A DNA stretch of 25,026 nt from positions 1-25,026 of the IMG/VR virus record IMGVR_UViG_3300025889_000887; one strand, 5' to 3'. How positions within the stretch are numbered: the stretch's first letter is position 1; each line of letters starts with the position of its first letter. Under the pieces are notes generated by a model that saw only the letters and a list, made by a program, of their open reading frames with translations, ran no database searches and was not told the DNA's origin. Below, piece by piece: positions 1 to 25,026 of the stretch. The position numbers and the translations under genes were made by a program. Source of the stretch: a virus.

Positions 1-1590
1 CACGTAGTCCTGCTGATTAGCTTGTATAATAGCCTCAAGTTTTCTGTTTTCCAGATCCTCTTTTCTTCTTAGTGCATCGGCTTCTCTTCGAGCCTGAAGA
101 GCAGATAGACCACCCTGACCAAGAGAACCTGCAAGGGTGGAACCGGGGACTGCTCCTGCTGCCATCATACCGAGACCGAGTTCTAGGAGTAGGTCATAGT
201 CAAACCCTCCTGAGCCACTATCGGATGTGTCAGTGTCTGGGTCGGATGTGACTGGGTCTGGGTCGGATGTGACTGGGTCTGGGTCAACTACTGAGTCTTC
301 AGGATCTCCGGCCATAGCTGCGGCCAGAAGGGGTGTCATTCCTGCATCAGGATCGGAACTTGGTCCCCCACTTTGTGCGGCTGCTTTTGCTGCTTCGATA
401 TCTAATCGCCTTTGCAAAGGGGCTGGTATTCCAGATAACGCATCCTGAACCTGAGAAATAACATTTTCAGGATCATCGTAACTTGTTTCAAGCTGTGTGT
501 TAAGCCAATCAAAAAAGGAACTCCCAGTGTCGTTTTCTTCACGCTCGGCATCTCGTGTCAATGCTTCCTGCCGGTACCTCTCCAGTTCATCTTGGTCGTA
601 CAGATTAGCGCCGGTTCCTAACTCTTCGACCTCGGTACCATTCTCATATCTTCGGACAGGAACCTCTCCGCCGCCCTTGAATCCGAAAATGTTGTTTACA
701 AATCCGCCGGGTTCGAATGCGCCACCTGATCCTAGAGCACCTAGACCAGCAAGTGCTGCACCGGCCACCTGTCCACCCACGGATGGGGGCTGACCAAATG
801 TTGTTTGTAGGGATGATCCGGGGACCGAGGCACCGGTAAGAAGACTCTGTAAGCCGGATGCCTGCGCCATTGGGTACTGACGCTGTGTCAGGAAGTCCTG
901 ATATGCAATATCAAGGGCACCCTGACGTTCAGCACGGTTTCGCTCAGCGGCAAGCTCGGCTTCTTTTAGTCCAGATGTCGTAACGGTCTGTAGTCCTGTT
1001 CCTAATGCAGCCATCTGTGGAGCAGCCTGTGATGCCGCAGCACGGTCAAGAGCTAGTTGGGCAAGAGCACTATCGTAGGCCCGCTGTGATCCAGTTGCCT
1101 GAATGTCCGCCAGATTCTGCTGGATGTTTCTCTCGGCTTCTGCCTGTTCAAGAGCTGCACGAGAACCGCCAAAGGCACCTGCTTTTGTTGCCTGAGAGTC
1201 AAGCTGGTTACGCTGGATGTCTCCCTGTCTACGAGCTTCTCTCAGGGCAATGTCGGTGACACCCTGTTGGAACGGGGACATGAATGGGCGTATGTCAGTT
1301 CCAGCGAGCTGGGTTGATCCTAGTTTTGACTGGTTAAATGCCTCGGTAAAAAAGGGGGAAGCAATCCCCGAAGTGTCTATGATGCCCTGACGAGCAGCAA
1401 TCTGATCTGGATCAGAAAGAGCCTGTCGTGGTCCCTGATATGCTTGATAAGGTTCGAAAGCAGCCTCGGTAGCTCTGAGAAGATTAGCCTGATTTAGACG
1501 ATTGTACCATTGGGGGAAATTAGTCTGACTTTCGACTTTCCCCTGCTCTTCAATTTCTCCCGGGCTAAAAAGAGTATCCAGAAATCCCAT
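1..1590 (-). CDS. GGxV-motif virion protein, C-terminus outside window (partial)
   Basis: The reading frame opens with ATG at 1590 and stays open for 530 codons to the window edge, so the C-terminus is missing. The ATG overlaps the stop of the preceding gene as TAATG. The N-terminal half is rich in Ala, Gln and Arg and predicted helical. It contains a QATKAGAFGGSRAALEQAEAE-type stretch (about residues 140-165) of a kind that recurs in marine phage virion proteins. Around residues 293-305 are two Gly motifs, FEPGGFV and FKGGGEV. A low-complexity acidic segment (about residues 435-460) is built of DPDPVTS heptads. Near the end a Gly/Ala-rich stretch (LGLGMMAAGAVPG) precedes a charged helix. No enzyme domain is visible. 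Position after the nozzle-like gene and the GGxV protein suggests a virion or ejected protein; the exact role is unknown. Confidence 0.75.
   Translation of the reverse strand, partial: MGFLDTLFSPGEIEEQGKVESQTNFPQWYNRLNQANLLRATEAAFEPYQAYQGPRQALSDPDQIAARQGIIDTSGIASPFFTEAFNQSKLGSTQLAGTDIRPFMSPFQQGVTDIALREARRQGDIQRNQLDSQATKAGAFGGSRAALEQAEAERNIQQNLADIQATGSQRAYDSALAQLALDRAAASQAAPQMAALGTGLQTVTTSGLKEAELAAERNRAERQGALDIAYQDFLTQRQYPMAQASGLQSLLTGASVPGSSLQTTFGQPPSVGGQVAGAALAGLGALGSGGAFEPGGFVNNIFGFKGGGEVPVRRYENGTEVEELGTGANLYDQDELERYRQEALTRDAEREENDTGSSFFDWLNTQLETSYDDPENVISQVQDALSGIPAPLQRRLDIEAAKAAAQSGGPSSDPDAGMTPLLAAAMAGDPEDSVVDPDPVTSDPDPVTSDPDTDTSDSGSGGFDYDLLLELGLGMMAAGAVPGSTLAGSLGQGGLSALQARREADALRRKEDLENRKLEAIIQANQQDYV
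221..283. repeat. 21-bp tandem repeat coding DPDPVTS heptads
   Basis: The core TCGGATGTG recurs at 221, 242 and 263, giving a 21-bp period over about three copies. On the coding (minus) strand it encodes an acidic, proline-rich heptad repeat, probably a flexible linker inside the partial virion protein. Confidence 0.8.
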
Positions 1591-3575
1591 TATGCTTTCC
1601 TTTTTAAGTTTTCTACTAGTTGATAAATAATATCCTGACCAACCTTGTTTGCATCGCCCTCTCGGGCACCGTTCATCATGCCAAGGTTTGTGATGGCCTG
1701 ACGGGGGATCACATATTCCTTGTTTGAAACACGGGCTGGAACAGAGTTAAACGGGTTCTGGAGATTGTCCATCTTGCCCGAGATTCCCCCGCCTGCTGCA
1801 TAGACACGGGTCTTGATAGCATCCTCACGGGGACCACCGGGTCCACGGATCATACCATCGTAGCTCTGGTTACCCATGAGCTTTTTGGATAGGGCTGCAA
1901 GGCCACCCTCGTTACCTTTTACCGCATGGGCAGGTACGACGTGGTCGCCCTCGACCAAGGGTAGTGCGTCTCTGCGTCCACGGACTGAGCCACCACCGGC
2001 AAATGAAAAGTCTGGGACCGTCTCAGACATTGGGTAGCTTTTTCTAAACATAGCTTGCAACTCTTTTACAGCTTCCTCTTGAGTTAAACCAAGAGACTCC
2101 ATCTTGTCTCTTACCAACTTTTCCACTGTTGCGGTTCGTTGAGGATTATCTTGAAGTAAGCCGGGGGCAGGTCGTCGGGTTTCACCACCATTCTTAAAAC
2201 CGTCGGGAGAATTAGCCACCTCGACCATTAGATCTAATTGTTCGGGTGTCATGCGCTTCACACGATCCATTGCCTCTCTTCCAGAGAAGCCTTCTCTTGT
2301 AAGAGTGTTGAATGCAGTCAGCTCTCTTCTAGAAAGATTGAATTCGCTATCCATCGTGGGAGTAGACTCGGCAGGAGCTACGGGGGGAGCTAAACGCTCT
2401 ACTTCAATCTCAGGACGGGCACCTTCTGGGATAATATTTAGGGGGCTACCGGCTGTTACATCGAATTGTTCCTTAAATCTGAATGCCTCGGCATCGCCAC
2501 CGTAGCGGGGAGATCCTGTCTCAGGGGGAATAAGACCACCGGGGATAAGGGGTCTACGAGCTTGGGGCTTATCAATAGCACCGAAAGAATTCTCTCTACC
2601 TTGACTATCAACTGCCCCAGAGGGCATCATCATAAGATCCTTGAGCATCTTAGTAAACCGTGAGAGGTCTGTGGATACCGAATCATCTGTGACCGAAGGA
2701 TCACTTGTTGTGTCAGGGCGGGGACGGACACGTTCATCACCTACCCGGCCACCTTCTGCAAAAGGTGCGGGATTCGGGGACATATTCCCCAATCTTTTGA
2801 TAATTTCGGCAAGGGATAAATTTGACATAGAGTCTCCAAACTCTGGGAAAGATTTCCGGTAATTAAACATTGCCTGTTCTGGCGATACCCCAAATCTTTC
2901 AAGGGCTGCACGGGAATCTGATTGACCCAGTGCAATTCTCTGAAGATCCGAGAGATAATTCTGAATATCAGCGGCTTCTCGTAAGGCTTGGGGTGAAGCT
3001 GGTTCTGTTGCAGGAGCAGTAGGCCCAAAGGTAGGGATACCCGGATTCGTTGGCCGAGCAGGGCCTTCGGGACCACCGCCTGTTCCTTGGTCGTTTCCCG
3101 GTCCTTTGCCTTGGGGAGGACCCGGCGTTCCTGAACTAAAATCGAAATCAGTTAAATCACCAAGAGAGAGACCTAGAGCACTGGCACCCAGACCGGCAGC
3201 TATTCCCAAAGGATTAGCACCCAGCGCCAAACCACCTACTGCCTTGGCTACATCGGCCAAACCTAGGTTGCCTAGATCAAAAGATAGACCCAAGTCCCCT
3301 AACTGTGGTCTTCCTGCCGCAATCGCATTCGCTGATGTACCGTCATAGCCATGGGCAACTCCTGATTTGCCATAACCGCCGGAGCGTACTTGTCCTGCGT
3401 CGGGATTGTCGGCCGGACTTCCAGATGGAGCGTTTCCGGGTGCATTACCGACACCCACATTGGGTGACCCATCTCCTGCGTTGTCTCTGCGGGAGTCCAG
3501 ACCTCTATCATCACCCAGCCCACCGCCAAGTCCGACATTGCCACCTGCCTTGTAATTGCGTTTCTGGAGCCTCAT
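1590..3575 (-). CDS. Glycine-rich GGxV-motif virion protein (hypothetical)
   Basis: This 661-residue protein has no recognised enzymatic domain. The first ~170 residues are Gly/Asn/Asp/Pro-rich and low complexity (GNVGLGGGLG, NAPGNAPSG), with a hydrophobic Gly/Ala/Leu stretch at about residues 95-135. Short motifs of the form aromatic-x-x-GG recur: YKAGGNV (residue 8), FAEGGRV (~272), FAGGGSV (~524) and YAAGGGI (~591). The C-terminus holds two related modules, GDHVVPAHAV and NKEYVIPRQAI. These resemble the 'DGEYVIPA' module common near the C-termini of marine phage virion proteins. Placement in the tail module, followed by TAATG coupling to another GGxV protein, supports a structural or ejected role. 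Function is not established. Confidence 0.7.
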   Translation of the reverse strand: MRLQKRNYKAGGNVGLGGGLGDDRGLDSRRDNAGDGSPNVGVGNAPGNAPSGSPADNPDAGQVRSGGYGKSGVAHGYDGTSANAIAAGRPQLGDLGLSFDLGNLGLADVAKAVGGLALGANPLGIAAGLGASALGLSLGDLTDFDFSSGTPGPPQGKGPGNDQGTGGGPEGPARPTNPGIPTFGPTAPATEPASPQALREAADIQNYLSDLQRIALGQSDSRAALERFGVSPEQAMFNYRKSFPEFGDSMSNLSLAEIIKRLGNMSPNPAPFAEGGRVGDERVRPRPDTTSDPSVTDDSVSTDLSRFTKMLKDLMMMPSGAVDSQGRENSFGAIDKPQARRPLIPGGLIPPETGSPRYGGDAEAFRFKEQFDVTAGSPLNIIPEGARPEIEVERLAPPVAPAESTPTMDSEFNLSRRELTAFNTLTREGFSGREAMDRVKRMTPEQLDLMVEVANSPDGFKNGGETRRPAPGLLQDNPQRTATVEKLVRDKMESLGLTQEEAVKELQAMFRKSYPMSETVPDFSFAGGGSVRGRRDALPLVEGDHVVPAHAVKGNEGGLAALSKKLMGNQSYDGMIRGPGGPREDAIKTRVYAAGGGISGKMDNLQNPFNSVPARVSNKEYVIPRQAITNLGMMNGAREGDANKVGQDIIYQLVENLKRKA

Positions 3576-3594
3576 CAGTAAATTTCCCTGTTAA

Positions 3595-3882
3595 TCATCC
3601 TATAATACCTTTTAGTTTAAGATCCTGCAATAAAGTCCCCAGTGCATTTGCAACAACAGAGACCGAGATTTGACCCGCACTTACATCATATGTTCTATTC
3701 ACAGATACATTTGAAATAACATAAGGCTCCTGAGAAGCAGCCTCAATATTACTCTGATTATCCCGCAGTTCCAGATTTCTGATAAGCTGGGACCACGCCC
3801 CTTGCATCTCGGGGGTTGCACTTCTCGGTGCCCCCGGATATCTGACAAAGAATTTTCCTGATTTTCCTACATCAATAGACAT
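3595..3882 (-). CDS. Small conserved structural-module protein (hypothetical)
   Basis: A 95-residue protein that starts 2 bases after the stop of the nozzle-like gene and ends 19 bases before the GGxV protein. The C-terminal half (ISNVSVNRTYDVSAGQ, then a VVANALGTLLQDLK helix) matches a type of short protein often found in marine phage tail modules: a 'NVTVxRTxD' strand followed by a 'VLGTLIxDLK' helix. No signal peptide, membrane span or catalytic motif is visible. It may be a minor virion protein or an assembly factor. The gene is well supported by its spacing, but the function is unknown. Confidence 0.7.
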   Translation of the reverse strand: MSIDVGKSGKFFVRYPGAPRSATPEMQGAWSQLIRNLELRDNQSNIEAASQEPYVISNVSVNRTYDVSAGQISVSVVANALGTLLQDLKLKGIIG

Positions 3883-3884
3883 CC

Positions 3885-5723
3885 TTAGCGTTTCCCATCC
3901 GGTACCAGATCAAGTCTGAATGTGCCGAGCCTCCATGAAGTGCCGACAGCACTTGTGGATATCCTGAGGTTTGCCTGTCTTCCCCGGAGTCTGATGTTCT
4001 GGAATCGGGTCGATGCCGAGACAACAAAGGGACCTTTGGATACTGTTGTTGCCGTGGGGTATTGTTTAGCACCCATCAGGATGTTGACCTCGGGGTCGTT
4101 GTTGATTCCACCGGGGTCGGTGAGTTCAAAGTCCGGGATAAATTTATCGGCAAACAAGAGATCGTCACCGTCCCCGAGATCGAAGTCACCACTCTGAATA
4201 AAGGATTCGTATCCGATTAACTGGTTATCTCCGATGACAGCACTGTAAGTGTTGGGGGGCTCGTTGTTATAAAGATAAGCAACACCAGCCGAGACACCTG
4301 TGGTAATAATATTTCCAAAGATGTCCGCCCCATAATCCCATGTTGTCCAGTAGGCATCGCCGAAGACCCAATAGTTTTCCACGGGGCTGTATGAGATATA
4401 TTTATTACACTCTTGCGAATCAGCAGATGGGTATAGCCATGTAATCTCAGAAAATTCTGTGTTGATACCACAGAATACTTTTTCTTTCTGAGAGAAATTA
4501 AAGTCTGAGAAAACATATTTTCTGGCAGATGACGGGAGAACCTGTACCTGACCGTTGAAGACAAAGAAGTTGCTCTCACCCATCCAATACAAACTACCAT
4601 TAAAATCTTTTGCTGCATGGGGTGAGATCGAACCACAACCGTCACCAAGAATATCCGTGGCAAAGATATAGGGCTGTCCGACGTAAACCATGCCGTACAG
4701 GGCCGAGTCTGTTAGTACAAGGACACCGCCTCTGGAATAGACACCCTGATTGATCTGTGTTCCCCTCTGGATTCGGAAATCACCTGCGGCGTTCGTGACT
4801 GTTGGCGTCCATACGTCATAGTCTTCCTGATCAGACCACCTGATCAGCATAGGATCGAAATTACCGGATACGTCATTACAACCCAAGGCAATGACGTGTC
4901 TCGATTTTTCTGAGACTATGATACTGTTGACAGACACAGGAGCAGCCGAGACAATTTGCGCCCTTACGTCAGTACCTGATGTTGCATCCCAGAGATAGAT
5001 TGAGCCTCCACGGGGATTCGCCAGAAGATCCTCTCCAAAGGTGTCCATGCTCCAGTTACGCATACGTAAAGTAATATTTGATGTAGAGGCAGGAGTACCG
5101 TATGTTCCCGTGCCGTAGGTGCCAGCGCCCCAGCCGAGGCCGTTGGTATTATACCGGGACCCTGACTTTAGTAAGTATTGAAGGGTCACTGTACCAACGT
5201 TGGCAGATGTTGCAGCGGCCACGGTTGTGTATGTAAAAGAAAAATGATTAGCGTCTGATGCAGTGGTAATGGTAAACATGGAATTTAGGAAAACGTTGTT
5301 GCCGACTGTTGCAGCCATCGAGACAAATGCGACACGGTCACCCGCTACTCTGGTGTGGCCTGTCAAAGATACAAGAATAGATGAAGAACCAACGGAGGTG
5401 CTAATCTGGTTGACCAAGGATGTAGTTGAAGTAATAGGGGTAATGTCAGAGACTGAACCGCCCTCGTAAATTTGAAGTGCATTGTTTGTTCCCCATGCAA
5501 TATAGTTTGTTTGATTTAGTCCTGACCAAATCTCGATGTCACGAGGAGTTCCTGTCAATTCACCAAGAACTCGTTTGTTCCAACCCCGGATATTTTCAGG
5601 GTTGCTATTACGAAACCGGATACGGTTACCGTCATACCAGCCGCCCTCGGCCTCGTATTGTGTATCATCACGAAGAAGAGTAGGGGCAAATTTAAATTTT
5701 GTTGTGATTGTGTCTGTTGACAT
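3885..5723 (-). CDS. Tail nozzle-like structural protein (P22 gp10-like, tentative)
   Basis: A 612-residue protein beginning MSTDTITTKFKF. The N-terminal segment GGWYDGNRIRFRN, then ENIRGW, is typical of a large phage structural family. Many beta-rich repeats with W, Y and G follow (for example SGLNQTNYIAWGTNN, RWSDQEDYDVWTP), which suggests a beta-propeller or beta-sandwich architecture. Such proteins in P22-like phages form the tail nozzle (gp10, packaged-DNA stabilisation). Assignment to that family is from overall pattern and from the presence of P22-like portal and gp4-like genes in the same window, not from a search. It lies directly downstream of the holin-like gene. Alternatives are a tail tubular protein B equivalent or another tail hub protein. 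Confidence 0.6.
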   Translation of the reverse strand: MSTDTITTKFKFAPTLLRDDTQYEAEGGWYDGNRIRFRNSNPENIRGWNKRVLGELTGTPRDIEIWSGLNQTNYIAWGTNNALQIYEGGSVSDITPITSTTSLVNQISTSVGSSSILVSLTGHTRVAGDRVAFVSMAATVGNNVFLNSMFTITTASDANHFSFTYTTVAAATSANVGTVTLQYLLKSGSRYNTNGLGWGAGTYGTGTYGTPASTSNITLRMRNWSMDTFGEDLLANPRGGSIYLWDATSGTDVRAQIVSAAPVSVNSIIVSEKSRHVIALGCNDVSGNFDPMLIRWSDQEDYDVWTPTVTNAAGDFRIQRGTQINQGVYSRGGVLVLTDSALYGMVYVGQPYIFATDILGDGCGSISPHAAKDFNGSLYWMGESNFFVFNGQVQVLPSSARKYVFSDFNFSQKEKVFCGINTEFSEITWLYPSADSQECNKYISYSPVENYWVFGDAYWTTWDYGADIFGNIITTGVSAGVAYLYNNEPPNTYSAVIGDNQLIGYESFIQSGDFDLGDGDDLLFADKFIPDFELTDPGGINNDPEVNILMGAKQYPTATTVSKGPFVVSASTRFQNIRLRGRQANLRISTSAVGTSWRLGTFRLDLVPDGKR

Positions 5724-5729
5724 GTTAGA

Positions 5730-5942
5730 TTATCTCGGAAAATTTAGGAAAACTTGAGATATGATACCCCCAAGAGCAGCGGAGAATCCGGAGAGCATCA
5801 TCAATGTTTTCCAGCCACCTTGTGCTTCTGAGAGAGTAAGAAGAATTTTACGGGTGTCGTTTCGGACGGCACTCAGTTCTTTCTCAAGAAGAACAATCCT
5901 AGCCTCCATATTACCCAGTTCTCTGTCTGTGAAATTAGCCAT
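5730..5942 (-). CDS. Holin-like small membrane protein (XhlA-type architecture)
   Basis: A 70-residue protein with a charged N-terminal helix of coiled-coil character (about residues 8-40, NMEARIVLLEKELSAVRND). One hydrophobic segment follows (about residues 45-66, LMMLSGFSAALGGIISQVFL) and then a very short tail. A coiled coil followed by a single C-terminal membrane span is the layout of XhlA/haemolysin-type accessory holins and of some phage membrane anchors. It starts 2 bases after the oxygenase gene and ends 6 bases before the nozzle-like gene. No separate endolysin gene is seen beside it; the only lysozyme-like sequence in the window is at the end of the portal protein. Function as a holin is inference from topology. 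Confidence 0.6.
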   Translation of the reverse strand: MANFTDRELGNMEARIVLLEKELSAVRNDTRKILLTLSEAQGGWKTLMMLSGFSAALGGIISQVFLNFPR

Positions 5943-5944
5943 TT

Positions 5945-7093
5945 TTAGTCACTCTCTTTTATACCAAACCAACATACAAGAGTATAACGATTACCCGATG
6001 TAATCATGTTTACTCTGTGCATGACAGAGCCGCCTCTAAAAAGAATAAGTTCCCCCGTATGTCCTTTTATCCCTAAGCCAAGATGTGGAAATACAAGCTC
6101 ACCTCCTTCATAATCTTCATTAAGATAAACTATAGCAGCAAAATGCCTGTTAGGAAATTCTCGGTGCTCACCTAGATCATCATGTACTAACATCTCATCC
6201 CCTTTGCCCCACCTTACAGTATGTGGGTTTAATATTGATAGGTCGAGACCAGTTTTTTGCTGGGCGAATTGTAATAGTCTTTCCTCAATAACTCCTTTAT
6301 TTGCCTCAATGGTTGACCAGCACATCTTGTTTCTCCAAAGATCAGAAGTGTCATCAGGGTTTTCAGGAACCCAGTTTCTGATTAAATAAGAACATTCGTC
6401 TGTGTCTAAGAAAGATTCTTTAGAGTGAATATCGTTTTCTTCTAGTATCTTGAAACTATCGTTATAGTCTATAACAGGAGAACACCGGACAAACCTACGT
6501 GCTTTTTTAAAATAATCTTTTGTCCACTCATCTGCTTTGTCACGTTTGTCTGTCAATACTTCTCGTTCTTTGCGGACACTGTCCGGTTCACACATTTTAT
6601 AAATCTTGGTATTTTCGATGGTTCCGGTGTCCACAGGAATAACACGGGCAACGGGGGTACCTTTTGGGATTGTGGTTTTTCCTTTGTTAATGACCCTGAT
6701 TGTCAGAAACCATGGGTACGATAACCAATCAGTCTCGATGACTGCGGACATCGTTTGAATATCTGTGTTGTCTGTGTTAGGAACTGGCATAACCATGAGA
6801 TTAATGTTCTCATCAGTGCGCCAGACATATCCGGGGTCTAGAGTGAATGTCCCTATTCCGAAGTGGCTCTTTGCACCGTGACCTTCTAGGACCGTGAGAT
6901 TGTCTTTGTAGACACCCCCGTCCCATTCGACAGTGATTGATTCATTTAGTACCAAGTCCCATCCAAGGGTATTCGCACAAGTAAGGGGTGTGCATTTATA
7001 AGAGTGAGGGGAAAACCAATCTCTGGTTTTAGTGGCAGGGACTATATCAACTGATTTGACTGAATCAGATATCACCGGGTAAATCTTTATCAT
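5945..7093 (-). CDS. DUF6065-like domain fused to 2OG-Fe(II) oxygenase (prolyl 4-hydroxylase-like)
   Basis: A 382-residue two-part protein. The N-terminal ~180 residues resemble the DUF6065 family: a CTPLTCANTLGWDL segment, VEWDGG, a FGIGTFTL strand and an ETDWLSYPW segment. The C-terminal ~130 residues show the double-stranded beta-helix signature of 2-oxoglutarate/Fe(II) dioxygenases. The HxD iron ligands are H304 and D306 (MLVHDD), the distal iron ligand is H359 (GGSVMHRV) and the 2OG-binding Arg is R369 (GNRYTLVCWF). The stretch AAIVYLNEDYEGGELVFP is typical of prolyl 4-hydroxylase-like members. The start overlaps the methyltransferase stop as ATGA, so the two genes are translationally coupled. 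The substrate is unknown; the polyproline protein three genes upstream is an attractive candidate (inference). Confidence 0.85.
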   Translation of the reverse strand: MIKIYPVISDSVKSVDIVPATKTRDWFSPHSYKCTPLTCANTLGWDLVLNESITVEWDGGVYKDNLTVLEGHGAKSHFGIGTFTLDPGYVWRTDENINLMVMPVPNTDNTDIQTMSAVIETDWLSYPWFLTIRVINKGKTTIPKGTPVARVIPVDTGTIENTKIYKMCEPDSVRKEREVLTDKRDKADEWTKDYFKKARRFVRCSPVIDYNDSFKILEENDIHSKESFLDTDECSYLIRNWVPENPDDTSDLWRNKMCWSTIEANKGVIEERLLQFAQQKTGLDLSILNPHTVRWGKGDEMLVHDDLGEHREFPNRHFAAIVYLNEDYEGGELVFPHLGLGIKGHTGELILFRGGSVMHRVNMITSGNRYTLVCWFGIKESD

Positions 7094-7863
7094 ACTAGTT
7101 TTACAACGTATCTATTACCAAAACCCACAGGGTCTGATATGAGGGGGATATCTAAAAGAATTTCATATTCTGAGGGGTTTAAGGTGGTCTCAGGATTCGT
7201 ACCTTCAACAAGAGACTTTGATGCGATAAGAACTTCTTTTCCCTCGTCTCGTAAAAATCTACCCAGATCCAAATTCTTTTGAGCCCACCCACCATAAAAA
7301 ATACGGGACATGATATAGGTATCGTAAGACATATCAATAGTTTCTATGGAGGCCACCTCTGAAAAAAATCTTACGTCATAATTAAGTAAGACGAAATTAC
7401 AAGCTGCGATCACTTGGGATTCGTCCAGACCTTCGTAGACAGCATTAACACTCCCCAGTTTGTGTGTGATGATAGTTGAGGTCCCAGTCCCACAGCCTAT
7501 GTCGCATACCCTCTTATCTTGCCAGTAATTCGAGTAGTCCAGTGGGGAGGTTGACCCCCGGCCTTTTAACCAACTGTATTTAATAATTTCTCCGTTGGTC
7601 CATTCCTCATTAGGATCAGTAAAAGGAGGGGTCGGCTCCATGTCCTTATCCCAACCAATATAGGAAAAATCTCTGATAATGCTGGGAAGAATAGGTCTTC
7701 CCTGAACACACCTGATTCTATTATAGTTATTATAGAGTGCATCTAAAACAGACTCTCGATTAACGGTCTCTGTTTCAAAGTAAGAAGACACCAGTACTTT
7801 CCAATCAGGGAGAATAGTGTTCTCCATGACTACAGCTAGTTTTTCAGCGTATGATACGGGCAT
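7090..7863 (-). CDS. SAM-dependent methyltransferase
   Basis: A 257-residue protein with a Rossmann-type SAM-binding motif I at residues 119-130 (VCDIGCGTGTST). An acidic motif II region follows (VYEGLDES) and later a hydrophobic strand (VLIASKSL), as expected for class I methyltransferases. The ~115 residues before the fold show no recognised domain and may determine substrate choice. The start codon shares bases with the stop of the sulfotransferase-like gene (TAATG), and the end overlaps the oxygenase gene (ATGA). This places it in a coupled tailoring cassette. The target (protein, peptide, glycan or small molecule) cannot be read from sequence. There is no DNA-methylase motif such as DPPY or PCQ, so a DNA target is less likely. 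Confidence 0.8.
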   Translation of the reverse strand: MPVSYAEKLAVVMENTILPDWKVLVSSYFETETVNRESVLDALYNNYNRIRCVQGRPILPSIIRDFSYIGWDKDMEPTPPFTDPNEEWTNGEIIKYSWLKGRGSTSPLDYSNYWQDKRVCDIGCGTGTSTIITHKLGSVNAVYEGLDESQVIAACNFVLLNYDVRFFSEVASIETIDMSYDTYIMSRIFYGGWAQKNLDLGRFLRDEGKEVLIASKSLVEGTNPETTLNPSEYEILLDIPLISDPVGFGNRYVVKLV

Positions 7864-8504
7864 TACTCAAACACTCCTGTGTAATTAAGAGATTTTAATA
7901 TACTCTTGTCTACGTTGTTCTTTATGATATGCGACATGTCTGGTGTCATATTATACGACATACGTGGGTCCAGAGCCATTCTTTTTCTTTCAGGGGTAAA
8001 TTCAAAAGAACCAGAAACTTTTATAGGTAAGCCGTCTGGATCTATTCTGGTATCAAGATTCTTCAGTGTTGTGACGGGGTCACTGATAAGATCCCGGTAT
8101 TTTACAAATTTAATAACTGAGGAAAAAGGATCTGATAACCAGAAGTGGAAAAATCTGTTGTAGAGATCACAGATGTTTTCCAAACTGTATGTCTTATACT
8201 CTTCGACAATATCGGGTGTATCCCTGAGTGTCCGGCTTGTGGCGCATCTGATCTTGGTGTGTCCTTTTTCGTAATGGACTCTGTAGTGATCACCAAGTTC
8301 CCATGATTGAGAGATGATGCTGTCGATCCATTTGTACGGGGACTTATGAATAATTACCCTGTCCATGGATTTAATCTTGTCTGGGATGTCTGTCCTGACA
8401 AACTCGTGCTTGTACTCGGTATGCGTATTATCAGGATCAAGAATGGTTTGAAGATATGTGGTACCTGATCTATAAAGACCACAGACTAGGGTAGACCTTT
8501 CCAT
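7863..8504 (-). CDS. Sulfotransferase-like protein
   Basis: A 213-residue protein when started at the ATG at 8504. An earlier GTG at 8537 is possible but has a poorer context, while a GGGAT stretch lies a few bases before the ATG. A P-loop-like 5'-phosphosulfate binding motif is at residues 9-19 (GLYRSGTTYLQ). A second conserved element, HKSPYKWIDS (53-62), corresponds to the 3'-phosphate-binding region of PAPS-dependent sulfotransferases, and KYRDLISDP (135-143) matches another conserved strand. The family transfers sulfate from PAPS to hydroxyl or amine groups of sugars, tyrosine or small molecules. It is short for the family but both nucleotide-binding elements are present. It overlaps the Hint gene by 19 bases and is TAATG-coupled to the methyltransferase. 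Confidence 0.75.
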   Translation of the reverse strand: MERSTLVCGLYRSGTTYLQTILDPDNTHTEYKHEFVRTDIPDKIKSMDRVIIHKSPYKWIDSIISQSWELGDHYRVHYEKGHTKIRCATSRTLRDTPDIVEEYKTYSLENICDLYNRFFHFWLSDPFSSVIKFVKYRDLISDPVTTLKNLDTRIDPDGLPIKVSGSFEFTPERKRMALDPRMSYNMTPDMSHIIKNNVDKSILKSLNYTGVFE

Positions 8505-9160
8505 TGAATATCCCGAATGTCCTCTGTTCTGCACCACTGTGAAATCCCTACAAATCCATCTACTATATATCCACCACCAGATTTTAGTAACAGGCCATGG
8601 ATAATTTCTTCGGGGTCTTGTTCAGAATCCCATGTTGCCTCGGTCTTTTCCCAGCCATCGATGGTGGCGAATTCGTACTGTTTCCCGTATAAGAGAGGCA
8701 TCGTTGCTTTACCAATGTGTTCGTAGTCATAGGGGCTTTCACCGGGGAAGTTTTCCTCGGAAGATTCGGCATAGCCACGGTCTTCCAATAGCCACCAGTT
8801 ATAATTATAGACACCCCAGCGTTCAACCCCGTTGTCGTCTCTGATCCACATGTCATGGTCATCACTGAAGCGTAAGGGTTTACTCTGTCTTTTACGATGT
8901 AGGCTCATCATCCGTCGTCCTTTGGATACAGGGACAGGTTTGTTCTCCAGAACCTCAACAGGTTTGCCAGACATCGAGATTACGTAATCTCCGACTTCGA
9001 CTTCGTTGATCTGTTTCCATGAAAGATCACCCATCAATATTAGAGTATCGCTGGCAAAACAGGTCATTGCTGGTGGCGGGGGTGGAGGTGGAGGAGGTGG
9101 CGGGGGTGGTGGTGGTGGCGGTGGAGTTAGTAGTCCGCCTACTAGAATAATATCAGGCAT
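8486..9160 (-). CDS. Polyproline-Hint domain protein
   Basis: A 224-residue protein. Residues 1-12 are short and hydrophobic, residues 13-30 are 18 consecutive prolines, and residue 34 is a Cys that begins a Hint (Hedgehog/intein) domain. Visible Hint blocks are block A (C34-FASDTLILMGDLSWKQI, then VEVGDYVIS), a block B-like SDDHDMW (99-105, His102) and a terminal block resembling YIVDGFVGIS (198-207). Where an intein would end in His-Asn followed by Cys/Ser/Thr, the residues here are Gly-Ile-Ser. Full splicing therefore looks unlikely, while the N-terminal acyl shift or cleavage at Cys34 remains possible. The gene lies 3 bases after a collar-type fibre and overlaps the sulfotransferase-like gene. 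What the domain releases or attaches is unknown; a tail-associated role is inferred from position. Confidence 0.8.
   Translation of the reverse strand: MPDIILVGGLLTPPPPPPPPPPPPPPPPPPAMTCFASDTLILMGDLSWKQINEVEVGDYVISMSGKPVEVLENKPVPVSKGRRMMSLHRKRQSKPLRFSDDHDMWIRDDNGVERWGVYNYNWWLLEDRGYAESSEENFPGESPYDYEHIGKATMPLLYGKQYEFATIDGWEKTEATWDSEQDPEEIIHGLLLKSGGGYIVDGFVGISQWCRTEDIRDIQWKGLP
9071..9124. repeat. 18-codon polyproline tract
   Basis: Read on the minus strand these 54 bases are 18 consecutive Pro codons using CCA, CCG, CCC and CCT in mixture. The mixed codons mean the protein run is maintained without a simple single-trinucleotide expansion. Runs this long strongly stall ribosomes and need EF-P, so the tract may also slow translation of the Hint protein. 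Confidence 0.95.
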
Positions 9161-9163
9161 GGG

Positions 9164-10363
9164 TTATGTCTTAATGATATAATTGAGAATAATTGTTGGC
9201 TGTACGTTGTTATGCGCCTCGTCATTAGCCCCTACTAGTGGAATATATGCCGGATTTTGTGCAAGACCGGATGATGATACACCGCCCTGACCACCGTTGC
9301 TGGTTTGTCTCTGGTAAGTGGCTGCTGTTGGTAATTCCCCGGGTGTTAGTGTATGGGTCTCAGCGCCGCCAGATGCACCAAGGGTATCGCCATTAACACC
9401 ACCAGATTGACCTGTGAGACGATCAGCAGAAGTACCACCCATGTCATCCTGACCAGCAACAAGGCGACCTCTAAGATCGGGGACGTTGAATGTTGTTGCC
9501 CCGTCACCAACACCATACGTGGTCCCGATGGCTGCAAACAGGGTTGCATAGGTTGATCTGCTGATTGCCTGACCATAAGAAAGGAGCCAGCCAGAAGGGG
9601 CCGTTGATCCTGCATAAGGCATAACAGAACCCGCTGGAACGGAAGGAGTAAAGCTTAGGTTTCCGCTGCCGTCTGTTTGAAGGACATCTCCAGATGAACC
9701 ATCTGCGGCAGGGAGCGAAAAGGTAACATTGGCTGAAACAGAGGTTGGTGCCTGTAGGGCGATGTAGTTTGAACTATCAGCATCAGCAAATCTTACATCA
9801 CTCTGGGCGTTCATGGTGATATTGCTGGAGAATGTTGAAGAACCAGATACAGCAATGCCTCCTCCAATGGAGACAGTTCCCGAAATTGCCACAGGAACTT
9901 TAATGTCAATCAAAGAGGTTCCCACGGATACATTAACCACGTTTGATGTGGATCGGATGCCGGGTGTTTCGATGTCACGTACTGAGACGCCATCACATAC
10001 AACACCGATACTCTGGCCTTGTGGGATAATTTGTCCAGAGCCCGTGGCGGTCTTCATGTTAACGGTGAAAGAACCAGATGTGGAATTACGAACATCGTAG
10101 CCTTTTGAAAGGGCAGGGATAAGGACATTGACGTTGCTGGTCAAGGTTCCCGAGATATCTAGGAATGCACTACGTGCCTGATCAGAAGCACCGTTCGACT
10201 GCGTCAGAGTAACATCAACAGATGATACGGTGATCGTGGTGTAGGCTGCGATAGAATCATCGACAAGATCAATGACGTTATCGTTAAGGACAGTGCCCCA
10301 TGTGTTTTCGTTTTGACCGGGGATCTGTTTTTCTAGTCTGATTCTGGATGTGTATGATGACAT
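9164..10363 (-). CDS. Tail fibre with phage collar domain
   Basis: A 399-residue protein. The N-terminal segment (KQIPGQNENTWGTVLNDNV) is the usual start of a marine phage fibre family. The middle is beta-rich, Ser/Thr/Val-rich sequence (about 60-240). Residues ~244-308 form a phage tail collar domain: SVMPYAGSTAPSGWLL, then an FNVPDLRGR signature followed by a Gly-rich loop. The C-terminus (NVQPTIILNYIIKT) is the typical collar-family end. Such proteins form the distal receptor-binding fibre. It starts 4 bases after the adaptor gene and is followed within 3 bases by the polyproline-Hint gene, so the Hint cassette sits directly behind a fibre. Confidence 0.85.
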   Translation of the reverse strand: MSSYTSRIRLEKQIPGQNENTWGTVLNDNVIDLVDDSIAAYTTITVSSVDVTLTQSNGASDQARSAFLDISGTLTSNVNVLIPALSKGYDVRNSTSGSFTVNMKTATGSGQIIPQGQSIGVVCDGVSVRDIETPGIRSTSNVVNVSVGTSLIDIKVPVAISGTVSIGGGIAVSGSSTFSSNITMNAQSDVRFADADSSNYIALQAPTSVSANVTFSLPAADGSSGDVLQTDGSGNLSFTPSVPAGSVMPYAGSTAPSGWLLSYGQAISRSTYATLFAAIGTTYGVGDGATTFNVPDLRGRLVAGQDDMGGTSADRLTGQSGGVNGDTLGASGGAETHTLTPGELPTAATYQRQTSNGGQGGVSSSGLAQNPAYIPLVGANDEAHNNVQPTIILNYIIKT

Positions 10364-10367
10364 GGTG

Positions 10368-11027
10368 TTAGTTACTTCCTGTTAAAGTGTTAGGGCCACC
10401 GGCTGGACTTGCTGGCATGGCCATGCTGTCCCTACGGGATCTACGTGCCTCGTTGTTCAGACCCTCAAGTTCTCGTTGATAAAAACTTTCCCACATGGTT
10501 GCGGCGGTTGGGTTCTTCATGAATAAGGTTGCCTCAACCATGGAACCGTAGTATAGGGCGTTTGAGCAGTACTGTGTGAAATAGTTTGTTTCCTGTGTTG
10601 ACGAAGCTAAAGCGGTTGGCTCGACCACATATGAAATTTCAACGGGATATGCTGATGCAGGAGCCGGTGCGATCAAGAGTTCGTTACCGTAGTTTGCATA
10701 ATATCTGGGTTCCCCTACCGAGGTACGGTCTGGCCAGTAATCATTTAGATATTCTTTGGTCTTCATGACCAGATTAATTCGGGAGCCGTTGCTGGTGATC
10801 GTCAAGTTTTTTACAATCAATGCGTTCGGTGGCTTCTGGTAAACAGGGGTCGAGACGACAAAGTTTGTTGTGGCAAAACTTGTCAAACCTAGTAAGTCTA
10901 CATCACGTGTCAGTCTATTCTCTGTACGTGAGATAAAATTAGGGATAGAGTCAACAAACTCGGAACCTGTGTTTTCCGCAGTTTCTTGAATCTGGGTTAC
11001 AAGGGATGAATAAGTTGTTACAGGCAT
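10368..11027 (-). CDS. Head-tail adaptor protein (SU10 adaptor-like)
   Basis: A 219-residue protein. The N-terminus (SSLVTQIQETAENTGSEFVDSIPNFISRTENRLTRD) is a helical pair followed by DLLGLTS and a beta region. The family is of the kind described for the phage SU10 adaptor and related proteins of podovirus-like phages, which sit between the portal and the tail. Further features are YWPDRTSVGEPRYYANYG and a later helical segment (QYCSNALYYGSMVEATLFM). The C-terminus is Arg/Ser-rich and disordered. The neighbours are a repeat-rich protein upstream and the collar fibre downstream. The adaptor assignment is from sequence pattern; a T7 gp11-like role is an alternative name for the same position. 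Confidence 0.65.
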   Translation of the reverse strand: MPVTTYSSLVTQIQETAENTGSEFVDSIPNFISRTENRLTRDVDLLGLTSFATTNFVVSTPVYQKPPNALIVKNLTITSNGSRINLVMKTKEYLNDYWPDRTSVGEPRYYANYGNELLIAPAPASAYPVEISYVVEPTALASSTQETNYFTQYCSNALYYGSMVEATLFMKNPTAATMWESFYQRELEGLNNEARRSRRDSMAMPASPAGGPNTLTGSN

Positions 11028-11078
11028 ACGATGATCCTATCATATATTATTAATATGAGCCAATTAGCTCTTGCAGCA

Positions 11079-11573
11079 CTAGGCAGCTATAGATTCCCAT
11101 GTAGTAGATACGTCAGAAGTCAGGGTCCATGTGGTTGATGTCTGGGAAACCGTGGTCCAGCTAGTGGTTACATCAGGTACAGGGAACCAGAAGAAAATCT
11201 TACCAACTTCAAATGTGCCTGTAACTCCGGTAACGGGGATATCTGCGTTAATACTAAACCCGGCGGTGCCAACTTCAAATGTACCTGCGACCCCTGATAC
11301 ATTATGGACATGATCAATCGAAGGTGTGACAGTGCCTACTGAGAATGTGCCCGTGATCCCGGTGACAGAGATATTTGAGTCTGTGGTAAAACTGGGTGTG
11401 CCTAGTTCAAATGTGGCAGAGGCACCTGATACATTGAGTTTTATTTCTGCGCCAGCAACAACAGAACCTAGTTGAAAGGTTGCTGATACACCGGTGACCG
11501 GAACCGCTACATCAATCGTTCTGATCGAAGATGAGAAAGGTATCTGGGAAAAGGGGGCGGTGGAAAAAGTCAT
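11079..11573 (-). CDS. Repeat-rich structural protein with five GTF/ATF beta repeats
   Basis: A 164-residue protein. After a short N-terminus, five related units of roughly 24 residues follow: VPVTGVSATFQLGS, LNVSGASATFELGT, ISVTGITGTFSVGT, HNVSGVAGTFEVGT and IPVTGVTGTFEVGK. The C-terminus carries a Trp/Thr/Ser motif repeated three times (TSWTTVSQTSTTW, then STTWESI). Such alternating V-x-V-x-G and GTF-x-VG patterns suggest stacked beta strands or a beta-solenoid, as in virion decoration or fibre proteins. It lies between the long repeat fibre (9-base gap) and the adaptor. The 51 bases before the adaptor gene are the widest gap in this module. Function is unknown. Confidence 0.7.
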   Translation of the reverse strand: MTFSTAPFSQIPFSSSIRTIDVAVPVTGVSATFQLGSVVAGAEIKLNVSGASATFELGTPSFTTDSNISVTGITGTFSVGTVTPSIDHVHNVSGVAGTFEVGTAGFSINADIPVTGVTGTFEVGKIFFWFPVPDVTTSWTTVSQTSTTWTLTSDVSTTWESIAA

Positions 11574-11582
11574 GGTGGGATC

Positions 11583-13196
11583 TTACGCCCCACTAAAATT
11601 ATTACGGGTACACTTTAGGGTGAATGAGAAGTTTCTGTCTGTTGCCGCAACCCCGGTTAGTTTGAATGCGAGAGCGTTACCCACGGAAACTATGTTGTTG
11701 CCTGTGGCTGTTGTAATTGCTTGTGTTGTACCGACTGCCAAGGCATTCAGACCTGTGACAGTGGTCTCTGTACCGGCGGCGCTGGTTGCAATAACAACAG
11801 AGGCCACGATTGCCCCGGCTGACAGTTTTCTTGAAAACGTATTTACTGTGAAAGTAAAGGGGGAATCGAGCACAAGAAATACTGGTGTGAATCCCGAATC
11901 AAGTTCGTCCCCGTATTGACCAGAGATTGCAAAAACTACATCTGTGTCAATTGAGGTGGCAACAATGTTTGTGGCAGAGAGAGCCACGGTATGGATATTT
12001 GTGGTTGCAGTAATGGTTGCAGCAATAATGTTCGTGGCCGACAGGTCTGGGGTATGAATGTTCGACGTTGCCGTTATTGTTGCTGCAATAAAGTTTGTCA
12101 CAGAGAGTAACGGCGTATGGATTGAGGTCGCTGTCACGCTACCTGCGGTGATGTTAGTCGCAGAGAGGGCGGGGGTATGTATCTTTGTTGTGGCCGTGAT
12201 TGTTGCCGCTAGGATATTTGTGGCGCTCAAAGCCGGAGTGTGAATGTTAGATGTGGCAGTGATCGTCGCAGCATTAAAGTTCGTCACAGATAAGGCTGGT
12301 GTGTGGATCGAGGTAGCTGTAACCGTACCTGCTACGATGTTTGTTGCTGATAATGCTGCTGTATGAATCTTTGTTGATGCAAAGATATTAGTTGCTGAGA
12401 CGTTTGTGACCGAGATCGCAGGAGTGTGGATCTTGGACGTTGCTGTGATTGTCGCAGCATTAAAGTTCGTCACAGATAGGGATGGCGTATGAATCGAGGT
12501 AGCTGTAACCGTACCTGCGATGATATTAGTTGCAGAGAGGACTGGGGTATGGATCTTTGTAGACGCAAAGATATTTGTGGCTGAGACGTTTGTGACCGAG
12601 ATCGCAGGGGTATGGATCTTGGACGTTGCTGTGATTGTCGCAGCGATGAAGTCCGTCACGGAGAGTGACGGGGTATGGATCGATGTGGCTGTGACAGTAC
12701 CTGCGATGATATTAGTCGCAGAGAGGACTGGGGTATGGATCTTTGTAGACGCAAAGATATTTGTGGCTGAGACATTTGTGACCGAGATTGCAGGAGTATG
12801 AATCTTGGACGTTGCAGTTACCGTGGCACCGGTGATATTTGTTGCTGAGACAGTCCCAGCAATACCAAGGTTACCAGAGGCATCTAGGTAGACAGATTTT
12901 CCGGCGGGATATCCACAGAAGACAACCTTGGTCCCTGCTGCCAGATTGACCACAGACCCACTGTTCGAGGAAGCCAAGATAGTGTCACGTGAGAGTACGG
13001 TGCCTGATGCGGTATAGGTACCGAGGCCCACTTCCCAGTCACCAGAGCCACTGTCTGAGATTACATAGTATGTGGTATTGGCATTACCAATTGCAGAAAA
13101 AGTATCAAAGCCCGTATACGAACCACTGAGCGTAACAGAGCCCGTTCCTGTGGTTGTCGTATCTTGCTTTACTCTGTCTTTGACAACGAGAGCCAT
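11583..13196 (-). CDS. Tail-fibre-like protein with 14 HTP repeats
   Basis: A 537-residue protein with three parts. Residues 1-~115 match a recurrent phage fibre N-terminal module (RVKQDTTTTGTGSVTLSG, GDWEVGLGTYTASG, LSRDTILASSNSGS). Residues 130-~416 consist of 14 copies of an IHTPxLSxTNxxAxTxTAT unit of about 20 residues. Within this, three 62-residue blocks (130-191, 192-253, 254-315) are nearly identical. Residues ~417-537 are a non-repetitive C-terminal domain (QYGDELDSGFTPVFLVLDS). The regular small-hydrophobic/Thr periodicity suggests a beta-helical or solenoid shaft. The layout of anchor, repetitive shaft and tip is that of a fibre or adhesin. The repeats should allow length changes by recombination. 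Confidence 0.75.
   Translation of the reverse strand: MALVVKDRVKQDTTTTGTGSVTLSGSYTGFDTFSAIGNANTTYYVISDSGSGDWEVGLGTYTASGTVLSRDTILASSNSGSVVNLAAGTKVVFCGYPAGKSVYLDASGNLGIAGTVSATNITGATVTATSKIHTPAISVTNVSATNIFASTKIHTPVLSATNIIAGTVTATSIHTPSLSVTDFIAATITATSKIHTPAISVTNVSATNIFASTKIHTPVLSATNIIAGTVTATSIHTPSLSVTNFNAATITATSKIHTPAISVTNVSATNIFASTKIHTAALSATNIVAGTVTATSIHTPALSVTNFNAATITATSNIHTPALSATNILAATITATTKIHTPALSATNITAGSVTATSIHTPLLSVTNFIAATITATSNIHTPDLSATNIIAATITATTNIHTVALSATNIVATSIDTDVVFAISGQYGDELDSGFTPVFLVLDSPFTFTVNTFSRKLSAGAIVASVVIATSAAGTETTVTGLNALAVGTTQAITTATGNNIVSVGNALAFKLTGVAATDRNFSFTLKCTRNNFSGA
11948..12809. repeat. Nested tandem repeats in fibre gene (186-bp higher order)
   Basis: The ~60-bp unit coding the HTP repeat fills this region. 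A higher-order period of exactly 186 bp is visible: GCTGAGACGTTTGTGACCGAG starts at 12394 and 12580, and a two-base variant starts at 12766. Three higher-order copies span about 12252-12809, followed by more diverged single units towards 11948. Confidence 0.9.
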
Positions 13197-13214
13197 GCTT
13201 GCCAGACTCCCTTT

Positions 13215-13634
13215 TTATACTAGTCGGATAATGGCTGTGGCAGCAGCAGCGGCTGGGAATTGGATTGTGAAGGTGCCATTTTCTACAGACTTGTTACCAC
13301 CGAAATCTAGGACTGCAACTGTTGAATTTGACTTGGACGAGTTATAGATCAGGCCGCCTCGGGCAGTGAAGGTTGCAGTGGTCCATGCCGTATTGCTTAC
13401 ATCAACAATTCCTACAGATCCATCTACTGTAACATCAACAATGGTTAAGATGTTTCCGCCTGCTGTGTAACCAATACCACTGACTTCTGCTGAAGTACTG
13501 TAGGTTGCGGTGCCAGAGCTTAAAGAAGCAGTGTCTGTGAATAAAGCGAGCTTGAAAGTATCGGCGTCAAAATCCTGATCGCCCAATAGAACCTGTTTCT
13601 TGAAAGAGATGCTCATTCCCTGTGAGATAGCCAT
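13215..13634 (-). CDS. Small structural protein (hypothetical virion protein)
   Basis: A 139-residue protein if started at the ATG at 13634 (MAISQGMSISFKK). An open frame continues upstream to 13670 but would overlap the previous gene, and a GGGAG stretch precedes the chosen ATG. The sequence is beta-rich: FDADTFKLALFTDTA, then VSGIGYTAGG, TWTTATFTARGGLIYN-like strands and a C-terminal TFTIQFPAAA. This pattern (KLALYT..., TGYTAGG, TFTARGA, AVLDFG, FTIQFP) recurs as an uncharacterised structural protein in environmental phages. It lies 8 bases after a small conserved gene and 18 bases before the repeat fibre. A virion location is likely; the exact role is not known. Confidence 0.75.
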   Translation of the reverse strand: MAISQGMSISFKKQVLLGDQDFDADTFKLALFTDTASLSSGTATYSTSAEVSGIGYTAGGNILTIVDVTVDGSVGIVDVSNTAWTTATFTARGGLIYNSSKSNSTVAVLDFGGNKSVENGTFTIQFPAAAAATAIIRLV

Positions 13635-13642
13635 GATTAGTT

Positions 13643-13978
13643 TTAACTCCCGATGGTTACAGTACCACACTGCACTGAGCCCGTGATTCTGCTTAATGAT
13701 ACCACTATGTTAAGATTTGAGACAAACGTTGTCATTGATGGATTCCATACAAGTGGGTTAACAGAAACAGGTGTCTCAGTCCGGGCATCCCTGAGAATAC
13801 GGGTTGGTCCAATACGTGGTGCTTGGTTTTGTGGATGGTTCTTGAGATCAAAAGCGCCATCGCTTTCTGAGAAGTGGACAACCATTCCAGTGCCCTGCTC
13901 CTTTACCCGCTGATCATAGGGGAACCTGAAACCGGATCTGTCGCTGATGAACCATGGGGATTTTCTGCTAGATACCAT
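13643..13978 (-). CDS. Small conserved phage protein with ISDRSGFRFPY motif
   Basis: A 111-residue protein. Its N-terminus (PWFISDRSGFRFPYDQRV) is a motif shared by short proteins in many phage neck modules, followed by a KNHPQNQ stretch that usually carries 'KHPQ'. The C-terminal half is beta-rich with no recognised domain. The start ATG overlaps the stop of the gp4-like adaptor (TAATG), which suggests the two are made together. No zinc ligands or catalytic residues are evident. Function is unknown; a neck or virion-assembly role is inferred from the neighbours. Confidence 0.7.
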   Translation of the reverse strand: MVSSRKSPWFISDRSGFRFPYDQRVKEQGTGMVVHFSESDGAFDLKNHPQNQAPRIGPTRILRDARTETPVSVNPLVWNPSMTTFVSNLNIVVSLSRITGSVQCGTVTIGS

Positions 13979-14652
13979 TAGACCACGACCCTGAAACGTG
14001 GGATGGCCCTGAATGGGGCACGTTGTCTGTCCTCTTGCATGGCGTTCTGCAGGGCTTCTTCATAAACTTGCTTTAAGAAAGCAACCCTGTCACCGGGTAC
14101 ACCGGGGCGCTTGATCGACATATAGTAGGCCAAGGCGTAAATAAGACACGGGAGAAAACGGAAAGGCACGTCGGCGGTGTCCACGGACTTTGTGAAGTCT
14201 TCGTATCTGCTGACGTTCCAGTATCTGAAAACGTCCGTGGAATTTTCCGGGACAGGCCATAGATAGACCTCGATGTTGTCACGCTTTCTATGGACAGCGT
14301 ACTGGGTTGGTCTTCCTTGTGTGCTCTTGTTTGGAAGCTCTTGGTAGTTGTCCATGGAAATTCTGGTTAGTTCGATGTCCGTGCCGGAGCGTCTGATCGA
14401 GGCTTCGGTGATGTCGATGATGTTCTGATCAAGATCGTAGCTCGTCTGGCCTTCAACGGTGGTCGTGGTTCCGAGCCCGGTCTTCCATAGGAGGATGCCA
14501 CGGTTCTGCCAGTCCGTGAGAATCAGGTTTAGACTGCGTCGGGCTGATCTGGGCTCTTTACCGAGATCTGATTCGCCACCGATCATGTCCAAGGCTTCAT
14601 CGATAATCTCATCGATGTCCATGTTGAATGTGGTAGTTCCTGATGTTGTCAT
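13978..14652 (-). CDS. P22 gp4-like tail accessory factor / head-tail adaptor
   Basis: A 224-residue protein with an N-terminal helical region (MDIDEIIDEALDMIGGESDLGKEPRSARRSLNLILTDWQNRG; the last part is the conserved 'LNxxLxxWQxxG' helix). A beta section follows (GQTSYDLDQNIIDI, AVHRKRDNIEVYLWPVP) and then a second helical section with YALAYYMSIKRPG. This matches the P22 gp4 family that attaches beneath the portal and closes the head after packaging. Some P22 gp4 relatives also carry muramidase activity, but no lysozyme motif is visible here. The C-terminus is Arg-rich (RAIPRFRVVV). It follows four small basic or Cys-rich genes and is TAATG-coupled to the next gene. Confidence 0.8.
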   Translation of the reverse strand: MTTSGTTTFNMDIDEIIDEALDMIGGESDLGKEPRSARRSLNLILTDWQNRGILLWKTGLGTTTTVEGQTSYDLDQNIIDITEASIRRSGTDIELTRISMDNYQELPNKSTQGRPTQYAVHRKRDNIEVYLWPVPENSTDVFRYWNVSRYEDFTKSVDTADVPFRFLPCLIYALAYYMSIKRPGVPGDRVAFLKQVYEEALQNAMQEDRQRAPFRAIPRFRVVV

Positions 14653-14659
14653 GATGGTA

Positions 14660-14917
14660 TTATGCCTTTCTAAATCTAGCTGTTTTTTCTGCTATACGTC
14701 TTGGTTGTTTGACCACTTGTTTTCCTGCTTTTGTTCCCTTTCGCTTTGCCCGAGTGGTTGCAGCATACTCAGAGGAACTAAGAGACTTAATAGCTTTCTC
14801 GGGGAGATATCTTTCCCCGGTTGCGTCTGCACCTTGTGTCGAAGGCTTACCAGATTTTGTTCGCCAGTTCTGTTTCGTCCAGTTCTTTAAACTCCTTTGA
14901 GATTTTTTAAGAGGCAT
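14660..14917 (-). CDS. Small basic protein, DUF5872-like
   Basis: An 85-residue, strongly basic protein. The N-terminal NWTKQNWRTKSGKPS, then GERYLPEKAI, then EYAATTRAKRKGTKAGKQ follow the pattern of a short family (labelled here DUF5872-like, from memory of the motif) found in marine viruses. No catalytic motif is seen; the high Lys/Arg content suggests nucleic acid binding. The start ATG overlaps the preceding stop as TAATG, and only 7 bases precede... the upstream side is shared with a second basic protein, while 7 bases separate its stop from the gp4-like gene. It may be packaged with DNA or act in assembly; both are inference. Confidence 0.65.
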   Translation of the reverse strand: MPLKKSQRSLKNWTKQNWRTKSGKPSTQGADATGERYLPEKAIKSLSSSEYAATTRAKRKGTKAGKQVVKQPRRIAEKTARFRKA

Positions 14918-15168
14918 TACTTGTAGCCCCCGCCTTCCTTTTTATATTGTCGGGCCAGCATCTGAGCTTTTCTTGCGGACCACTGTCCTGAACGTCCGCC
15001 CTTGTTACCGGCTTTTATTCTTTCAAAAATTTTCTTACGCATTCCCGGTTTTGTATAGTTGCCTGCCTCGTTCACACGAGAGACAGGACCGCCTTTTTTA
15101 TAAGAGGGCTTCTTCCTCTTTCCAGAGACTAGCTGCTTTGATACGCTGGATCTAGATATTACTGACAT
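14917..15168 (-). CDS. Small basic protein with VNEAGNYTKPGMRKKIFERIKAG motif region
   Basis: An 83-residue basic protein. A conserved centre (VNEAGNYTKPGMRKKIF) and a C-terminal segment (KGGRSGQWSARKAQMLARQY) match a short protein type common in marine phages and cyanophages. The N-terminus is Ser/Lys-rich with YKKGGPV, another aromatic-x-x-GGxV element. It sits between a Cys-rich protein (7-base gap) and a second basic protein to which it is TAATG-coupled. DNA or RNA binding is plausible from charge but not shown. No homologue of known function is recognised. Confidence 0.7.
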   Translation of the reverse strand: MSVISRSSVSKQLVSGKRKKPSYKKGGPVSRVNEAGNYTKPGMRKKIFERIKAGNKGGRSGQWSARKAQMLARQYKKEGGGYK

Positions 15169-15175
15169 GGTGGTG

Positions 15176-15556
15176 TTAGATAAACCTTTTGCCTAGCATT
15201 GTTTCGTCATCCTGTGGTTCCTCAATGTGGTCAATGATTGGACCACCCTTCATCCAAGAATCACATACGTTTTTTGCGAGACAACTAAAGTGAAACAGTT
15301 GACAGTAGCCAACGTCTTCTTCAGTGTCGCCGATACAATCGAGCATTGCCTTGGTCATGTTAAAGTAACCACAGTTTCCACATCGCTTATCAGAGATGTC
15401 TGTGGGTCCGTAAGAATGATCCTGAATAGCAGCTTCTTTATTGGCTTCGTTTAGGGTCTCATCTTGGGTTGCCGTGGGGCAAGAGATTTCAATTTCCTGT
15501 TCTTCATACTGTTCTGGTCCGTTTTCGATAATGACTGTGATCGTAGGCATACTCAT
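15176..15556 (-). CDS. Cys-rich small protein, possible metal or Fe-S binding
   Basis: A 126-residue acidic protein when started at the ATG at 15556. That ATG overlaps the upstream stop as TAATG and has GGAG 9 bases before it; an in-frame ATG at 15571 is possible but lies inside the previous gene. The C-terminal half holds six Cys: CGNCGYFN, then ...DCIG, then GYCQLFHFSCLAKNVCDSW. The pattern C-x2-C...C...C-x6-C-x4-C with an aromatic after the first pair is seen in short phage and cyanophage proteins. It suggests a zinc or iron-sulfur site. The N-terminal ~45 residues are Glu-rich and probably disordered. The ligand is not determinable from sequence. Confidence 0.7.
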   Translation of the reverse strand: MSMPTITVIIENGPEQYEEQEIEISCPTATQDETLNEANKEAAIQDHSYGPTDISDKRCGNCGYFNMTKAMLDCIGDTEEDVGYCQLFHFSCLAKNVCDSWMKGGPIIDHIEEPQDDETMLGKRFI

Positions 15557-15837
15557 TAGCTGCATCTCCATCTTTTTCTGGCTGCACAGATTCTTTTCTT
15601 AGGGGTTTTTGAGCAGTCAATGTTGTGCATTTTCTTCTGACCCTCAGATCTTGCGCAGTAGCTTTTTCTTCGTTTTGCCCGTGATCCACTGGGTTTCTTT
15701 TCAGTCACCGCAGTTTTAAGTTTAGACCCGGGGTTGGCACGGCGGTACTTTGCCACGCCCTTTTTTGTCAGACCCGCACCTTTGGAAGTGGGTAATTTTT
15801 CTCCACGTTTAACTGAAAGGCTGGGCATTTTTGCCAT
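15556..15837 (-). CDS. Small basic protein, DUF6321-like
   Basis: A 93-residue, very basic protein. The sequence KGAGLTKKGVAKYRRANPGS, then KLKTAVTEKKPSGSRAKRRKSYCARSEGQ and the ending ARKRWRC match the DUF6321 pattern ('GGLTxKGVxxYRRxNPGSKLKTAVT...RRKSFCARxxGM...ARKxWxC'). The family occurs in phages and giant viruses; its function is not known to me. Three Cys and many Lys/Arg suggest a nucleic-acid-associated protein. It is TAATG-coupled both to the upstream 94-residue paralogue and to the downstream Cys-rich gene, so four small genes are likely made in fixed proportion. Confidence 0.8.
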   Translation of the reverse strand: MAKMPSLSVKRGEKLPTSKGAGLTKKGVAKYRRANPGSKLKTAVTEKKPSGSRAKRRKSYCARSEGQKKMHNIDCSKTPKKRICAARKRWRCS

Positions 15838-16121
15838 TAGCCCACCAGAATTGTTGCATTGGCTGATGTAGGCATCTCTACGTAGAGGCCATCATTAAAT
15901 CGGATACCATGATCTGCCATAAAAACATCATTGCGGGAACCGCTATTGGCAAACATCTTAAAAACAATATTACCAGTTGGGCTGGCCCCTTCTCTTAAAA
16001 TCAGAACTTGGGCTGAAGTCTGGCCCGAAGGGGTTACAAAGTCAATGAAACGAAGTCTGCCCCCAGCCTTTGTGACTGTCTGAGATACCGAAACAGCATA
16101 ATATTTAAGGTTTGTTGACAT
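15837..16121 (-). CDS. 94-residue structural-module protein, paralogue B
   Basis: A 94-residue protein (MSTNLKYYAVSVSQTVTKAGGRL...) clearly paralogous to the gene 2 bases upstream. Both have 94 residues and share GGRL near residue 20, REGAS, TGNIV and a nearly identical C-terminus (HGIRF, then GLYVEMPTSA and ATILVG). The alternating hydrophobic pattern points to a beta-sandwich. Similar short proteins occur in virion modules of marine phages, possibly as decoration or head-fibre subunits; this is inference. Its ending shares bases with the start of the DUF6321-like gene (TAATG). Confidence 0.8.
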   Translation of the reverse strand: MSTNLKYYAVSVSQTVTKAGGRLRFIDFVTPSGQTSAQVLILREGASPTGNIVFKMFANSGSRNDVFMADHGIRFNDGLYVEMPTSANATILVG

Positions 16122-16123
16122 TT

Positions 16124-16408
16124 TTATCCTACCAGAATTGTTGCATGAGCGGAGGTGGGCATTTCTACGTAGAGACCGCCATCAAATCGGATACCATGCT
16201 CAGCAATATAAATGTCGTTTACATCATTATTTTTTGCACCAAGAACTAGAACAATATTACCAGTGGTGCTGGCCCCTTCTCTCATAATAACCTTGGCTAT
16301 ATCTCCGCCTGCACCATGTCCGACAAAGTTAACACCGTGGAGGCGTCCACCGGAATTGGTCAGAGTTGTTGAAGCGGAAACAAAATAAGCCTTTACATTT
16401 GTTGACAT
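16124..16408 (-). CDS. 94-residue structural-module protein, paralogue A
   Basis: The true start is taken as the ATG at 16408 (MSTNVKAYFVSASTTL). It gives the same 94-residue length as the paralogue downstream, and AAGGA lies 9 bases before it. An open frame continues upstream to 16495 but would run through the terminator. The sequence is beta-rich, with conserved REGAS, TGNIV, EHGIRF and LYVEMPTSA. It is the first gene of the transcription unit that starts after the capsid terminator, so high expression is likely. It is probably a virion surface or assembly protein; no biochemical function is known. Confidence 0.8.
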   Translation of the reverse strand: MSTNVKAYFVSASTTLTNSGGRLHGVNFVGHGAGGDIAKVIMREGASTTGNIVLVLGAKNNDVNDIYIAEHGIRFDGGLYVEMPTSAHATILVG

Positions 16409-16427
16409 ATCTAACAATCCTTTTTTT

Positions 16428-16455
16428 ATCGACATATGACGATGATTATGTCGAT
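16428..16455 (-). promoter_or_regulatory. 5'-UTR stem-loop before paralogue A
   Basis: ATCGACATA (16428-16436) and TATGTCGAT (16447-16455) form a perfect 9-bp stem with a 10-base loop. It lies between the predicted promoter and the ribosome site of the gene starting at 16408. On the transcript it is followed by a run of A, so it is not a terminator. It could stabilise the mRNA 5' end or bind a regulator. Confidence 0.6.
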
Positions 16456-16466
16456 GATCTAAGCTA

Positions 16467-16495
16467 ATTATAAATAGAAAAAGGGGGAACTCCAA
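16467..16495 (-). promoter_or_regulatory. Sigma70-type promoter overlapping the capsid terminator
   Basis: On the minus strand a perfect -10 TATAAT (16467-16472) lies 17 bases from a partial -35 TTGGAG (16490-16495). The -35 element falls inside the terminator hairpin. It would start transcription near 16460 and drive the gene at 16408 and those beyond it. This is a prediction from consensus only. Confidence 0.5.
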
Positions 16496-16509
16496 CTGGA
16501 ATTCCCCCT
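16477..16509 (-). terminator. Rho-independent terminator after the major capsid gene
   Basis: On the minus strand AGGGGGAA...TTCCCCCT closes a 12-bp stem (with one G-T pair) around a 4-base AGTT loop (16482-16509), followed by TTTTT (16478-16482 complement). It starts 33 bases after the capsid stop codon. Stem strength and the U-tract make it a convincing intrinsic terminator that limits read-through from head genes to tail genes. Confidence 0.9.
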
Positions 16510-16541
16510 AATCTTAGTGTACGAGATTTAACAAGGGTCTT

Positions 16542-17447
16542 TTAGACGCCCGGGTTGCCTCGCCACTGACGCCAGTCACTCCAGCCAAAGCTATAACGCT
16601 CACGGGCCTTGAAGCGAAGGTTACCGGTGTCAAAGTCTGGCTCCATCTTCGTGGCAAGAGGTGCTCGCATGAACATCTTTGTACCATTGGGACAGTCGTT
16701 CCGCAGGAACCATGCGTCTGCGTCGGTGAAACGACGGTTGACATAGTAACCATTTGGAACAAGGCCCAGATTACGAACGGCGTTGATGTCGTTCAAATCT
16801 GTGTTGGACCGACCCGGAGAAGCAAGAATTCGATCTGCATCGAACTGGCCATCCGGGGCCACATGGAGTGAGACTGGTGAAGCACCGATGAAGATACCAC
16901 GATCATCCTTGATCTTATGAGTGTTGATGATTGCGGTTTCGAGGGTGCCTTCTGATAGATCAGCGGCAGTCTCTAGGTTTGACTGATTGCCATCGCCGAC
17001 AGTGGGATGGGCGGCTGAGAACAGCACGACACCATCACCACCGACATAGCCAGCAGTGAAACCGTTGTTGTACACGTTAGCGGCCTTGACCTGCTTGGTC
17101 TGAGCCATTGCCCGGGCCAAGGCACGAGCCCTGACCTTTGCGAACGTGTCATAGAGATTGTCTTCCATTGCTTCTTCCGTGACGGCGAAAGCAAGGGCAA
17201 CAGTCTCAGCGGTGTAGCGGGAAGTCCATGATTCCTGAGCGGTATCATAAACAACTGCTGCACCTTCAGCTTTAGTTGGGGCTGCGCCAAAGCCAGTCAT
17301 AAGCACTTCTTCCTCAAATGCACGATCAGAGTTTTCCATGTCGAATAGAGGACTATGCTCTTCATCAACGGCTGCATACTCTAGACCGAAAATTGCATTC
17401 AGGCCGGGAAGGAGTTGCTTGGCGATATCCGCACGATTAATAGCCAT
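16542..17447 (-). CDS. Major capsid protein (Mu gpT-like, HK97 fold)
   Basis: A 301-residue protein. The N-terminal arm (RADIAKQLLPGLNAIFGLEY) is followed by acidic residues, a helix typical of the HK97 spine (AVTEEAMEDNLYDTFAKVRARALARAMAQTKQ) and then the conserved segment VYNNGFTAGYVGGDGVVLFSAAHP. Later come ASPVSLHVAPDGQ and an Arg/Trp-rich C-terminus (RYSFGWSDWRQWRGNPG). The pattern is that of the Mu gpT-like capsid family. It has a strong Shine-Dalgarno (GGGAGG) before the ATG at 17447, follows the probable decoration protein by 14 bases and is followed by a strong terminator, as expected for the most abundant virion protein. No protease gene is seen nearby. Confidence 0.9.
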   Translation of the reverse strand: MAINRADIAKQLLPGLNAIFGLEYAAVDEEHSPLFDMENSDRAFEEEVLMTGFGAAPTKAEGAAVVYDTAQESWTSRYTAETVALAFAVTEEAMEDNLYDTFAKVRARALARAMAQTKQVKAANVYNNGFTAGYVGGDGVVLFSAAHPTVGDGNQSNLETAADLSEGTLETAIINTHKIKDDRGIFIGASPVSLHVAPDGQFDADRILASPGRSNTDLNDINAVRNLGLVPNGYYVNRRFTDADAWFLRNDCPNGTKMFMRAPLATKMEPDFDTGNLRFKARERYSFGWSDWRQWRGNPGV

Positions 17448-17461
17448 GTTCTAAACCTCCC

Positions 17462-18040
17462 TTAGCTTTGTGCTGCTGAAGTGTAAGAATCGACATGCTG
17501 GACGAGACGGACTTCAACTTTTGGATTCGCATCGCCAAAGGCGTTATCGGGGACATTAGAAAGCCCGATTACCTGTAGCATTGCAGAAGCAGTAGCACGG
17601 CCAGCAACCTTTAGACCAAAGCCAGAACGGCCAGTCAGGGTTGAGCCCGCACCTAGTGTGACGGTGTAGTTAATACCCACATCAGCGAGGGTGACAGTGG
17701 CGTCAGCCTGAATGATGTAAGTGGATGCTGGATCGTCATTGACGATAGCATAGGGGGTTCCGTCAACAGACGATGTACTGGCTGGCCAATACTTGCCAAA
17801 AATTGGCTGCTTGCTAACGGGATCAACGTATTCGCAACCTTGGAAGGTTCCGAGAACGTGATCAGTAGTCGTGGTGATGACCTCAACAGTTCCTGTTGAG
17901 CCTAGCTTTACGATATCTCCTGAGAAGATGCTTGAACCGAAAGCATTGGCAATACGATAGCGGGTGGTGCCACCTGAGTTGGCACCCGAGCCTCGCATTC
18001 TAGCAGGGACTAGGCCATTTAAACCTTTATTCAAAGCCAT
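17462..18040 (-). CDS. Probable head decoration / capsid-associated protein
   Basis: A 192-residue protein. The N-terminal RMRGSGANSGGTTRYRIAN leads into a compact beta-rich domain (SSIFSGDIVKLGSTGTVEVI, then GTFQGCEYVDP, then KYWPAS and YIIQADATVTLADVG). The tail is LQVIGLSNVP, then VEVRLVQHVDSY. This order fits a capsid-stabilising or decoration protein family commonly encoded immediately before or after Mu gpT-like capsid genes. It is separated from the capsid gene by 14 bases. There is no catalytic motif. The role is inferred from its position and predicted beta content. Confidence 0.65.
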   Translation of the reverse strand: MALNKGLNGLVPARMRGSGANSGGTTRYRIANAFGSSIFSGDIVKLGSTGTVEVITTTTDHVLGTFQGCEYVDPVSKQPIFGKYWPASTSSVDGTPYAIVNDDPASTYIIQADATVTLADVGINYTVTLGAGSTLTGRSGFGLKVAGRATASAMLQVIGLSNVPDNAFGDANPKVEVRLVQHVDSYTSAAQS

Positions 18041-18076
18041 TAAATTTCCTCCTTGATAGCTCTGAGTGGCAGTGTC

Positions 18077-18568
18077 TTACCCATCGAAATGAGCGGACCT
18101 GCCTGTCCTTGCCCTTGATTTGCTTGCATTAGTAATAGGAGCCCGTGAATCGTTATCCCGCATGAGGCTGTTATTAACAGCTTCATTGAGCATTCTTGTA
18201 CGTTCGTGGGCTCTAAAAAGTCGGTCTTCTCTCAGATCGTGGGGCATTTTTGCAAGGGCTACATCCCCACGAATAATACAACCAGAAAGGCGACCGTGAT
18301 CAAGACCTTTGAAATTACGAGCCATTTCAGGGCATTCTTCTTCCGTCACAAATTCCCAACCTTCGTTAAGGCGGACACCGATGTTCTTGGTGTCCTCTTC
18401 GCCTCTGACTGAGATCCGGACCCACTTGAGGGCAAAGCCTTTGTCATCAAATGTGTTGATCACGTGCTCCGGGATGTCTAGCCAGTTGGGACGCTCTTTT
18501 GTATGTTGACGTGAATCCCTGTCTCGCTCGCTATCGGTTCTTGATTTCTTCTCTAGTACTCGTGCCAT
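18077..18568 (-). CDS. Conserved head-module protein of unknown function
   Basis: A 163-residue hydrophilic protein with many Arg, Asp and Glu. After a charged N-terminus, a recognisable central part is WVRISVRGEEDTKNIGVRLNEGWEFVTEEECPE. GLDHGRLSGCIIRGDVALAKMP and a helical LREDRLFRAHERTRMLNEAVN follow. This combination (GW-x-F-x-x-ExxPE, GDVxLAKMP, helical tail) is familiar from uncharacterised genes between scaffold and capsid in marine phages. It lies 17 bases after the scaffold gene. It could be a second assembly factor or an internal head protein; there is no direct evidence for either. Confidence 0.7.
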   Translation of the reverse strand: MARVLEKKSRTDSERDRDSRQHTKERPNWLDIPEHVINTFDDKGFALKWVRISVRGEEDTKNIGVRLNEGWEFVTEEECPEMARNFKGLDHGRLSGCIIRGDVALAKMPHDLREDRLFRAHERTRMLNEAVNNSLMRDNDSRAPITNASKSRARTGRSAHFDG

Positions 18569-18585
18569 GTTGTGTCTCTCCCACG

Positions 18586-19548
18586 CTATCCGTTAATCAA
18601 GGTATAGTCACCGGCAGATCGCTCTGCTTTCTTCTTTTCGGCTGCATACCTTTCAAGAGTAAGGCCCCATTTCTTGGCAAGACTAACATCAGCTTGTGTG
18701 AGTCTTACCTTATTTGAGGTTGCCTGTCTGCGTGATTGACCTGCTACTACTTGGGTGTTAGTTTTTACGTCCCCACCACTAGGACGAAGTCTTGGGGGAA
18801 GCTCTGTTGACAATCTCTTGTCCAGCTCCTCGTAAAACTCGTCATCTCTTGGATCAAAGCCTTCTTCTTTCAGAGTCTGATCCATGGCCAAGGCGATGGT
18901 TGTACCAATCTTGTCCTTGCCAAACCAAGCGTTCTTCTCTGCCCATTCAACTGCACCCTCATCTAACGGCTTCTGTGGTGAGTATTGTACAGACTGCTGT
19001 TCCTTTGCAGGACCAGATGCCGTTGGCGGGTTCATTAGAATGGCGTACTCAAGCATCTTGAGTTCAGCCTGAGCTTCTGATAGATCAGACTGCGACTTTA
19101 CAAGAGTGTCCTTGTCTCCGTCGTCAAAGGCCCGGGAGAAAGATGCTTTTGCCGTTTCTACACGGCGCTGGATCTCTTCCTTCTTTGAATCAATGGACTG
19201 TCTTTGATAATCAGTGATGTTCTTGTCCTTGTCGGACAAAGCGTTTTCAAGATACCTGATCTTATCCAAGGCAAGCGTGAGCTGTTCATCACGTTCTTTT
19301 CGCTGTGCCACCAGTTTTCTGATTCTTTTCTCAGCACCCTTGGTGTTGATGCCCTGTAGTTCTTCGGGCTCCTGTGATTCCTTTTCGTTGCTCTGTTCTT
19401 CTTGCACAATCTCAAGATCAACCTGAGATTCTGGGGCGGCAACAGTATCACCCTCGCTATCTTCGAATTCAATTACAGGGGGGGCTTCTTTCTTATTGTC
19501 GGGGCTGGTGTTGATGGTTGACCAACCGTCTTCGTTTTCTTCGGACAT
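18586..19548 (-). CDS. Probable capsid scaffolding protein
   Basis: A 320-residue protein. The N-terminal ~75 residues are very acidic and probably disordered. Residues ~75-165 are a long charged helix with coiled-coil character (EKRIRKLVAQRKERDEQLTL, then LDKIRYLENALSDKDKN). The C-terminus (SLAKKWGLTLERYAAEKKKAERS) is a short basic helix, as often used by scaffolds to bind the capsid protein. An acidic, helical, low-aromatic protein upstream of the capsid gene is the usual place and composition of a scaffold. No protease motif is seen. A GTGACC/GGTCAC hairpin and AGGAGA precede its start. Confidence 0.75.
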   Translation of the reverse strand: MSEENEDGWSTINTSPDNKKEAPPVIEFEDSEGDTVAAPESQVDLEIVQEEQSNEKESQEPEELQGINTKGAEKRIRKLVAQRKERDEQLTLALDKIRYLENALSDKDKNITDYQRQSIDSKKEEIQRRVETAKASFSRAFDDGDKDTLVKSQSDLSEAQAELKMLEYAILMNPPTASGPAKEQQSVQYSPQKPLDEGAVEWAEKNAWFGKDKIGTTIALAMDQTLKEEGFDPRDDEFYEELDKRLSTELPPRLRPSGGDVKTNTQVVAGQSRRQATSNKVRLTQADVSLAKKWGLTLERYAAEKKKAERSAGDYTLING

Positions 19549-19563
19549 TTTTATTTTTCTCCT

Positions 19564-19579
19564 GTGACCTTGGGGTCAC
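19564..19579 (-). promoter_or_regulatory. Small hairpin upstream of scaffold ribosome site
   Basis: GTGACC and GGTCAC form a perfect 6-bp stem with a 4-base loop. It sits between the GroES-like stop and the AGGAGA site of the scaffold gene. No T-tract follows, so it is not a terminator; it could affect translation or mRNA processing. Confidence 0.4.
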
Positions 19580-19607
19580 CGCTGGGGGCGAATCAATCGA
19601 ATTACGC

Positions 19608-20024
19608 CTAGTTAGATAGATTAAACATTGGGTCAAGACTTGAAGGATCTTCTACCACCATGGTGATTTCATCATCATAGCAGATAATTAGTCTGACACC
19701 CTTGTATAAGAACTTAGCACCTGTGTGCTTACCGTAGCAAACATAGTCCCCCGGTTTACACCATGGACCTTTTTGAAACTTGTCCTTGTCATCATAGGCC
19801 AAGTCTCCCACGGAGAGAACACGGCCCACCGTTGACAGGTACTTCATGTCATCCTTGGCCTTGTCAGGGAGAATGATGCCACCCTTTGTCTTTGACCTGA
19901 TCGGCACAGGGCGGATCAGGAGACGATAGCCGGGGATCTTTGGGAGTGGTTCTGGATCTGGGATAGCTGACTCTGAGATCCAGTCATCATTTAACATGGA
20001 TCGGCTTAGTTCTGGTTCAAACAT
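19608..20024 (-). CDS. GroES-like co-chaperonin (Cpn10)
   Basis: A 138-residue protein with the Cpn10 fold pattern: IPGYRLLIRPVPIRSKTKGG, then GGIILPDKAK (the Gly-Gly-Ile-Ile-Leu mobile-loop motif that contacts GroEL). GRVLSVGD and a GDYVCYGKHTGAKFLYKG strand follow, then a YDDEITMVVED end that mirrors the 'LIMxExDILAIVE' GroES tail. A ~28-residue N-terminal extension is not part of the family core. It lies between the portal and scaffold genes, where it would help the host GroEL fold capsid proteins, as T4 gp31 does. It starts 5 bases after the preceding small gene. Confidence 0.9.
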   Translation of the reverse strand: MFEPELSRSMLNDDWISESAIPDPEPLPKIPGYRLLIRPVPIRSKTKGGIILPDKAKDDMKYLSTVGRVLSVGDLAYDDKDKFQKGPWCKPGDYVCYGKHTGAKFLYKGVRLIICYDDEITMVVEDPSSLDPMFNLSN

Positions 20025-20029
20025 GGTGG

Positions 20030-20221
20030 TTAAAATTCTTCCTCATCATATTCGGTGAGTCTTCTCTCAATATCAGAACACTTTGAAATGGCCAACTCTA
20101 AACCGTGGATCATTCCTACCATGCGCTGATACTCTGCATAAGTTTCGCAAACACCTTTGGACAGACTCGACTGGACACCATCAATTTCCTGCCGAATCTC
20201 GGATTTTAGGTCTTCAAACAG
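20030..20221 (-). CDS. Small helical protein lacking an ATG start
   Basis: The frame after the TAA of the upstream 65-residue gene stays open for 65 codons to a stop at 20030, 5 bases before the GroES-like gene. The product is helical (KLFEDLKSEIRQEIDGVQSS, then CETYAEYQRMVGMIHGLELA and a Glu-rich end). It resembles a short protein type found near portal and terminase genes of marine phages ('YxxYxxLVGxIxGLExA'). No ATG, GTG or TTG lies in the N-terminal part; the only plausible initiator there is CTG at 20221. Read-through of the TAA or an ATG further in are alternatives. The protein pattern supports a real gene; the start is uncertain. Confidence 0.55.
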   Translation of the reverse strand: MFEDLKSEIRQEIDGVQSSLSKGVCETYAEYQRMVGMIHGLELAISKCSDIERRLTEYDEEEF

Positions 20222-20227
20222 TTTCGA

Positions 20228-20425
20228 TTACTTTCTTCGGCTGGCCTTTGCCGTGTACGAGGAAAGATTTGCCATGGTTGGCGTCACGTTTGTGTTGTAA
20301 TCACTGGAAGGATCACCACGTAAAACGGCAACATGTGATCGCACCGTCCATTCTGAAGAGGGGAGTTTAGACCAATCCTGACTCGGGGCCAGTTTACCGG
20401 GACCCTTGCTCATTTTGCCTTTCAT
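20228..20425 (-). CDS. Small hypothetical protein
   Basis: A 65-residue basic protein starting 5 bases after a 48-residue gene and ending in TAA, with an open frame continuing after the stop. Visible are WSKLPSSEWTVRSHVAVLRG, a Thr/Asn-rich middle and a Ser/Lys/Arg-rich end. No domain is recognised. Its location in a tightly packed set of genes, with matching spacing on both sides, supports it as real. Confidence 0.6.
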   Translation of the reverse strand: MKGKMSKGPGKLAPSQDWSKLPSSEWTVRSHVAVLRGDPSSDYNTNVTPTMANLSSYTAKASRRK

Positions 20426-20430
20426 AATAC

Positions 20431-20577
20431 CTATTTTCCTTTTGTCGTTTTCCGCTCGACTTGGTAAAGACGACGGATCATTTTCTTGGCGTTATCAACA
20501 GAAGAAGCCTTGGCATGTTTCTTCCATTTACCGCCTACTTTCTTTTGTACCACATTTCCAACATTACGCCAAGGCAT
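20431..20577 (-). CDS. Very small basic protein (48 residues)
   Basis: The ATG at 20577 lies 6 bases after the portal stop and the frame ends with TAG at 20431, 5 bases before the next ATG. The product begins MPWRNVGNVVQKKVGGKW and continues KKHAKASSVDNAKKMIRRLY, with a Lys-rich end. A short PW-x-x-VG...W-K-K...A-x-x-x-L-x-x pattern of this kind is seen in small genes near terminase and portal genes of environmental phages. The function is unknown; nucleic acid binding is possible from the charge. Confidence 0.65.
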   Translation of the reverse strand: MPWRNVGNVVQKKVGGKWKKHAKASSVDNAKKMIRRLYQVERKTTKGK

Positions 20578-20582
20578 CTATG

Positions 20583-23500
20583 TTACTCCACCAGTAAGGT
20601 ACCTAGATCTTTTGGGGGAACCTCATAATCTTTTTCCCATCTTTGCATAATATCACCGTTTGCGTTGTAGATATCGTAAAATGTTCCTGTTCGTTCCCCG
20701 TCTTCACCAAGTCTTTCTGAGATTTCAATTTTGACTGCTCGGTCTTCTAAAGGTGCAACCATATTGTATGCTAAGAGTCTTCTTTTTAACATGCCCGGTA
20801 GAAATTTTCCACCTGCCCTAAAATTTCGTGTGAACTGGAGGAGGTTATCCCTATTATAATCCTCAGTACCAATATTATCTGACTCATCTAGAAACAGGCT
20901 AACATCGTCCCAGCCCGAAGCCTCTCGGAAATTATAGATAGTATCAATCACTGCTGCTTGAGCTTCTTCATTATAAGCTTTTAAGGGTTTTCCATTATAT
21001 TCTTGATCTTTAACTTCATTATAAAATTGTAAGGCAACGGCTTCCGCAAAGGCTTTCTTATCATTATTGTAGTCTGCCAAATACAGAGCATCCGGATCAT
21101 CAATATCACCTTTTCTGGCACCGGAGATATCAGTTTTCTCCTCATCAATGTTGCCCTTGGCATCCAAGACAATAGTAACACTATCGATTTCAGGAACAAC
21201 ACCGTAAGCTAGAGTGAATTCGTTGGCTATTTTATCCCAATGATCGTAATCGCCCTCACGGCCTCCAAGACCTTCCATAAATGTAGTTATTGGGTGCGTA
21301 TATAAATGTTGTGGACGGCCCCCTAGAATCTGGGATGTCGTGGGTTCTTCTACTTCTTCTGACGTAGTACTCTGAGGTGCCGTGGGCTTTACTTCTGGTA
21401 GACTCTGCATAGCCTCGAACATGCTTGCATCGGTGGGAGACAGGGGCTTTACTTCTGGCAGACTCTGCATAGCCTTGAACATGCTTGCGTCGGTGGGAGA
21501 CAGGGGCTCTACTTCTGGTACTTTTAACCCTGATACATTAATATCCGGGGTTTCAGAGAACTGTGATTTCTTAGTGTTCTGAATATCTTCGTACATACTC
21601 ATGTTGTTTCGATATGCTGCTGCTTCCGCCATGGCACGGGCTTCGTCGGGGTAAATATCAGAGCCGGTACCTAGCTGTTCAGGATCGTAGCTATTGATCA
21701 AGGCAATGACATCGTCAAAGGTTACCGTGCCTCCGGGTTTATACCCTTTGATTTCTGCGGCTCCGCCGTCGGCAAATCCTTTGGTCTCTTGTGATAAGTT
21801 AATGTCTCGCATCTTGCCAAGTCCTTCCAAAAGGAATTTCTGGAGCATGATGTCCTTTTTGTTCTCGGCTTCCTTGTTTCGGATTGTGTTGACACCGATG
21901 TCTTTTGCTGCGTCGATGTCCTGACCACGGCGGCGGATGTCGAGTTCCTGTTTCTTCAGGGAGAGGTCGGCCATCTCTCTGGCGTTGTCCTGATCTAAGC
22001 TCTTTTCCTTTAGCTCAAGACTTCTGGACTCTAGGGCTAGTTGCTGCTGTTCCAGACTCTGGTACTGACCGAGCTGCTGGTTAGCATTCAGGATCTGTTG
22101 AGCGGCCTCGGCCATGATCTCGGGCATGACATCTGGGTTTTGTGCGACACCGGCTTCATTCATCAGACCACTCATGGTCTCCTGATACTGCATCATCATA
22201 TGATCCCTGATGGCGGCTTGTAGGATCGGACCGATGCTTTGAAGAATCTTGTTCTGGCCAAGGGTGGGGTCTTGCAAGAATGATGTGAAGACTCGGATGT
22301 ATGCCTGATGATCCTGACCGGGGAAGGCAGAGATCGGGAGACCCTTTGATGCCGCCAGAATATCAGAGACAGGATCTTGTTCCTGAGGTTCCTTTTCGGC
22401 GGATAGGAAACGTGATGGTTCCCGTACACCGGCGGCTGTGAGCAAGGACCTGTGTACTTCTCGCATGTCATAGGTGCCGGGGGTTGACTGTGCTGAAATC
22501 TGGAGAAGTAGCTGGGCCTGTGCCAGACGATGAGCCTGTGAGGGAATGTTAGGGTCAGAGACCGGGATGATATCGACACGTCCGTCGAAGTCAGAACGGG
22601 TGACAGGGAGTTCACGGCCCGGAATAGGGATCATCATCTGCTCATCTGGGAGGAACTCGTAGTTTAGCCGGGCCAAAATCCGGAGTTCATCTTTCTGACT
22701 CTTGTGTAGGCGCTTGTGAATGGCCGAGAAGAGCTTTGCTGAAGCCTCGATAAGAGCCAAGGTCGTACCCACGGGTCCGTAGTTCGATGCATCAGATACC
22801 ACAGCGTCCGTGGAGTCTGCGAATTTTTGACCGGCTTGCGTGATAAAGCCCAGAAGCTGGAACAGGGTCTGGGAAGGCTCCTTGTAAGGGAGTGGGACAA
22901 TGGCCTTGTTCAGGTCCATACCTGTTGCTTCGACTTCCTTGAACTCGCCGGGGGCGATGGGATCATCACCGCCGACAATCCTGATGCCACGGGCCTTGAA
23001 GCCGCCGGGTAGATTGGCAAACTGGCCAGCATCTAGGAGGGAACGCATTGCCAGAGTGGCAGACATGGTCATGTTACCGAGGAAGTGAATCAGGCCGAGA
23101 CCGTAGAAGCCGAAGCCGGGGACGTACTTGTAGTGAGTGAAGTACATCTTCTTCTCACGGGTTGGATCGTTTTCGTTCCAGTTGCGTCGGATGCCGAGGA
23201 CCTGACCAGAGTCGTTTTCAACGGTGACAATATAAGGTGATGGGAATTCGTCATCGTCGAGTTCGAGGTACAGGTGCTGTTCTAGCAGGGTGTACTGCTT
23301 GTCGTGCTCGGCGTTGAATTCGATGCCCATGATTGAGTTGATTGTCTGGCTCATGGTCGATGGCTGGAAGTTTCCGGGCTCTGAGAGATCGATGTCACGA
23401 TACATCCCGGACATGATCTGCTTCTGGAGTTCGTGGGGGGTCATGTAAATGACGTGGGTGTATCGGTCAGCCCGGCGTAGGTCCGTGGCGTTGTACGAGA

Positions 23501-24098
23501 CATAGAACTGGTCAACGGGGACGAACTCGGAGACAGGGCGTTCCGAGGCGGGGTCATAGTAGATTTTCTTGAATGCCGAGCCTACAAGTGGGAGATGGAA
23601 GAGCATACGCTCGAATTCGTCAAAGTATTCTGGCATTACTTCGGTGAGCTGGAAGTTCATGAATGACTGGACACGTTCGGACTGGTCTTCTTTTTCAGCA
23701 TTGGATTTGCCGATGATCTGGGCTTTAACAGGACCCTGTGGTGGGAAGAGTTCCTCGGAAGCCTTTGATTGGAACTTTACGGCGCTCTCGATCAGTAGGG
23801 GATGTACGGCTGTGCAGGCACCCTCGAAAGGCTCAGAGGTTGTGTTTAACTTGAGACCAAGGAGTTCGAAGCCTTTCTCGAACATGCTTTCCCATTCAGC
23901 CCGGGATTCTTTGTCTGACGTGTAAGAGTCCATGACAATGCTTCCGATTCTTTCGATCTCGGATTCATCAAGGTATTCTTCAGCGAGATTGTCCGAGAAA
24001 AAAATCTCGGGGGCTGGCTCAAAAGGAATAGCGTCTAGATCCATTTCGTCTGGGAGAATAAAATCTAGGATGTTAATGTTGTCGTTAGGGAGTGCCAT
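20583..24098 (-). CDS. Portal protein with C-terminal GH24 lysozyme-like domain
   Basis: A 1171-residue protein, far longer than the usual portal (P22 gp1 is 725). Residues ~30-660 are portal-like: AVKFQSKASEELFPPQGPV, then DEFERMLFHLPLVGSAFKK, VPVDQFYVSYNATDLRRADR and a helical stem region with DSTDAVVSDASNYGPVGTT. Residues ~665-765 are a Gln/Glu-rich helical barrel segment. FADGGAA (~773), then a linker with two 20-residue repeats (~860-905) lead to a region (~930-1115) like glycoside hydrolase 24. It has Glu942 in FMEGLGG, Thr962 in FTLAYGVV, a VIDTIYNF helix and the RAGGKFLPGMLKRR signature (1094-1107). About 55 residues follow. Catalytic competence is not certain, because the Glu-to-Thr spacing is 5 longer than in T4 lysozyme. 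Confidence 0.85.
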   Translation of the reverse strand: MALPNDNINILDFILPDEMDLDAIPFEPAPEIFFSDNLAEEYLDESEIERIGSIVMDSYTSDKESRAEWESMFEKGFELLGLKLNTTSEPFEGACTAVHPLLIESAVKFQSKASEELFPPQGPVKAQIIGKSNAEKEDQSERVQSFMNFQLTEVMPEYFDEFERMLFHLPLVGSAFKKIYYDPASERPVSEFVPVDQFYVSYNATDLRRADRYTHVIYMTPHELQKQIMSGMYRDIDLSEPGNFQPSTMSQTINSIMGIEFNAEHDKQYTLLEQHLYLELDDDEFPSPYIVTVENDSGQVLGIRRNWNENDPTREKKMYFTHYKYVPGFGFYGLGLIHFLGNMTMSATLAMRSLLDAGQFANLPGGFKARGIRIVGGDDPIAPGEFKEVEATGMDLNKAIVPLPYKEPSQTLFQLLGFITQAGQKFADSTDAVVSDASNYGPVGTTLALIEASAKLFSAIHKRLHKSQKDELRILARLNYEFLPDEQMMIPIPGRELPVTRSDFDGRVDIIPVSDPNIPSQAHRLAQAQLLLQISAQSTPGTYDMREVHRSLLTAAGVREPSRFLSAEKEPQEQDPVSDILAASKGLPISAFPGQDHQAYIRVFTSFLQDPTLGQNKILQSIGPILQAAIRDHMMMQYQETMSGLMNEAGVAQNPDVMPEIMAEAAQQILNANQQLGQYQSLEQQQLALESRSLELKEKSLDQDNAREMADLSLKKQELDIRRRGQDIDAAKDIGVNTIRNKEAENKKDIMLQKFLLEGLGKMRDINLSQETKGFADGGAAEIKGYKPGGTVTFDDVIALINSYDPEQLGTGSDIYPDEARAMAEAAAYRNNMSMYEDIQNTKKSQFSETPDINVSGLKVPEVEPLSPTDASMFKAMQSLPEVKPLSPTDASMFEAMQSLPEVKPTAPQSTTSEEVEEPTTSQILGGRPQHLYTHPITTFMEGLGGREGDYDHWDKIANEFTLAYGVVPEIDSVTIVLDAKGNIDEEKTDISGARKGDIDDPDALYLADYNNDKKAFAEAVALQFYNEVKDQEYNGKPLKAYNEEAQAAVIDTIYNFREASGWDDVSLFLDESDNIGTEDYNRDNLLQFTRNFRAGGKFLPGMLKRRLLAYNMVAPLEDRAVKIEISERLGEDGERTGTFYDIYNANGDIMQRWEKDYEVPPKDLGTLLVE
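21384..21520. repeat. 60-bp tandem repeat in portal linker
   Basis: Two near-identical 60-bp units (21384-21443 and 21444-21503) and the first ~17 bases of a third encode a 20-residue repeat (PEVKPLSPTDASMFEAMQSL). It is a Pro/Ser-rich linker between the portal barrel and the lysozyme-like region. Confidence 0.95.
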
Positions 24099-24114
24099 GG
24101 GTGTCCTTGGGTTT

Positions 24115-25026
24115 CTAAGCAGCTACTGAATTCCAGTAGGTCTTACCCCGAGGTTGTCCCGGGGGTTCGTCCTCCTGATTATAGGACGAATCGAAGGGAT
24201 GCTCAAGTCTCCATGATTCTCGCATGTAGTGGATTGCCATGGTCATGGCATCGACCTGATCATCGTGGGCGGCATTGGGGAATGATGCTGCTTCGAGTAT
24301 CAGAGAATCGCCCCATGGTTTTTCTTTTGGAATCCAGATTCTTCCGCTTTCGACCAAGGGTGAAATTGCGTTGACCCTTGAGACCTTGTCTTTGTCAGGA
24401 GTGTACTCACGGATTGGAAGACCAGCACGTCGCAAGTCTTGGATCAGGGATTGACCGCTGGCTTTCTTTTCAATGATCATCACGTCTGGGGAGTGCTCAG
24501 AGTAAAGATCTTGGGCGATCATTCGGAGTTCGGGGTATTCGAATTTACCTACGACATTCGACAGAAGGATCAGGTTCCCTACATGGTGTTCCTGACCCGA
24601 AGAATCAACCTCGATAGACTCGAAGATTCCCCATGTCTGAATTACCGAGTTGTCCGCCGTGCTCCGGGTGGAGAATGCGGTATCCAAGGTCTGGATGATG
24701 AAGTCACACTCGGGGGGCTCAGGGTGTTCCCATTCTTGGAACCAACTTTTTTTCAGGAGACCACCCTCGGCAGGGACAGGGTTCTGCATGTACAGGGCTT
24801 CCCAATAACGTGTCCCGTTATACTTCTTGATCTCGGCTTCATCGAGCTTCAGAGATTCTGTGGTTTTCCATTCGGGGAAGTATGAGGAGCCGACAGGGAG
24901 ACTGAGGATTTTTGAGGATTCTTCATCGATCCATGCAGGGATCTTAAGGACGTTCCACTCGTCCTCCTCCGAGTTTCGGAGGAGCCAGCCGCAGATGTCG
25001 TCCTCGTGATACCGGGTGTTGATGAT
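24115..25026 (-). CDS. terL: Terminase large subunit, C-terminal part (partial)
   Basis: The frame runs to the window edge without a start, so the N-terminal ATPase is outside. The visible 303 residues begin INTRYHEDDICGWLL, the segment that follows the ATPase in phage terminases. The RNase H-like nuclease is complete enough to see its acidic residues: D115 (IQTLDTAFS), E186 (VMIIEKKASGQSL) and the AAHDDQVDAM cluster (D255, D256, D259). The enzyme cuts concatemeric DNA and packages it through the portal. It is followed after 16 bases by the portal gene. The expected small terminase and ATPase motifs lie beyond base 25026. Confidence 0.95.
   Translation of the reverse strand: MINTRYHEDDICGWLLRNSEEDEWNVLKIPAWIDEESSKILSLPVGSSYFPEWKTTESLKLDEAEIKKYNGTRYWEALYMQNPVPAEGGLLKKSWFQEWEHPEPPECDFIIQTLDTAFSTRSTADNSVIQTWGIFESIEVDSSGQEHHVGNLILLSNVVGKFEYPELRMIAQDLYSEHSPDVMIIEKKASGQSLIQDLRRAGLPIREYTPDKDKVSRVNAISPLVESGRIWIPKEKPWGDSLILEAASFPNAAHDDQVDAMTMAIHYMRESWRLEHPFDSSYNQEDEPPGQPRGKTYWNSVAA

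Follow-up and report, generated by a model that had tools for sequence, protein, structure and literature searches.

A polyproline-Hint gene and three genes for candidate tailoring enzymes form a cassette behind the collar fibre gene of an uncultured tailed phage

The window analysed here is a 25-kb fragment (25,026 nucleotides; IMG/VR record IMGVR_UViG_3300025889_000887) of an uncultured, aquatic tailed phage whose structural genes lie on the minus strand. Behind its collar fibre gene are four tightly packed minus-strand open reading frames (ORFs), which encode a protein with 18 consecutive prolines before a Hint domain, a Sulfotransfer_3 family enzyme, a class I methyltransferase, and a fusion of DUF6065 with a 2OG-Fe(II) oxygenase (Table 1). 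A sequence-only reading of this DNA had already recognised the polyproline-Hint, sulfotransferase, methyltransferase and 2OG domains in this row of ORFs, and had noted a 19-nucleotide overlap of the Hint and sulfotransferase genes as well as TAATG and ATGA junctions; all of these observations hold when checked in the sequence. The overlap corresponds to a sulfotransferase start at ATG 8504, which is likely to be used instead of GTG 8537 because relatives have stop codons upstream of ATG 8504. Values of dN/dS are 0.07-0.29 for all four genes where dS is unsaturated, indicating purifying selection. The G+C content of the three enzyme genes (0.40-0.415) is lower than that of the Hint gene and of most structural genes. 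Stop-codon read-through from the collar gene into the Hint gene, which are in frame in the window (TAA CCC ATG), was ruled out, since in L009-L011 the fibre ORF upstream is in another frame.

Table 1. Features of the cassette and its borders, in window coordinates
Feature	Position	Strand	Remarks
Tail collar fibre	9164..10363	-	PF07484 3.9e-24; neighbour, not specific partner
Polyproline-Hint protein, 224 aa	8486..9160	-	
18-proline tract, residues 13-30, immediately before Hint domain	9071..9124	-	
Hint block A (CFAS) with catalytic Cys34 and the predicted cleavage site immediately N-terminal to it	9050..9061	-	Cys invariant in relatives
Hint block B-like S-D-D-H, residues 99-102	8855..8866	-	His102 invariant
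C-terminal Hint strand YIVDGFVGIS, without canonical His-Asn	8540..8569	-	
Sulfotransfer_3 family enzyme, 213 aa; P-loop CGLYRSGT at 8460-8483	7863..8504	-	PF13469 2.6e-6
Class I SAM-dependent methyltransferase (weak assignment), 257 aa; VCDIGCGTGTST at 7474-7509	7090..7863	-	weak Pfam Methyltransf_31
DUF6065 + 2OG-Fe(II) oxygenase fusion, 382 aa	5945..7093	-	PF19541 8.2e-34, PF13640 4.3e-11
DUF6065 domain, residues 13-194 of oxygenase	6512..7057	-	
2OG-Fe(II) domain, H304-D-D306, H359, R369	5966..6220	-	
Flanking 70-aa gene, cassette border	5730..5942	-	adjoins collar gene in cassette-free relatives

The first protein of the cassette begins with MPDIILVGGLLT-P18-AMT, after which the Hint domain starts at Cys34. 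All four CCN codons are mixed within the proline run, and relatives carry 18-23 prolines with changed codons, so the run is kept as protein rather than as a DNA triplet repeat. In every relative it immediately precedes the Hint Cys; in large proteins with a C-terminal Hint domain, the corresponding place is taken by Pro/Phe or Pro/Gly stretches. The Pfam match to Hint is weak (Hom_end_hint, 4e-6) and covers only the first 39 residues, and a profile search is firm (PI-SceI, 3.8e-9). An AlphaFold2 model (mean pLDDT 67) shows the fold expected of the Hint superfamily, matching the bacterial intein-like (BIL) structure BIL2 6y75 at 6.9e-8 and Hedgehog 1at0 at 3.4e-4. The N-terminal nucleophile and the block-B His of this superfamily are both present, since neither Cys34 nor His102 varies among relatives, even at about 30% identity, with S-D-D-H replacing TxxH. 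The C-terminal His-Asn of splicing inteins and A-type BIL domains is absent, VDGFVGIS being found in the window clade, and for this reason splicing or C-terminal cleavage is unlikely. Judging from its family, the domain is expected to cut at its N-terminal junction via a thioester, without splicing. Close homologues of this polyproline-Hint clade were absent from the cellular genomes searched.

Of the three enzymes, the sulfotransferase has an invariant P-loop (GLYRSGT) and scores 28.3 bits against a PF13469 cut-off of 27; a search against the PDB gave no match. The methyltransferase carries a class I SAM motif, falls below every Pfam cut-off and reaches METTL5 at 7.5e-4 by profile, making its assignment weak. 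Neither enzyme has a match in cultured phages. The HxD...H...R site reported in the sequence-only reading is intact in the third enzyme, and PF13640 lies above its cut-off, but that reading missed the DUF6065 domain, which scores 117.6 bits against a cut-off of 26.6. Relatives of the oxygenase half include PiuC (4e-5), and prolyl 3- and 4-hydroxylases are weakly similar (E about 0.007). The sole outcome of a fold search with DUF6065 was a weak match of dUTPase type, with E about 1e-3 and a TM score to the target of about 0.6. Pairs of DUF6065 and 2OG domains are widespread, and the oxygenase family is not unique to the setting of this cassette. In Alphaproteobacteria, DUF6065 is found on the chromosome as well, with no Pro-rich neighbour in the short stretches seen.

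All four genes stand in the same order in every IMG/VR relative spanning the site, at identities down to 55%. All four are absent from five contigs that are 97-98% identical in the neighbouring virion gene and in which the 70-aa gene directly follows the collar gene. A deletion scar is visible in L132-L134; in L132, the first Hint codons (MPDIILVAG) are joined to the last oxygenase codons. Alignment searches of IMG/VR found loci that all carry the cassette (15/15 for the methyltransferase, 13/13 for the sulfotransferase), so these two enzyme subfamilies were found in IMG/VR only in this context. These patterns support the view that the four genes behave as one movable unit, present or absent en bloc. 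Occurrence of the genes independently of one another, which had been named beforehand as the outcome that would speak against a shared function, was thus not seen for the sulfotransferase and methyltransferase. The C-terminus of the collar fibre comes in two types, each found both with and without the cassette. Because of this, presence of the cassette does not depend on the type of fibre tip, and the earlier suggestion that the adjacent fibre might be modified loses its force as far as a specific substrate is concerned.

Distant relatives of the oxygenase, picked by oxygenase sequence alone, served as comparison loci. In T4-like contigs, DUF6065 and 2OG are separate genes inside arrays of several 2OG genes, and directly upstream of the array lies a tail-type protein, FN3-type by our reading of its sequence, with long PPFF-like repeats at its end. 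When loci with at least 4 kb of upstream sequence were counted, such a Pro-rich protein preceded 39 of 39 DUF6065-2OG loci, which form about five clusters at 70% DUF6065 identity and hence represent far fewer than 39 independent events. An ORF with at least 40% Pro in 40 aa is present in 38 of them, and the PPxFF repeats of the other (L089) fall just below this line. The same test was passed by 1 of 70 bacterial loci, by 3 of 41 other viral loci (of which two are the window cassette), and by 0 of 8 phage loci with 2OG genes in which DUF6065 was not found. The window cassette, with its fused arrangement, is a lineage separate from the T4-like loci.

The Pro-rich protein of the T4-like loci ends in a Hint domain in L026/L028, L027, L047/L073 and L089/L090. 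Only three DUF6065 loci (L026, L027 and L028) were found to have a sulfotransferase gene, and in each of them it immediately follows the Hint gene; it belongs to Sulfotransfer_2, another family than that of the window enzyme, and occupies the same gene position. The DUF6065 protein of L026 has no match in cultured phages. As to co-occurrence of the polyproline-Hint and oxygenase genes, a check proposed in the sequence-only reading, the combination of a Pro-rich protein, Hint and 2OG, with or without a sulfotransferase, recurs in unrelated phages, and DUF6065-2OG pairs are not confined to it. This recurrence supports a Pro-rich protein as the probable substrate of the oxygenase. One shared enzyme specificity is not certain, however, because the Pro stretch is pure proline in the window and consists of Pro/Phe repeats in the T4-like phages.

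A more remote locus, L151, was found with a pattern search for proline runs before Hint-like CFxx[G/D/N]T. In L151, a phage with other tail genes encodes a MHIIRLSGGKQYV-P21-Hint protein whose Hint domain is 55% identical to that of the window. Its gene overlaps by 11 bp a methyltransferase gene whose product is 32-36% identical to the window enzyme; no sulfotransferase gene lies between the two, and the contig ends there. Because this pair persists in L151, the polyproline-Hint protein and the methyltransferase are the most widely kept pair seen. In another locus (L150), genes for a PF11397 (GlcNAc) glycosyltransferase and a 2OG enzyme come after that of a P11-Hint protein. The PF11397 family takes its name from the enzyme that attaches a sugar to hydroxyproline on Skp1. 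Proteins with a Pro-rich stretch before Hint also occur without any enzyme nearby (L165 and L219).

Given these associations, we propose, with a probability of about 0.5, that a virion-associated Pro-rich protein would undergo hydroxylation and, probably, sulfation and methylation, and that its Hint domain would cut it at the N-terminal junction. The Hint protein itself would be the substrate, comprising the short N-terminal segment, a rigid polyproline rod and the Hint domain. The DUF6065-2OG enzyme would hydroxylate prolines of the rod, with the DUF6065 half probably docking the substrate. The sulfotransferase and methyltransferase would then decorate the rod, perhaps on the new hydroxyl groups. 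Finally, Hint would turn the peptide bond preceding Cys34 into a thioester, and the modified peptide might be freed or passed to a nucleophile as in Hedgehog; since the C-terminal His-Asn is missing, no splicing is envisaged. The product would probably decorate the virion tail. The substrate, the order of steps, the acceptor and the location in the virion are what we propose on sequence grounds, and the comparative evidence bears on the partnership between enzymes and Pro-rich proteins rather than on the reaction, its order or its place in the virion.

The main rival explanation is that the three enzymes form a moron whose role is to change sugars of the host or capsule or to produce a small molecule, with the Hint protein as an unrelated passenger inherited alongside. 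Capsule decoration or secondary metabolism has been proposed for clusters of 2OG, methylase and related enzymes in cyanophages (PMC7824862), in isolated cyanophages there are 2OG clusters that lack Pro-rich neighbours, and the G+C content of the enzyme genes (0.40-0.415) is below that of Hint and most structural genes. However, the Hint and methyltransferase genes are kept together in a remote phage, the cassette contains no glycosyltransferase or sugar-nucleotide gene, and the explanation is weakened by the fact that in unrelated phages a sulfotransferase gene immediately follows Hint and by the strong link of DUF6065-2OG to Pro-rich proteins. We therefore regard it as unlikely. We find it more improbable still that the enzymes act on another virion protein, such as the collar fibre or another tail protein, while Hint trims only its own product. 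The cassette does lie directly behind the collar gene, and in T4-like phages an array also adjoins collagen-like fibres, but the occurrence of both collar C-termini with and without the cassette argues otherwise, and translation of the collar gene shows no stretch that is rich in proline or resembles collagen.

Two further explanations concern the Hint protein alone. Polyproline runs stall ribosomes without EF-P, and because the cassette genes overlap, the run might serve mainly to tune translation of the downstream genes. The fixed position of the run before the Hint Cys in every relative, and its replacement elsewhere by Pro/Phe or Pro/Gly stretches before C-terminal Hint domains, leave this idea very little room. 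Likewise, the missing His-Asn and the restriction of the Pfam match to 39 residues could point to a decaying, inactive intein remnant, but retention of Cys and block-B His across about 30% identity, purifying selection and long clade-specific conservation make such decay highly improbable.

Several known systems resemble parts of the arrangement we favour, in which a Pro-rich Hint protein is modified and cut. BIL and Hedgehog Hint domains share with the window domain the fold, the catalytic Cys, the block-B His and the expected N-terminal thioester; the window domain differs in lacking the C-terminal His-Asn, in having a 33-residue polyproline peptide as N-extein, and in its company of tailoring enzymes in a phage. 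RiPP biosynthesis is similar by analogy, with a low-complexity precursor, tailoring enzymes and proteolytic release in one operon. In the window, the release domain is in cis and C-terminal, and there is no known leader-binding element or product; the label "RiPP-like" is an analogy drawn from gene order. Prolyl 4-hydroxylase of PBCV-1, as cited in PMC9301287, exemplifies viral prolyl hydroxylation of viral proteins. PBCV-1 likewise has a viral 2OG enzyme of prolyl-hydroxylase type next to Pro-rich viral proteins, whereas the window locus lies in a tailed phage, includes DUF6065, a sulfotransferase, a methyltransferase and a putatively self-cleaving domain, and has a putative activity.

In Achromobacter phages JWF and 2-1, a low-complexity stretch (NCNCDCNCNCSC) precedes a Hint domain homologous to that of the window, and a candidate modifying enzyme comes next, a layout shared with the window. 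Their tail fibre-Hint + radical SAM trio is Cys-rich rather than Pro-rich, has a radical SAM rather than a 2OG enzyme, and has Hint fused to the fibre. In a GTDB scan with this Hint type, most hits were short N-terminal Hint matches belonging to other kinds, L287 and L288 being exceptions. Perhaps there is a new class of phage autoprocessing in which low-complexity, Pro-rich virion segments are hydroxylated and sulfated by enzymes dedicated to them, and the thioester of a C-terminal Hint domain then attaches them covalently to virion, glycan or lipid, much as Hedgehog is joined to cholesterol. Its three branches would be the window cassette, the PPFF-Hint arrays of T4-like phages and the Cys-repeat-Hint-radical SAM loci. 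This broader proposal is doubtful at present.

Viruses that modify their own structural proteins are the general kind to which the proposal belongs. Both Hint domains and viral prolyl hydroxylases beside Pro-rich or collagen-like proteins of viruses are known already; the combination is apparently undescribed, as a full-text search of openly licensed papers found no published account of Hint together with an enzyme of prolyl-hydroxylase type. Phage 2OG oxygenases are abundant in aquatic viruses, and their viral use has been called cryptic (PMC9301287). The cassette offers a concrete candidate substrate for the DUF6065-linked members and a possible role for DUF6065, and it points to a recurrent link in phage tails of self-processing by Hint with enzymes that modify proteins. 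The independent presence of this kind of pairing in unrelated phages suggests that some phages chemically modify and self-process Pro-rich tail proteins. If this is true, some phages would build hydroxylated, sulfated Pro-rich tail parts.

One of the close relatives of the window phage that are without the cassette (L132) carries a clean deletion scar, where the start of the Hint gene is fused directly with the oxygenase gene's last codons. The sulfotransferase, methyltransferase and oxygenase genes have a G+C content of 0.40-0.415; the remaining window genes, including the Hint gene (0.48), lie mostly at 0.43-0.53.

Two unrelated types of C-terminus are exchanged after residue 239 of the adjoining collar fibre (comparison loci L004, L009 and L124). 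Furthermore, the otherwise diverged oxygenases of L006 and L012 have an identical C-terminal stretch in common, which points to recombination within the oxygenase gene. A window structural protein is built with repeated ATSIHTPALSVTN-like units, whose copy number differs among relatives.

DUF6065, fused to the oxygenase in the cassette, is also a chromosomal gene in about one-eighth of the Alphaproteobacteria sampled (L378-L406); the short surrounding stretches that were inspected show no obvious partner for it. In environmental T4-like phages (L024-L091), arrays of 2OG oxygenases and DUF6065 directly follow proteins, FN3-like by our own reading, that have very long FFPP repeats and end variably in Hint, a Cys-rich tail or a plain terminus.

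A Hint/intein domain is also present in collagen-repeat tail proteins of phage NCTB and Erwinia jumbo phages. In Achromobacter phages JWF and 2-1 and a Rhodospirillales prophage, NCNCDCNCNCSC-like Cys-repeats plus Hint form the C-terminal end of tail proteins, whose genes are followed by an unknown gene and then by one for a radical SAM protein. These three genes are a second Hint-plus-modifier trio.

Coordinates of the features discussed
Feature	Location
Deletion scar	L132:6884-7023
Three lower-G+C genes	window 5945-8504
Collar fibre	window 9164-10363
Oxygenases with common C-terminal stretch	L006:5378-6508; L012:4684-5817
Repeat structural protein	window 11583-13196
FFPP-repeat FN3-like protein loci (examples)	L037:4892-5968; L073:658-1962
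Collagen-repeat tail proteins with Hint/intein	L367:16159-17679; L368:5810-7243
Cys-repeat-Hint tail protein loci	L093, L094, L098, L099, L288 (7515-10788)

Follow-up and report, generated by a model that had tools for sequence, protein, structure and literature searches.

On the minus strand of the window, by which we mean the whole 25,026-base virus record analysed here, positions 8486–9160 hold an ORF of 224 residues, laid out as 12 N-terminal residues, a run of 18 prolines (residues 13–30), A31-M32-T33, C34 and a Hint domain. The first-pass annotation had placed the ORF correctly, its strand (minus) being absent there; its observation that Cys34 follows the 18 prolines by three residues was borne out, and the C-terminal block that it had read, YIVDGFVGIS, is present at residues 198–207, followed by a 17-residue tail. 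The N-terminal segment (MPDIILVGGLLT; 9125–9160), a putative anchor, is delimited by its conservation with mostly silent codon changes; the polyproline tract (9071–9124) by translation and the alignment of relatives; the Hint domain (residues 34–207; 8540–9061) by AlphaFold2, structure comparison and alignment; and the tail (QWCRTEDIRDIQWKGLP; 8489–8539) by ORF translation. The ORF belongs to a marine phage, whose nearest named phages by terminase include Pelagibacter phage HTVC027P, phage DSL-LC04 and Roseobacter phage CRP-902 (37–39% identity), with a 53–56% match between their capsid proteins and that of the window.

The flanking genes lie on the same strand. Directly upstream is a tail collar fibre gene (9164–10363; Pfam Collar, E 3.9e-24; PHROG tail families). 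On the other side are a sulfotransferase-like gene (7863–8504, start ATG at 8504 with an alternative GTG at 8537; Pfam Sulfotransfer_3, 28.3 bits against a cut-off of 27), conserved beside the Hint gene, a methyltransferase-like gene (7090–7863; weak sub-cut-off Pfam matches) and a gene joining DUF6065 to a prolyl-hydroxylase-like 2OG-Fe(II) oxygenase (5945–7093; Pfam and PDB sequence matches). The oxygenase is assigned to Pfam family PF13640. Its eight PDB sequence matches are weak (E up to 0.1, best E 6e-4) and are all prolyl or PKHD hydroxylases; its predicted model (mean pLDDT 32) was kept out of the fold searches.

The polyproline–Hint protein or part of it was found in 13 IMG/VR loci, with ten genome-contig relatives standing outside the counts. 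In nine of the 13, namely those with a fragment long enough to include a collar gene that can be recognised, the Hint gene comes immediately after the collar fibre gene, and the sulfotransferase-like, methyltransferase-like and DUF6065–2OG genes come after the Hint gene in the 13 loci within the reach of each fragment, the sulfotransferase match being split in two pieces in L010. A methyltransferase-like homologue with 32% identity to that of the window also adjoins the Hint gene in the distant locus L057. The site beside the collar fibre gene, together with fused relatives in other phages, suggests by analogy a tail (virion) location for the protein. In L004, L009 and L010 the match to the collar fibre ends near residue 239 (compare positions 9164–9645 of the window) and the adjacent Hint gene stays, as if the fibre tips had been swapped.

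Conservation of the polyproline rod and N-terminal segment

Twelve of the 13 loci entered the scripted analysis, and 11 span the proline tract. The first-pass annotation had proposed comparing the length of the proline run among homologues, and this comparison gave 18 prolines in four loci, 19 in one, 20 in three and 23 in three. L002 and L003 equal the window over the polyproline–Hint protein and other loci are also duplicates, so that the independent sequences number nearer six. By contrast with such runs, the longest in the 15 other genes of the window is 2. The proline codons of the tract are mixed (CCA, CCT, CCG and CCC), and relatives differ from one another in as many as 16 of the 18 third positions (seven sequences, all four proline codons); loss of a proline within the run is impossible by the definition of a run. 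An origin in a simple DNA or codon repeat is ruled out by the mixed codons and silent divergence, the latter indicating that the run is old and has been kept.

The N-terminal segment behaves similarly. Among seven sequences, residues 1–12 differ by one residue in one relative and by up to seven third positions; ten of the 11 tract-spanning loci contain the segment complete, L005 starting at residue 8, and variation is confined to residue 10, which is Q in L012 and K in the partial sequence of L005. In the distant relative L057, 54% identical where it aligns, the run counts 21 prolines and the start is M-x-IIxLxGG-like by eye. As read from these codon comparisons, the N-terminal segment and the rod are under purifying selection, and the polyproline makes better sense as the conserved rod of a protein from the tail locus than as an extein that is there incidentally.

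Translation from the internal ATG at M32 is unlikely, since this ATG is missing in L012 and L057 and codons 1–12 change almost only silently. No clear ribosome-binding site for the Hint gene was found in the window, and in the loci read the gene starts 3–6 bases past the collar stop, which together make coupled translation likely. Long proline runs are expected to stall ribosomes without EF-P; a search of two longer contigs for a phage EF-P gene gave no EFP_N match in either.

Hint fold and catalytic residues

The Pfam family Hom_end_hint (PF05203) matches the N-terminal part of the Hint domain with an E-value of 4e-6 and a score of 27.4 bits, under the curated cut-off of 32.1; the fold match is the decisive evidence of identity. 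An AlphaFold2 model built from a 14-sequence alignment had a mean pLDDT of 73.7; values exceeded 80 over most of the Hint core and were poor at residues 127–153. Foldseek returned 45 PDB matches at E ≤ 0.001, the best being BIL2 (4.2e-8), and every one of the 50 PDB matches listed is a Hint, intein or intein-endonuclease structure. Structure comparison (VIA) gave Z 17.5 against Tetrahymena BIL2 (6y75; rmsd 2.2, 144 residues aligned), and the same comparison gave Z 14.4 against a clostridial BIL domain (2lwy; rmsd 2.1, 130 aligned) and Z 13.8 against the Hedgehog autoprocessing domain (1at0; rmsd 2.5, 132 aligned). Comparing a predicted structure with Hint folds had been proposed as a check on the domain assignment, and the model matches both BIL2 and Hedgehog.

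In many fold-aligned rows residue 34 of the model corresponds to position 1 and residue 207 to the terminal residue (Asn) of the intein. The domain has the residues of the Hint superfamily, namely Cys34 at position 1 and the block B motif (S/T)xxH as S99-D-D-H102. The places of the penultimate His, the terminal Asn and the +1 Cys/Ser/Thr of an intein are occupied by Ile206-Ser207-Gln208; the replacement of these residues, which the first-pass annotation had noticed, is therefore real. BIL domains of type A, defined in the part of PMC4031507 seen by a C-terminal His-Asn, differ from the phage domain in the same way, as it has I206-S207 instead. Type B is described there as lacking similarity to intein block G and as cleaving uncoupled from splicing; the block G residues are absent from the phage domain in the alignment. 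The two BIL domains are among the closest solved folds, and the title of the BIL2 entry names a C-terminal Asn (N143A) where the phage protein has Ser207.

With the Hedgehog Hog domain the phage protein shares the Hint fold, the position-1 Cys, (S/T)xxH and the lack of splicing. Hedgehog/Hog proteins carry a sterol- or adduct-recognition region beyond the Hint domain (PMC2362128, seen in part), whereas only 17 residues follow S207 here, too short a tail for a sterol-recognition region, and the part before the Cys is only 33 residues long. The Hedgehog-type reading of the first-pass annotation holds for the fold, Cys34, (S/T)xxH and the loss of the splicing residues, with the qualification that a sterol-recognition-like region is absent. 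By its residues and predicted fold, the domain is Hedgehog-like and would not be competent to splice.

Hint domains in other phages

The polyproline–Hint protein is a member of a loose group of Hint caps that end phage fibres and stalks, for which we used the working name 'phage tail-fibre Hint caps': C-terminal Hint domains that are encoded in or beside a tail-fibre gene and lack the splicing residues. An alignment of 21 rows reduced to 18 distinct phage Hint domains, as L080a, L080b and L101 repeat L102a, L102b and L103a. From the 28 loci L026–L053 the alignment took L026, L028, L031 and L041; L027 is JWF again, L029, L030, L032–L034 and L042 are close kin of those used, and the remainder are inteins or Hint domains of other proteins, some with His-Asn. 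Cys and (S/T)xxH are kept in 18 of 18 and His-Asn plus a nucleophile in none, the C-terminal block of L041 being misaligned and by eye YIVNGYGTTS. The C-terminal block that had been called degenerate is thus typical of the group and not a private degeneration.

A pattern of polyproline followed by Cys-Phe found 28 stretches, comprising ten of the known family, three in new Hint proteins (L057, L077 and L080) and 15 without a Hint domain. Because Cys-Phe was built into this pattern and into the domain-cutting script, the conservation of the Cys is partly by construction; that of (S/T)xxH is not. The residue preceding the Cys is variable in the aligned domains (T, S, G, C, R or P), and for many pairs among the 18 identity is below one third. 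The operon of the collagen–Hint genes also encodes a Hint-like paralogue (3255–4205 in L102 and 3344–4282 in L103), detected by a home-made profile with a weak, small-database E-value, in which the Cys and the block B His are both missing; loss is thus possible, and this makes retention elsewhere informative.

Several Hint domains of the group stand at the end of a tail fibre, a collagen-like stalk or a proline-rich linker: in L041 and L042 a protein of roughly 1,820 residues ends in a PPPP-containing linker and a Hint domain, and in Roseobacter phage DSS3P8 the domain follows a 30-residue low-complexity leader. The Hom_end-associated Hint family proteins of Achromobacter phages JWF and 2-1 share the Hint subtype (tblastn about 28% identity, 85% coverage) and the lack of His-Asn; they are also alike in having the Hint domain at the C-terminal end of a tail-fibre-like protein and a possible protein-modifying enzyme nearby. 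They differ in that the domain is fused to a long fibre via a Cys-rich linker (CNCDCNC), whereas the window encodes a separate polyproline protein, and in that the neighbouring enzyme is a radical SAM enzyme. The best named relative, an uncharacterized protein of Providencia phage PSTNGR1 (31% identity, E 1e-12), is also the best viral fold match and lacks His-Asn, but has 317 residues, another N-terminal part and no polyproline. The collagen-like stalk and Hint proteins of L102 and L103 share a proline-rich stalk, a Cys-Phe Hint cap without splicing residues and a downstream 2OG oxygenase of family PF13640; they differ in their Gly-Pro-Pro type repeats (one stalk having eight prolines in a row), in having two or three tandem genes and in belonging, by their remaining genes, to another phage group.

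L077, which retains His-Asn and stands outside the 18, encodes on its plus strand (5873–12004) a phage protein of roughly 2,044 residues in which the Hint domain lies between two long proline tracts; it is a splicing-type Hint domain between proline rods. In L028–L034, a small phage protein ending CPFCCFTPDTLILMGDG...FYANHVLVY or FYANGILVY is another Hint protein without splicing residues.

Since annotated Hint proteins of phages already exist, the kind itself is known; what is new, as far as our searches show, is the stand-alone form with a polyproline rod and a conserved enzyme cassette. In the parts seen of PMC5259590, PMC5526547 and PMC3556154, the term 'Hint domain' refers in phages to an intein within a terminase or enzyme gene. 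Splicing-dead Hint domains ending phage fibres are present in database annotations, and in the literature searched, as far as its text was available, we found no functional account of such caps nor one of tail hydroxylation in phages.

Proposed thioester formation and competing readings

We lean somewhat towards the reading that the protein would be a tail-associated anchor and rod of 18–23 prolines bearing a non-splicing, Hedgehog-like Hint cap, with a thioester formed at Thr33-Cys34 and resolved by an outside nucleophile. In Hedgehog, the N-S acyl shift is performed by Cys258, and both this shift and cleavage require the threonine and histidine of the TXXH motif (T326 and H329; PMC9163320, seen in part). 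As the residues for Hedgehog cleavage are kept and those for splicing are not, thioester formation followed by an outside nucleophile is the expected chemistry, and by this analogy the protein can probably make the Thr33-Cys34 thioester. The Hint fold would strain the Thr33-Cys34 bond, which Cys34, aided by Ser99 and His102, would attack to give the thioester; with the terminal Asn and the following nucleophile both missing, the reaction would halt at that stage until water, or a thiol, amine or hydroxyl of a virion or cell-surface partner, cleaved the thioester, with release of the Hint cap or transfer of the proline rod to the partner as the outcome. We infer this cleavage or transfer, and likewise the acceptor. 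Against thioester formation, an N-extein of 33 residues would make the cleaved product an odd peptide.

The main rival is a catalytically idle Hint fold serving as a structural or binding cap, that is, a globular, aromatic-rich tip on a polyproline stalk that would bind a receptor or partner, with Cys34 and His102 kept for folding or metal binding; we regard this as possible, though on the less probable side. The aromatic stretch at residues 108–126 is highly conserved, with 12 of 19 positions invariant against 8 of 12 in block B (six polyproline-family sequences); conservation at roughly the level of block B would also fit a binding role. Moreover, the C-terminal chemistry is gone from all relatives in the group and the relatives are terminal domains of fibres. 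An idle cap accounts less well for the retention of Cys with (S/T)xxH in every distinct domain despite the low identity of many pairs, and for the single Hint-like paralogue without the Cys being also without the His.

An intein or type A BIL in decay after losing the ability to splice would agree with the top Pfam match, an intein-type Hint family, and with the missing His-Asn, but selection maintains the ORF together with the rod and with blocks B and F, the absence of His-Asn is common to the whole group and only a 17-residue tail is present, with no endonuclease domain, all of which makes decay very unlikely. We give still less credence to a leaky collar stop by which the collar gene and the Hint ORF would yield one protein, the fibre being the real extein. 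Fused forms do occur in other phages and, among the window and ten loci, readthrough would be in frame in eight of 11, with one codon from the collar stop to the Hint start (TAA CCC ATG) in seven and two in L004; the 5-nt spacer of L009, L010 and L011, however, is out of frame and refutes readthrough for these three, where the Hint protein is intact and 79–80% identical.

If the thioester step of the preferred reading operates, it would give phages an intrinsic way of cutting fibre parts or attaching them covalently, in a manner comparable to the maturation of Hedgehog. The polyproline–Hint protein is a convenient test case, being small and stand-alone with a putative scissile bond three residues past a uniform proline rod, and the nearby prolyl-hydroxylase-like enzyme raises a second, directly testable question. 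An extension that we consider improbable is that phage enzymes modify the stalk before the Hint Cys and that the Hint domain then turns the modified stalk into an activated thioester, through which it would be joined covalently to a partner on the virion or host surface. The prolyl-hydroxylase-like 2OG enzyme would act on the polyproline or Gly-Pro-Pro stalk, perhaps with sulfation or methylation to follow, and in the Achromobacter phages the radical SAM enzyme would act near the Cys-rich linker.

The idea of stalk proline hydroxylation is invited by the PF13640 2OG oxygenase found about 2.3 kb beyond the last Hint gene in both collagen–Hint contigs. Of 12 Hint-gene records, at least four contain PF13640, at about 2.3 kb or less from a Hint gene in three and about 27 kb away in the fourth; this count, made after the idea arose, is a lower bound, as the search missed L009's own enzyme (76% identical), and two of the three near cases are mutually related. 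Counting against modification are 2OG genes beside tail genes without a proline tract: HTVC027P (capsid 53%, terminase 39%) has an annotated 2OG oxygenase gene between the collar gene and a gp3885 homologue, with neither polyproline nor Hint in the six genes read around it, and in S-CAM8 a 2OG cluster adjoins a tail fibre without the tract.

Two further genes of the window were noted. The portal protein (20583–24098) has 1,171 residues, of which three named relatives match only about residues 29–647, the rest being a C-terminal extension. The protein encoded at 11583–13196 has internal repeats (SATNI...TVTATSIHTP) with overlapping repeat matches in relatives.

Follow-up and report, generated by a model that had tools for sequence, protein, structure and literature searches.

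Exchangeable cell-wall enzyme domains, among them a GH24-like lysozyme, predicted at the C-terminal end of a phage portal protein

Can the portal protein of a short-tailed phage carry an enzyme directed at the host cell wall, and would such an enzyme be a fixed part of the portal or an exchangeable one? Enzymes of the virion that cut the cell wall are known from tails, tape measures and ejection proteins. The question was raised by one gene in the window (the whole stretch of DNA analysed, an IMG/VR fragment of 25,026 bases), which belongs to an uncultured, marine-type phage group.

The portal gene and its surroundings

A single uninterrupted frame of 1171 codons was identified by ORF analysis, which encoded both the portal and the GH24-like part. 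It was located on the minus strand, a point on which the initial annotation was silent. The parts of the gene, and one further gene of the window, were as follows.

20583..24098, minus strand: portal-lysozyme gene, 1171 aa (ATG at 24098, stop at 20583-20585)
21894..24098, minus strand: portal core, residues 1-735 (PF23899, phrog_1216, Foldseek and VIA-align)
21792..22055, minus strand: predicted long C-terminal portal helix, residues 682-769 (secondary structure, low-confidence model)
21723..21776, minus strand: junction motif in two copies, FADGGAA (residues 775-781) and YKPGGTV (residues 786-792)
21309..21791, minus strand: linker of about 160 aa, residues 770-930, predicted unstructured (pLDDT <50 over 759-1030)
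21384..21520, minus strand: 60-bp tandem repeat inside the linker, 2.3 copies
20586..21683, minus strand: exchangeable cassette, residues 806-1171 (bounds from comparison with the SLT-type relative L008)
20586..21308, minus strand: divergent GH24-like lysozyme domain, 241 aa, residues 931-1171
21213..21257, minus strand: putative catalytic triad Glu948, Asp955 and Thr962 (conservation and hhalign to the GH24 triad)
1..1590, minus strand: DNA ejection protein, cut by the window end (phrog_4287, 5.9e-14)

Full-length identical copies of the protein were present on three further contigs (L001, L002 and L003), L003 being a contig of 53,271 bases. The window-type domain was fused to a portal in 10 of 12 contigs, and the other two began inside the domain at a contig edge. 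The initial annotation had allowed for a frameshift or an assembly error joining two genes here; neither was found, and an assembly error was rejected as the cause of the join because the fusion recurred in the 10 contigs. One frame and a recurrent fusion put an enzyme domain on a structural protein, as would be expected of a virion-associated peptidoglycan hydrolase.

The surroundings were those of the head and tail module of a short-tailed phage, and the Pfam families found in the window and the 53-kb contig included GroES (PF00166), a capsid protein and SU10-type adaptors. No peptidoglycan hydrolase was recognised by Pfam in the 48 other ORFs of the window and this contig, a scan from which some small or split ORFs of the 53-kb contig were left out, so the earlier statement that the window had no other lysozyme held at the level of Pfam. 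Across related records, PF16754 was found in 5 of 32, always within the portal frame, and PF01464 in 6 of 32, of which five had it in the portal frame too and the sixth, Caulobacter phage RW, in a frame of 722 codons. PF00959 was found in 3 of 27 records as stand-alone genes where no extended portal existed; stand-alone GH24 genes were present in the short-portal relatives G022 and G024 and in isolate QDWS535. In the near-complete contigs G001 and G014 all three families were absent outside the portal gene.

The portal core

The Pfam family SU10_portal (PF23899) matched residues 185-577 with 46 bits against a cut-off of 30, and the portal family phrog_1216 matched the protein at 1.1e-40. The full-length model had low confidence overall (pLDDT 46) and served only to assess three features, namely the fold of the portal, its long helix and the disorder of the linker. 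With it, Foldseek gave the SU10 portal as the best match (4.9e-14), followed by those of N4, DEV, PaP3, P22 and Pam1, and VIA-align paired model residues 42-729 with SU10 5-639, 49-735 with P22 5-640 and 39-756 with N4 19-692. Residues 1 to about 735 are thus a portal of the SU10/P22 type. The fold is common to the SU10, N4 and P22 portals over residues of about 40-735, but these have no counterpart to the approximately 415 residues of the window protein past about 735-756. No MuF domain was found, since Pfam gave only SU10_portal and a Coagulase match for the window protein, the latter dismissed as below its cut-off.

The GH24-like domain

The window tail had no significant match in direct sequence searches of Pfam, PHROGs and PDB sequences, nor in tblastn against isolates. 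PF00959 was not found in the tail even at E<=10, nor in its nearest relatives; the L024 homologue reached 0.0019 and 18.9 bits, under the cut-off of 22.3. A clear link to GH24 emerged in profile-profile comparison once the alignments took in the canonical portal tails and the L024 homologue; the window-type domain then matched canonical GH24 domains end to end (P 9.8e-6). With three stand-alone GH24 proteins alone P was 0.049, with pesticin tails 0.27, and with the SLT alignment as control 0.076. The nearest sequence relative found by profile was gp35 of phage K1E, one of the SP6-like phages (P 1.6e-7 to 5.2e-7), a lysozyme-domain protein which itself matches PF00959 at 2.3e-10. Its gene adjoins one annotated 'putative internal virion protein', although, unlike the window domain, gp35 is not fused to a portal. 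When further window-type domains were sought with a wider alignment, no new type turned up.

Judged by these profiles the window domain is GH24-like, and it was so named rather than filed as GH24 because PF00959 does not match it and stays below the cut-off in the L024 homologue. The proposal of the initial annotation, a portal and a GH24-like lysozyme on one polypeptide, was therefore borne out by PF23899, phrog_1216 and the profile comparison. Its GH24 motif stood as to the family only: Glu942 of FMEG is not conserved, whereas Glu948 of GGREG is. Glu948, Asp955 and Thr962 were conserved in all six members covering the region, the window included, and were placed by hhalign on the GH24 triad, with a Glu-to-Thr spacing of 14, one residue shorter than the 15 of canonical GH24.

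Structure prediction of the domain, which had been suggested as a check, gave mixed results. The model, built from eight sequences, had a pLDDT of 68, with residues 1-42 below 50, the catalytic stretch included. VIA-align put the endolysin R21 of phage 21 (GH24) first with Z 6.2 and pesticin second with 5.9, and T4-type lysozymes made up most of the list, Z values up to 6.2 being below the comfort level of the tool; Foldseek gave no significant match. Some rows of the VIA-align list were named mARC1 and dynein, which are presumably T4-lysozyme fusion constructs.

Other enzymes at the same place

Among the matches listed, 159 distinct 3'-complete portal frames were compared, a likeness-biased sample and no census, from which frames with identical last 400 residues or falling short of core residue 650 were left out. 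A long C-terminal extension was present in 30 of these 159, the tail past the core match being at least 289 residues in the 30 extended portals and at most 161 in the 129 short ones. The loci had been gathered by their resemblance to the window, and several of the 30 are near-copies (e.g. L004, L007 and L026). The extensions were assigned to the window-type GH24-like domain (7), canonical GH24 (8), pesticin (7) and SLT (4), with no profile assignment for four (L167, L189, L239 and L242).

Close relatives of the window carried SLT tails (L008, 9.1e-25; L019, 2.2e-25; L023, 9.9e-23), and the tail of L262 matched PF01464 at 8.2e-11, while that of L242 reached 0.051 only and was labelled SLT by eye in the core tree. 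Pesticin-type muramidase tails were found in L013 (1.8e-21), L021 (8.5e-28), L014 (9.6e-38) and L017 (5.8e-38). Canonical GH24 was borne by portals further removed from the window, with 54-58% identity in the best tblastn segment among the matches listed, and the tails of L115, L116, L121, L130, L137, L156, L161 and L233 matched PF00959 at 9.4e-22 to 3.2e-35. The extensions thus include GH24 in two branches, SLT transglycosylase and pesticin-type muramidase. By their profiles, three unrelated or very distant muralytic families occupy one portal site, and the cutting of glycan strands is the constant feature across the exchanges. The domain first noticed in the window is therefore a single member of a set of cell-wall enzymes that replace one another at this site, which goes beyond the initial annotation and is the main finding here.

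In L023 and L024 the SLT-type portal stops and is followed by an in-frame ORF with a GTG start and a GH24-like domain; the stop codon of the L024 portal is TAG. A scan of genome contigs gave four MAG contigs only, too few for a statement about hosts.

Cassette exchange and selection

Between the window and the SLT-type L008, DNA identity was 96.0% over 3.3 kb up to portal residue about 805, then approximately 1 kb was unrelated save for one 78-base piece of the linker, and similarity came back at the portal stop codon with 94.5% over 4.1 kb. The pesticin-type L015 and L013 had the same left break as L008, and similarity returned just past the stop. Portals with different enzymes could have nearly the same core, taken for these pairs as the first 2,100 bases (L008/L004, 98.7%; L011/L016, 97.9%; L021/L012, 96.8%), and the same enzyme was found on diverged cores (L004/L012, core 75.9% and domain 96.2%; L008/L019, 78.1% and 92.2%; L013/L016, 78.0% and 92.2%). 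On a core tree of 73 rows, for which every third short portal was taken and in which L242 carried its label by eye, the enzyme type needed at least 10 changes within the extended set and the extended state needed 2.

The dN/dS of the domain was about 0.22-0.51 in diverged pairs. In close pairs it ranged from 0.17 to 1.56 and was mostly above 0.55, which points to weak constraint in recent times or to rapid change.

The junction motif

A motif of the FADGGAA/YKPGGTV type (an aromatic residue, Met or Leu, followed by GG and by a small or hydrophobic residue) was found within 150 residues past the core in 29 of the 30 extended portals, 53-87 residues past the core, and in none of the 129 short ones. 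In 500 runs of a shuffled control it occurred in a mean of 4.4 of 30 and a maximum of 11. The figure of 29 in 30 is no independent test, because the motif was defined after the sequences had been inspected and the portals are related. Five similar stretches were present in the adjoining frame (631 residues, window 1590-3575) of the 53-kb contig, and motif-like stretches occur in other proteins too. The motif may be a cleavage or docking site.

Isolates and known systems

With the whole protein, tblastn gave 18 isolate records whose matches were confined to residues 11-657, and the six isolate portals examined had 722-828 aa and no extension. HTVC023P/HTVC027P, CRP-901/902, Caulobacter phage RW and others have a homologous core with 29-41% identity, and the gene order TerL, portal, GroES is common to the window and the group of HTVC023P/HTVC027P, CRP-901/902 and RW. 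The canonical-GH24 portal L116 gave 1,042 isolate records, none with one place covering 80%. Neither query, the window protein or L116, showed an isolate of that collection with this architecture.

One close parallel is gp16 of T7, a protein that exits via the portal and whose transglycosylase is required for the genome to enter where cross-linking of the peptidoglycan is high (PMC8954989). It is an SLT-type domain cutting glycan strands, as predicted for the SLT tails here, on a protein inside the head of a short-tailed phage, but in T7 the enzyme is on a separate ejected protein, whereas in this group the portal has it as its own C-terminal part. Three SLT-type portal tails matched phrog_342, 'internal virion protein with endolysin domain', at 1e-15 to 1e-19. 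The P22 portal is described as having a C-terminal barrel that faces into the head and at whose mouth ejection proteins gather (PMC4992974).

A parallel in gene architecture is given by the MuF polymorphic toxins described by Jamet et al. (2017, PMC5576092), in which a protein of the head vertex likewise has short forms and forms with an exchangeable C-terminal enzyme. There, however, the carrier is MuF, encoded beside the portal gene, instead of the portal itself, and the toxin domains listed are nucleases, metallopeptidases, ADP-ribosyltransferases and others, whereas the domains assigned here all belong to peptidoglycan-cutting families. PMC7689252 was considered as a precedent and rejected, as it describes portal and transglycosylase on separate ORFs. 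No description of a portal-lysozyme fusion was recognised in the open-access literature searched, mostly at the level of title listings.

Proposed function

The enzyme swaps at one spot among close relatives suggest that the portal itself carries a wall-breaching tool, and the extension probably acts at entry, as a virion-associated peptidoglycan hydrolase borne by the portal. By analogy with its homologues, the portal would be a dodecameric ring at the capsid vertex with its C-terminal end pointing into the capsid like the barrel of P22, so about 12 enzymes would lie on its genome side. During infection the enzymes would travel through portal and tail, whether released by a cut at the junction motif or close to it, or remaining tethered through the linker, and would cleave glycan strands in the cell wall, which would lead to genome entry, a job equivalent to that of the transglycosylase part of T7 gp16. 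In favour of this reading are the portal fold, the GH24-like character of the domain, the swapping of muralytic families at one site between nearly identical flanks, the dN/dS of diverged pairs, the DNA ejection protein gene of the window as a sign of an ejection machine, and the finding of no further peptidoglycan hydrolase in the 48 other ORFs. Against this stand the direct Pfam search, which misses the window domain, the modest domain model (pLDDT 68, with the catalytic stretch below 50) and the mostly high dN/dS of close pairs. A more specific version is possible but tentative: the portal would be a delivery chassis with a modular warhead, the motif, which candidate ejection proteins also have, would mark the release of about 12 enzymes by a protease or the ejection machine, and the cassette would be swapped to fit the host wall, much as in polymorphic toxins.

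Alternatively, the domain could be for lysis, given that these genomes yielded no further recognised lysin, either in the 48 other ORFs or, for PF16754, PF01464 and PF00959, outside the portal gene of G001 and G014. The tail would then be the phage endolysin, placed on the portal gene and freed late by proteolysis or an internal start. The stand-alone GH24 genes which G022, G024 and QDWS535 have instead would fit this, as would the pesticin tails: free-standing proteins of Vibrio, Pelagibacter and Pseudoalteromonas phages share 34-43% identity with them, and several of these proteins are annotated as lysozyme or pesticin-domain proteins. In addition, the GH24-like domain of L023 and L024 has its own GTG-start ORF directly after the portal, and an in-frame start with a Shine-Dalgarno-like site stands just before the enzyme in four of the eight canonical-GH24 portals (L130, L137, L156 and L161). 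However, no comparable start lies close to the enzyme in the window tail, where the two candidate internal starts precede the linker, Pfam may miss unknown endolysins, and the in-frame fusion was retained through at least 10 exchanges although a free gene would suffice for lysis; a role as endolysin is considered rather unlikely, if a serious alternative to an entry enzyme.

It is improbable that the tail is an ornament or spacer inside the capsid, of lysozyme ancestry and enzymatic no longer. A dN/dS near 1 in many close pairs and the missing direct Pfam match of the window domain could be read in this way, but the repeated swaps were with unrelated enzymes retaining their family profiles, the triad is conserved in all six members covering it, and purifying selection acts over long distances. 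As for an assembly chimera or a lost stop codon that merged two genes, L023 and L024 show that a stop can part enzyme from portal and nothing else is in its favour; given the same fusion in the 10 window-type contigs, whose portals diverged down to 68% identity, and 30 extended portals overall among the matches listed, its probability is negligible.

If the portal is indeed the carrier of an entry enzyme, part of the docking ring of the packaging motor would double as an entry tool. The exchange series provides natural controls, near-identical phages which differ at this gene mainly in the enzyme, and therefore makes two matters testable: the way in which a portal-bound domain gets out of the head, and a possible match between enzyme type and host cell wall.

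Tail module and repeats

Domains were assigned, in part tentatively, to three minus-strand ORFs of the window, two of them within the tail module, and a tandem repeat was observed:
5945-7093 (-), DUF6065 and 2OG-Fe(II) oxygenase protein, tail module
7863-8537 (-), likely sulfotransferase, tail module
8486-9160 (-), ORF with a proline run and an apparent Hint (intein-type) domain
12052-12815, tandem repeat of about four copies of a 186-bp unit, within a likely fibre-type ORF

PF13469 and PF05203 were each matched in one scanned ORF, and were placed by eye on the sulfotransferase and on the ORF at 8486-9160, respectively. The latter carried about 18 prolines in a run close to its start, followed by the Hint-like stretch.

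Surroundings of the portal gene and the GG-type motif

Around the portal genes and the GG-type junction motif, the following features were identified:
Window 20025-20582, gap of about 560 bases between portal stop and GroES, without clear gene
L086 (Roseobacter phage CRP-901) 6754-9327, gp72, LysM-domain protein (PF01476, 1.5e-9)
Window 1590-3575 (-), candidate virion protein

The gap fell inside a stretch sharing 94.5% identity with L008, a close relative. CRP-901 possessed a short portal with the gp72 gene close downstream, and gp72 may be a separate virion protein binding the cell wall. The candidate virion protein contained several GG-type motif copies, as at the portal junction, and some of its stretches were similar to tape-measure protein modules. 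Long proteins with an internal pesticin-type domain were revealed in L195, L196, L199, L200 and L208-L215, the complete ones being about 2000 residues in length; that of L195, which reads like a tape measure protein, had GG-type motifs close to this domain.

Enzyme domains as separate ORFs or with a possible internal start

The window-type GH24-like domain was also present as an ORF of its own in two relatives:
L024 3822-4547, GTG start, same frame as the SLT-type portal
L023 4051-4380, GTG start, same frame as the preceding SLT-type portal

In L024 the TAG stop of the portal was directly followed by this ORF. Such a separate ORF could be reached by readthrough from the portal, or it could encode a second, free lysin. 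In canonical-GH24 portals of L130, L137, L156 and L161, a Shine-Dalgarno-like site and an in-frame ATG were located immediately upstream of the lysozyme domain, and this internal start of the portal gene could give a free lysozyme.
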